IMG/VR virus record: IMGVR_UViG_3300006638_000011
Location: 1-37,069 of that record
DNA length: 37,069 nt
Source: a virus
Direction: 5' to 3' (one strand)
Below are positions 1-37,069 of the stretch, one piece after another. The translations under genes and the position numbers were made by a program. The notes under the pieces are model-generated. The model ran no database searches. It had not been told where the DNA came from and saw nothing but the letters and a program-made list of their open reading frames with translations. Within the stretch, counting starts at the first letter, position 1. Each line of letters starts with the position of its first letter.

Positions 1-199
1 GCATAGCTGCGCTCGTATATCCTTCAGTCGATACGCTGGTCAGCCGTTCGGCGATCAGTGTCGCCATGAGATTAGCCCGCGAGGCGCCCCATCCGCTTTT
101 GGTGCGCGCCATCATGTCGGCAATCTGCGAGGCACCGAGACTGCCAACGCGCGCAGCTTTCCACTCCGGCGAGCCTTGAACCAATATCAGCGCATCCAT
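1..199 (-). CDS. YqaJ-type phage exonuclease, N-terminal part (cut by window edge)
   Basis: Reading leftward from the ATG at 199-197, 66 codons are visible before the window ends. The N-terminal pattern (QGSPEWKAARVGSLGASQIA, then a G-W-G-A-S segment and LIAERLT) is typical of the YqaJ/lambda-exonuclease family, which degrades one strand of linear DNA 5'-3' so that an annealing protein can pair the ends. The catalytic D-ExK residues would lie beyond the edge and cannot be checked. The start overlaps the stop of the ERF gene by one base (TAATG), so the two are probably translated together as a recombination pair. Family assignment rests on remembered pattern, not on a search. Confidence 0.8.
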   Translation of the reverse strand, partial: MDALILVQGSPEWKAARVGSLGASQIADMMARTKSGWGASRANLMATLIAERLTSVSTEGYTSAAM

Positions 200-906
200 T
201 ATTTCTTCCTCTTGGCTTCGATCAGTTTGATGACGGCGCTGTAGTTCTTGGCGAGGATCTGATCGAGGCTTGTTACCTTGATGTAGGCCATGAACCGCTT
301 CGCATCCGCGCCCACTTCGCTCAGCAGGCATTCGATGTTGGCGATTTGCTTGGCGTCCACGGTCGGGTCCGCGCCGTTGCCGTCCCGATCTTCTTCGCCG
401 ACCGCGACGTTGAATATGCCTTTGAGCAGATAGCGCATGCCGTAGGACATGGCAGCACCAGCCGCGTGTGTCTTGGTCATCACGTCGCCGCCCTTGGCGC
501 CCTTGCCATCGGCCGGCATGTCCTTGTGGTACGTGCGCGTAAAGCCCTGGTTGTGCGAGACGTGACACAGCACGCGGACATGCTCCGGCTTCGGCGAATC
601 GCCTTCGTCGAAACTCAGCGCAAAGCCGTGTCGCAGATAAATCGGGCGCAGCACGCGATCCAGCTTCTCGTAGCTGGCGTACTTGCTGTGCGTCTGGGGA
701 TTGGTGGCGTCTGCGGATATCGGCCCCATTTCAGACTGGGCGGCGGTCATCGAAGCACTGAAAGCGGTTTCGGCGTTGCGCGCCTCGATGCGCTCTTTCA
801 TCGCCATCAAGCGCTCCAGTTTCTCCACATCGACGGCAGGATTGAGGGCCGCGCGCTCGATCATGGAAAGCGTTTCGTCGCGTGCGACCAGTGCGGTATC
901 GTTCAT
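199..906 (-). CDS. erf: ERF-family single-strand annealing recombinase
   Basis: This 235-residue protein matches the Essential Recombination Function family (P22 Erf type), which anneals complementary single strands and helps circularise or repair phage DNA. Visible family features are the KYASYEKLDRVLRPI segment followed by HGFALSFDE in the middle, and HAAGAAMSYGMRYLLKGIFN near residues 150-175. The ATG at 906 is preferred over an in-frame upstream one because it overlaps the stop of the preceding small gene (ATGA) and leaves a normal N-terminus; the longer version would add about 64 arginine-rich residues from another frame. Its partner exonuclease follows with a one-base overlap. Confidence 0.9.
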   Translation of the reverse strand: MNDTALVARDETLSMIERAALNPAVDVEKLERLMAMKERIEARNAETAFSASMTAAQSEMGPISADATNPQTHSKYASYEKLDRVLRPIYLRHGFALSFDEGDSPKPEHVRVLCHVSHNQGFTRTYHKDMPADGKGAKGGDVMTKTHAAGAAMSYGMRYLLKGIFNVAVGEEDRDGNGADPTVDAKQIANIECLLSEVGADAKRFMAYIKVTSLDQILAKNYSAVIKLIEAKRKK

Positions 907-1064
907 TGTGTGTGCTCCGAAGTTTCTGACGCCCGATCCATTATGAAATCCTCGTACTCGTGATCGTTGTCTTCGACTTCTTCGGCGTGGCCGGCTTCCC
1001 CGCAATGCGGGCTCTGTGCGTTGGCAAGCGGCTCGCCGCAGTAGGGACACATCCAGTGGGTCAT
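903..1064 (-). CDS. Small zinc-ribbon-like protein (53 aa)
   Basis: This is a small acidic protein with an N-terminal CPYCGEPL motif and a second HCGEAGH cluster about 12 residues later, which looks like a short treble-clef or zinc-ribbon site. The C-terminal half is rich in Glu and Asp. The start ATG at 1064 has a good GGAGG Shine-Dalgarno sequence 5-6 bases upstream and overlaps the stop of the preceding gene (ATGA); its own stop overlaps the erf start in the same way. I do not recognise the family. Position suggests an accessory to the early-left recombination operon. Confidence 0.7.
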   Translation of the reverse strand: MTHWMCPYCGEPLANAQSPHCGEAGHAEEVEDNDHEYEDFIMDRASETSEHTQ

Positions 1065-1243
1065 GGCCGTTCCCTCCAAGGATTGAACCGGCGCCCATTG
1101 ACGCTCTCGATCAGCTCCCGACGGGTGACGGGCTTGCGCCAGCTCGCCGGCCGCCAAGGCTTTCGCTGCGGCTGCATCGAGCACAGCAGGCCCAGTGTGA
1201 TGAAGACGAGCATCGTGCAACCGAAGGCGGCTTGGATGCTCAT
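1061..1243 (-). CDS. Small membrane protein (60 aa), unknown
   Basis: The protein begins MSIQAAFGCTMLVFITLGLL, giving one N-terminal hydrophobic segment of roughly 20 residues, followed by a basic tail rich in Arg and Pro. It is therefore probably a single-pass inner-membrane protein with a cytoplasmic or DNA-facing basic part. The ATG at 1243 overlaps the stop of the repeat protein gene by ATGA, and the stop overlaps the next ATG the same way, so it is embedded in a fully coupled operon. A start eight codons further upstream is possible but breaks this pattern. Function unknown. Confidence 0.6.
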   Translation of the reverse strand: MSIQAAFGCTMLVFITLGLLCSMQPQRKPWRPASWRKPVTRRELIESVNGRRFNPWRERP

Positions 1244-1995
1244 GCGGCCTCGGTAAGCCAGAGCCACTGGCAGCCCGGCGCCTTCATGTCGATAAGGATC
1301 TCGACTACTTTCTCGCAGAAGTCGGCGAGCGATTTATCGCGAGCCGACGCGGCGTAGGCGGCGGCGTCGGCGGCGGCGTAGGCGGCGGCGTCGGCGGCGG
1401 CGTAGGCGCCGACGTCGGCGGCGTAGGCGGCGGCGTCGGCGGCGGCGTAGGCGGCGGCGTCGGCGGCGGCGTAGGCGGCGTCGGCGGCGGCGTAGGCGTA
1501 GGCGTAGGCGGCGTCGGCGGCGTAGGCGGCGGCTATATCTTTCGCGCTCACTGCGTTCGCGCGCGTCGGATCGGACTCGCAATCCATTGCCGCCTTGAGC
1601 AGCTTGTACTTGTGGGTATCGTCCTTGCAGATCGAGGCAGCAGCACGCAAGGCTTGCGGGACCGAGACCTGAATCGCGAGTTTCACAACGCGATTGGCGA
1701 ACTCGCGTTCATCCAGCACACCGGCACTACCGAGTTGTGCGAGGGCGAGACGGCGCAGACCCTTGGTGCGCGCGGCATTGCTCGACCAGCGCGCATCGTT
1801 CAATTTGATCTTCAGCGAACGAAGTGCAGGAGCTACGCATTTCGGATCATCGCCATGCGGCTCGCCAAGTGCGAATTTAACCGCTGCCTCAACGCACATC
1901 TGCCCCGGCACTGGATTGCCAAGGCCGTGCACTAAACCTGCGTCCACGACGCTCAGGACTTTGCGCGCGACGGATTCGTCAATCGGTGACTGCAT
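1240..1995 (-). CDS. Unknown early protein with Ala/Tyr/Asp octapeptide repeats
   Basis: This is a 251-residue protein with start ATG at 1995 preceded by a strong GGAGG site. Residues 1-150 look like an ordinary helical domain (including VPGQMCVEAAVKFALGEPH). Residues about 154-216 consist of tandem repeats of a YAAADAAA-type unit, and a normal 35-residue C-terminal segment (including SLADFCEKVVEILIDMKAPG) follows. Repeats of this kind occur in several phage proteins of unknown function and may form a long alanine-rich helix. The gene sits inside the coupled early-left operon. Function is not known; the repeat may make the length variable between relatives. Confidence 0.75.
   Translation of the reverse strand: MQSPIDESVARKVLSVVDAGLVHGLGNPVPGQMCVEAAVKFALGEPHGDDPKCVAPALRSLKIKLNDARWSSNAARTKGLRRLALAQLGSAGVLDEREFANRVVKLAIQVSVPQALRAAASICKDDTHKYKLLKAAMDCESDPTRANAVSAKDIAAAYAADAAYAYAYAAADAAYAAADAAAYAAADAAAYAADVGAYAAADAAAYAAADAAAYAASARDKSLADFCEKVVEILIDMKAPGCQWLWLTEAA
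1349..1533. repeat. GGC/GTA-rich tandem repeat, about 24-bp unit
   Basis: The stretch is built almost entirely from GCGGCG, GTAGGC and GTCGGC words. In the minus-strand reading frame the unit encodes YAAADAAA, with shorter variants at both ends. Its period is a multiple of three, so copy-number changes would keep the frame of the host gene. It is not a CRISPR array because there are no spacers. Confidence 0.85.
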
Positions 1996-2128
1996 AACCT
2001 TCCTCCCAAAACAAAATGTCGTTGACTTCATCGCGTCGTTTGTTGAACGCCTCCCGCGCGGCATCTTCTTCGCGCTCGAATTCGTCCGGCTCGCGGTCCG
2101 GTGTCCACTGCGGGCCATCCCGGTCCAT
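1979..2128 (-). CDS. Small acidic protein (49 aa), unknown
   Basis: The short protein is rich in Asp, Glu and Arg (it contains PDEFEREEDAAREAFNKRRD) and is probably helical. It lies between two coupled genes in the early-left operon and its end overlaps the start of the repeat protein gene by 17 bases. The ATG at 2128 has only a weak ribosome site. A GTG at 2167 in the same frame would give 62 residues and overlap the stop of the upstream gene, so the start is uncertain. No function is recognisable. Confidence 0.5.
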   Translation of the reverse strand: MDRDGPQWTPDREPDEFEREEDAAREAFNKRRDEVNDILFWEEGYAVTD

Positions 2129-2156
2129 GTCGGTGATGTCGCCGTAGGACTCTGGC

Positions 2157-2381
2157 TCAGCGCGCACGGGGAAACACCATCGGCACCTTGGGGCCGAGTA
2201 CGTTGAAGATTTTGTCAAACACATCGGTGGTCTGGTTCGAGCCAGCGGTATAGCCGCGGCTGAATTCGATCTGGCCTACGCGGTCGAGCAGGGCCATAAA
2301 GGCTGCGGCTTCGTGAGCGCTGTCAGCTTTATGTATCGCGTCCAGGTAGTCCCTGATCGCGGCATCGCGGGTGTCGTGCAT
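2157..2381 (-). CDS. First gene of early-left operon, unknown (74 aa)
   Basis: The ATG at 2381 has an AGGAG site just upstream and follows the leftward promoter/operator at 2410-2448, so this is the first gene of the leftward operon. The protein begins MHDTRDAAIRDYLDAIHKAD and looks like a small soluble helical protein. Longer in-frame starts would run back through the promoter region and are rejected. I do not recognise the family; as the first leftward early gene it could be an anti-host or regulatory protein, but nothing in the sequence proves this. Confidence 0.6.
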   Translation of the reverse strand: MHDTRDAAIRDYLDAIHKADSAHEAAAFMALLDRVGQIEFSRGYTAGSNQTTDVFDKIFNVLGPKVPMVFPRAR

Positions 2382-2409
2382 GTGGGCGGCTCCTGAGTTC
2401 ATGGAGCCG

Positions 2410-2448
2410 ACTGTATAGCAAACTAACCTTGTAGTCAAGCTTGCTATA
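2410..2448 (-). promoter_or_regulatory. Leftward early promoter with TATAGCAA/TTGCTATA operator (PL-like)
   Basis: An inverted repeat, TATAGCAA at 2414-2421 and TTGCTATA at 2441-2448, flanks a leftward -35 element TTGACT (2438-2433 on the minus strand). A -10-like element (TACAGT at 17-bp spacing, or TATACA at 15 bp) overlaps the inner arm. The arms resemble the half sites found between the repressor and cro genes, so the same regulator probably binds both places. Inferred from sequence only. Confidence 0.6.
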
Positions 2449-2466
2449 CCCAAAAGGCAAAAAAAG

Positions 2467-2721
2467 TTACTGTTTGGCCCTCCTGATATCCCGGAAAAGG
2501 GCGACTGATTCATTTCGTGGCACGCGATCTGGGCCGTAAACCAGATAGGCGGTATCTGTACTGAGCGCGGTCAGCAATTTCAGCAGATTTACGAGCCTGA
2601 TATTATCGACGCCGCCTCCCTCCCACTGGGATACTGCCCCCTTAGTTACTCCTACAAGGGTAGCGAGCTGCTGCTGGGTGAGCCCCCTGGCTTCCCGTAA
2701 CCGCTTAATTCTCTGTCCCAT
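2467..2721 (-). CDS. CI-like XRE-family repressor, short form
   Basis: This 84-residue protein consists almost only of an XRE/lambda-repressor-type helix-turn-helix domain: residues 1-60 contain RIKRLREARGLTQQQLATLV and the recognition-helix region KGAVSQWEGG. It lies divergently from a Cro-like gene and is the probable immunity repressor. It lacks the C-terminal LexA/S24-type self-cleavage domain of classical CI proteins, so induction, if any, would need another route. The ATG at 2721 is chosen because GGAG lies just upstream; an ATG at 2730 in frame is possible. A T-rich run follows the stop but no clear hairpin. Confidence 0.8.
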   Translation of the reverse strand: MGQRIKRLREARGLTQQQLATLVGVTKGAVSQWEGGGVDNIRLVNLLKLLTALSTDTAYLVYGPDRVPRNESVALFRDIRRAKQ

Positions 2722-2801
2722 GGTCTCCATAAGCAAGCTTAGATCGCTTACAGGGATAGCATAATTAGACAAATGGAATAGCATGCTATACACTCGGGAA
2801 T
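2722..2801. promoter_or_regulatory. Divergent repressor/cro operator-promoter region
   Basis: The gap between the two divergent regulators holds a perfect palindrome ATAGCATGCTAT (2778-2789), an extra half site ATAGCA at 2756-2761 and an AAGCAAGCTT-like partial site near 2731-2740. A rightward promoter is seen as TTAGAC (2765-2770), 16-bp spacer and TATACA (2787-2792), overlapping the palindrome, so a bound repressor would block cro. The predicted start point is only a few bases before the cro ATG, so the cro message would have almost no leader. Confidence 0.65.
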
Positions 2802-3020
2802 ATGAAAAAGGCCGCCGCGATTGAGCATTTCAAGACCGTGACAGCAGTCGCAGAAGCTCTTGGAATCTCAGTAGGGGCGGTTTCGCAGTGGGCTGATGTC
2901 ATCCCAGAGGGCAGCGCATATAAGCTCCAGGCGGTCACGTACGGGGCATTAAAGGTCGATGAATCCCTGTATGTGGATCGGCCTAAACGCGGACAAACTC
3001 TTGAACCGGCCTGTGGCTGA
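2802..3020 (+). CDS. Cro-like DNA-binding regulator
   Basis: This 72-residue protein begins MKKAAAIEHFKTVTAVAEAL and has a helix-turn-helix at about residues 11-32 (AVAEALGISVGAVSQWADVI). The PEGSAYKLQAVTYG segment that follows is characteristic of the Cro/YdaS-type family. It faces the CI-like gene and would start the rightward early operon. The ATG at 2802 lies directly behind the PR-like promoter with no strong Shine-Dalgarno site. Its stop overlaps the next start by one base (TGATG). The last 20 residues have no clear family match. Confidence 0.8.
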   Translation: MKKAAAIEHFKTVTAVAEALGISVGAVSQWADVIPEGSAYKLQAVTYGALKVDESLYVDRPKRGQTLEPACG

Positions 3021-3259
3021 TGTCGCTCGACCGTAAGGACATCCGCGCAAAGCTGGATCCAGACATGCATGAGGCGCTTGCAGTGCTCGCTGACGTGGAC
3101 GGGACCGACCTGAACGAGCTGGTCGAGCGGGTCATTGTTACCTACATCGAATCGCGTCTTCATGACGCCATTGAAATACATGGCCGTGCAGGGCACTTGG
3201 GCAAAGCCGGTCAAAACCGGGATTTGCCGGGAATCCCTTCCCGCAGGCCGCGCCGGTGA
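3020..3259 (+). CDS. Ribbon-helix-helix (Arc/CopG-like) regulator
   Basis: In this 79-residue protein the first about 45 residues (MSLDRKDIRAKLDPDMHEAL through NELVERVIVTYIESR) fit the ribbon-helix-helix fold: a short beta strand followed by two helices. Such proteins bind DNA as dimers of dimers at paired half sites. The gene starts at the A of the cro stop (TGATG), so both are co-translated. It could be the second early regulator, in the place of lambda cII. The tandem GATAG-N7-CTAT sites at 3737-3784 are candidate targets, which is inference only. Confidence 0.65.
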   Translation: MSLDRKDIRAKLDPDMHEALAVLADVDGTDLNELVERVIVTYIESRLHDAIEIHGRAGHLGKAGQNRDLPGIPSRRPRR

Positions 3260-3261
3260 CC

Positions 3262-3426
3262 CTAATCGTCACGCCCGTCGCGGATCGACGTCAGCAATTG
3301 ACGAATCTCCCACAGGTGAGTGCAGATGCTCGACAGCTTCGAGCTGAAGTCCAGAGCGAACAGGAAGGCCAGCACGGCCACCCAGTGATCGCCGAGCCAG
3401 TAGAGCGCGATCCATACCAAGACCAT
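3262..3426 (-). CDS. Small hydrophobic protein on the opposite strand (54 aa)
   Basis: The predicted protein begins MVLVWIALYWLGDHWVAVLA and continues with a second hydrophobic stretch, then a polar tail ending in charged residues. It therefore looks like a small membrane protein. The ATG at 3426 has GGGGA seven bases upstream, and a possible leftward -10 (TATAAC, plus-strand 3478-3483) lies about 50 bases before it. It is opposite in direction to the early-right genes. Longer in-frame starts exist (up to 3519) but add arginine-rich sequence without a ribosome site. Unknown function, possibly a superinfection-exclusion type protein. Confidence 0.45.
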   Translation of the reverse strand: MVLVWIALYWLGDHWVAVLAFLFALDFSSKLSSICTHLWEIRQLLTSIRDGRDD

Positions 3427-3566
3427 GGTGATTCCCCGTTTTCGCCCCAAATCCCGCGCCCACACCATCCCAACGCTGTTATATGCGCCACACCGACGTC
3501 TATCCGTACGCCAACGCACGCAATGTCAATAATTTTCCAGACCTGCAATCCCCCGCAGGACTTTAG

Positions 3567-3596
3567 CCGGCCCGCCCACGGGGCCGGATTTTCTTT
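3567..3596 (+). terminator. Rightward intrinsic terminator (tR1-like)
   Basis: A perfect 7-bp stem, CCGGCCC (3567-3573) and GGGCCGG (3581-3587) with a 7-base loop, is followed by ATTTTCTTT. It lies after the cro and ribbon-helix-helix genes and before the replication gene, the same place as lambda tR1. Confidence 0.75.
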
Positions 3597-3605
3597 GGAT
3601 CTGAA

Positions 3606-3896
3606 ATGAAAAACCCCGCCTCGGTGCGCTGCCCGGGCGGGGTCTCTGTGCTGGATCCCCGAGTCACGATGGCCGGGGCTGGCTTCAGCGGTTCACATCA
3701 AAAACGCCTGGTGGCGGACAACCATCCAGGCGTTCCGATAGACAATAACTATCAAACCTACAAGTACGATAGTTTCTTACTATGGTTTCGATCGGCTGTC
3801 AAGGTGGCGACCCGAATACGCGAAACGGTGTTTTTAGCCTTTAGAGAGCCGAGGCGACCAGAACGTGCTGCAACGGGATGGTTAAAACAGGGTTAA
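3606..3896 (+). CDS. Possible Ash/Icd-like leader ORF over structured RNA
   Basis: An open frame of 96 codons begins directly after the 3567-3596 terminator. The predicted product contains MAGAGFSGSHQKRLVADNHP and NNYQTYKYDSFLL, a style that reminds me of the Ash/Icd-like ORFs encoded across antisense RNA regions of P1/P4-type phages. The frame runs through three hairpins, so the DNA here is constrained for structure as well. There is no good Shine-Dalgarno site (only GGAT). It may be a real small protein, an inner start at the second Met, or a by-product of a conserved RNA. Treat as uncertain. Confidence 0.3.
   Translation: MKNPASVRCPGGVSVLDPRVTMAGAGFSGSHQKRLVADNHPGVPIDNNYQTYKYDSFLLWFRSAVKVATRIRETVFLAFREPRRPERAATGWLKQG
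3609..3642 (-). terminator. Leftward intrinsic terminator or antisense-RNA stem
   Basis: The stem CCCCGCC (3614-3620) pairs with GGCGGGG (3636-3642). Five A residues at 3609-3613 become a U-run on the minus strand, which is the form of a leftward terminator. The same stem could also be the first arm of a plus-strand structured RNA. Confidence 0.55.
3700..3734 (-). terminator. Second leftward intrinsic terminator or antisense-RNA stem
   Basis: AACGCCTGG (3703-3711) pairs with CCAGGCGTT (3726-3734), and an inner TGG/CCA pair extends the stem to about 12 bp with one bulged base. An A-run at 3700-3704 gives U residues on the minus strand. It lies just downstream of the leftward promoter at 3774-3802, so that promoter would make an RNA of only about 65 bases. 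Confidence 0.6.
3737..3784. promoter_or_regulatory. Tandem operator-like sites GATAG-N7-CTAT
   Basis: Two copies of GATAG, seven bases, then CTAT(C/G) occur at 3737-3753 and 3768-3784. They are 31 bp apart from start to start, close to three helical turns, so proteins bound at both would lie on the same face of the DNA. The central seven bases of the second copy are the -10 of the leftward promoter. They look like regulator sites, with the Cro-like or ribbon-helix-helix protein as candidates. Confidence 0.5.
3774..3802 (-). promoter_or_regulatory. Candidate leftward promoter (oop-like)
   Basis: On the minus strand, a perfect -35 TTGACA (3802-3797) is followed by a 17-bp spacer and a moderate -10 TAAGAA (3779-3774) that lies inside the second GATAG-N7-CTAT site. 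A transcript from here would meet the hairpin at 3700-3734 almost at once. This recalls the short lambda oop RNA made against the rightward operon before gene O. Confidence 0.4.
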
Positions 3897-4049
3897 GGAC
3901 GCGCCCGGGGAATCCGGGAGCGGGGAGCGGACCAGCTGCTAGGAAGGCATTGGTTCCTGAGAGATAGAGACATCGGACCAGCAGCATCGGAAGGCGGATA
4001 GGAGTAGGGCGTCCTAAGGCTCTTGATCATGCTTTTGTCTGGAGGATCT
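3803..4049 (+). other. Leader region before the replication gene; no clear gene
   Basis: Apart from the tail of the uncertain ORF ending at 3896, I see no convincing gene in this stretch. It holds a small CCCGG/CCGGG hairpin near 3904-3918 and purine-rich sequence, ending in a strong GGAGG ribosome site for the gene at 4050. It is probably an untranslated leader of the early-right message. Confidence 0.5.
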
Positions 4050-4445
4050 ATGGCTTTGACAGAACTGGCAGCCGATTTCTCGATCTCTGAGGCTATGCGT
4101 GCATGGGCAGAATTACAGACACCGACCGTGAACATCGAGCGCGAGCACATGAAATTCGTTAACTACTGGATCATGCATCGCAAGCGCATGCACGACTGGG
4201 TCAGGACCTGGGAGAACTGGATGATGCGCTGTCCAAAGATGGGCGGGGAGCTTTATACGCCCTCGCAGATGAGGCTAAAACAACTAGCTACCGACTGCAT
4301 GGCGCAGGGGTTTCGCGCTCCATTGGCCTATGAGAATGACGTGATATATCGAGTGCAATACGACTCGTGGGATCTAAAGCGCAAAAACGTGCCGGTGCGC
4401 GATATCTCATTCGTCGCATCGCTGGCTCACGGTAAACGGCTATGA
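4050..4445 (+). CDS. DnaT/phage O-like replication protein (131 aa)
   Basis: Residues 10-60 (SEAMRAWAELQTPTV, then FVNYWIMHRKRMHDWVRTWE) resemble the DnaT DNA-binding module found at the C-terminus of many phage replication initiators and helicase loaders, with the conserved F.NYW...W...W pattern. The protein is short and lacks the N-terminal winged helix of full-length O proteins, so it may be a minimal loader or a split form. The start at 4050 has GGAGG at proper distance; upstream in-frame ATGs lack it. It begins the early-right gene block and overlaps the next start by ATGA. The remaining C-terminal half is unrecognised. Confidence 0.6.
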   Translation: MALTELAADFSISEAMRAWAELQTPTVNIEREHMKFVNYWIMHRKRMHDWVRTWENWMMRCPKMGGELYTPSQMRLKQLATDCMAQGFRAPLAYENDVIYRVQYDSWDLKRKNVPVRDISFVASLAHGKRL

Positions 4446-4561
4446 GCTGCGCATGCTCCCAGTGCCACGTCTGGCTGCAAGTCGCTACGCTCGTGGTGGG
4501 CTTCGCGACGATGGTGATCTCGATGGTAATCACCTATCCTTCGGACACGCCCCCGCTATGA
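4442..4561 (+). CDS. Tiny membrane protein (39 aa), unknown
   Basis: The ORF is 40 codons long with an ATGA overlap at both ends (with the DnaT-like gene and with the nuclease gene), which argues that it is translated. The product has an N-terminal Cys-rich stretch (MSCACSQCH) followed by one hydrophobic segment of about 20 residues (residues 11-31) and a short Pro-rich tail. It is probably a single-pass membrane microprotein. No family recognised. Confidence 0.55.
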   Translation: MSCACSQCHVWLQVATLVVGFATMVISMVITYPSDTPPL

Positions 4562-4860
4562 GTGAGTGGCGCCGATCCGTTCAGACCACGCGCCGCGATG
4601 CCAACGAGCCGGCGCTGATGAAGGCCATGGCGCGCTTAGGAATCTATTTCCATCCGCGCGTCGGCCCCCTCGACGGCTGGGCCTTTCATCGGGGGGTATG
4701 GATGCCGGCGGAGATAAAAACGCCCACCGGGCAGCGCACGCGCTCGCAGAAGGAATTTATGACCGACTGCGATCAGATGCAGGCGCCCTATGGCCTCTGG
4801 CGCACAGAGGACGACATTGTGAACTTCGCGAATCGATCAACCTTGGGAGCAATCGGATGA
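4558..4860 (+). CDS. VRR-NUC-like phage nuclease (100 aa)
   Basis: The order of motifs fits the small stand-alone VRR-NUC/PD-(D/E)xK nucleases found in phages: RRDANEPALMKAM at residues 11-23, a G.L.GW segment with an aspartate near residue 38, the EIKTP catalytic strand near residues 54-58, and a TRSQKEFMTDC helix behind it. Such enzymes may resolve branched DNA during replication or packaging; the substrate here is unknown. The ATG at 4558 overlaps the preceding stop (ATGA), which decides the start against a longer frame. Length is at the short end for the family but the core motifs are present. Confidence 0.7.
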   Translation: MSEWRRSVQTTRRDANEPALMKAMARLGIYFHPRVGPLDGWAFHRGVWMPAEIKTPTGQRTRSQKEFMTDCDQMQAPYGLWRTEDDIVNFANRSTLGAIG

Positions 4861-4940
4861 ATGGCTATGACTTCGCATTCTTCTGCTGGGGAGTCTGGAT
4901 GGCTCCGGCGCATAAGGCGAGCTGGAGCTGCCGCGCGTAA
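4857..4940 (+). CDS. Microprotein (27 aa), unknown
   Basis: The ATG at 4857 overlaps the stop of the nuclease gene (ATGA) and the frame closes after 27 residues, just before the ribosome site of the next gene. The product is rich in Phe, Trp and Ala (MNGYDFAFFCWGVWMAPAHK) and may insert in the membrane. Support is only the coupling pattern shared with its neighbours. Confidence 0.35.
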   Translation: MNGYDFAFFCWGVWMAPAHKASWSCRA

Positions 4941-4952
4941 GGCGGAGTTGCG

Positions 4953-5309
4953 ATGATGGCTGAGGATGTTAAGGTCGTGATGGCCGTCACTGCAGGTGAC
5001 ATGTCTGTGTTAGTGCCTCTCGCCGCGCTTCAAAGTGCCCAGCAGCAGATTGACCGGCACTCAACCGGGCGGCCTTCGGCGCCAGAGTCGCCGAAACCAG
5101 AAGTCGCATTGACCGGCAAGTGCCGTACATCCGCACTCAGAATCATTATCGCCCTTGCAATGGACGGCCTCGGGTACAGGCCTGATGACAAAAAGAGCCC
5201 GATACCAAAGCAGATTGCCGATTACCTCGAAGCGCAGGACATCCCGCTCGACGTAGACACCGTGCGGACGTGGCTGAAAGAGGCAGCAGAAGAACTACCG
5301 CAGAGATAA
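4953..5309 (+). CDS. Conserved phage/plasmid protein with C-terminal helical domain (118 aa)
   Basis: The N-terminal 55 residues are loosely organised. The C-terminal half (GKCRTSALRIIIALAMDGLG, then IPKQIADYLEAQDIPLDVDT and a WLKEAAEELP end) resembles a family of unknown function found in phage and mobile-element proteins, probably a small DNA-binding helical bundle. A GGCGGAG ribosome site lies upstream of the ATG at 4953; a second ATG follows directly. It lies in the early-right operon between the nuclease and the Q-like gene. Role unknown. Confidence 0.6.
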   Translation: MMAEDVKVVMAVTAGDMSVLVPLAALQSAQQQIDRHSTGRPSAPESPKPEVALTGKCRTSALRIIIALAMDGLGYRPDDKKSPIPKQIADYLEAQDIPLDVDTVRTWLKEAAEELPQR

Positions 5310-5320
5310 TCATTCGGTTA

Positions 5321-5351
5321 CCGATTTCGGTTTAGCTAAAACCGAATTCGG
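5321..5351. repeat. Long inverted repeat between gene 4953 and the Q-like gene
   Basis: CCGAT-TTCGGTTT (5321-5333) pairs with AAACCGAA-TTCGG (5339-5351) around a 5-base loop: 8 bp, one mismatch, then 4 bp more. No T-run follows, so it is not a normal terminator. It may be an RNA structure or a protein site acting before the antiterminator gene. Confidence 0.6.
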
Positions 5352-5419
5352 CCTCATGGTTTGATTCATCCTTGAAACTTCTCGCTGATGGCCTTCGGTC
5401 TATCGGCAGGGGAATAAGG

Positions 5420-5827
5420 ATGTACACCGCGAGCGTGCTGAAGGTGATGCTCGGCGATACGACGACCGGAGTTCTCGAACGCGAGTTGCTGCCGGTGGAT
5501 CGTATCCTGCAGCGCTGGGCGGTAGCCAATGGTAGCGGACTGGCAGAGGAATGCTGGGATGATACGCCAACTGCGCGGCCGCCGGCACTTGATGACGATA
5601 CCTGCATGCTGGTCGATGAGATCGTGCGGCTGTGCCCGCCAAAGACACGGCACATCGTCGTGAGCTGGTATCGAAAACCACTGCCCACAAAGCTAATTGC
5701 CATGCAGATGAACATGTCGCCGCGGTCACTTGAGACCGCTTGGCGCCTGTCGCTCAACTTTTTGAAGTGGAAGTTTGAGCAGTCGAACAACCTTACGCTC
5801 GCCAGACTGATGCGCATTCGGGTGTAG
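5420..5827 (+). CDS. Q-like late antitermination protein (135 aa)
   Basis: The layout fits the phage antitermination Q family of the P22/phage-82 kind: an N-terminal ILQRWAVANGSGL segment, a linker with DDDTCMLVDEIVRLCP, and a C-terminal helix-turn-helix like sigma region 4 (VSWYRKPLPTKLIAMQMNMS, then RSLETAWRLSLNFLKWKF). Q proteins load on RNA polymerase paused after the late promoter and let it pass terminators. Position supports this: a strong promoter with immediate terminators follows within 3 bases of the stop, and all late genes lie beyond. The ATG at 5420 has AGGGGAATAAGG upstream; a start at 5372 is possible. Confidence 0.65.
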   Translation: MYTASVLKVMLGDTTTGVLERELLPVDRILQRWAVANGSGLAEECWDDTPTARPPALDDDTCMLVDEIVRLCPPKTRHIVVSWYRKPLPTKLIAMQMNMSPRSLETAWRLSLNFLKWKFEQSNNLTLARLMRIRV

Positions 5828-5829
5828 GC

Positions 5830-5859
5830 TTGACTACTAGTTGCGCATTCGGGTATAAA
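5830..5859 (+). promoter_or_regulatory. Late promoter (PR'-like)
   Basis: TTGACT (5830-5835), an 18-bp spacer and TATAAA (5854-5859) lie immediately after the Q-like gene. The location and the terminator about 30 bases downstream match the lambda PR'-tR' arrangement that Q proteins act on. Confidence 0.7.
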
Positions 5860-5891
5860 TTCGGTCTAGAGTTGATCTTCCCGTCTCCAAG

Positions 5892-5920
5892 GTCCGCCAC
5901 TGTGCGGGCTTTTGCGTTTT
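5892..5920 (+). terminator. Early terminator after the late promoter (tR'-like)
   Basis: GTCCGC (5892-5897) pairs with GCGGGC (5904-5909) with one G-U pair, followed by TTTTGCGTTTT. It would stop most transcripts from the 5830 promoter unless antiterminated. Confidence 0.6.
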
Positions 5921-5986
5921 AGCGCCAATTTTCAACCATTCGGCGGGGCCCCCTCCTAGCCGACCACGGCCGCAATAGCGGTCATA

Positions 5987-6016
5987 AAGCCCTGGACTTC
6001 AGGGCTTTTTCTTTTT
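5987..6016 (+). terminator. Second terminator before the first late gene
   Basis: A perfect 8-bp stem AAGCCCTG/CAGGGCTT (5987-5994 and 6000-6007) with a 5-base loop runs directly into a T-rich tract. The ribosome site GGAG of the first late gene follows at once, so expression of late genes must read through it. Confidence 0.7.
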
Positions 6017-6024
6017 GGAGCCCA

Positions 6025-8643
6025 ATGCTTTTCATCCTGCGTGCCTTTCGCCGTAAGCCCCCTGCTGCCCGCGACACCCAGGCTCCCACGCAACCGGGCA
6101 ACTTTGTCGTCACGCTCTCGGGAAATACCCCAGTACTAAACTGGGCGGCGAGTACCGATAACGTTGCAGTTGCTGGCTATCAGATTTATGCGTCCTACGC
6201 CGCAAGCCCTTACACGCTCATAGCAATTACCTCGGCATTGACCTTTACGGACAACGCCGCGGAACAGAACGCGCTGTGCGCTTATAACGTCGCGGCCTTT
6301 GACCCGAGCGGGAACGTTTCGACCTTTACTGGCGTTCAGTCGGTCACGACGCCCAATGCCTCGACGTCAGACGTGACGGCGCCCCCGGTGCCTACTGTCT
6401 CGCTGGTCACGCAAGACAATACGGCTTATACCTATGAGGTGGCATGGCCGCCCGTGACTGACACGGGACCTGGCGGGGCGATCATCTCGGGCACTGCCAG
6501 CTATCAGGTGCTTGAGAACGGCACGCAGGTGGCGACGGTGCCGCAGCCCTCAGGTGGGGGATCTCTCACGGCCTTTGAGATCGGCGCACCGGCGTTCAGT
6601 GGCAGCGATTCTGCAGGCGTGCTTACCGGCGGTGGTACGAATCACTACGGCACGAGCGATCAGTTCTTTCTCAACGCACAGGCTGTACAGGGCGACTTCG
6701 ATGTATTCATCGAAATCGACTCGGTGGTCAGCACCGATCAGTACGCCAAGGGCGGCATAGCAGCGCGTTTTACGAGTGATCCGGCCTCTCCCTACTTCAA
6801 CAGCTTCCAGTTTCCGAACTCGCAGGCCAAAGGAGGCGCCAGCGAGTACCGCTTGCTGGCCGCCGGGCAGGCCGCACAGGTGACCGATACGGTCACAACG
6901 GCCGTCTCTCGCTACATCTTCCGCCGCGGCAATGTGCTCACCAGCCAGCGCTCGGCCACCACGCCGCCCCCGGCGGCTGGTGATGCTTCTTGGGTCACAG
7001 AGAACACGCAGACTTTCCCGAACGCACCGGCCGTGATATTCGTGGGCCGCTTTGGTTGCCAGGGCGATGCCTCGGCCACTATGACCATGAATTATTCGCA
7101 CTACGCGCTGACTGGCGCATCTCCGTGCGTGTTCAACAGCGCGCCGCACTCTGCAGGCCAGGTGGTCCCAGTCACAGTCAAATCGGTTGATGTAGCTGGC
7201 AATGTGTCGGCCGCCAGCACAGCGGTGACAGTGACATACCCCAGCGCCGGTGGGGGTAGCAATACGTCAATGCTGTTCGACTACTCGATCGGCGGCACAC
7301 GCAACGGCAATGCAAGTCAAGGCTACGGCTCTACTGCCTATCAGGCGCAGATGAAGCTTTACCGCGGCTCGGTTCTGGGTATGTACCCCGGCCTGGATGG
7401 GCAGAACTCTGCCGCCTATTCGATTCCAAACGACATCGCCAATATCCTGGCGGCTAATCCGGGTTTTTTAAGTTTCGGCTACATCGATACCGGCCGCGTT
7501 ACCGGGGACCCAGTGGCGGCCATGAGCGCCAACAAGATGCTCGCGCAGGCCTCTTACCCTAATGGCGCCCTAGTAACCTACAACAGCGGCGACGTGCTTA
7601 ACCCAGCACAGACCGCCGTGGATCCGACCGACTCTCACGGCCGCGACTGCATCTCCTATTTCGTCGCTTACTGGATGGATTTGTACCGCAACGGTTCCGC
7701 AGGCGGTCTTGCGCTGGGGCCCAACGCCGTCGATTCGGTCATCACCGGTCCGTATCTGGATGACATCCCATCTTCTATTTTTGTTACGGCCGACTGGCTG
7801 CGAAACGGCAACACCAATACAACGACTCAGATCGCAGCCGTTCAGGCCGGTTTCGATGCGCTCTTTAACGCTTTCCGCGCCGCAAACCCCGGGCAGTTGG
7901 TGTGCGCCAATACCAGCCAGTTCCGTGGTGCCGCGGCAGGCAGCTTCGCCCCGCTGGTGGGCTCGATCGACATTGGAATCATGGAGGCCATGTCGGGCGA
8001 TTCATGGAGCCACGATGCAGCCTACGACAACATTAGCGCGGTTATTGCCGGCTATGCACGGGAAAAGACCGTCCTCAGTGGGCGTGGCTTTGGCGTCTAC
8101 GGCGCCTGCAACATCCGCGCGGATGGTTCCAGTCCGCTTACCTTCAATAGCAATGGCACGGTCGCAACCTTCACGCCCGCCTATCAGGGCGTGCGCTACG
8201 AGGCGGCCAAGTGCCGCGTGCTCACCGATAACTTGCTCTTTCCGTGCTCGTGCGGATCAGGTTCTACTTCCAATCAGTTCAGCGGGCAGCCGGCGCCCTA
8301 CGACTGCAACACGCTGCGCTGGTTCGGCTTCTTCGCAGTCGATTCTAGCGGCGTAGAGATTGCCTACGGCAGCGTGCCGGCAGGCACAGGATTTTCGTGG
8401 ATGGGTGCCGCGAGTGAGGCCGCGCAAACCGCGAAACGAATCAGCCAAGGATCGCTGGGCGTTTTCTACCGCCTCTACGCCAACGGTATTGCGGTATTCA
8501 ACCCGCGCGGTAATGGGATACAGAGCGTCACGCTGCCAAGCACCTATAAGCGCCTGAATTGCTCGGATGATTCGACGATGACCGGTGGCTCGGTCACGTC
8601 CATTACCCTTCAAGACGGCGACGGCTTCTTCGGGCACGTATGA
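6025..8643 (+). CDS. Fibronectin III / glycoside-hydrolase-like fiber protein (872 aa)
   Basis: Residues about 16-112 form a fibronectin type III domain (DTQAPTQPGNFVV through YNVAAFDPSGNVS). A second one begins near 118 and resumes near 378 (VTVKSVDVAGNVSAAS), apparently interrupted by a jelly-roll domain of the DUF1349/concanavalin type (GGGTNHYGTSDQFFL). From about residue 415 the sequence looks like a TIM-barrel glycosidase-like domain (FLSFGYIDTGRV, YFVAYWMDLYRNG, GPYLDDI), similar in style to GHL15/GH114-type families. It could be a receptor-binding fiber that cleaves host surface sugar. The start follows GGAG; the stop overlaps the next gene by ATGA. Enzyme activity is inferred, not shown. 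Confidence 0.65.
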   Translation: MLFILRAFRRKPPAARDTQAPTQPGNFVVTLSGNTPVLNWAASTDNVAVAGYQIYASYAASPYTLIAITSALTFTDNAAEQNALCAYNVAAFDPSGNVSTFTGVQSVTTPNASTSDVTAPPVPTVSLVTQDNTAYTYEVAWPPVTDTGPGGAIISGTASYQVLENGTQVATVPQPSGGGSLTAFEIGAPAFSGSDSAGVLTGGGTNHYGTSDQFFLNAQAVQGDFDVFIEIDSVVSTDQYAKGGIAARFTSDPASPYFNSFQFPNSQAKGGASEYRLLAAGQAAQVTDTVTTAVSRYIFRRGNVLTSQRSATTPPPAAGDASWVTENTQTFPNAPAVIFVGRFGCQGDASATMTMNYSHYALTGASPCVFNSAPHSAGQVVPVTVKSVDVAGNVSAASTAVTVTYPSAGGGSNTSMLFDYSIGGTRNGNASQGYGSTAYQAQMKLYRGSVLGMYPGLDGQNSAAYSIPNDIANILAANPGFLSFGYIDTGRVTGDPVAAMSANKMLAQASYPNGALVTYNSGDVLNPAQTAVDPTDSHGRDCISYFVAYWMDLYRNGSAGGLALGPNAVDSVITGPYLDDIPSSIFVTADWLRNGNTNTTTQIAAVQAGFDALFNAFRAANPGQLVCANTSQFRGAAAGSFAPLVGSIDIGIMEAMSGDSWSHDAAYDNISAVIAGYAREKTVLSGRGFGVYGACNIRADGSSPLTFNSNGTVATFTPAYQGVRYEAAKCRVLTDNLLFPCSCGSGSTSNQFSGQPAPYDCNTLRWFGFFAVDSSGVEIAYGSVPAGTGFSWMGAASEAAQTAKRISQGSLGVFYRLYANGIAVFNPRGNGIQSVTLPSTYKRLNCSDDSTMTGGSVTSITLQDGDGFFGHV

Positions 8644-9323
8644 CTATTGCTCTGGCGCAGGAGACCTATAGCGGGGCTTCTGCCGGCGCCACTACCATTA
8701 CTGCGACCCTCACTTGCACGAGCGGGAATGCATTGCATGTAATCGGGGGCGCAAACGATACGACTCAGACGCTCTCGCTTGCCGATGGCACGAACACCTA
8801 CACCAAGCGAGGCAGCGAGGTGGTCCTTGGGTCCATTCGCTTAGCGCAGTGGACGGCGGTGAATATCACGGGCGGTGCACTAACCTTCACCCTGACCAAT
8901 AGTTTTAGCTCCAGCAATCGCTTCATCATCGTGCGCGAGATATCAGGAGCGGCATTGGCAGCCTTTGATATCGCCAATTCTGCCAGCCAGGCCACTCCTG
9001 GGACCAGCACGGATGGGGTCACGGTCTCGGCCACGAACAGCGTGCAGCCGGCGTTCATCAGCGCCTATGCGCTGCGGTGTTTTTTCAATACGACGATGAC
9101 CGCGGGGACTGGCTTTACTGCTGGCGGCGGTCAGTCGACTGGCGGCGCTGGTGAAGGGGCGTGGGCCAGTGAACACAAACGCGTTACCTCCGCCACCTCG
9201 CAGGCGGCCACTTTCACCGTAGGAAACAACGGCAACGTGATCTCAGTGCAGGCTATTTTCGACGAGCTTGTTGCGGCTGCCACTAAGGGCCGTTTGGCTA
9301 ACTCCAATCAAGGCGGTTTCTAG
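8640..9323 (+). CDS. Beta-rich structural protein, unknown (227 aa)
   Basis: The protein is rich in Ala, Thr, Ser and Gly with alternating beta-strand patterns (TITATLTCTSGNALHVIGGA; AATFTVGNNGNVISVQAIFD), which suggests a virion surface or fiber-associated domain. No transmembrane segment or enzyme motif is seen. It is coupled to the upstream fiber gene by ATGA and is followed directly by another beta-rich gene. I do not recognise a specific family; the best guess is a fiber partner or head decoration protein. Confidence 0.55.
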   Translation: MTIALAQETYSGASAGATTITATLTCTSGNALHVIGGANDTTQTLSLADGTNTYTKRGSEVVLGSIRLAQWTAVNITGGALTFTLTNSFSSSNRFIIVREISGAALAAFDIANSASQATPGTSTDGVTVSATNSVQPAFISAYALRCFFNTTMTAGTGFTAGGGQSTGGAGEGAWASEHKRVTSATSQAATFTVGNNGNVISVQAIFDELVAAATKGRLANSNQGGF

Positions 9324-10181
9324 GTGTCCACGCAAACCATATTCAAGACCGCCGGGAGCACGTCAAAGCACACGGATATTGCCCTGGTGCAGAACGCTGC
9401 CTCAACTGCAGCAGGGGACCCGGTCCTAGGACTCACCTACAATACTTCAGGCCTGACGGCCTATTACCGTCTTGGCGCCACCGGTACGCTCACCTCAATA
9501 TCCTTAGCAACGCAGACCGTCACTGGCGCCTACTCTTCTGGTGGCTTCGTCAAGATCGATGACACCCACGCCCCTGGGGGCTATCGCTTCGATATCCCAG
9601 CCGCCTGTATCGCAACCGCAGGGGAATGCAATATCTGGTTCGCGGGTGCCCCTGCCGGTACAGCCGGGAACATGGAGACCCATCAGCTCAAGATCATCGT
9701 GACCGCAGCTGACCTGTACGATGCCACGCGTTTAGGTCTCACTGCGCTCTCTACGCTGGCGCCCTTACCACGCTATACCGGGACGGCACTGTCAGGTGCC
9801 AACGGCAATATCGGCCTGGCCGCCTCCACTCCCGCGGCTCAGTGCGAGCCTGGGGATATCGTTATCCTGACTGGTGGGACCGGGGCCGGACAGAGCAATG
9901 TAGTGCTGTCGCTTGCGGGAGCAGGAGGTTCAACTCCCGTGGCCACGGTCATGCAGAACTGGCCGACCGCAAACCCTGACAACACCAGTACCTACGAGAT
10001 CATCAAGATTGGAGGGCTGGTGCCCGCTGCAGTGACGGATTTCTGGAGCGATACGGCCAATCCGGCCCGGGGACTGACTACCCCGTTAGTGGGTGGGCGC
10101 CTTGATGCCAATGTCGGATCAGTTGCCGGAGTGGTGGTGCAGCAAAGCGGCTCTGGCACCCAGAACATCGGTGGTCCGTGA
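9324..10181 (+). CDS. Beta-rich phage structural protein, unknown (285 aa)
   Basis: The GTG at 9324 begins right after the stop of the preceding gene. The N-terminal part (LGLTYNTSGLTAYYRLGATG, GGFVKIDDTHAPGGYRFDIP, then a strand ending in HQLKIIV) is a style common in phage baseplate- or fiber-associated proteins of unknown role. The middle has GDIVILTGGTGAGQSNVV, like a small beta barrel. It probably belongs with the two upstream genes as an accessory surface module. No catalytic motif is recognised. The next gene overlaps its last 11 bases. Confidence 0.55.
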   Translation: MSTQTIFKTAGSTSKHTDIALVQNAASTAAGDPVLGLTYNTSGLTAYYRLGATGTLTSISLATQTVTGAYSSGGFVKIDDTHAPGGYRFDIPAACIATAGECNIWFAGAPAGTAGNMETHQLKIIVTAADLYDATRLGLTALSTLAPLPRYTGTALSGANGNIGLAASTPAAQCEPGDIVILTGGTGAGQSNVVLSLAGAGGSTPVATVMQNWPTANPDNTSTYEIIKIGGLVPAAVTDFWSDTANPARGLTTPLVGGRLDANVGSVAGVVVQQSGSGTQNIGGP

Positions 10182-10434
10182 GTATGCGCTCACGATTGAC
10201 GGGCATCGTTTCACATGCCCCAGCAAGGAGCGCGCACTGGCTGTGCTCGCTCAGGCGGTTGCGCTCGCTCGCACTCAATCCGTTATGCCGGCTCAGATCA
10301 CGACGAATACGCGCGAGCTGCGCTCTGCAGTGAATGCTGCAACGCGAGAACTCAGGCGCATTTGGATGGATGCTCAGATCAAATCCTATTTCGATATCGA
10401 CCTCGACAACGAGGCGATTGCACTTCTTCTGTAA
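10171..10434 (+). CDS. Small unknown protein before terminase (87 aa)
   Basis: The frame is open from upstream, but the likely start is the GTG at 10171, which overlaps the end of the preceding gene by 11 bases. The product begins VVREYALTIDGHRFTCPSKE and is mostly helical afterwards, with an acidic end (YFDIDLDNEAIALLL). Its position just before the small terminase gene suggests a head or packaging accessory, but I see no family signature. Confidence 0.45.
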   Translation: MVREYALTIDGHRFTCPSKERALAVLAQAVALARTQSVMPAQITTNTRELRSAVNAATRELRRIWMDAQIKSYFDIDLDNEAIALLL

Positions 10435-10487
10435 GAGGGCGACTAAGCCGAGAGGCAGTCGCACAATCAAATGCTTGAGTTAAATCA

Positions 10488-10754
10488 ATGGCTGCGCCGC
10501 TAGGGAACCAAAACGCGGCCAAAGCGAAAGTATGGTCTGCCGCGATACAACGGGCTCTAGAGCGCCGACAGCCAGCCGATGAGCGTATCAAAGCCATAGA
10601 CGAGCTGGCCGATGTACTGCTGAGCAAGTGCGCGACTGGGGATCTATCCGCGCTGCAGGAATTAGGTAACCGGCTGGACGGCAAGCCTGCGCAGGCTGTA
10701 CTTCTCGGTGGGGATGAGAATTCTGGACCTGTCGTGGTGACATGGAAGAAATGA
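10488..10754 (+). CDS. Small terminase subunit-like protein (88 aa)
   Basis: The N-terminal GNQNAAKAKVWSAAIQRAL and the later GDLSALQELGNRLDGKPAQA pattern are typical of the short proteins encoded directly before phage large terminase genes, which are thought to bind the packaging site. The gene ends one base before the terL ATG. It is shorter than many TerS proteins and lacks an obvious C-terminal oligomerisation region, so some doubt remains. The junction with terL carries a 14-bp tandem duplication. Confidence 0.7.
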   Translation: MAAPLGNQNAAKAKVWSAAIQRALERRQPADERIKAIDELADVLLSKCATGDLSALQELGNRLDGKPAQAVLLGGDENSGPVVVTWKK

Positions 10755-10765
10755 CATGGAAGAAA
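10738..10765 (+). repeat. 14-bp tandem duplication at the terS-terL junction
   Basis: The word TGACATGGAAGAAA occurs twice head to tail (10738-10751 and 10752-10765). The first copy encodes the TWKK end of the small terminase; the second holds its stop codon and the terL ATG. The first GGAAGAA can serve as ribosome site for terL. Confidence 0.8.
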
Positions 10766-12033
10766 TAGTTATCCCGTATACGCCGCGGGATGCGTTTCTG
10801 CCGTTTCACAATCGCACGCAGCGCTGGTCGAACGTTGTCGCCCATCGTCGCTGCGGCAAGACCGTCGCCCACGTCAATGACGCGGTTAAGAGAGCCATTG
10901 AAGAGAGCAAGCCAGATGGGCGCTACGCCTATATCGCCCCTTTCAGGCAACAGGCCAAAGATGCGGCATGGGAGTACCTGAAGCGCTACACGCAGCAGAT
11001 CGTGCTATCGGCTAGTGATGTGCGGGAATCGGATCTCTCGGTGCGCATCATGGGAGGCCCGATAGTGCGGCTCTATGGTGCCGATAACCCGAATTCGATG
11101 CGCGGTCCGTATCTGGATGGTGCGGTCATGGACGAATACGCCTATATGCGTCCATCGCTATGGGGCGAGGTTATCCGCCCGATGCTCGCTGACCGACACG
11201 GCTGGGGCTCGTTCATAGGCACGCCGAACGGGCACGATGCCTTCTACGAATTGCATCGCAAGGCGCAAGCGAATCCGGCCGAATGGTTTACGGCCGTTCT
11301 GCCAGCCAGCCGCACCGGGATATTGCCGCAGCCCGAAATAGAGGATATGCGCAAGGACATGACGGCTGACCAGTTCGAGCAGGAACTGGAATGTTCATTT
11401 GAGGCCGCGATCCTTGGGGCGGTATATGCCAAGGAATTGAAAGCTGCGCAGGATCGGGTCAGGTCTGTGCCCTATGACGGCTCAAGGCTCGTATACACCG
11501 CATTCGACATTGGCAAGCGCGATGCGACCGCGATCTGGTTCTATCAGATATTTGGCGGCGAGATTCGGTTTATCGATTACTTTGAGGACAGCGGGGAAAG
11601 CGCGCCGTATTACGCCTCGATTCTACGTAGCCGCGCCTATAACTACGACACGCTCTATCTGCCGCATGACGCGAACAATGAGTCGATTGTCTCTGACGTG
11701 ACGTTCGCCGGCGTGATGCGTGCCAATGGCTTTAAGGTCGAGGTACTAGAGAACAAAGTCTCCCTAGAGGACGGCATTAACGCCGCTCGGATGCTGTTTC
11801 CTCAATGCCAGTTCGATAAGGAGCGCTGCCGAGCTGGCCTTGAATCGCTGGGCAATTATCGATGGGACTACAACAAGCGGATGGGCGAGATGAAGTCTCA
11901 GCCAGTGCATGACTGGTCAAGCCACGGAGCAGATGCCTTTCGCTATGCGGCATTGTCTATTCGTGGCGGCAAAGAGGCCCCGCAGAGACAGAAGTGGAAG
12001 CCAATCAATTATCCGAAAAGAGGTTATGCATGA
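10756..12033 (+). CDS. terL: Terminase large subunit (ATPase and nuclease)
   Basis: This 425-residue packaging motor has a Walker A-like motif AHRRCGKT at residues 29-36 and a Walker B with catalytic Glu (LDGAVMDEYA, near 119-128). A coupling-type SFIGTPNG follows near 155. The C-terminal RNase H-like nuclease shows an aspartate in FDIGKRDATAIW near 251 and another in SSHGADAFRY near 393. The enzyme drives DNA into the prohead and cuts the concatemer. Length is normal to slightly short for the family. It follows the small subunit by one base and overlaps the next start by ATGA. Confidence 0.95.
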   Translation: MEEIVIPYTPRDAFLPFHNRTQRWSNVVAHRRCGKTVAHVNDAVKRAIEESKPDGRYAYIAPFRQQAKDAAWEYLKRYTQQIVLSASDVRESDLSVRIMGGPIVRLYGADNPNSMRGPYLDGAVMDEYAYMRPSLWGEVIRPMLADRHGWGSFIGTPNGHDAFYELHRKAQANPAEWFTAVLPASRTGILPQPEIEDMRKDMTADQFEQELECSFEAAILGAVYAKELKAAQDRVRSVPYDGSRLVYTAFDIGKRDATAIWFYQIFGGEIRFIDYFEDSGESAPYYASILRSRAYNYDTLYLPHDANNESIVSDVTFAGVMRANGFKVEVLENKVSLEDGINAARMLFPQCQFDKERCRAGLESLGNYRWDYNKRMGEMKSQPVHDWSSHGADAFRYAALSIRGGKEAPQRQKWKPINYPKRGYA

Positions 12034-12179
12034 GCGCTGCGATGTACGCAAAGGTCAAGGAACTGACGGCCAGAGTAGAGGCGTTGGAGAAAAGACCGCC
12101 ATGCGTCTGTGCGGGTGAATCTAAGGCCGAGCCTCTTGATCGTAAAACCCTGACACTGCCCCAGAGAGTTAAGCCTTAA
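12030..12179 (+). CDS. Small coiled-coil protein (49 aa), unknown
   Basis: The ATG at 12030 overlaps the terL stop (ATGA). The product starts MSAAMYAKVKELTARVEALE, a heptad-like helix, and then has CVC and a basic tail. Its stop is directly followed by the ATG of the next gene. It resembles the small coiled-coil proteins often found beside terminase genes, but no specific function is known to me. Confidence 0.55.
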   Translation: MSAAMYAKVKELTARVEALEKRPPCVCAGESKAEPLDRKTLTLPQRVKP

Positions 12180-14768
12180 ATGCTCAAGAAACTGCTGGCG
12201 CTGCTGTTACTGACAGCGGCGATCTCTCCCATTGCTTTCTCCGATCCGCCCTATGTGGGATACGTGCCCGGCGTGTCTGTGCCCATGCTGGGCAGCTTCG
12301 ACACACTCGCTCACCTGACTTCGCAGTTCCCGGCCGCTAACTACAAGGGCGTCACGGCCTATACGCAGGATAGCGGGCTGCAGATAAGCGATGGCTCGAG
12401 CTGGGCATCCGTGGGCGGAAGCGGCGGGGTCACTCAGACCAATACTGTTGCGCTCTCTAACAAGACGATGAGCTATTCGGCCAACACCTTCACCGGGTTT
12501 GGTCAGAATGTCCAATGCACCAACGGCTCGACAGGTTCTGCTGATGCCGCGCTTCTGGCCGCTGCTGCCACGGTCGGCGGCAATATCACGATCACCGGTA
12601 ATTGCACGGTCAATGCGACCACGACGCTCAATTCCAACACCACCGTCGATCTGAACGGCTACACGATCACTGCGGCAGCGGCTGGGAATTGGTCGGGGAG
12701 TGCCATCGCGGCCTTCGTCAATGCCGCAAACAACGCCTCTTACATCGCCGTCCAGAACGGGTATCTAGTCTGGACCGGCGCCTCTGGCGGCGTTCACATC
12801 ATCTCATTCCCTTCAGGCAACTCTCACGTCCGCGTGAGCAACATCTGGTCTACCGGCGCGGGTGATCTTGTTGCCACAGTCGGCACCACAGACGCACTCT
12901 CTCAAGGTAATACGTGTCTTAACTCCCTGAACGCCTGCTTCGATCACTGGGGCGGCGCGACCGACATCAAGGACATCGGCAACTATGCTTCGATGGTCAC
13001 GACCGTGGGAGCCGCCTGCTATCAGTTCACCGGGTTCAATACCAACGGCACCATATCCACGACCACCGGCTACACGGCAATTGGCAACAGTTGCTATTAC
13101 AACACCAACGTTCAGATCGGCATCAACATCAACGGCTTTGTAGGAACGTGCACACAGACATCCTCTAGTCAGGTCATCGTTGCGAATAACCGCGTCTATG
13201 TGGCCGCTGGGATAGAGGGGCCGGGCATTCTCCTGAGTGGCTGCGGCACCTATGCGGATGTTCACGACAACTATATCCAAGCCGATGGAGCGACCACGAG
13301 TTCCTACCCTGCTGTCGAGTCGCAGTCCAGTTTTACCAGCGTGCAGATGCACAACAACATCGCTCAAGGGTGGATTGCTCCCACCTCGGGCAGTGATGGC
13401 GGTGTGTTCAACAACCAGGGCGCCAACGGCTCCATCGTTAACAATCAGTCACTGGGGACCACCAGCACGCTTCTGGTAGGTGGCACGATTGCCGCGACCA
13501 CGCAGATTGCGGGTAACACCTTTGGAACGGCTGACTTTACTGTAACGGGGGCTAACAGCATCGCTCCATTCAGCGCAACCAATACCGGTAATTTGGGCTT
13601 TAATCAAGCTGCTAGTTTTCTTGCCCCCAGTATGTCCACTGGCAACAACGCAGCCACGATTTTAGGACACGACACCGGCACCGGGAACGGAATCACGCAA
13701 GTTTTCAACTACGGCGGCAACAACAACGGCAATAGCTACTGGGCGTTGGAGTTCAACGGTACGGGCATTTATTGGCTGAAGGAGCTGTACTTCCCCGATA
13801 CGCTCTATCTCGGCGACACAGGCACAATCGTCAATCTTCAGGGCACCGCGACGACGGGCACCTTTGCGGCCACCGGGCTCAAGGTTAACGGGACCTCGAC
13901 CGGCGCAACGACTCTTGGCACCGCCAATTCCAGTTCGACCAGCTACACCGCGACCCTGCCAGCGGCCACAGACACGATTGTCGAACTCGCACAAACACAG
14001 TCGCTCAGCGCCAAGACGCTGACGAGCGCTGCGGCGGGCACGCCTTCCATTGTAGGGACCAATACTGCAGCAGCCGCTACCGTCGATGGCATGTCGGATC
14101 TTGCGCCAAACCTGACATCTTCCGAGGCGTACTTACGTCAGTTCGGCACCGCCAATGCGACGGGCAATGAGCTGCAGGAAATATGGAACTACGGCGGTAG
14201 CAATAACGGCAACACGAATTTTCAGATGAAGTTTGCCGGGTACAACGTGTTCTTTCAGCAGACGTTGCTCAATGCGATGACGCTGGGCGATGGGGGATCG
14301 ACTATCACGCTGTCGGCCGCTGCCGGTGGCATCACGTTGAGCAATGTCACGACTGGCACCAATGCGGATTTTCTGTGCCTGTCGAGCGGCCATGTCGTAC
14401 TCTTGCAGACCTCGGCTTGCACGATCTCCAGTTTGCGCTTCAAAGAGAACGTCAGCCCCTTTGCCGGCAATGCCCTGACGCGGCTTGCGAAACTCGATGT
14501 GGATATCTACAACCTGAAGGCAACGGGTAATGCAGACCCGAATGCGACAACGACTCAGGTCGGTCTGATTGCAGAGAACATCGCCCAAGTGTTCCCGCAG
14601 TGCGCGATCTACGAAAACGACATGAAGACGCCGAAGTCATACCGGCAGGAGTGCATCATTGCGCTGCTGGTGCGCGGCGAGCAGGAGCTGATGCAGCAGA
14701 ACCATCTGCTGCAGGCGCGGCTCAATCGAGTCGAGCATCCGCGCCAGTTGCAGGCCAAGGCACACTAA
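12180..14768 (+). CDS. Tail spike with S74 intramolecular chaperone domain and N-terminal signal-like segment
   Basis: Of its 862 residues, the first about 21 (MLKKLLALLLLTAAISPIAF, then S) look like a Sec signal peptide, unusual for a tail protein. Residues about 40-80 have the YKGVTAYTQDSGLQISDGSS pattern of tail proteins. About 110-480 look like a right-handed beta-helix, with Asn-rich turns and NNIAQGW- and GNTFG-like rungs. The end, from residue 750 (SSLRFKENVSPF), through VGLIAENIAQVFPQC and YRQECIIALLVRGEQEL, fits the peptidase S74/endosialidase chaperone domain, which helps trimer folding and is then cut off. It probably binds or degrades host polysaccharide; no catalytic residues can be assigned. 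Confidence 0.8.
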   Translation: MLKKLLALLLLTAAISPIAFSDPPYVGYVPGVSVPMLGSFDTLAHLTSQFPAANYKGVTAYTQDSGLQISDGSSWASVGGSGGVTQTNTVALSNKTMSYSANTFTGFGQNVQCTNGSTGSADAALLAAAATVGGNITITGNCTVNATTTLNSNTTVDLNGYTITAAAAGNWSGSAIAAFVNAANNASYIAVQNGYLVWTGASGGVHIISFPSGNSHVRVSNIWSTGAGDLVATVGTTDALSQGNTCLNSLNACFDHWGGATDIKDIGNYASMVTTVGAACYQFTGFNTNGTISTTTGYTAIGNSCYYNTNVQIGININGFVGTCTQTSSSQVIVANNRVYVAAGIEGPGILLSGCGTYADVHDNYIQADGATTSSYPAVESQSSFTSVQMHNNIAQGWIAPTSGSDGGVFNNQGANGSIVNNQSLGTTSTLLVGGTIAATTQIAGNTFGTADFTVTGANSIAPFSATNTGNLGFNQAASFLAPSMSTGNNAATILGHDTGTGNGITQVFNYGGNNNGNSYWALEFNGTGIYWLKELYFPDTLYLGDTGTIVNLQGTATTGTFAATGLKVNGTSTGATTLGTANSSSTSYTATLPAATDTIVELAQTQSLSAKTLTSAAAGTPSIVGTNTAAAATVDGMSDLAPNLTSSEAYLRQFGTANATGNELQEIWNYGGSNNGNTNFQMKFAGYNVFFQQTLLNAMTLGDGGSTITLSAAAGGITLSNVTTGTNADFLCLSSGHVVLLQTSACTISSLRFKENVSPFAGNALTRLAKLDVDIYNLKATGNADPNATTTQVGLIAENIAQVFPQCAIYENDMKTPKSYRQECIIALLVRGEQELMQQNHLLQARLNRVEHPRQLQAKAH

Positions 14769-14791
14769 TAGTCGGATGAGGAAGTAAAGCA

Positions 14792-17098
14792 TTGAGCGCA
14801 GTCGCCTCGGAAATTCCGTCTCAAGCTCCAAAGCCCATGGACGATACCGCTCTCATTGCGGCTATCGATGATTCTGACGAGCGCTCCTACGGCTCTGACT
14901 TGTCTAACCTGACCGCCGGGCTGTCAGCCGAGCGCGCAATCAACATTGACCTGTACCTGGGAAAGAATCTCGAGCCCGCACCGGAAGGCCAGAGCAACGT
15001 CATTGACCGCACCGTCTTTGAGACCCTGCAATGGATTCTTCCCAGTCTGTGCCGGATCTTCGCCAATGGCGATGATGTGGTCACACTGGCGCCTGAAAGT
15101 GCTGCGGATGAGGATCAGGCCAAGCAGGAGACGGCTTACTTAAACTGGTTCGTTACCCAGAAGCATCCATGGTTTGAGTTGTTCCTGGAGTGGGCCACAG
15201 ACTGCTTACTGACCAAGAACGCCTATTTCCTGGTTTACAAGGACAACAAACGCGCGAGCCAGATTGAGCAGTACACCGACCAGACCACTGCGGGCGTGTC
15301 CTATCTGCTGCAAGATCCTTCCTGCACGCTGATCGATGCCAAGAGCCACCCGGCGCCTGATCTGCCGCCAGAGCCTGTTATGGCCCCTGGCGGACAGCCG
15401 ATTATGGACGCGAACGGTCAGCCGATGACGCGGCCGGCAATGCTTTACGATTGCACGATTCGCCGCGCCTCGGATACTAAGAATCTGTGCATTCGGGTGC
15501 TTCCGCCTGAGAGAGTCAAGGTCGATCAGCGTGCATTTTCCTGGCGCCTGGATGATCGCTGCAACTACTTTGAATACTGGGAGGAGACGACTCTTACGGA
15601 ACTTCGGGAACAGGGCTTTGATGTTCCCGATGATGCGGCTGATGACCCTGAGATTTACACCCAGGAGGATTACGCGCGAGATCAGTACGGGGAACGGCGG
15701 CTAGAGCGTTACAAGCCCTCTGACCCGTCCCTAAGACGCGTCAAGGCGCGCATGATCTGGATTCGCTGTGATTATGACGGCGATGGCATTGCGGAACTGC
15801 TGTACGTGGTCCGATTGGGCCGCAAGATTCTCTGGAAGGAGGAAGTCTCGCGCTTTCCGGTAGCCTCCGGTGTTGCCACTCCCTTGCCTCACCGGCATAT
15901 CGGCACCTGTCCTGCGGATGAAACGGGCGATATCCAGCGCATCAAGACTTCGATTCTGCGGCAGGGCCTCAATAACCTGTATCTGGCCAATAACCCGCAA
16001 AAGATCATAGATGAGAGCAAGGTCAATCTAGACGATGCGCTGATCTCAGTCACCGGCGGATTGATTCGCGCCACCGATATCAACGCGATCCGCTACGAGC
16101 AGGTGCCGTTCATCTTACCCCAAGCCATTGAGGGCCTGGAGTACATGGATACCGTGCGGCAGAACCGTACCGGCGTCAGTGCTGCATTCTCAGGCGTCGA
16201 TACCAAGGATCTGAATAACCTGCAGCCTGGTACGGTCAATCAGGTCAGTACGATGTCGGCCGAGCGGGTCATACAGATCGCCCGTGTGATGGCCTTTGCC
16301 ATCGAGGATCTGTTCTCCATCGTCCACGAGCAAGTGCTCAAGATGGGGCACAAGCGCGAAACCATCCAACTGCAGGGGAAATGGACCGAAGTCGATCCCG
16401 GTTCATGGAAGAAACGAACCTCATTCAAGACCTGCGTGGCTTTCTCATCCGGCAATAAGGACGCACAGATCAGCCGGCTCACGGCGATGCTGTCCTATCA
16501 GAAAGATGCGCTGGAGATGAAGCTGCCCTGTGTTACCCCTGAGAACTACTACAACACGCTGGTAGAACTCACCAAGGCTGCGGACTTTGCCTCGCCCGGG
16601 CGATTCTGGACAGATCCCTCCACCATCAAGGCCGCCCCCCCTCAGCCGCCTCCTGAGATCGTCAAGACGCAGATGGACATCGCGAGTCGGGAGAAGATCA
16701 AGGCCGCAGAACTCGTGCAACAGGAGGTCGAGAGCCAGCGCCAGGCGCAGGTCCAGATTTATACCGTGGACACCAATGCGGGTTTAGGAATCATCGACAA
16801 GCACATCGACCATGGCAATGAGGTGACTATCGAACACCTCAAGGCGCGCAATCAGGCGACGCTAGAGGCTGGCAAGATTCCTGGACCTGACGGCGGCTTG
16901 AGCCTGCCTGAGTCCGGGTTATCCGATGTCATGGATAAGCTGCAGCAGACCGCAGCGATTGCTTCGGGCCGCAAGGTTCTCAGGCACGGCCCTAATGGTG
17001 AAGTGCAGGGCGTGGACGTACTGGATCACACCGGGGCGACGCTCATGAGCCGCAAGGTCATTAAAGACCCGTCTGGGCGCATCACGGGGCTGGAATGA
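14792..17098 (+). CDS. Portal protein (768 aa)
   Basis: This large portal belongs to the type found in P22-like and related podoviruses and fits by length, order and motifs: LSAERAINIDLYLGKNL, a QETAYLNWFVTQ segment, RMIWIRCDYDGDGIAELLYV in the middle, and IRYEQVPFILPQAIEGLEYM with TGVSAAFSGVD before the C-terminal part. The last about 150 residues are a long helical and extended tail with EIVKTQMDIASREKIKAAEL. The portal dodecamer forms the DNA entry vertex. The likely start is TTG at 14792 with GAGGAAG seven bases upstream; an ATG at 14837 is an alternative. The stop overlaps the next start by ATGA. Confidence 0.9.
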   Translation: MSAVASEIPSQAPKPMDDTALIAAIDDSDERSYGSDLSNLTAGLSAERAINIDLYLGKNLEPAPEGQSNVIDRTVFETLQWILPSLCRIFANGDDVVTLAPESAADEDQAKQETAYLNWFVTQKHPWFELFLEWATDCLLTKNAYFLVYKDNKRASQIEQYTDQTTAGVSYLLQDPSCTLIDAKSHPAPDLPPEPVMAPGGQPIMDANGQPMTRPAMLYDCTIRRASDTKNLCIRVLPPERVKVDQRAFSWRLDDRCNYFEYWEETTLTELREQGFDVPDDAADDPEIYTQEDYARDQYGERRLERYKPSDPSLRRVKARMIWIRCDYDGDGIAELLYVVRLGRKILWKEEVSRFPVASGVATPLPHRHIGTCPADETGDIQRIKTSILRQGLNNLYLANNPQKIIDESKVNLDDALISVTGGLIRATDINAIRYEQVPFILPQAIEGLEYMDTVRQNRTGVSAAFSGVDTKDLNNLQPGTVNQVSTMSAERVIQIARVMAFAIEDLFSIVHEQVLKMGHKRETIQLQGKWTEVDPGSWKKRTSFKTCVAFSSGNKDAQISRLTAMLSYQKDALEMKLPCVTPENYYNTLVELTKAADFASPGRFWTDPSTIKAAPPQPPPEIVKTQMDIASREKIKAAELVQQEVESQRQAQVQIYTVDTNAGLGIIDKHIDHGNEVTIEHLKARNQATLEAGKIPGPDGGLSLPESGLSDVMDKLQQTAAIASGRKVLRHGPNGEVQGVDVLDHTGATLMSRKVIKDPSGRITGLE

Positions 17099-17385
17099 GC
17101 GACATCGGCAAGGGCAACATGGCGAAGTCGGTCCTCGATAGCTGCGCCTATCAGGATGCCTACAAGGCCGTCAGGGAGGCGCTGATCTCTGGCATAGAGC
17201 GGTGCCCCATAGCCGATATAGCCACAGCAGAGGACTTCAGGCGCTGCCTGCGGCTGTTGGGCGCGATACAGACCAACATGGTCACAGCGGTGAATTCTGG
17301 AAAGCTGGAGGCGTTTCGCCTGCAGCAGAAAGATCAAGCCAGTCAAAACCCATTTCGTAGAATCTTCAGGGACAAACAAGCATGA
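17095..17385 (+). CDS. Small protein between portal and scaffold (96 aa)
   Basis: The ATG overlaps the portal stop (ATGA) and its own stop overlaps the next start the same way. The product is helical with two Cys residues and a central LISGIERCPIADIATAEDFR segment, ending in FRRIFRDKQA. It sits where other podoviruses carry small head-assembly genes. No family is recognised. Confidence 0.6.
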   Translation: MSDIGKGNMAKSVLDSCAYQDAYKAVREALISGIERCPIADIATAEDFRRCLRLLGAIQTNMVTAVNSGKLEAFRLQQKDQASQNPFRRIFRDKQA

Positions 17386-18269
17386 CAGATGAAGCAGTCG
17401 ACCAAGCGCAACCGCAGTCGATTTCCGACCGTATCGCTAACGCCATGGGCTTCCCGGGTGAGCAGGACGATTCCGCACAGACCGGAGAGATAGCCACAGA
17501 GGCTGCGCCCGACCTTTTCGATCTTGAGATAGATGGGCAGAATTATCAGTTGCCGGGAAAGCTCAAAGACGCATTCATGCGCAATGAGGACTACACCAAA
17601 AAGACCCAGGAGCTGGCCGATCAGCGCCGCGGCTACGAGCAGATGCGCGATGTCATGACCACGCGCCAGATGGATTCGGCCTTTCGCGAATCTATCGCCT
17701 CCGAAGCGCAGGAGATGCACGTTATCGATGCGTATCTCTCGGAAGTGGCCAAGGCCAATACGGCCAACATGAACATGGAACAACTGATGCGCTGGAAGAT
17801 GGAGCGCGACAGTGTCGTTGAGCGCCGCTCCCTGCTGGAGAAGCAGGTCGAGGGCAAGCGCTCAAAGTTCAACGATGATGTGAAAGCAAGACTGACGGAA
17901 CTTAAAGGCAAATCCAAGGAAGCCGCGTCCAAATCGATACCGAGTTTCAGTGAGGACACCGAAAAGGCAGTACGCAGCTATGCGCTGTCCGAAGGTCTCA
18001 CGGAGACGGAAATCGACAACGTGCTCCTGGATCCACGCAGCTATAACGTGCTGTGGAAAGCCTCTCAGTTCGAGAAGGTCAAGGCCGGCGCCACACAAGC
18101 GCAAGGCAAGGTTGACAAGGTTCTCAAGGTCGGCGCAGCCACCGAGAGAATGCCCCAAGGAGTTCGAGCCAAGCTCGATTACGGTAAAGCGATCAAGAAC
18201 GCTCATACCTCGGGAGACAAAGCCCGAGTGATTGAGACACGCCTGCAAGGCATGTTCGGGAATCGCTAA
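17382..18269 (+). CDS. Scaffolding protein (295 aa)
   Basis: The protein is highly charged, almost fully helical and cysteine-free. An acidic N-terminus is followed by FDLEIDGQNYQLPGKLKDAF, a motif common in phage scaffold proteins, then long coiled-coil stretches (residues 65-190) and a basic C-terminus (KAIKNAHTSGDKARVIETRL). Scaffold proteins line the inside of the prohead and leave before DNA packaging. Position between portal and major capsid protein is the usual one. The start is fixed by the ATGA overlap with the preceding gene. Confidence 0.85.
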   Translation: MTDEAVDQAQPQSISDRIANAMGFPGEQDDSAQTGEIATEAAPDLFDLEIDGQNYQLPGKLKDAFMRNEDYTKKTQELADQRRGYEQMRDVMTTRQMDSAFRESIASEAQEMHVIDAYLSEVAKANTANMNMEQLMRWKMERDSVVERRSLLEKQVEGKRSKFNDDVKARLTELKGKSKEAASKSIPSFSEDTEKAVRSYALSEGLTETEIDNVLLDPRSYNVLWKASQFEKVKAGATQAQGKVDKVLKVGAATERMPQGVRAKLDYGKAIKNAHTSGDKARVIETRLQGMFGNR

Positions 18270-18278
18270 GAGGACAAC

Positions 18279-19304
18279 ATGACTGTTTTAACCAATACAA
18301 CCCAGACCTTCGGCGTCGGCTCAGGCGGCGGTATCCGTGAGGATTTAGAAGATGTGATCTGGGATCTATTCCCTGAGGACACCTGGGCGGTATCGAACCT
18401 AGATAAGGTCGATGCGACCGCTCCGACCCATGAATGGCTCGGCCAGACTCTGCTGGCAGCCGCCGCGAACATCGGTGTGGAAGGCGATGATGCCTCCTTC
18501 ACCTCGCTCACCAGCCCGTCGCGATACGGCAATTACACCCAGATCCTGTCCAAGACCTTCCTGGTCTCAGACACCCTGGAGGCGACGAAGCGCGCTGGTC
18601 GCGGCTCTGAAGTGGCTCGCGGCGCGATGATCAAGATGCGCGAACTAAAGCGCGATCTGGAATATGCCCTTACCCAGAATGCCATCGGCACGGCCGGTGG
18701 TTCCACGACCGGGCGCTCGATGGCCGGCATGGAGACCTGGATCTCAGGTTATCTCAAGAACGCCTTTGTGGGCACGACCGCGACTGCCTCAACCGCAGTG
18801 ACGGCCACCACGACCTCAACCTCGGCAACGACCCCGCTCACCTCATCGGGTGTACCGGGAACCGCGCCGACCGATCCGGCCGTGGGCTCTCAGGGTGCGA
18901 TCACCTCGACCGCGTTGAACTATGCGCTACAGGGCGCGTGGAGCAATGGCGGCGACCCGACGATCATCCTGTGTTCTGCGAACAACAAGACCAACATTGA
19001 CAACTTCACGTCGATTGCGACGCGCTTTGTCGATGTGGACAAGGCAACGCAGAGCCCGATCATCGGTGCGGCTAATGTGTATGTCAGCGACTACGGCCGC
19101 CATACGGTGGTTCTGCATCGCTACATGCGCGCTCAGACCGTTCTGTGCCTGGACCCGAACTACTGGGCGATCGCGTTCCTGCGCCGTCCCATGGCTCGGG
19201 AGCTTGCACGTACGGGCGATGGTACGAAGTACCAGATCATCACTGAGGCCACTTTGGTGGCTCGCAACTGGCAGTCCAGTGCGAAAGTGGTGGGCCTCAT
19301 ATAG
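18279..19304 (+). CDS. Major capsid protein, DUF5309/SU10 type
   Basis: The 341-residue protein has the signatures I associate with DUF5309/SU10-type HK97-fold capsid proteins: REDLEDVIWDLFPEDTWAVS at the start, APTHEWLGQTLLAAA and VEGDDA near residues 47-70, RYGNYTQILSKTFLVSDTLE, then ELKRDLEYALTQN. The C-terminal DPNYWAIAFLRRPMARELAR and KYQIITEATLVARN close the family pattern. A Thr/Ala-rich insertion at about residues 165-205 may form a surface loop or decoration site. AGAGGACAAC precedes the ATG. A strong hairpin terminator lies directly after the gene. Confidence 0.9.
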   Translation: MTVLTNTTQTFGVGSGGGIREDLEDVIWDLFPEDTWAVSNLDKVDATAPTHEWLGQTLLAAAANIGVEGDDASFTSLTSPSRYGNYTQILSKTFLVSDTLEATKRAGRGSEVARGAMIKMRELKRDLEYALTQNAIGTAGGSTTGRSMAGMETWISGYLKNAFVGTTATASTAVTATTTSTSATTPLTSSGVPGTAPTDPAVGSQGAITSTALNYALQGAWSNGGDPTIILCSANNKTNIDNFTSIATRFVDVDKATQSPIIGAANVYVSDYGRHTVVLHRYMRAQTVLCLDPNYWAIAFLRRPMARELARTGDGTKYQIITEATLVARNWQSSAKVVGLI

Positions 19305-19310
19305 GCATGT

Positions 19311-19339
19311 GGGGCGGTTGTGAGCCGCCCCTCTCTTTT
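19311..19339 (+). terminator. Terminator/attenuator after the capsid gene
   Basis: GGGGCGG (19311-19317) pairs with CCGCCCC (19325-19331), followed by TCTCTTTT. It lies 7 bases after the capsid stop and would reduce transcription of the glycosyltransferase genes relative to the capsid gene. It also argues that the next gene starts at 19340 and not at 19307. Confidence 0.7.
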
Positions 19340-19855
19340 ATGCTAGTCATCATCGGTTCCGGCCCCTCTATCGTCGGTAAGGGCCTGGGTCCGTGGATAA
19401 ACGGCAATATCGTTGTAAGGCTCAAGAGCGGCATTATCCCCAACGCCAAGGACTGGGGCTGCCGGACAGATATCAGGTGCGCATCATCCATATCGCACAA
19501 GGGCACTGAACCCTTCTGGATTCTCGCAAGCCATGAGTGCGAGGACCACAACTCGCCTAACACGTTTCGCGCGCATAGAAAGAAGTGGATGACCTATTTC
19601 GAGAAGTTCAAGCCGAAGTACAAGATGAGCACGGGCCTGCGGGCTATTTTCTGTGCGGCTGAATTCGGCCATACAGAAATTGGTCTAGCTGGTTTCGATA
19701 ACCTGCTTTATCCCACCGTGAAGGGGTACTGCAAGTGGAACGAGGAACGACATAAATACCGCTGGGTACACGATGTGGAAGCCGAACACAATGCGGCCTT
19801 CGGACTCGGTTTAGACATCAAGGATGTAACGCAGGACAGTGGCAGAATTCTATGA
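19340..19855 (+). CDS. GT29 (sialyltransferase)-like glycosyltransferase (171 aa)
   Basis: Three patterns of the sialyltransferase GT29 family can be seen. A motif-L-like start (MLVIIGSGPSIVGKGLG, then VVRLKSGIIP and GCRTDI) would bind the nucleotide sugar. An S-like motif, STGLRAIFCAAEFGHTEIGL ending in AGFD, comes later. A VS-type H-x4-E (HDVEAE) lies near the end. CMP-sialic acid or a related donor is therefore possible, but donor and acceptor are unknown. It is much shorter than animal enzymes, like bacterial and phage relatives. An upstream ATG at 19307 would place the terminator inside the gene. Ribosome site is weak. First gene of the glycosylation cassette. Confidence 0.65.
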   Translation: MLVIIGSGPSIVGKGLGPWINGNIVVRLKSGIIPNAKDWGCRTDIRCASSISHKGTEPFWILASHECEDHNSPNTFRAHRKKWMTYFEKFKPKYKMSTGLRAIFCAAEFGHTEIGLAGFDNLLYPTVKGYCKWNEERHKYRWVHDVEAEHNAAFGLGLDIKDVTQDSGRIL

Positions 19856-20189
19856 ATACGACCCCATGACGGGTATCCGCACGGATACGTCATGGAGCGA
19901 GTCAGAGCAGAAGATGACGCTCATTCGCACCGCGGATGTTGAGCCGCTTCTGGATCACACCAAGGCGATTGCCAATGGTGTGGGCGTCAATAGCGGTGAC
20001 ATCAAGGCCGGGTGGTGGCTCTACGCCAAGATCCCGCCAGTGGTCATCCTGCAACTGCGAGCGAAGGGTATCAACGTATTCGACAAGAATGACGAGTCCC
20101 GCATGTTCGCCGAACTTAACAGCAACTTCCCGCACCTGAAATGCACGACTGGCATGCACGGCCCGCGCGGAGTCAAGATTTTAGGCTAG
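19839..20189 (+). CDS. Conserved small phage protein (116 aa)
   Basis: The GTG at 19839 overlaps the end of the GT29-like gene by 17 bases and has AGGA upstream. The pattern RTADVEPLLDHTKAIANGVG, then GWWLYAKIPPVVILQLRAKG and a short end with MFAELNSNFPHLK, resembles a widespread small phage protein of unknown function that is often encoded near glycosyltransferase-like or head genes. It has no signal or membrane segment. Its last 17 bases overlap a small ORF on the other strand. Confidence 0.6.
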   Translation: MAEFYEYDPMTGIRTDTSWSESEQKMTLIRTADVEPLLDHTKAIANGVGVNSGDIKAGWWLYAKIPPVVILQLRAKGINVFDKNDESRMFAELNSNFPHLKCTTGMHGPRGVKILG

Positions 20190-20334
20190 GGATTTCCCAT
20201 GTTTCTTTGGGGAATTTAGCCAAAATGCGCGGCTCTTTGGCCACTTGGCGCTCATGGTCTTTCGTGATCCTAATGACCGCTTTAATCTTGGCCTTTGACA
20301 GATTGCCGAAATAGTGGCGTAACTTCTTGTTCAT
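20173..20334 (-). CDS. Antisense small basic protein in late operon (53 aa)
   Basis: An ATG at 20334 opens a 53-residue frame on the minus strand, filling the gap between two plus-strand late genes. The product is lysine-rich and well formed: MNKKLRHYFGNLSKAKIKAV followed by an ITKDHERQVA segment and a PKETWEIPSLKS end. The DNA is more AT-rich than its surroundings. The region before it has AT-rich words (TATGAT, TAATAT) that could be a minus-strand -10, but no clear -35 or ribosome site. It may be a moron-type gene with its own promoter, and it would be read against the late transcript. Confidence 0.5.
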   Translation of the reverse strand: MNKKLRHYFGNLSKAKIKAVIRITKDHERQVAKEPRILAKFPKETWEIPSLKS

Positions 20335-20351
20335 GGAACAATATTATCATA

Positions 20352-21866
20352 ATGGCCGATAGTGTGAGCGATGCCTGCCGAGAAGCAGCCCAACTCGGGC
20401 GTGCCGGGGGGCATGAAAACCTCAAGGCGGCATGGAAGATCATCAACAAGCTGCTGACGGAAGCACCTAAGAGCGTGCCGGCTCTGGTTACCGGCAGCTT
20501 CCTGATGTACAAGCTCGAGAACTTCCCGGTTGCTTATCACTTTGCGCTCGCCGCCACCCAGATATGGCCTAACAATGATGCCACCTGGACGAACCTTGGG
20601 CATGCCGCGAGTGCGATGTGGTTGCCCGAGGAAGCAGAACGCGCCTACAAACGCGGCTTGCAGTGCAAGAATCAGACGCAGGAGCGCGAAACGCTGCTCC
20701 TTAATCTGTGCGCGCTCTATCTCGACAACGGACGTTTCAGCGAAGGCGAGGACATCGCGCGCAAGATCCTTGCAAGCAATCCGGCGCATGTCGGGGCTCG
20801 CACGAACTTAGGCTTCTGTCAGCTCGCCAAGGGCGACTGGGCGGAGGGCTGGAAGGGCTATCACGGCAGCATCGGCGAGGACTGGCGGCCAAGAGTACAG
20901 TACAACGATGAGCCGGAATGGGACGGCACTCCAGGAAAGGTTGTCGCGCTCTATGGCGATCAGGGCCTGGGCGATGAGATCAGCTTCGCCAGCATGGTCC
21001 CAGATGCTAAAGCTGTGTGCAGTAAGCTGATCCTGGACTGCGACGACCGGCTAGAGGGCTTATTCAAGCGCTCCTTTCCCGGCGTCAGGGTTTACGGGAC
21101 GCGCCGAAACAAGAGCGGCAAGTGGGATAAGGACGACTGGAATGTGGAAGGTTCTCTCCCATTAGGTCAGATCGGTGAGTTCTTCAGGACATCCGAGGAT
21201 TCATTTCCGGGCAAGCCCTATCTGGTGCCCTGTCCTGACCGGGTTCGCATGTGGGATGGACTGTGGAATCCTCGCAAGCCCGTCATCGGGATCGCGTGGA
21301 GCGGCGGGATACCCAAGACCAACTCGCGCAATCGCAGGGTGGGGCTTAATGAGTTCCTGCCGGTATTTCACCAGATCGATGCCCAGTACGTCTGCTTGCA
21401 ATACAAGGATGCTGCCGAGGAAATTGCAGCGTTTCACGTGAAACACCCGGAGGTGAATCTCAAGCAATATCCGTGGGGCACGCTGACTTCAGACTATGAC
21501 GACACGGCCGCTCTCATTGCTTCATGCGACTATGTTCTGTGCATCCAGACCGCTGTAGCTCACACGGCAGCGGCTTTGGGTGTTCCGGTCTCGGTTCTCA
21601 TTCCGGTAGCAACGACGTGGCGTTATGGGTCAACTAAACAATCGATTCCTTGGTATGAAAGTCTACGAATCATCCGCCAAGCCAAGCATGGATCATGGAG
21701 ATGCGAAATTGAACGCGCAGGTAGCGAGATCGCAACTTATCTCGGACGAGTACCGCACCGAGCAAGAGAGACTGCACGAGACGACGAACTACGGCGTGAT
21801 GAGCCTGCACTATGCGCCAATCGTCTCGCAGATCATAAACCGAATGGGTGTCACGCACCTTCTTGA
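20352..21866 (+). CDS. TPR-containing glycosyltransferase (GT9/GT41-like, 504 aa)
   Basis: Residues about 20-185 are tetratricopeptide-like helices (ATWTNLGHAASAMWLPEEAE, LLNLCALYLDNGRFSEGEDI, GARTNLGFCQLAKGDWAEGW). From residue 195 the protein has LYGDQGLGDEISFASMV, a heptosyltransferase-like or O-GlcNAc-transferase-like start, then GIAWSGG, LQYKD, and near 390-425 DYDDTAALIASCDYVLCIQT and AVAHTAAALGVPVSVLIP. TPR glycosyltransferases of this kind add sugars to proteins or to polysaccharides. The ATG at 20352 has no good ribosome site. The last about 50 residues are overlapped by the next gene in another frame and may not be conserved. Confidence 0.75.
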   Translation: MADSVSDACREAAQLGRAGGHENLKAAWKIINKLLTEAPKSVPALVTGSFLMYKLENFPVAYHFALAATQIWPNNDATWTNLGHAASAMWLPEEAERAYKRGLQCKNQTQERETLLLNLCALYLDNGRFSEGEDIARKILASNPAHVGARTNLGFCQLAKGDWAEGWKGYHGSIGEDWRPRVQYNDEPEWDGTPGKVVALYGDQGLGDEISFASMVPDAKAVCSKLILDCDDRLEGLFKRSFPGVRVYGTRRNKSGKWDKDDWNVEGSLPLGQIGEFFRTSEDSFPGKPYLVPCPDRVRMWDGLWNPRKPVIGIAWSGGIPKTNSRNRRVGLNEFLPVFHQIDAQYVCLQYKDAAEEIAAFHVKHPEVNLKQYPWGTLTSDYDDTAALIASCDYVLCIQTAVAHTAAALGVPVSVLIPVATTWRYGSTKQSIPWYESLRIIRQAKHGSWRCEIERAGSEIATYLGRVPHRARETARDDELRRDEPALCANRLADHKPNGCHAPS

Positions 21867-22284
21867 CTATGGCTGCGGGTCCAATTGCAATCTGGCTAAA
21901 AAGCTCAAGGCCGACCACAAGGTCACTTATCAGGCCTACGATCCGGGGGTGCCGAAGTATTCCAAGGAGCCGCTGCCGGCTCAGATGGTGGCCTGCATCG
22001 ACGTGCTGGAGCATATAGAGGCCGATAAGCTCGATGCGGTGCTGGATGACATTGTGCGCGTGTGCGAGGGCATCGCGTTCCTATCTATTGATACGAAGGC
22101 GGCCGGCAAGTGGCTCTCAGATGGCAGGAATGCTCATCTGACGCAGGAGCCGATGCAGTGGTGGCTGCCGAAGCTCTGGGATCGCTGGGACTTGCAGACG
22201 ATACAGGTAGGCAATGACCGATGTTTCTTTGTCATCGGGCTTGCAAAGCCTCGCATCGAAGCCACGGATGGATCGCTGCTGTAG
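21688..22284 (+). CDS. Class I SAM-dependent methyltransferase
   Basis: The core has HYAPIVSQIINRMGVTHLLD and the SAM-binding glycine motif LLDYGCGSN, followed by an acidic residue after the second strand (QAYDPG) and VACIDVLEHIEADKLDAVLD, a standard Rossmann methyltransferase layout. The substrate is unknown; in this cassette it may methylate a sugar or modify the glycan end. The start is uncertain: ATGs at 21625, 21655 and 21688 are all in frame and all inside the TPR-glycosyltransferase gene, so an overlap of at least 179 bases in different frames is hard to avoid. The stop overlaps the next start. Confidence 0.7.
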   Translation: MDHGDAKLNAQVARSQLISDEYRTEQERLHETTNYGVMSLHYAPIVSQIINRMGVTHLLDYGCGSNCNLAKKLKADHKVTYQAYDPGVPKYSKEPLPAQMVACIDVLEHIEADKLDAVLDDIVRVCEGIAFLSIDTKAAGKWLSDGRNAHLTQEPMQWWLPKLWDRWDLQTIQVGNDRCFFVIGLAKPRIEATDGSLL

Positions 22285-22942
22285 CTTCCTTCTGGTAGGG
22301 GATCAGCCCTACGCGCGCAGCATGGTCGAGAGCGTCAAGGACGTTCTGGGCTACCGCGTCGTGCAGATGTCGGACCTTAAGACTCCCGCTGTTCCGGGCG
22401 TCGATGAAGTGGTCAGACGACCCTTCAATATCGAGCTGATGCTCTACCGCTTCTCGCATCTCGCGGCCTACAGGCACGATGAGATGCTGATTCTCGACAC
22501 CGATGTCATCGCAAAACGCACCCTGGACGATGTGTGGGAGCGCTCCTTCGAGGTCGCGCTCACGCGCCGTGAGGGAGCGCTGGCCGAGAACGGCGGCGCT
22601 GATATGGCGGACAAGATGCCGTTCAACACGGGCGTCATGTTCTCCCGCGGTCGATGGTTCTGGGGCGCCTGCCAGAAGTGGCTTGAACGCCAGTCGCCTA
22701 ATCTGCATCGCTGGTACGGGGATCAGCATGCCGTAGCCGCAGTGGCCGCTAGGCGCATCTACAGCGTCCTATCTCTGCCCTGCAATGAATTCAACTGGTC
22801 GCCGAACTCGCGCGAGGATACGTCCGATGCGCGGCTGTGGCACTTTAAGGGAGCGATTCGCAAGAAATGGATACCGTCAGGCTCTTCGTTGGTTTCGACC
22901 AGCGAGAAGCCGCCGCTTACCACGTTTTCTGCCAATCCGTAA
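22268..22942 (+). CDS. GT8-like glycosyltransferase with DxD motif (224 aa)
   Basis: The order of motifs fits a GT-A fold transferase of the GT8 type: CCSFLLVGDQPYARSMVESV at the start, FNIELMLYRFSHLAAYRHDE, the DxD metal and nucleotide-sugar site in MLILDTDVIAKRTLDDV, then KMPFNTGVMFSRG and WYGDQHAVAAVA. Start 22268 is preferred because it overlaps the methyltransferase stop by 17 bases and removes an unneeded leader; 22214 is also in frame. It is the third glycosyltransferase of the cassette. Donor and acceptor sugars cannot be told from sequence. Confidence 0.7.
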   Translation: MDRCCSFLLVGDQPYARSMVESVKDVLGYRVVQMSDLKTPAVPGVDEVVRRPFNIELMLYRFSHLAAYRHDEMLILDTDVIAKRTLDDVWERSFEVALTRREGALAENGGADMADKMPFNTGVMFSRGRWFWGACQKWLERQSPNLHRWYGDQHAVAAVAARRIYSVLSLPCNEFNWSPNSREDTSDARLWHFKGAIRKKWIPSGSSLVSTSEKPPLTTFSANP

Positions 22943-23598
22943 TCGCTCGCGCCAGTATTCCGGTCTCGTTCCACCCGCTAGCCGCAAATATGCTGGCCGG
23001 CTTTGACGGCCAGGGCAGCGGCAGCAACGCCTTCACGCTCTCGCGCTATCTGGTCCCCCTGCTGTGCGACTTCAAAGGCTTTGCGATCTTCGCTGATGGA
23101 GACATGGTGTGCGATACCGATATCGCAAAGCTCTGGGAACAGCGCCCGATCTATAACGCGGTCTCTGTGGTCAAGCACGACTATAAGACCCGCCATCCTC
23201 GCAAGTACATCGGCACGCCAATGGAATCTGCGAATGAGGATTATCCCAGGAAGAACTGGTCAAGCCTGATTATCTGGAACTGCGGCCACTACGCGAACCG
23301 GCTACTAACGCGCGAGTATGTGCAGCAAGCGCCAGCATCATTCCTGCACCGTTTCCAGTGGCTTGAGGATACCAACATATCCTCGCTATTCCACGGCTGG
23401 AACTGCCTGGTAGGAGAGGATTCGCCCAGCTCGGCTGCGGTCTATCACTACACCCTTGGGGTGCCGGGTATCAAGCATTACGCCGATGGACATGCTTCAT
23501 GGCACTGGCACAAGGAGCTGCTGAGCGCATTGGAATGTGCCGGCGAAGATCCGGTTAGCGCGGTCAAGCGAGCACAGGAGCGTATCGGTGATATTTAG
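22867..23598 (+). CDS. Phage-type glycosyltransferase with DGDM motif (243 aa)
   Basis: The protein starts MDTVRLFVGFDQREAAAYHV and contains SNAFTLSRYLVPLLCDFKGF, the DxD-type FADGDMVCDTDIAKLW, VKHDYKTRHPRKYIGTPMES, and PRKNWSSLIIWNCGHYANRL. This set belongs to a family found in phages and in bacterial surface-sugar loci. It ends the glycosylation cassette. The start overlaps the preceding gene by 76 bases in another frame and the end overlaps the adaptor gene by 11. The role could be capsid or tail glycosylation, or change of the host surface after infection; neither is shown. Confidence 0.75.
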   Translation: MDTVRLFVGFDQREAAAYHVFCQSVIARASIPVSFHPLAANMLAGFDGQGSGSNAFTLSRYLVPLLCDFKGFAIFADGDMVCDTDIAKLWEQRPIYNAVSVVKHDYKTRHPRKYIGTPMESANEDYPRKNWSSLIIWNCGHYANRLLTREYVQQAPASFLHRFQWLEDTNISSLFHGWNCLVGEDSPSSAAVYHYTLGVPGIKHYADGHASWHWHKELLSALECAGEDPVSAVKRAQERIGDI

Positions 23599-24211
23599 TT
23601 CCTATGTGGACTTTCGCAATAAAGTGCATGTGCTGCTCGACGGCGATGACATCAGCACGTCAGACCTCTCGACATCAGTGCTGGATCTGGTGATTGGAGC
23701 TGGAGAGGTGAGGATCTACCGTGATCTTCGCTCAAGCGTGCAGGACACGGCTTTGTCGCTGACTGTGACTGGTGGCGGGGCAGCTCTGCCTTCGGACTAC
23801 CTGGAGCTTCGTGGTGCGCCCTACGTAGCAAATCACGGGGTAGCCAGCTATGAGCCTTGGGAGGCCATCACTGATCTGACGCAGCGCAAGGTGAGAAGCG
23901 CGCCCTACCCGATCCGGTACAGCTTTCAGGGCGATGCGATCATTTTCTACCCCTCGATGCCAGATGGTACGGTAGTGACAGGCCAGTATTACAAGCGCTT
24001 CCCCGACATTTCAACGGCACTCAATGCGCTGTTTACTCGCCACCCGGATCTGTTCCTCTATGCCGCGCTGTCCTCTAGCGCGCCGTTCCTGGGTGAACTG
24101 ACACGGCTTCCAATCTGGGAGCAGACCTACACCGCACTCGTGGAATCTGCCAATGAGCAGGAGCGCCGTCGTGTCACGCGCGGATCGAAGCTTGCGACGC
24201 GCCTTGGATGA
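23588..24211 (+). CDS. Head-tail adaptor protein (SU10/gp4-like)
   Basis: The GTG at 23588 has AGGAG seven bases upstream. The protein (207 aa) contains FSSYVDFRNKVHVLL, ALPSDYLELRGAPYVANH, PYPIRYSFQGDAIIFYPSMP and a helical end with PDLFLYAALSSSAPFLGELT. This is the pattern of phage adaptor proteins that form the ring below the portal: short N-terminal helices, a beta sandwich and C-terminal helices. The following nozzle gene, coupled by ATGA, supports this role. Longer in-frame starts would extend into the glycosyltransferase gene. Confidence 0.7.
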   Translation: MIFSSYVDFRNKVHVLLDGDDISTSDLSTSVLDLVIGAGEVRIYRDLRSSVQDTALSLTVTGGGAALPSDYLELRGAPYVANHGVASYEPWEAITDLTQRKVRSAPYPIRYSFQGDAIIFYPSMPDGTVVTGQYYKRFPDISTALNALFTRHPDLFLYAALSSSAPFLGELTRLPIWEQTYTALVESANEQERRRVTRGSKLATRLG

Positions 24212-25737
24212 AGACTCGCTTTCTCGGTCAGGCCTACCAGTCTCGCTCGCCGATTCTGGCCAGTCAGACCGCGATCAATATCTATCCTGAGTCGAGCGAA
24301 CAAAACACTGACGAAGTGGGTGTCTTCTACGGCACGCCCGGTCTTACGGCGTTCTTCACTGGTAACCATGCCAGCGTTCGCGGTATGCGCGTGGCCGGGG
24401 GCGCGCTCTATGCGGTCATTGGGAACTCCCTATACCGCATTACCGGGGTCAGTACCGGCATAAGTCTGGGGAGTATCCCAGGGGTGCTCCCGGTCTCCAT
24501 GACCGACAATGGTACGCAGCTTGCGGTGGCCCACGAGTTCGGCTGGGAGTGGGTCGCCTTTACAGGGGTATCGACGGCCTCTGTGGCAGGAGCCCCGCTG
24601 GGCTCCATCGTCACGACTCAAGACAACTACGTCCTATTCACTGATGGTGGTGGTCAGTTCGGGATAACAGCCCTAGGAGACTTGAGCAGCATTGATGCGC
24701 TGGATGTGGCCACAGCCGAGGGCCTACCGGACAACCTGAATTCCATTCTCTCGGACTATCGCGAAGCGTGGCTCATGGGGGATAGCACGATCGAGATATG
24801 GACCGACACGGGCGCTGCCTTCTTCCCCTTCGAGCGCGCCCCTGGTGGCTTTATCGAGCAGGGCTGTGCCGCAGCCAGAAGTCCGGCGAAGCTCGACAAT
24901 TCCGTGTTCTGGCTTGGAAAAGACCCGAACGGCCAAGGAGTCGTCTATCGTGCGAATGCCTATATCCCACAGCGTATTTCAACTCACGCTATTGAGCATG
25001 CGATCAACGGCTATGCGGATATCTCGGATGCCATCGGGTTTGCCTACCAGGAAGAGGGGCACCTTTTCTACTGGCTGACCTTCCCAAGCGGAGATGCCAG
25101 CTGGGTCTATGACGTAGCGACGCAGGCGTGGCACCAGCGCGCCTGGCTTGATCCCGTAACCGGTCTACTGCATCGGCACCGTGCGAACTGCTACGCCTTT
25201 TTCAACGGCATGCATCTGGTCGGGGACTATCAGAACGCCACGATCTATAAAATGAGCTTGGACGTCTATAGCGATGCCGGCTCACCGATCTACCGTGAAC
25301 GAGCATGGGATATTGCCGATGATGAGGGCAAAAAAGCGCGCGGGGATATTCTCGAGCTCGTTGCCATGACTGGCGACGGGGACACGCAGAACAATATTTC
25401 CGTGGGCGCCGGGGCGTTAACTGGCTTCTGGCAGGGCGGATTCTGGAATCCCGGCTTCTGGGCGGCGAACTTCTGGGAAGGCTTCGCCAGCAGCGTCCTG
25501 AATACAACTAAGACTCCATCAGAGCCCATCGTGTGGCTACAGATTTCCCGGGACGGTGGTCGAACATGGGGCTATAGGCGCCAGATCGGACTGGGGATGC
25601 TCGGCAAGACCCTGGCCAGAGTTCGTTGGAGACGACTTGGAACAGGGCGTGACGTGGTGTTCCGAATAGGAACGACCATGGGTAACCGAGTCCAGTGGGT
25701 GGGAGCAAACCTTAAGGGCGAGGGCTACGACTCATGA
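24208..25737 (+). CDS. P22 gp10-like tail nozzle / DNA stabilisation protein (509 aa)
   Basis: The N-terminal AYQSRSPILASQTAINIYPE and GTPGLTAFF, then the beta-propeller-like repeats (GGALYAVIGNSLYRITG, GDLSSIDALDVATAEGLPDN) and NSVFWLGKDPNGQGVVYRAN, fit the packaged DNA stabilisation/nozzle family (P22 gp10). Such proteins form the tube that plugs the tail and later lets DNA out. Unusual is a four-fold FWxxx repeat near residues 407-426, inside a Gly-rich loop. The C-terminal strand region (RDGGRTWGYRRQIGLG) also matches the family. Coupled to neighbours by ATGA overlaps. Confidence 0.85.
   Translation: MKTRFLGQAYQSRSPILASQTAINIYPESSEQNTDEVGVFYGTPGLTAFFTGNHASVRGMRVAGGALYAVIGNSLYRITGVSTGISLGSIPGVLPVSMTDNGTQLAVAHEFGWEWVAFTGVSTASVAGAPLGSIVTTQDNYVLFTDGGGQFGITALGDLSSIDALDVATAEGLPDNLNSILSDYREAWLMGDSTIEIWTDTGAAFFPFERAPGGFIEQGCAAARSPAKLDNSVFWLGKDPNGQGVVYRANAYIPQRISTHAIEHAINGYADISDAIGFAYQEEGHLFYWLTFPSGDASWVYDVATQAWHQRAWLDPVTGLLHRHRANCYAFFNGMHLVGDYQNATIYKMSLDVYSDAGSPIYRERAWDIADDEGKKARGDILELVAMTGDGDTQNNISVGAGALTGFWQGGFWNPGFWAANFWEGFASSVLNTTKTPSEPIVWLQISRDGGRTWGYRRQIGLGMLGKTLARVRWRRLGTGRDVVFRIGTTMGNRVQWVGANLKGEGYDS
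25426..25485 (+). repeat. Four 15-bp units encoding FWxxx pentapeptides
   Basis: Within the nozzle gene, TTCTGG recurs exactly every 15 bases four times, giving FWQGG, FWNPG, FWAAN and FWEGF. The other positions differ, so the repeat is kept at protein level more than at DNA level. Confidence 0.85.
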
Positions 25738-26021
25738 GCGGCGCCACCATAGTCCCTCGTTATGCACTTAACCCGATTGATTCCAAGACCGGCCGCTTTA
25801 CGCGCGAGTGGTATGAGTATCTGGCGACCCTTGCGCAAAGCGTGCCGTCCGTCACGACGATTCAAGACCTACAGACGATGGATGCGCTCGACGGCGCGGC
25901 CGAGGATGCTTTGGGCCTGCAGGATCGTATCAATGCCGCTGCTTTGAACGTTGCGGCGCTCTTTGCGAATGCGGATCTCCCGCAACGCCCCGATTACAGT
26001 TTGATGGCCTGGTGGCCGTGA
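25734..26021 (+). CDS. Small tail-associated protein, unknown (95 aa)
   Basis: The ATG overlaps the nozzle stop (ATGA). The protein starts with a beta-like IVPRYALNPIDSKTGRFTRE followed by WYEYLATLAQSV and an acidic helical part, ending in DYSLMAWWP. Proteins with this kind of start (source of fiber or tail contacts, then WYRWL- or WYEYL-like helix) are common after tail genes in podoviruses, but their function is not known to me. Confidence 0.6.
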   Translation: MSGATIVPRYALNPIDSKTGRFTREWYEYLATLAQSVPSVTTIQDLQTMDALDGAAEDALGLQDRINAAALNVAALFANADLPQRPDYSLMAWWP

Positions 26022-26028
26022 GGATTCC

Positions 26029-26370
26029 ATGAGCCTGAATGCGATCAGCCTGTTTCAGAATATCCAGGCGCCCATCACGACTCCTGCGGCCCAATATACC
26101 TGTCCGGTCAATTCCAAAGTCATCGTGCGCCATGTGGTGTTCTGCAATACCTCGGGCGGGGCTGCGAAAATAACGGCCGAGGTGGTCCCAAGCGGCGGCA
26201 GTGCCGGAGCGCCGGCCATCGTAATTGATGCGCTCTCGATTGCATCGCAAGCTTCTTACGTCTCGCCCGAGCTCGCGGGCGTTGTGCTCAATGCCGGTGA
26301 CTCGATCCAGTGCTTTTCGGATACGGCCACTGCCATCAGCATGAATGCGAGCGGGATTCAGCAGACGTGA
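26029..26370 (+). CDS. Small beta-sandwich structural protein (113 aa)
   Basis: The product alternates beta strands: CPVNSKVIVRHVVFCNTSGG, AAKITAEVVPSGG, ASYVSPELAGVVLNAGDSIQ. It resembles small phage proteins with a jelly-roll or immunoglobulin-like fold that decorate virions or bind tail parts. AGGATTCC precedes the ATG. The stop overlaps a GTG start of the next small gene (GTGA). Function not established. Confidence 0.6.
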   Translation: MSLNAISLFQNIQAPITTPAAQYTCPVNSKVIVRHVVFCNTSGGAAKITAEVVPSGGSAGAPAIVIDALSIASQASYVSPELAGVVLNAGDSIQCFSDTATAISMNASGIQQT

Positions 26371-26579
26371 GGAACGAGCTGAGCGAGATCCGGGGCGAGC
26401 TGGTGAAGCTCAATAAGCAGATTGGAGAACTCATTTGTTTTCAAAAGCTAGCGGCCGCCCGTGAATCTCATCGCACAATTGAATGCACTGCCGCTTACAT
26501 GGCCGGAGAAGTTGGCCTACCTAACGCACCGATTTCTGGACTTGGAGCAATCGGAATACCCTCTGCGTCATCTGTTTGA
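26367..26579 (+). CDS. Small coiled-coil protein overlapping the SET gene (70 aa)
   Basis: The GTG at 26367 overlaps the preceding stop. The first 30 residues (VRNELSEIRGELVKLNKQIG) form a clear coiled coil; the rest is Ala/Gly-rich. Its last 119 bases overlap the start of the next gene in another frame. Either both are real overlapping genes, or this is a short coiled-coil product whose tail is only a by-product of the other frame. No function known. Confidence 0.45.
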   Translation: MRNELSEIRGELVKLNKQIGELICFQKLAAARESHRTIECTAAYMAGEVGLPNAPISGLGAIGIPSASSV

Positions 26580-27294
26580 TGGCGGTCTTTATATTAGAGA
26601 GATTTCGATACCTGCGGGTGAGTTAATTATCGGGCGAGAACATCGCCATGGTCACTTGTGCCAACTGCTTTCCGGGTCGATTGTGCTCAATTCACAAGAC
26701 GGACAAGTCAGGTTCGATGCGCCTGCTGAATTTACCTCACGTCCTGGCTATCAGATGGTGGTGCAGGCATTGACCGATGTAGTGGCAAGAACCGTTCATC
26801 CGAATCCATGCGATTCGCGTGACATTGCGGCCTTGGAACAAGAGGCTTTCGTTCCAGAAAATGGAATGCTCGCCTTGGGGAAAGCCGTTCATGTGCGCCT
26901 CACGCGATATGCCTATCAGGCGCTGAAGGATGAGGCCGGCATTACGCCAGACATCGAAAACAAGCTGCGGGATCTGTACACGAACACTGATGACATCATC
27001 GATTTCACCACACCGGTGAAGGTGGAGATAGGCCCATCAACCATTGAAGGTCATGGCGTCATGACGAAGGCCCCAATCATTCTTGGCGAGCGTATCTGTC
27101 CTATTCGCATAGGGCCTAACCGCACGCCTGCTGGTCGTTACCTGAATCATTCGGATTCCCCCAATGCAAAGTGCTTTCTTGAAGATCGGTCAGTTTATGT
27201 GGATGCGATTTGGCCCATTCCCAGTGGTTCTGAAGTGCTAGTCAATTATCGGGATGTCCTTAATACAACGTCTCGATTAGAGGTTTTATCGTGA
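26461..27294 (+). CDS. Cupin-like plus SET-domain protein (277 aa)
   Basis: Residues about 35-120 form a small beta-barrel (LYIREISIPAGELIIGREHR, HGHLCQLLSGSIVLNSQDGQ) of a cupin-like type that I know from other phage proteins. Residues about 185-272 have SET-domain features: STIEGHGVMTKAPIILGERI, then RYLNHSDSPNAKCF (NHS..PN, the SAM-binding loop), and SGSEVLVNYRD. SET proteins transfer methyl groups to lysine. The gene lies between the nozzle and ejection genes. GTG start without a strong ribosome site; the stop overlaps the next GTG. Substrate unknown; it could be a virion protein or a host protein. Confidence 0.7.
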   Translation: MNLIAQLNALPLTWPEKLAYLTHRFLDLEQSEYPLRHLFDGGLYIREISIPAGELIIGREHRHGHLCQLLSGSIVLNSQDGQVRFDAPAEFTSRPGYQMVVQALTDVVARTVHPNPCDSRDIAALEQEAFVPENGMLALGKAVHVRLTRYAYQALKDEAGITPDIENKLRDLYTNTDDIIDFTTPVKVEIGPSTIEGHGVMTKAPIILGERICPIRIGPNRTPAGRYLNHSDSPNAKCFLEDRSVYVDAIWPIPSGSEVLVNYRDVLNTTSRLEVLS

Positions 27295-28097
27295 GTTCAG
27301 CAGTAATAGGGGTAGGGGCATCTATTGCTCTTGGCGTTGGGGCTGCCGGCTCGATTGCCAACGGCGTCATATCATCCAACAACGCTTCAAAAGCGGCCTC
27401 CGCCCAGACCAATGCGTCGAACGCCGCTAACAACACGCAGATGAGCATGTACAACACCACGAACGCCAATCAGGCGCCGTGGCGACAGGCAGGCGGACAG
27501 GCGGTCAATGCTCTGTCCCAGTTCTATGGGCTTGGCGGTGTCGCGACTCCTGGAGATGCAAGCGGCGCAGGAGCCACGACTACTGGACAGGCGGCCTCTC
27601 CCGATTACAACTCGATTCTCTCTAATCTCCCCGGCTATCAGTTCCAGCAGCAGCAGGGGAACTTGGCCACGCAGCGCGATCTTGCGGCCAATGGTCTATT
27701 GCAGTCAGGGGCTGCCGGTAAGGAGCTGCAGACCTTCGGGCAGGGGCTGGCGAGTAACTATGCCCAGCAGTACACCGGAGGGCTTCAGAGCCTTGCCGGG
27801 CTCGGGCAGTCCTCTGTGCAGGCCACGGGAGCTGCAGGGGCGAATGCAGCCAATCAGATCGGCTCGAACCAGATTTATGCCGGCAATGCTCAAGCGACCG
27901 GCTATGCCAATCAGGCGCAGGCCATCAATGGCGGCCTGTCGGGGATCGGTAGCGCTCTGGGCTATAGCCAGTCACCGCAGTATTCCAATCCGTACATGGA
28001 TCAGTCCGCGATGAACACCTACCAGAACAACGCCATGAGCGGTGGGCTCATGAACGTCGGAGGCGGCTACGTGGTCAATCAGCCGGGGCTGAACTGA
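27291..28097 (+). CDS. Ejection (DNA-transfer) protein 1 (268 aa)
   Basis: After a hydrophobic, Gly-rich N-terminus (VGASIALGVGAAGSIANGVI) the protein is rich in Ala, Gln, Asn and Gly. It contains NLPGYQFQQQQGNLATQRDL and GLLQSGAAGKELQTFGQGLA, which together are typical of the first ejection protein in P22-like and other podoviruses (gp7-like). Such proteins sit in the capsid and enter the host envelope with the DNA. GTG start overlapping the SET stop. The order with the next two large genes supports the role. Confidence 0.7.
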   Translation: MSSAVIGVGASIALGVGAAGSIANGVISSNNASKAASAQTNASNAANNTQMSMYNTTNANQAPWRQAGGQAVNALSQFYGLGGVATPGDASGAGATTTGQAASPDYNSILSNLPGYQFQQQQGNLATQRDLAANGLLQSGAAGKELQTFGQGLASNYAQQYTGGLQSLAGLGQSSVQATGAAGANAANQIGSNQIYAGNAQATGYANQAQAINGGLSGIGSALGYSQSPQYSNPYMDQSAMNTYQNNAMSGGLMNVGGGYVVNQPGLN

Positions 28098-29650
28098 TGG
28101 CTGATTTCGTCGCGCCCTCTCCGTCCTTCGCCCCGCCGCCGGATGTGCTCGGGGCATACATACGCGGCCAGATGGCCCCGATTCAGGTACAGGCCGGCGC
28201 GCAGCAGTTGCAGCAGGCACAGCAGACCCAATCGCAGGAAGCGCAGATGTTCCCCGGGCAATTGCAGGGGCAGGGATTGAATCTGCAGCAGATGCGGCTT
28301 GCCTTGCAGTTCCAGCAGTTCAAGCAGGGAACCATTCAGGATTCAGTGGAGGGCAATCAGGGAGGGGCGCAGAACAATGGCGGCCCGACTGGCGGGATCC
28401 AGAATGGCCCGCAGGGCTCAGTAGCACCCCAAAGTTGGGGGGGCAGCGCACCCAATATAGGTGCGCCCATGTTAGATCCGCGTTCCGCGCAGGCGGTCGG
28501 GATGCTGGCCCCGGATATGCTCAAGGGCCTAACCGAAGGCCGGGACTATGCGCTGAAGTCAGCGCAACTTCAGGCGTCGATGCCGAACAGCCCGCTATCT
28601 GTGATGGAATCCTTTGCGAACAACCCTAACGCGCATGTCGCGCTGATGCAAAACCCGCAGTTATTCGCCCAGTGGCCGCAGCTTGCTGCGAAAGATGGCG
28701 TCGACCCTAGTCAGGTAACGGCCATCAATGTTCGTCGCGTCGCCACCATCGAAGCCAATAAGCAGCGCGCTGCGTTGCAGTTGCCACAGCTTCCGATGCC
28801 CGAGCACTTCAACCAGCAAGGCGTGGGCTACGGCGGCACGCAGAACGTGAATGATATGACTGGGCAGGCCACGAACGCATTGTCACGCGAAGTGCCCAGC
28901 GGAACTACGCAGGTCGTCACGGACCCAGATCTGCAACAGCGCGCGGTGGTCGTGCCAACTGGCGGCATGAATGAGCGCGGCCAGCCTGTTGCGACTGGTG
29001 GCCCAGCATCGGCTACCGGCACTCCAGGCGCAGGCGGTGCAGTAGGCGGCGGTGTTCCGCTCGGCATGAAGCCACCGGATACGGAGAACCTGAAAGCTGC
29101 AGAATTTGCAGGCTACCTTAGGGGGGGTATGAGTGGCGTGAATAAACTTGAAAGCGCTGGTTATATGCCATCTGCTAAAGCCCGCTCTATTATTATTGAT
29201 GCCGCAGTTAATGAAGGCGAAGGGCTTACCCATCAGTATCTGACGCAGATGGCGCTAGGAGCGGGATTATCCCAGCAGGACAAGACATATATGTCCGCAG
29301 TTATGCCGGTTATGCAGGCCGCAGGTCATGCGATGGCTGGTCAAAGGTTACAGGCTGGACAGATACGGTCTAACTTCGAGAGCCTTATCCCGCAGCCAGG
29401 CGCGAGCGCTGATAATATTTCCCAGATCCAACTCAATCGAAAGCAATATTACAGTGGTCTTTTAGCTCAATCTGGTTCTGCGGCGCTATTGCCAGAATAT
29501 CAGAACACGCTGGGCGCCGACAGACAAAGAATGATCTCTGATAATGCGAAGGCAGGAGCCGCACCAGCTTCCGCCTTAGCCTATTTGAAAGCCAATCCAG
29601 GAAAGGCGCAGCAGTTCAAAGCCAAGTATGGGTATCTCCCGGGTGGCTAA
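28097..29650 (+). CDS. Ejection (DNA-transfer) protein 2 (517 aa)
   Basis: The N-terminal 90 residues are Gln-rich and helical (QQLQQAQQTQSQEAQMFPGQ). A Gly/Asn-rich linker follows, then a helical middle with MLKGLTEGRDYALKSAQLQA, and at residues about 300-325 a Gly/Ala-rich hinge. The C-terminal part is helical (GAGLSQQDKTYMSAVMPVMQ). It matches by position and composition the second ejection protein of podoviruses. The start overlaps the preceding stop by one base (TGATG). No lytic transglycosylase motif is visible. Confidence 0.6.
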   Translation: MADFVAPSPSFAPPPDVLGAYIRGQMAPIQVQAGAQQLQQAQQTQSQEAQMFPGQLQGQGLNLQQMRLALQFQQFKQGTIQDSVEGNQGGAQNNGGPTGGIQNGPQGSVAPQSWGGSAPNIGAPMLDPRSAQAVGMLAPDMLKGLTEGRDYALKSAQLQASMPNSPLSVMESFANNPNAHVALMQNPQLFAQWPQLAAKDGVDPSQVTAINVRRVATIEANKQRAALQLPQLPMPEHFNQQGVGYGGTQNVNDMTGQATNALSREVPSGTTQVVTDPDLQQRAVVVPTGGMNERGQPVATGGPASATGTPGAGGAVGGGVPLGMKPPDTENLKAAEFAGYLRGGMSGVNKLESAGYMPSAKARSIIIDAAVNEGEGLTHQYLTQMALGAGLSQQDKTYMSAVMPVMQAAGHAMAGQRLQAGQIRSNFESLIPQPGASADNISQIQLNRKQYYSGLLAQSGSAALLPEYQNTLGADRQRMISDNAKAGAAPASALAYLKANPGKAQQFKAKYGYLPGG

Positions 29651-31649
29651 CGATTTCGATCAGTTCGATGCGCCGCAAGCCGCAGCTAATGACTTCGACC
29701 AATTCGGCACTGCGCAGAACTCTTCGTCATCTGCACCGCTATATACGGATCCCTCACAGCCATTTACCGCTAGTTCGCAAGGCGCTGATACGCCGATCTT
29801 CCAGTATTTGCATAGCACTCTCAGCGGCATGAGTCAGAACATTGGCGCGACTGGGAGCGTGCTCTCCGGCTTGGCACACGGAAATATTCATTCAATATCT
29901 GAGGCAGACACGACAGCGCAGAATTACAAGGCGCAAAACCCAGCTTACCAGCCAGAGACAGCTGCCGGACAGATGATCTCTGGAGTCATGGGCAGCAACT
30001 ACAACCCGCTAAACTGGCCCGGATTAGCGACCCAATATGCCGGCAAAGGCATTACCGCTGGACTTGACGCTGCCGGTGTTCCAAGCCAGTACTCGACTAT
30101 CGCCGGCCCCGCTGTGGAAGCTACGGCCAACGTAGCGATGAGCGCCTATGGATTATCCAAAGCATTAGGCCTGGGTGGTACCCCTGAGTTAGCGGCTGCA
30201 CCAGAAGCGCAGACCGCTACACCAGAGCCTCTGAGCGCTTCATCGGCTCCGAGAGGCGCATATTTCGAGCCGAAGGATATCCCTGGGACTAATCTTACGG
30301 TAGATAACGAGCCGATACAGGGCGGACTACCTCCTGCTGTATCCGCGGAACGCGCCCAAATCCTGCAGCGTGTTGGTTTTGACAATGCGCGCGAAAGTGC
30401 TTTATCTGGCGATGCAGGCGCGGCGGCCACTGACTTTCAGTTGACCAAATTCGACGAGCCGGCCGGACAATCCGCGAAAGCACAATTTGATGCAGAACGC
30501 CAAACCTTGGTAGATCACGCCAAGGGGATCGTGACCGCCACCGGCGGTACTGTGGGAACTGACGAAGATAGCTTGGTTGCTCGCGGCCAGACGATTTCCC
30601 AACCATTCGACGCATTGCGTCAATATTTCGACACGCAGAAACAGGCCGCTTATGACGCTGCCGACGCTAAGGCTGCCGGTAAGCCCATCGGACAGATGCC
30701 TGGTGTCCAGTCCTTGCTCAATGATCCTGACTTCACCGAGACACTGCTCGCCAAAGATCAGGGCGGCTTGCTGGGTTCAATGCAAAGGCAATTCTCTCGT
30801 TTTCAGCAATTGAATCCACAGGGGTGGATGGTTGATACGGCGGAGAATTTCAGGAAATGGCTTAACCAGACATGGACGCCTGAAAACTCATCGACCATTG
30901 GGCAGGTTAAAGGCGCATTGGATGAAGAGGTATTCAAGTCTGCTGGTGAGGACGTTTACGGGCCTGCCCGTCAAGTTGTCATTATGGAAAAGCAGACGCT
31001 GGATAATCCCAACGGCATAGCCAAGCTGATGGATTTCGACCCTAAGAATCCACTTAATCGCACCACCGCTTTCGAGAAAATCCCAGACACCCTGTCACGT
31101 TTGCCGGCCGCTCAGTTCGACAATGTAGTCAACACACTTCAATCAATGCCTGATTCGATTCAGCCTCAAGCCCAAGCGGCGCTGGCGGAAATCAAGGCAC
31201 ATCTAGCGAATAAGGTTCTCGACGCCGGATCTGGCACTCAAGGACAGTGGAATGCGCCTGGGGTATCTAAAGTAATAAAAGCCAATTCCGCTAAGTTCCA
31301 GTCGGCCTTTGCTGATACCCCACAGATACTGGGGCAAATAGAGGATCTAGATTCAGCCGGCAAGATTCTCAAGGTTAATCAGGGATACCCCGGCGCTGCT
31401 GCCCAAGCCTCTAACGCTTTAGAGCGCGGATTGATGTCCAGAAGCTTGCCCAAGTTCGGAGGCGCTGTTGGGGCTGGAGCTGGGTCAATTCTAGGCCCTC
31501 TTGGGGCGATCGGCGGAGCTGCACTAGGCGAAGCGGCTGGTAAGCGCTGGGGCGCTTCGATGGCTGAAAAAGCATCTCTAGGGAACTGGCAGGGGCGTGT
31601 TTTGACGCTTTCCGATTTGCTGCAACAACCTTCCGGGCCAGCCAAATGA
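29628..31649 (+). CDS. Ejection (DNA-transfer) protein 3 (673 aa)
   Basis: This large protein has a twofold N-terminal motif (ANDFDQFDAPQAA, then ANDFDQFGTAQ) of a kind seen at the start of other phage internal proteins, a long mostly helical middle, and a Gly/Ala-rich membrane-active segment near the end (GGAVGAGAGSILGPLGAIGG, residues about 610-635). It probably forms part of the channel across the periplasm or inner membrane during infection. Two starts are possible, ATG at 29628 and GTG at 29643, neither with a strong ribosome site; both overlap the end of the previous gene. Confidence 0.6.
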   Translation: MGISRVANDFDQFDAPQAAANDFDQFGTAQNSSSSAPLYTDPSQPFTASSQGADTPIFQYLHSTLSGMSQNIGATGSVLSGLAHGNIHSISEADTTAQNYKAQNPAYQPETAAGQMISGVMGSNYNPLNWPGLATQYAGKGITAGLDAAGVPSQYSTIAGPAVEATANVAMSAYGLSKALGLGGTPELAAAPEAQTATPEPLSASSAPRGAYFEPKDIPGTNLTVDNEPIQGGLPPAVSAERAQILQRVGFDNARESALSGDAGAAATDFQLTKFDEPAGQSAKAQFDAERQTLVDHAKGIVTATGGTVGTDEDSLVARGQTISQPFDALRQYFDTQKQAAYDAADAKAAGKPIGQMPGVQSLLNDPDFTETLLAKDQGGLLGSMQRQFSRFQQLNPQGWMVDTAENFRKWLNQTWTPENSSTIGQVKGALDEEVFKSAGEDVYGPARQVVIMEKQTLDNPNGIAKLMDFDPKNPLNRTTAFEKIPDTLSRLPAAQFDNVVNTLQSMPDSIQPQAQAALAEIKAHLANKVLDAGSGTQGQWNAPGVSKVIKANSAKFQSAFADTPQILGQIEDLDSAGKILKVNQGYPGAAAQASNALERGLMSRSLPKFGGAVGAGAGSILGPLGAIGGAALGEAAGKRWGASMAEKASLGNWQGRVLTLSDLLQQPSGPAK

Positions 31650-31677
31650 GCAGAGCTATATATAGGACTTCAGCCAT

Positions 31678-33759
31678 ATGACCACACCCTTTCTGCCGTT
31701 TCCGAGCTTCCGGGCCTTAGACTCCGCAGGCGTGCCTCTGGCCGGAGGCAAATTATACACCTACGTGGCCACGACTCAAACCAACAAGGTCACATGGTCA
31801 GATGCCGCTGGCACGGCTGCAAACTCCAATCCGGTCATTCTTGATACCACCGGCTCTGCCACCGTGCGTCTGGATCCCGGCTTCTATGATCTGGTGCTCA
31901 CCGATCAGTTCGGTAATGTGCAGGACACGTGGGAGAGTTACGAGTCTAATTACTTCACCCAGGCCGATATCGGCGCCGCGCTCTACCCGCGTACTGCCGC
32001 TGAAATAACCTCCAGCGTCAGCCCTTCCATGTTCTATCTGGAGGAGAGCGATACCCGGCGTTATGGGGCTCTCGCCAGCGCGGCCAACAATTCCACGGCC
32101 ATCAATGATGCCCTCTCGGTCGCCTCCAATGGCGGGGCTAGCGCTTACAGCTACGCCGGCACCTGGCTCTATACCAGCGCGCTCACCGCTCCCCTGAGTG
32201 CATCCCTTTCCGGTGAGGGCCAGCTCACTGTCCTCGGCCCCAACGGCTGCGACGGCTTGCACTTCGGGATCGAAGGCACCTATGCCGGATCTCGTTTCTT
32301 CCGCGACTTTCAGCTCAATCAGCAAGCCTCAGGATTCGTCAATAACGGTCTGCTAGTCGACTTCACCGCAGCCTCACTCGATAAAGTCACTGGCGATGTT
32401 TTCTCCAATCTCTCGATCAACGGCTTTGCTCAAGCCGTCAGCGTGCGCGGATTGTGGAGCTCGGTTTTCCGTGACTGCTTCCTCTACAACAATTATCAGG
32501 GCTATCTCTTCGACGGCCAGAGCGTTCAGATCCTGATCGAAAGCGGCCTGATCCAAAAGGGCAGCGCCACTGGGTCTGGCACCTCTTATGGCGTACTGGC
32601 GCAAGCCGACTCAGGCGAGCAGGCACAGCAGGTCGTGCTACTGGGCACGAACATCTACAGCTTTGATATCGGTCTTGCCTTCGGTCCGGTGTTCTACGGC
32701 ATCGTTGCCGACAGCAGCATCAACTTCTCCAAGCAGTACGCAATCCAGATCGTTGGGGTCAACGGCGGTACTACGATTGAAAATAACTTCCTTCAGACCG
32801 ACAACGGCAGTTTTGCCACCGCCGCTGTGCTCATGTCAGATCTGGGTTCCACGGTCTGGGACAAGATCAAAATTTCCAACAACGAGTGCGAATGCAATAC
32901 GGCCAATGCCGGCTCGATCGGTTTATATATCGGCACCAACTATTTCGGCGTCACGGCGAGCGATAACACGGTAGGAACGCAGGGGCTTCCTTGGGCCACT
33001 GGGATCAAGACTGGCGTTGCTCACAATGTCCAGATCAAAGGCAATTCGATTGCCGCCACTGTCACGGCGCTTCTACTGCATAGTAGCTCTGCCAATGCCG
33101 TGATAGGTCCGAACACGATCCAGCCCGGCGCCCTGCAAGCCGCGACGATGACCAACTCGTCGGCCAATATCGGCGTGACGGATTCCACCCAATATGCGGT
33201 CGGCTCCTATGTGCAGTTCGATGCCACTGAAAATGGCTTTACGGTAGGCGTTGACTATTGCGTCCTGACCTCTACGGGCAATGTGCTCACGCTCGGCCCG
33301 CTGGGCGGCACGGCGATTGCTGCAACCGGCAGTACCGCGGTCAATGTCTTCGCTCAGCTCGCGCCTTTGCAGTTCACTTCTCTGACGCCGATAGGCTTGA
33401 AGTTCTCAGGCTCAGGCATCTTTGCAGCCCAGCTCTCTGGCCTTACCACTACAGTCAGGGTGCTGGTGAGTTGGCAGGCGGATGGCGGCAACTTCACGCT
33501 GTGGATACCCACGGCGAGCGGAACCTCCAACGCCACCAGCATGACCTTGCTGGGCTTGCCGTCCTATCTGTGGCCGGTCACTAACCAGACGCAGCTTTGC
33601 GTGGTGGAGGACAGCGGCACCGTACAGATGGGACTGGCAACAATTGCCGCGGCAACCGGGCTCATCACCTTTGCAAGCTCGGTGGCAAGCGCTGCCTTTA
33701 CCAACTCGGGCACCAAGGCCATCGCTGGCAATAACAGCATGACCTTCCCGTACGCGTGA
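31678..33759 (+). CDS. Tail spike with head-binding domain and beta-helix (693 aa)
   Basis: Residues 1-95 look like a P22-type spike head-binding domain (FLPFPSFRALDSAGVPLAGG, KLYTY, then ATVRLDPGFYDLVLTDQFGN). From about 120 to 480 there are beta-helix turns (RYGALASAANNSTAINDALS, then rungs with FRDCFLYNNYQG and IENNFLQTDNG). The C-terminal 200 residues are beta-rich and may be the trimer tip. This is the second probable spike in the window; with the one at 12180 and the fiber at 6025 the phage may carry several receptor-binding proteins. No peptidase S74 domain here. Confidence 0.75.
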   Translation: MTTPFLPFPSFRALDSAGVPLAGGKLYTYVATTQTNKVTWSDAAGTAANSNPVILDTTGSATVRLDPGFYDLVLTDQFGNVQDTWESYESNYFTQADIGAALYPRTAAEITSSVSPSMFYLEESDTRRYGALASAANNSTAINDALSVASNGGASAYSYAGTWLYTSALTAPLSASLSGEGQLTVLGPNGCDGLHFGIEGTYAGSRFFRDFQLNQQASGFVNNGLLVDFTAASLDKVTGDVFSNLSINGFAQAVSVRGLWSSVFRDCFLYNNYQGYLFDGQSVQILIESGLIQKGSATGSGTSYGVLAQADSGEQAQQVVLLGTNIYSFDIGLAFGPVFYGIVADSSINFSKQYAIQIVGVNGGTTIENNFLQTDNGSFATAAVLMSDLGSTVWDKIKISNNECECNTANAGSIGLYIGTNYFGVTASDNTVGTQGLPWATGIKTGVAHNVQIKGNSIAATVTALLLHSSSANAVIGPNTIQPGALQAATMTNSSANIGVTDSTQYAVGSYVQFDATENGFTVGVDYCVLTSTGNVLTLGPLGGTAIAATGSTAVNVFAQLAPLQFTSLTPIGLKFSGSGIFAAQLSGLTTTVRVLVSWQADGGNFTLWIPTASGTSNATSMTLLGLPSYLWPVTNQTQLCVVEDSGTVQMGLATIAAATGLITFASSVASAAFTNSGTKAIAGNNSMTFPYA

Positions 33760-34106
33760 TGGACTTAAACCCACAGCCATACGGCAACGGTCCGGTCCAA
33801 TGGGTGCTTGGCGCTCTGGTCGGGCTACTCGGCTATCTCTTCAATATCTACCGCCTCCGAGTCGATCAGCTCGTCGCCTCGCAAGCGGAGTATGTGACAC
33901 GGGATGCCATTGAGGCGTTGTCACAACTGCAAAAGACCGCCGGTAGTTTCGTCACGCGCGAGGAACTGGCGCAGGCCATAGATCGCATACAGACCGAACG
34001 TTGGCGCATGCATGCGGAGAACCAAGAGGGGATGAAAGACGTGCGCGCCCTGGTAGAGCGCGTGCATCAGCGCGTCGATCAGATTTGGGAGCTGAAAAAT
34101 AAGTGA
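33759..34106 (+). CDS. Membrane-anchored coiled-coil protein, possible spanin or holin-type lysis protein (115 aa)
   Basis: After a short polar start there is a hydrophobic segment (VQWVLGALVGLLGYLFNIYR, residues about 13-33) followed by a long coiled coil up to the basic end. This layout is like that of inner-membrane spanins (Rz-type) or of small holin-associated proteins. It lies first in the lysis gene group. The ATG at 33759 overlaps the spike stop by one base; a GTG one codon earlier is also possible. No Rz1-type lipoprotein gene was found inside it. Confidence 0.5.
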   Translation: MDLNPQPYGNGPVQWVLGALVGLLGYLFNIYRLRVDQLVASQAEYVTRDAIEALSQLQKTAGSFVTREELAQAIDRIQTERWRMHAENQEGMKDVRALVERVHQRVDQIWELKNK

Positions 34107-34471
34107 TCATGGATCTTAGGAAGCAGCAGTCCCTTTTCGTCCAATTGACGGCCAAGCTGATCGAATGGACGTACGCCAATGGCTACGAGCTAACTTTTTC
34201 AGAAGCCTATCGCTCGCCCACGGAAGCGCAGATCAACGCCAACACCGGCGCCGGGATCGAGCACTCGCTGCACTGCATGCGCCTGGCTATCGACTTCAAC
34301 CTGTTCAGGGACGGCATGATTCTTTCCGCGCTCGCGGACTATGCGCCGCTAGGCGCGTACTGGAAAAGCCTGCACATGCTCGCCTGCTGGGGCGGAGATT
34401 TCAAGGATAAAACCGGCATGCCTAAACCTGATGCCGACCATTTTTCCCTCGCATGGGGTGGCATCGAATGA
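34103..34471 (+). CDS. Endolysin, M15-type peptidase (122 aa)
   Basis: The sequence has the zinc-peptidase pattern of the VanY/L-alanyl-D-glutamate peptidase (M15) family: FSEAYRSPTEAQINAN near residue 32, SLHCMRLAIDFNLF with the zinc-binding H-x6-D, and near the C-terminus DADHFSLAWGG with the second histidine. Such enzymes cut the peptide stems of cell-wall peptidoglycan. It is small, like the T5 endolysin type. The GTG at 34103 overlaps the preceding stop (GTGA); an ATG two codons later is an alternative. A holin-like gene follows with ATGA overlap. Confidence 0.85.
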   Translation: MIMDLRKQQSLFVQLTAKLIEWTYANGYELTFSEAYRSPTEAQINANTGAGIEHSLHCMRLAIDFNLFRDGMILSALADYAPLGAYWKSLHMLACWGGDFKDKTGMPKPDADHFSLAWGGIE

Positions 34472-34743
34472 ACGACACGGATAACTTACTCTCAAAGGCG
34501 CAAATAAGCCTCTCGCACATCATGGCGCTGGGATTCTTAGGCGTGATCTTTACGCTGATTTTCTTCCACGCATCGCTCGACGAGACATCAAAAACTCTGC
34601 TGACCGGCCTCGCCGGCGTGCTTGGCACAATCGTTACACAGCAAAGCGGCTACTGGTTTCAGCGGCAACGTCCCCACACATTGGAGGACGGCACCGATGA
34701 CAGCGCCCCCCTTTTATCCCCACCACCATCGGAGAAATCATGA
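34468..34743 (+). CDS. Holin-like membrane protein (91 aa)
   Basis: Two hydrophobic helices are visible, about residues 17-35 (IMALGFLGVIFTLIFFHASL) and 43-61 (TLLTGLAGVLGTIVTQ), followed by an aromatic-basic segment and a Pro-rich polar tail. This fits a small two-helix holin that opens the inner membrane for the endolysin. The ATG at 34468 overlaps the endolysin stop (ATGA), which decides it against a longer start five codons upstream. Identity as holin is inferred from topology and position. Confidence 0.6.
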   Translation: MNDTDNLLSKAQISLSHIMALGFLGVIFTLIFFHASLDETSKTLLTGLAGVLGTIVTQQSGYWFQRQRPHTLEDGTDDSAPLLSPPPSEKS

Positions 34744-35012
34744 GCACACCGAACCCGACTGCCTCAGCCCCTAGCGCCGCCTTAGTGGCAGCGTCCCCAT
34801 TCCTAAAGATAGCCCTGACGAATCTCAAGGCCGCAGTCAGCACGACGCTGACCGGCGATCCGATGCAGATTCCTCTACGTGCTGCCCCTGCATTCGCCAT
34901 CTTCATGAACCAACTGGTGCTGCTCGAGCCCTTTCTGGCGAATGCGGAAGTGGGCGTAATCAATACGCAGATCGGCACCGGTATCGACGGACTCATCGCC
35001 AAACTGCCGTGA
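34740..35012 (+). CDS. Small late protein, unknown (90 aa)
   Basis: This Ala/Thr-rich helical protein without charged clusters contains AAPAFAIFMNQLVLLEPFLA, a moderately hydrophobic stretch. It is coupled at both ends (ATGA and GTGA overlaps) between the holin-like and the NlpC/P60-like genes. It might assist lysis or be a virion protein; no family recognised. Confidence 0.5.
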   Translation: MSTPNPTASAPSAALVAASPFLKIALTNLKAAVSTTLTGDPMQIPLRAAPAFAIFMNQLVLLEPFLANAEVGVINTQIGTGIDGLIAKLP

Positions 35013-35494
35013 TCTCACTGACCTGGCGGCTCGTCACGCAGGATGATCTGGCATCGAAGGCGATACAGTACATCTCTGCCGGGCGAGCCTCCCATGTCGG
35101 GTTAATTCTCCCTGGAGGCTTTGAGCTCGGGGCGAGATTCGACAAGGCCGGTGGCAAACCTCCGGGTGTGCAGATCAGGCCAGAGGCCTACGCCAAGTTT
35201 GAGAGCGAGACATACCTCACCCAAGAAGTAACAGAGGAACAGGGCTCGCTGTGCACCTCATTCCTATTCCAACAGCTCGGCAAACCCTACGACTGGCGCG
35301 CTATCGTGGGATTTGCCGTCAATCGCAACTGGCGTGACGATGACTCCTGGATATGCTCGGAGCTGCAAGCCGCGGCGATTGAGCATGCCGGTATCTGCCA
35401 TCCGCTTTACCTCGCCGCTAACAAGATCACCCCCGTAGGGGTGGCACTGATTTTAAGCGCGCTGGGGGCCAACATTACACAGGAGCACCCATGA
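35009..35494 (+). CDS. Permuted NlpC/P60 (YiiX-like) papain-fold protein (161 aa)
   Basis: The order of catalytic motifs is circularly permuted: histidine first in RASHVGLILPGG (near residue 29) and cysteine late in SWICSELQAAAIEH (near residue 117). This matches YiiX/YaeF-type papain-fold enzymes, which act on amide or thioester bonds in cell walls or lipids. GTG start overlapping the preceding stop. It lies in the lysis group, so a second wall-active or lipid-active enzyme is possible, but such proteins are also found as virion parts. Confidence 0.65.
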   Translation: MISLTWRLVTQDDLASKAIQYISAGRASHVGLILPGGFELGARFDKAGGKPPGVQIRPEAYAKFESETYLTQEVTEEQGSLCTSFLFQQLGKPYDWRAIVGFAVNRNWRDDDSWICSELQAAAIEHAGICHPLYLAANKITPVGVALILSALGANITQEHP

Positions 35495-35724
35495 GATATT
35501 ACCTCGCTGGATTGATCGCAGTTCTGATCGTCGGTTCTTGCGCAATCCACGCGGCCGATGCGCAAACGGCATTCGGGACGGCTTCAGCCGGGCCAGCCTT
35601 CAACGGGCATATTTCAGCCCCTAGCACCGCGCCCAACTGGTGCCCGTTCTTCCAAACTACTTGTAACGCAGAGATCACGATGATCGCACGATCACTCAAG
35701 TCTCGCTCGGCGATAAGCGCCTGA
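35491..35724 (+). CDS. Exported small protein, last late gene (77 aa)
   Basis: The N-terminus MRYYLAGLIAVLIVGSCAIH followed by AADAQ is a clear signal peptide with a likely AxA cleavage site near residue 25. The mature part is short, with two Cys residues (NWCPFFQTTCN) and no known domain. AGGAG lies before the ATG, which overlaps the previous stop (ATGA). It overlaps the whole length of a minus-strand frame (35499-35792), so its C-terminal part could be truncated or altered by a rearrangement here. No lipobox is evident. Confidence 0.6.
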   Translation: MRYYLAGLIAVLIVGSCAIHAADAQTAFGTASAGPAFNGHISAPSTAPNWCPFFQTTCNAEITMIARSLKSRSAISA

Positions 35725-35792
35725 AACCGAGTAGATAATACGGCGTTCACGTAATCTTGCTCCGTAGGTGCGGCGAACATATAACCCTGCAT
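35499..35792 (-). CDS. Possible last gene of right-hand minus operon, overlapping a late gene (97 aa)
   Basis: The ATG at 35792 lies one base after the stop of the next minus-strand gene. The first 55 residues (MQGYMFAAPTEQDYVNAVLS, ALIAERDLSDRAIIVISALQ) look like a normal folded protein. The last 40 are antisense to the signal peptide of the plus-strand gene and look less natural. Either the frame once stopped earlier and was joined by a deletion, or only the first half is meaningful. No function known, ribosome site weak. Confidence 0.4.
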   Translation of the reverse strand: MQGYMFAAPTEQDYVNAVLSTRFQALIAERDLSDRAIIVISALQVVWKNGHQLGAVLGAEICPLKAGPAEAVPNAVCASAAWIAQEPTIRTAINPAR

Positions 35793-35793
35793 G

Positions 35794-36204
35794 TTATGGA
35801 CTCGTTTGAACAGAGAAGGTTCGTAGCGCGGCCAAGCGATTGACGATCTCGCCTTGGGCTTCCTCGGCACCGCACTTGTAGGCGTCAGCTAAAGACATGC
35901 CGGCAAAGTCGCACGTTTCCTCGATCGCTTTCTCGCTGCGAAACTTCAGCTTTTTGCTGGCAACCCGCATGGCATCTGATCTGTGAATAGCAATATGAGC
36001 CTCACAGCCTACGTCCCCGCCTCCTAGAGGCTCGTCATCATCTTCTGCTGGCTCATAGTTCTCGTAGCACGACGTGGAACAGAATTCGTCAGGGAGTTGA
36101 GCGCCATTACAGCCACAATCCCTGCCGTTGCAGCACACCCAACGCCGATTCATCATCGGCACCATGAAGTCCTTTCCGCAGGCTACACAGGTGGATTCAA
36201 ACAC
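35794..36204 (-). CDS. Cys-rich zinc-binding-type protein (136 aa)
   Basis: The GTG at 36204 has AGGAG seven bases upstream, which decides the start. The N-terminal 50 residues hold CVAC, WVCCNGRDCGC and FCSTSCY, ten cysteines that could bind two zinc ions. An acidic linker with DDDEPLGGG follows, then a helical part that starts near VGCEAHIAIH. It is a probable early or middle protein that binds nucleic acid or a host protein, but I do not recognise the family. Confidence 0.65.
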   Translation of the reverse strand: MFESTCVACGKDFMVPMMNRRWVCCNGRDCGCNGAQLPDEFCSTSCYENYEPAEDDDEPLGGGDVGCEAHIAIHRSDAMRVASKKLKFRSEKAIEETCDFAGMSLADAYKCGAEEAQGEIVNRLAALRTFSVQTSP

Positions 36205-36214
36205 GACTGTTCTC

Positions 36215-36409
36215 CTACGTGGCACTCGCCTCATCGGCGTCCCAACAACTCATTTCCTCATCGGCGGAATCCTCGGGAAAATCCTCAAATGGGCTTTCCC
36301 GCCATGTCGCCACCTCCACCGCATCAGCTACGGCGTCGGCACCTTCACCCCCACGCTCAATGAAACGTGCCCGCAATCGGCGCATGAATTCTTCGTCAGT
36401 CAGTTCCAT
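36215..36409 (-). CDS. Small acidic protein (64 aa), unknown
   Basis: The ATG at 36409 has GGGAG six bases upstream and overlaps the end of the preceding gene by 14 bases. The product starts MELTDEEFMRRLRARFIERG and ends in a strongly acidic stretch with PFEDFPEDSADEE. It resembles small early phage proteins that bind host enzymes, some of them as DNA mimics, but this is only a composition argument. Confidence 0.55.
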   Translation of the reverse strand: MELTDEEFMRRLRARFIERGGEGADAVADAVEVATWRESPFEDFPEDSADEEMSCWDADEASAT

Positions 36410-36623
36410 GTTGATCTCCCACGGTTGGAGCGCCTCTATTGGCGCGAATCTGGTCACGTCGCTTGCGGCAGTGCTCTAGCCACAGCGGCTTGAGTTCGTC
36501 CCAATATGAGGCAGCGTTCGTTTCTGAAAGGTAGCCGCAGTCCAGCTTGTGATTGTCGTCCCACTCCTTAACCTTCAGGAAGTTCGGGAAGCGAAACGGC
36601 TCTGTGTGAATCTCGACCGGCAT
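36396..36623 (-). CDS. Small protein of right-hand minus operon (75 aa), unknown
   Basis: The ATG at 36623 has GGAGAAG upstream. The protein has a start with FRFPNFLKVKEWDDNHKL and then a Trp-rich helix (SYWDELKPLWLEHCRKRRDQ), followed by a polar tail. It looks soluble and folded. It is transcribed leftward together with its neighbours and has no recognised family. Confidence 0.6.
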   Translation of the reverse strand: MPVEIHTEPFRFPNFLKVKEWDDNHKLDCGYLSETNAASYWDELKPLWLEHCRKRRDQIRANRGAPTVGDQHGTD

Positions 36624-36656
36624 TACGGCTTCTCCGTCTTGGCTTACTTAATTACT

Positions 36657-36812
36657 TTAATAAAGATATTTCGATTCACTTTGACAATGCCCATCACATG
36701 TAGCTAGGTGCCAGACTATCCATAAGTGATAGAGCACGTATAACGACGCAAAGAACCAGAACGCTAGATCAAAACAGATATCGAGCGTCAAAACTGCTTT
36801 CCTTCCGTTCAT
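36657..36812 (-). CDS. Small membrane protein (51 aa), unknown
   Basis: The ATG at 36812 overlaps the stop of the upstream 39-residue gene (ATGA). A long hydrophobic, aromatic segment spans about residues 10-37 (DICFDLAFWFFASLYVLYHL and on), followed by a polar end with two Cys residues. It is probably a single-pass inner-membrane protein. The coupling and the good hydrophobic pattern support it; no function is known. Confidence 0.5.
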   Translation of the reverse strand: MNGRKAVLTLDICFDLAFWFFASLYVLYHLWIVWHLATCDGHCQSESKYLY

Positions 36813-36928
36813 TCCCCAGCGCACCAGCAGTTATTCTCGTCCGGGAGACTGGTGTACTGAGGCTGCATGCGGAGCGCTCTTGCCAGCTTCCGTGCCACCC
36901 TCTCAAGTTCGGCTTTGCTCGCTTTCAC
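36809..36928 (-). CDS. Small basic protein (39 aa), unknown
   Basis: The GTG at 36928 has an AGGAG site five bases upstream. The product begins VKASKAELERVARKLARALR, a basic amphipathic helix, and ends with CWCAGE. Its stop overlaps the start of the next gene (ATGA). The good ribosome site and tight packing make it a likely real microprotein. Confidence 0.5.
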   Translation of the reverse strand: MKASKAELERVARKLARALRMQPQYTSLPDENNCWCAGE

Positions 36929-36936
36929 TGCTGCTC

Positions 36937-37069
36937 CTAGTTTGCGCCGTGCGCACGTGCGTCCACATTTATATCTCCGCCAACTAGAAATACATTCGCA
37001 ATATGCCTCACCTCAAGGTCAGCGTGGCTTCCCCAATTATTCCAGTGAATGACAGCGGATAATCCTCGC
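36937..37069 (-). CDS. C-terminal end of an unknown gene entering from the right edge
   Basis: A minus-strand frame is open from the window edge for 43 codons and stops at 36939-36937, just before the ribosome site of the next gene. The visible end includes SHADLEVRHIANVFLVGGDI. Another frame (stopping near 37010) is also open from the edge, so the choice is uncertain and no family can be named. Confidence 0.35.
   Translation of the reverse strand, partial: RGLSAVIHWNNWGSHADLEVRHIANVFLVGGDINVDARAHGAN

Follow-up and report, generated by a model that had tools for sequence, protein, structure and literature searches.

The locus studied here raises the question of why a phage carries a block of glycosyltransferase and methyltransferase genes between its capsid and neck genes, and on which molecule the encoded enzymes would act. 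The window, by which we mean the whole 37,069-base stretch of DNA that was analyzed computationally, contains genes for an SU10-type portal, a scaffold, a major capsid protein (MCP) and an adaptor, which identifies the phage as short-tailed. No close DNA relative of the window was found among phage records. The interval from the MCP gene to the adaptor gene spans positions 19340 to 23598 and holds 6 open reading frames, all in one direction and all present at the limits given in the initial annotation. The features of the region are:

18279-19304, plus strand: MCP of the SU10/DUF5309 type (HK97 fold), Pfam SU10_MCP 254.9 bits, with homologous solved capsids 9ny2 and SU10 7z45
MCP residues of about 150-212: Thr-rich loop, candidate acceptor according to the loop analysis
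19311-19331, plus strand: terminator-like hairpin 3' of the MCP gene, with a 9-pair stem (7 G-C) followed by a T-rich tail
19340-19855, plus strand: GT29-like (sialyltransferase-family) glycosyltransferase, Pfam PF00777, an optional cassette member
19839-20189, plus strand: small core head-operon protein (phrog_3982 type), found after the MCP in cassette-less phages too
20295-21866, plus strand: TPRGT, with predicted TPRs (about residues 14-200) and a predicted GT9-type GT-B domain (about residues 210-486), from AlphaFold2, Foldseek and VIA
21625-22284, plus strand: SAM-dependent methyltransferase (MT), phrog_24759 with an E-value of 1e-22
22214-22942, plus strand: GTa, a predicted GT8/glycogenin-type GT-A enzyme, optional, from an AlphaFold2 model, VIA and conserved motifs
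22867-23598, plus strand: GTb, a DxD glycosyltransferase (GT8/GT24-like), phrog_28018 with a PHROG E-value of 3e-31
23537-24211, plus strand: SU10-type neck adaptor, Pfam SU10_adaptor 65.8 bits, the right border of the cassette

The terminator that had been proposed to follow the capsid gene was confirmed by the hairpin and its T tail, for which a minimum free energy of -19.8 kcal/mol and an RNA z-score of -2.9 were obtained. The GT29-like gene starts immediately 3' of this hairpin, at position 19340, and the GT29 genes of the relatives are placed likewise. It was also noted that a gene inside the structural gene block (26461-27294, plus strand) encodes a protein with a C-terminal match to the SET domain (Pfam 27.7 bits against a cutoff of 22.4), that is, a lysine-methyltransferase-like protein in a phage. 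Furthermore, a gene located between the terminase and portal genes, and not among the tail genes (12180-14768, plus strand), encodes a protein of 862 residues that ends in a Peptidase_S74 (endosialidase chaperone) domain.

The enzyme classes proposed in the initial annotation held for the GT29-like protein, TPRGT, the methyltransferase and GTa. GTb has an invariant DxD motif but only marginal, GT8-like matches, those in the PDB included. The GT29-like protein reached the Pfam gathering score marginally (24.0 versus 23.0 bits), and 8 of its 17 relatives matched the family at E-values of up to 1, the best being 1.6e-6. Relatives conserve the patterns G-x-GPS...VVR...RTD, KPSxGL...G-x-D and HDxxAE, which by eye resemble the sialylmotifs L, S and VS. 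The MT protein is a class I methyltransferase with a match to Methyltransf_23 (E-value 2e-4, below the curated cutoff), and in the alignment most of its relatives start about 35 codons further in. Neither the GT29-like protein nor GTa had a match in phage records, and GTa matched no Pfam family, GT8 included. The idea that GTa is an orphan was rejected, as relatives were identified in 4 other cassettes, with shared DxD, NTGVMFS, GDQ and WH.KG..K motifs. A model of GTa built from only five sequences (pLDDT 81) has a predicted GT-A fold of the GT8 type, with glycogenin (Z 16.7, Foldseek E-value 5e-9) and the PBCV-1 capsid glycosyltransferase 2p72 (Z 16.6) equally close; the Z-scores and models presented here describe predicted folds and say nothing about activity. 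In GTb, D77 and D79 are invariant in 45 sequences and the phage homologs carry a glycosyltransferase annotation; the score for Pfam GT8 was below the cutoff (12.5 versus 24.3 bits), and the GTb profile did not match the GTa profile outside the DxD region. GTb-like genes were also seen beside or near methyltransferase genes in Pelagibacter phage Mosig and Stenotrophomonas phage DLP6 (L357 and L358), which are unrelated large phages where these genes are distant from the capsid genes.

The central enzyme of the cassette is TPRGT. An AlphaFold2 model built from 62 relatives (pLDDT 90.7) places TPRs in front of a GT-B domain in one chain, which is the architecture of OGT, SPINDLY and FlmG, and the protein O-glycosyltransferases SPINDLY and OGT led the whole-chain Foldseek matches. 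The glycosyltransferase domain has a predicted GT-B fold of the GT9 type and was structurally closest to GT9 enzymes, LPS heptosyltransferases first, with VIA Z-scores of 18.4 for 3tov, 17.9 for WaaF and 16.7 for WaaC over about 245 to 260 residues, and of 16.5 for TibC. Sequence scores were below the GT9 cutoffs both for TPRGT itself (Pfam Glyco_transf_9, 16.3 versus 22 bits) and for its relative L013 (TIGR02193, 22.8 versus 185); TPRGT had no Pfam match to the GT41 sequence family, and its glycosyltransferase domain alone had no sequence match in the PDB. Structure prediction and profile searches, which had been suggested as a check, yielded a TPR domain, seen at the sequence level too, and a GT-B domain that is below the GT9 threshold in sequence but of the GT9 type in its predicted fold. 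D227 in the QGLGDE motif is invariant in 62 sequences and would correspond, by motif alone, to the catalytic Asp of WaaC and TibC. The C-terminal tail (residues 489 to 523) overlaps the MT gene and is predicted to be disordered; the two genes share up to 240 nt (21625-21866), and the relatives L013 and L017 end about 50 to 60 codons sooner, the extra tail being probably a read-through of a lost stop codon. Among bacterial relatives of TPRGT, 5 of the 75 loci had flagellin neighbors, 4 of them strong, a suggestive but uncontrolled count; the flagellin gene was located within about 8 kb in L240, L252, L256 and L265.

To place the cassette in context, about 200 loci were gathered via GTb, an MCP profile and the MCP, and for this reason the frequencies of locus types carry a sampling bias. 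Where relatives lack a cassette, the MCP, small-protein and adaptor genes are consecutive, at times interrupted by one or two others. The small protein follows the MCP in phiM5 and Venkman, among other phages that have no cassette, and since it is present in relatives without any glycosyltransferase, we conclude that it is a core head gene and not, as had been proposed, part of the cassette or of a sugar pathway. The TPRGT gene adjoined the head genes, directly after the small protein gene, in all 79 loci where the MCP was accompanied by TPRGT. Among the loci with both borders, 49 contained the small protein only, 13 also contained TPRGT, 11 contained TPRGT and GTb, 7 contained TPRGT and MT, and 37 contained TPRGT, MT and GTb in both orders, while a GT29 gene was located in front in 16. 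Neither GTb nor MT was seen without TPRGT in the MCP-adaptor slot of the loci collected. The gene-order comparison thus revealed an order that recurs in dozens of contigs at 35% to 80% identity, beyond chance, and the cassette is real and conserved; its identification as a glycosylation cassette was supported.

Additional genes in the slot of the relatives code for FkbM methyltransferases, radical SAM/SPASM proteins, GT2- and GT9-like proteins and an Ig-domain protein. The latter (L161:7915-8433) is encoded directly 3' of the capsid gene, at the position that the GT29-like gene takes in the window, and is possibly a capsid decoration protein. The radical SAM/SPASM proteins are encoded within the cassette region (L007:6609-7550 and L037:6892-7842) and could possibly modify peptides or sugars. 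In a different branch of the same capsid family, a single Anp1/GT62-like glycosyltransferase gene occupied the slot that separates the small head protein gene from the adaptor gene (L039, L040, L041, L100, L113, L114, L120, L121 and L277-L356).

TPRGT was found to diverge in step with the capsid. The pairwise identities of TPRGT and the MCP were correlated with a Mantel r of 0.85 (n = 71), and the corresponding correlations with MCP distances were 0.84 (small head protein), 0.66 (adaptor), 0.47 (GTb) and 0.41 (GT29). On an MCP tree built without the loop, the presence of TPRGT maps to a single change. TPRGT behaves like a head gene in its inheritance, while GTb and GT29 look as if they have been exchanged more freely.

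The initial annotation had left it open whether the glycan is built on the virion or on the host surface. A late modification of the LPS core or capsule, for example against re-adsorption of progeny, would place the genes in the late operon for timing only; GT9, GT8 and GT29 enzymes often make glycans that are lipid-linked or displayed at the surface, the GT9 domain of TPRGT is structurally nearest to LPS heptosyltransferases, and pairs of MT and GTb-like genes occur far from the capsid genes in unrelated large phages. The GT9 fold is known mainly from LPS enzymes, which also counts against a protein acceptor. We nevertheless consider a host-surface target unlikely, given that the TPR module resembles enzymes with protein acceptors, that TPRGT co-diverges with the MCP as closely as a head gene does, that clear membrane segments were absent from the cassette proteins (highest hydropathy over 19 residues, 1.0 to 1.8), and that neither a flippase nor a lipid-carrier enzyme was seen. 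The build of TPRGT, its co-divergence with the MCP, the hydropathy values and the Thr content of the MCP loop make the virion the better of the two options.

The capsid domains of SU10 have been described previously (PMC9509320). The loop was the MCP region with the largest difference in Ser/Thr content between phages with and without TPRGT, with a median of 18 Ser and Thr residues (n = 79) versus 10 (n = 48). The enrichment is mainly in Thr, of which the loop contains on average 13.2 residues in phages with TPRGT, 8.9 in phages with the unrelated Anp1-like glycosyltransferase in the slot, and 5.9 in phages with neither. However, since the contrast between phages with and without TPRGT corresponds to a single change on the MCP tree, it represents one event and may be plain ancestry, and within the TPRGT clade the corrected association of loop Ser/Thr with cassette content was null (r about 0). 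The loop composition was therefore rejected as independent proof. The eight TPRGT-less phages with an Anp1-like glycosyltransferase contained 12 to 15 loop Ser/Thr residues versus a mean of 9.55 in the 40 without a glycosyltransferase (P = 1.4e-5, kinship ignored). Tree contrasts of any glycosyltransferase against loop Ser/Thr gave a weak association (r = 0.24, P = 0.006), and 4 of 4 independent pairs with and without a glycosyltransferase differed in the same direction (sign test, P = 0.125). The Anp1-like contrast was post hoc; the prediction was then recorded and new loci were fetched, and 12 or more loop Ser/Thr residues were found in 41 of the 43 new MCPs accompanied by an Anp1-like glycosyltransferase, nearly all of which belong to one lineage. 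The earlier suggestion that the loop is the acceptor is thus plausible but not established: the loop is more Thr-rich where a glycosyltransferase occupies the slot, but the association weakens strongly when shared ancestry is taken into account.

Alternatively, the acceptor could be a virion protein other than the MCP, for example the small head protein, the adaptor, the scaffold or the tail fibers. TPRGT always directly follows the small protein, whose divergence tracks that of the MCP equally well, but the Ser/Thr enrichment of TPRGT-bearing phages was confined to the MCP loop and was seen neither in the rest of the MCP nor in the other two proteins compared, namely the small protein and the adaptor; we regard such an acceptor as rather improbable. 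Phage glycosyltransferases often act on DNA (PMC12619734), and the cassette might glycosylate modified bases in the manner of the T-even phages. This reading is highly improbable, as no base-hypermodification genes were found among the window proteins scanned, those of the larger open reading frames, the cassette is tied to the head genes, and the TPR-GT architecture speaks against it.

We therefore favor, with a probability of roughly 0.6, the explanation that the phage glycosylates its own virion, with TPRGT starting the sugar, probably on the MCP, and the other enzymes extending, capping and methylating it. In this reading, a freshly synthesized structural protein, with the MCP as the likeliest candidate, would be bound by the TPR arm of TPRGT, and the GT9-type domain would move a sugar from the host's nucleotide-sugar pool onto Ser or Thr, the Thr-rich loop being the likeliest site. 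The attached sugar may then be extended or capped by GTa, GTb and the GT29-like enzyme and methylated by the methyltransferase, and a coat of this kind might, for example, shield the shell or mediate contact with surfaces. The protein acceptor, the Ser/Thr linkage, the order of action, the donor and the benefit are what we infer from the genes. The sugar donors are probably those of the host, because none of the window genes scanned is one for nucleotide-sugar synthesis; for this reason the "full pathway" of the initial annotation was not upheld.

A wider scenario, to which we assign somewhat less than even odds, is that a large clade of uncultured short-tailed phages devotes an O-glycosyltransferase with TPR and GT9 domains to its capsid and that this enzyme has co-evolved with the MCP and its Thr-rich loop, while accessory GT29, GT8-type and methyltransferase genes are swapped and diversify the coat, and an unrelated glycosyltransferase has independently entered the same slot in sister phages. 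Because TPRGT is built like protein-glycosylating enzymes and stays beside the same capsid gene across a whole clade, the data suggest that these phages sugar-coat their own shell. If so, capsid glycosylation would be an old and stably inherited trait across a wide group of environmental phages, phage shells with sugar-coated proteins would be commoner than the few studied cases suggest, TPRGT would provide an uncommon example of a phage-encoded, TPR-guided protein glycosyltransferase, and TPRGT and the MCP loop would form a testable pair of enzyme and acceptor.

A capsid-adjacent arrangement of such a cassette was not found in the literature searched, which covered few subscription papers. 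Among known systems, OGT and SPINDLY share the whole-chain TPR and GT-B architecture, whereas TPRGT has no GT41 Pfam match and a glycosyltransferase domain nearer to GT9. In Caulobacter, the TPR domain of FlmG binds flagellin, which FlmG glycosylates (PMC7591256). The likeness of TPRGT to FlmG is one of shared architecture, an N-terminal TPR and a C-terminal GT-B domain, and in both cases the acceptor, here proposed, is a polymerizing structural protein; FlmG, however, uses pseudaminic acid on flagellin, and genes for pseudaminic acid were not found here. TibC and AAH of the BAHT family are protein O-heptosyltransferases, with TibC acting on autotransporters (PMC4358343). TPRGT resembles TibC in the fold of the glycosyltransferase domain and in the proposed use of Ser in a protein as acceptor, but TibC lacks a TPR arm, contains an iron finger and assembles into a dodecamer (PMC4358343). 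The PBCV-1 enzyme 2p72, a viral capsid-glycosylating enzyme, shares its fold with GTa, although it belongs to a eukaryotic algal virus with another capsid, and the likeness is one of fold only, at 15% identity. In mycobacteriophages of the Che8 type, phage glycosyltransferases attach glycans covalently to the major capsid protein (Freeman et al. 2023, as cited in PMC11256854 and PMC12619734). In mycobacteriophages these glycans are reported at the C-termini, and in the related phage Maravista the glycosyltransferase genes are located near the genome end and not beside the capsid gene. Both systems are those of tailed phages with their own glycosyltransferases, while the phages studied here, known from their genes alone, have a capsid of another family and a TPR-containing enzyme. 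Capsid glycosylation by phage enzymes is thus already known from mycobacteriophages, and the present system is a variant.
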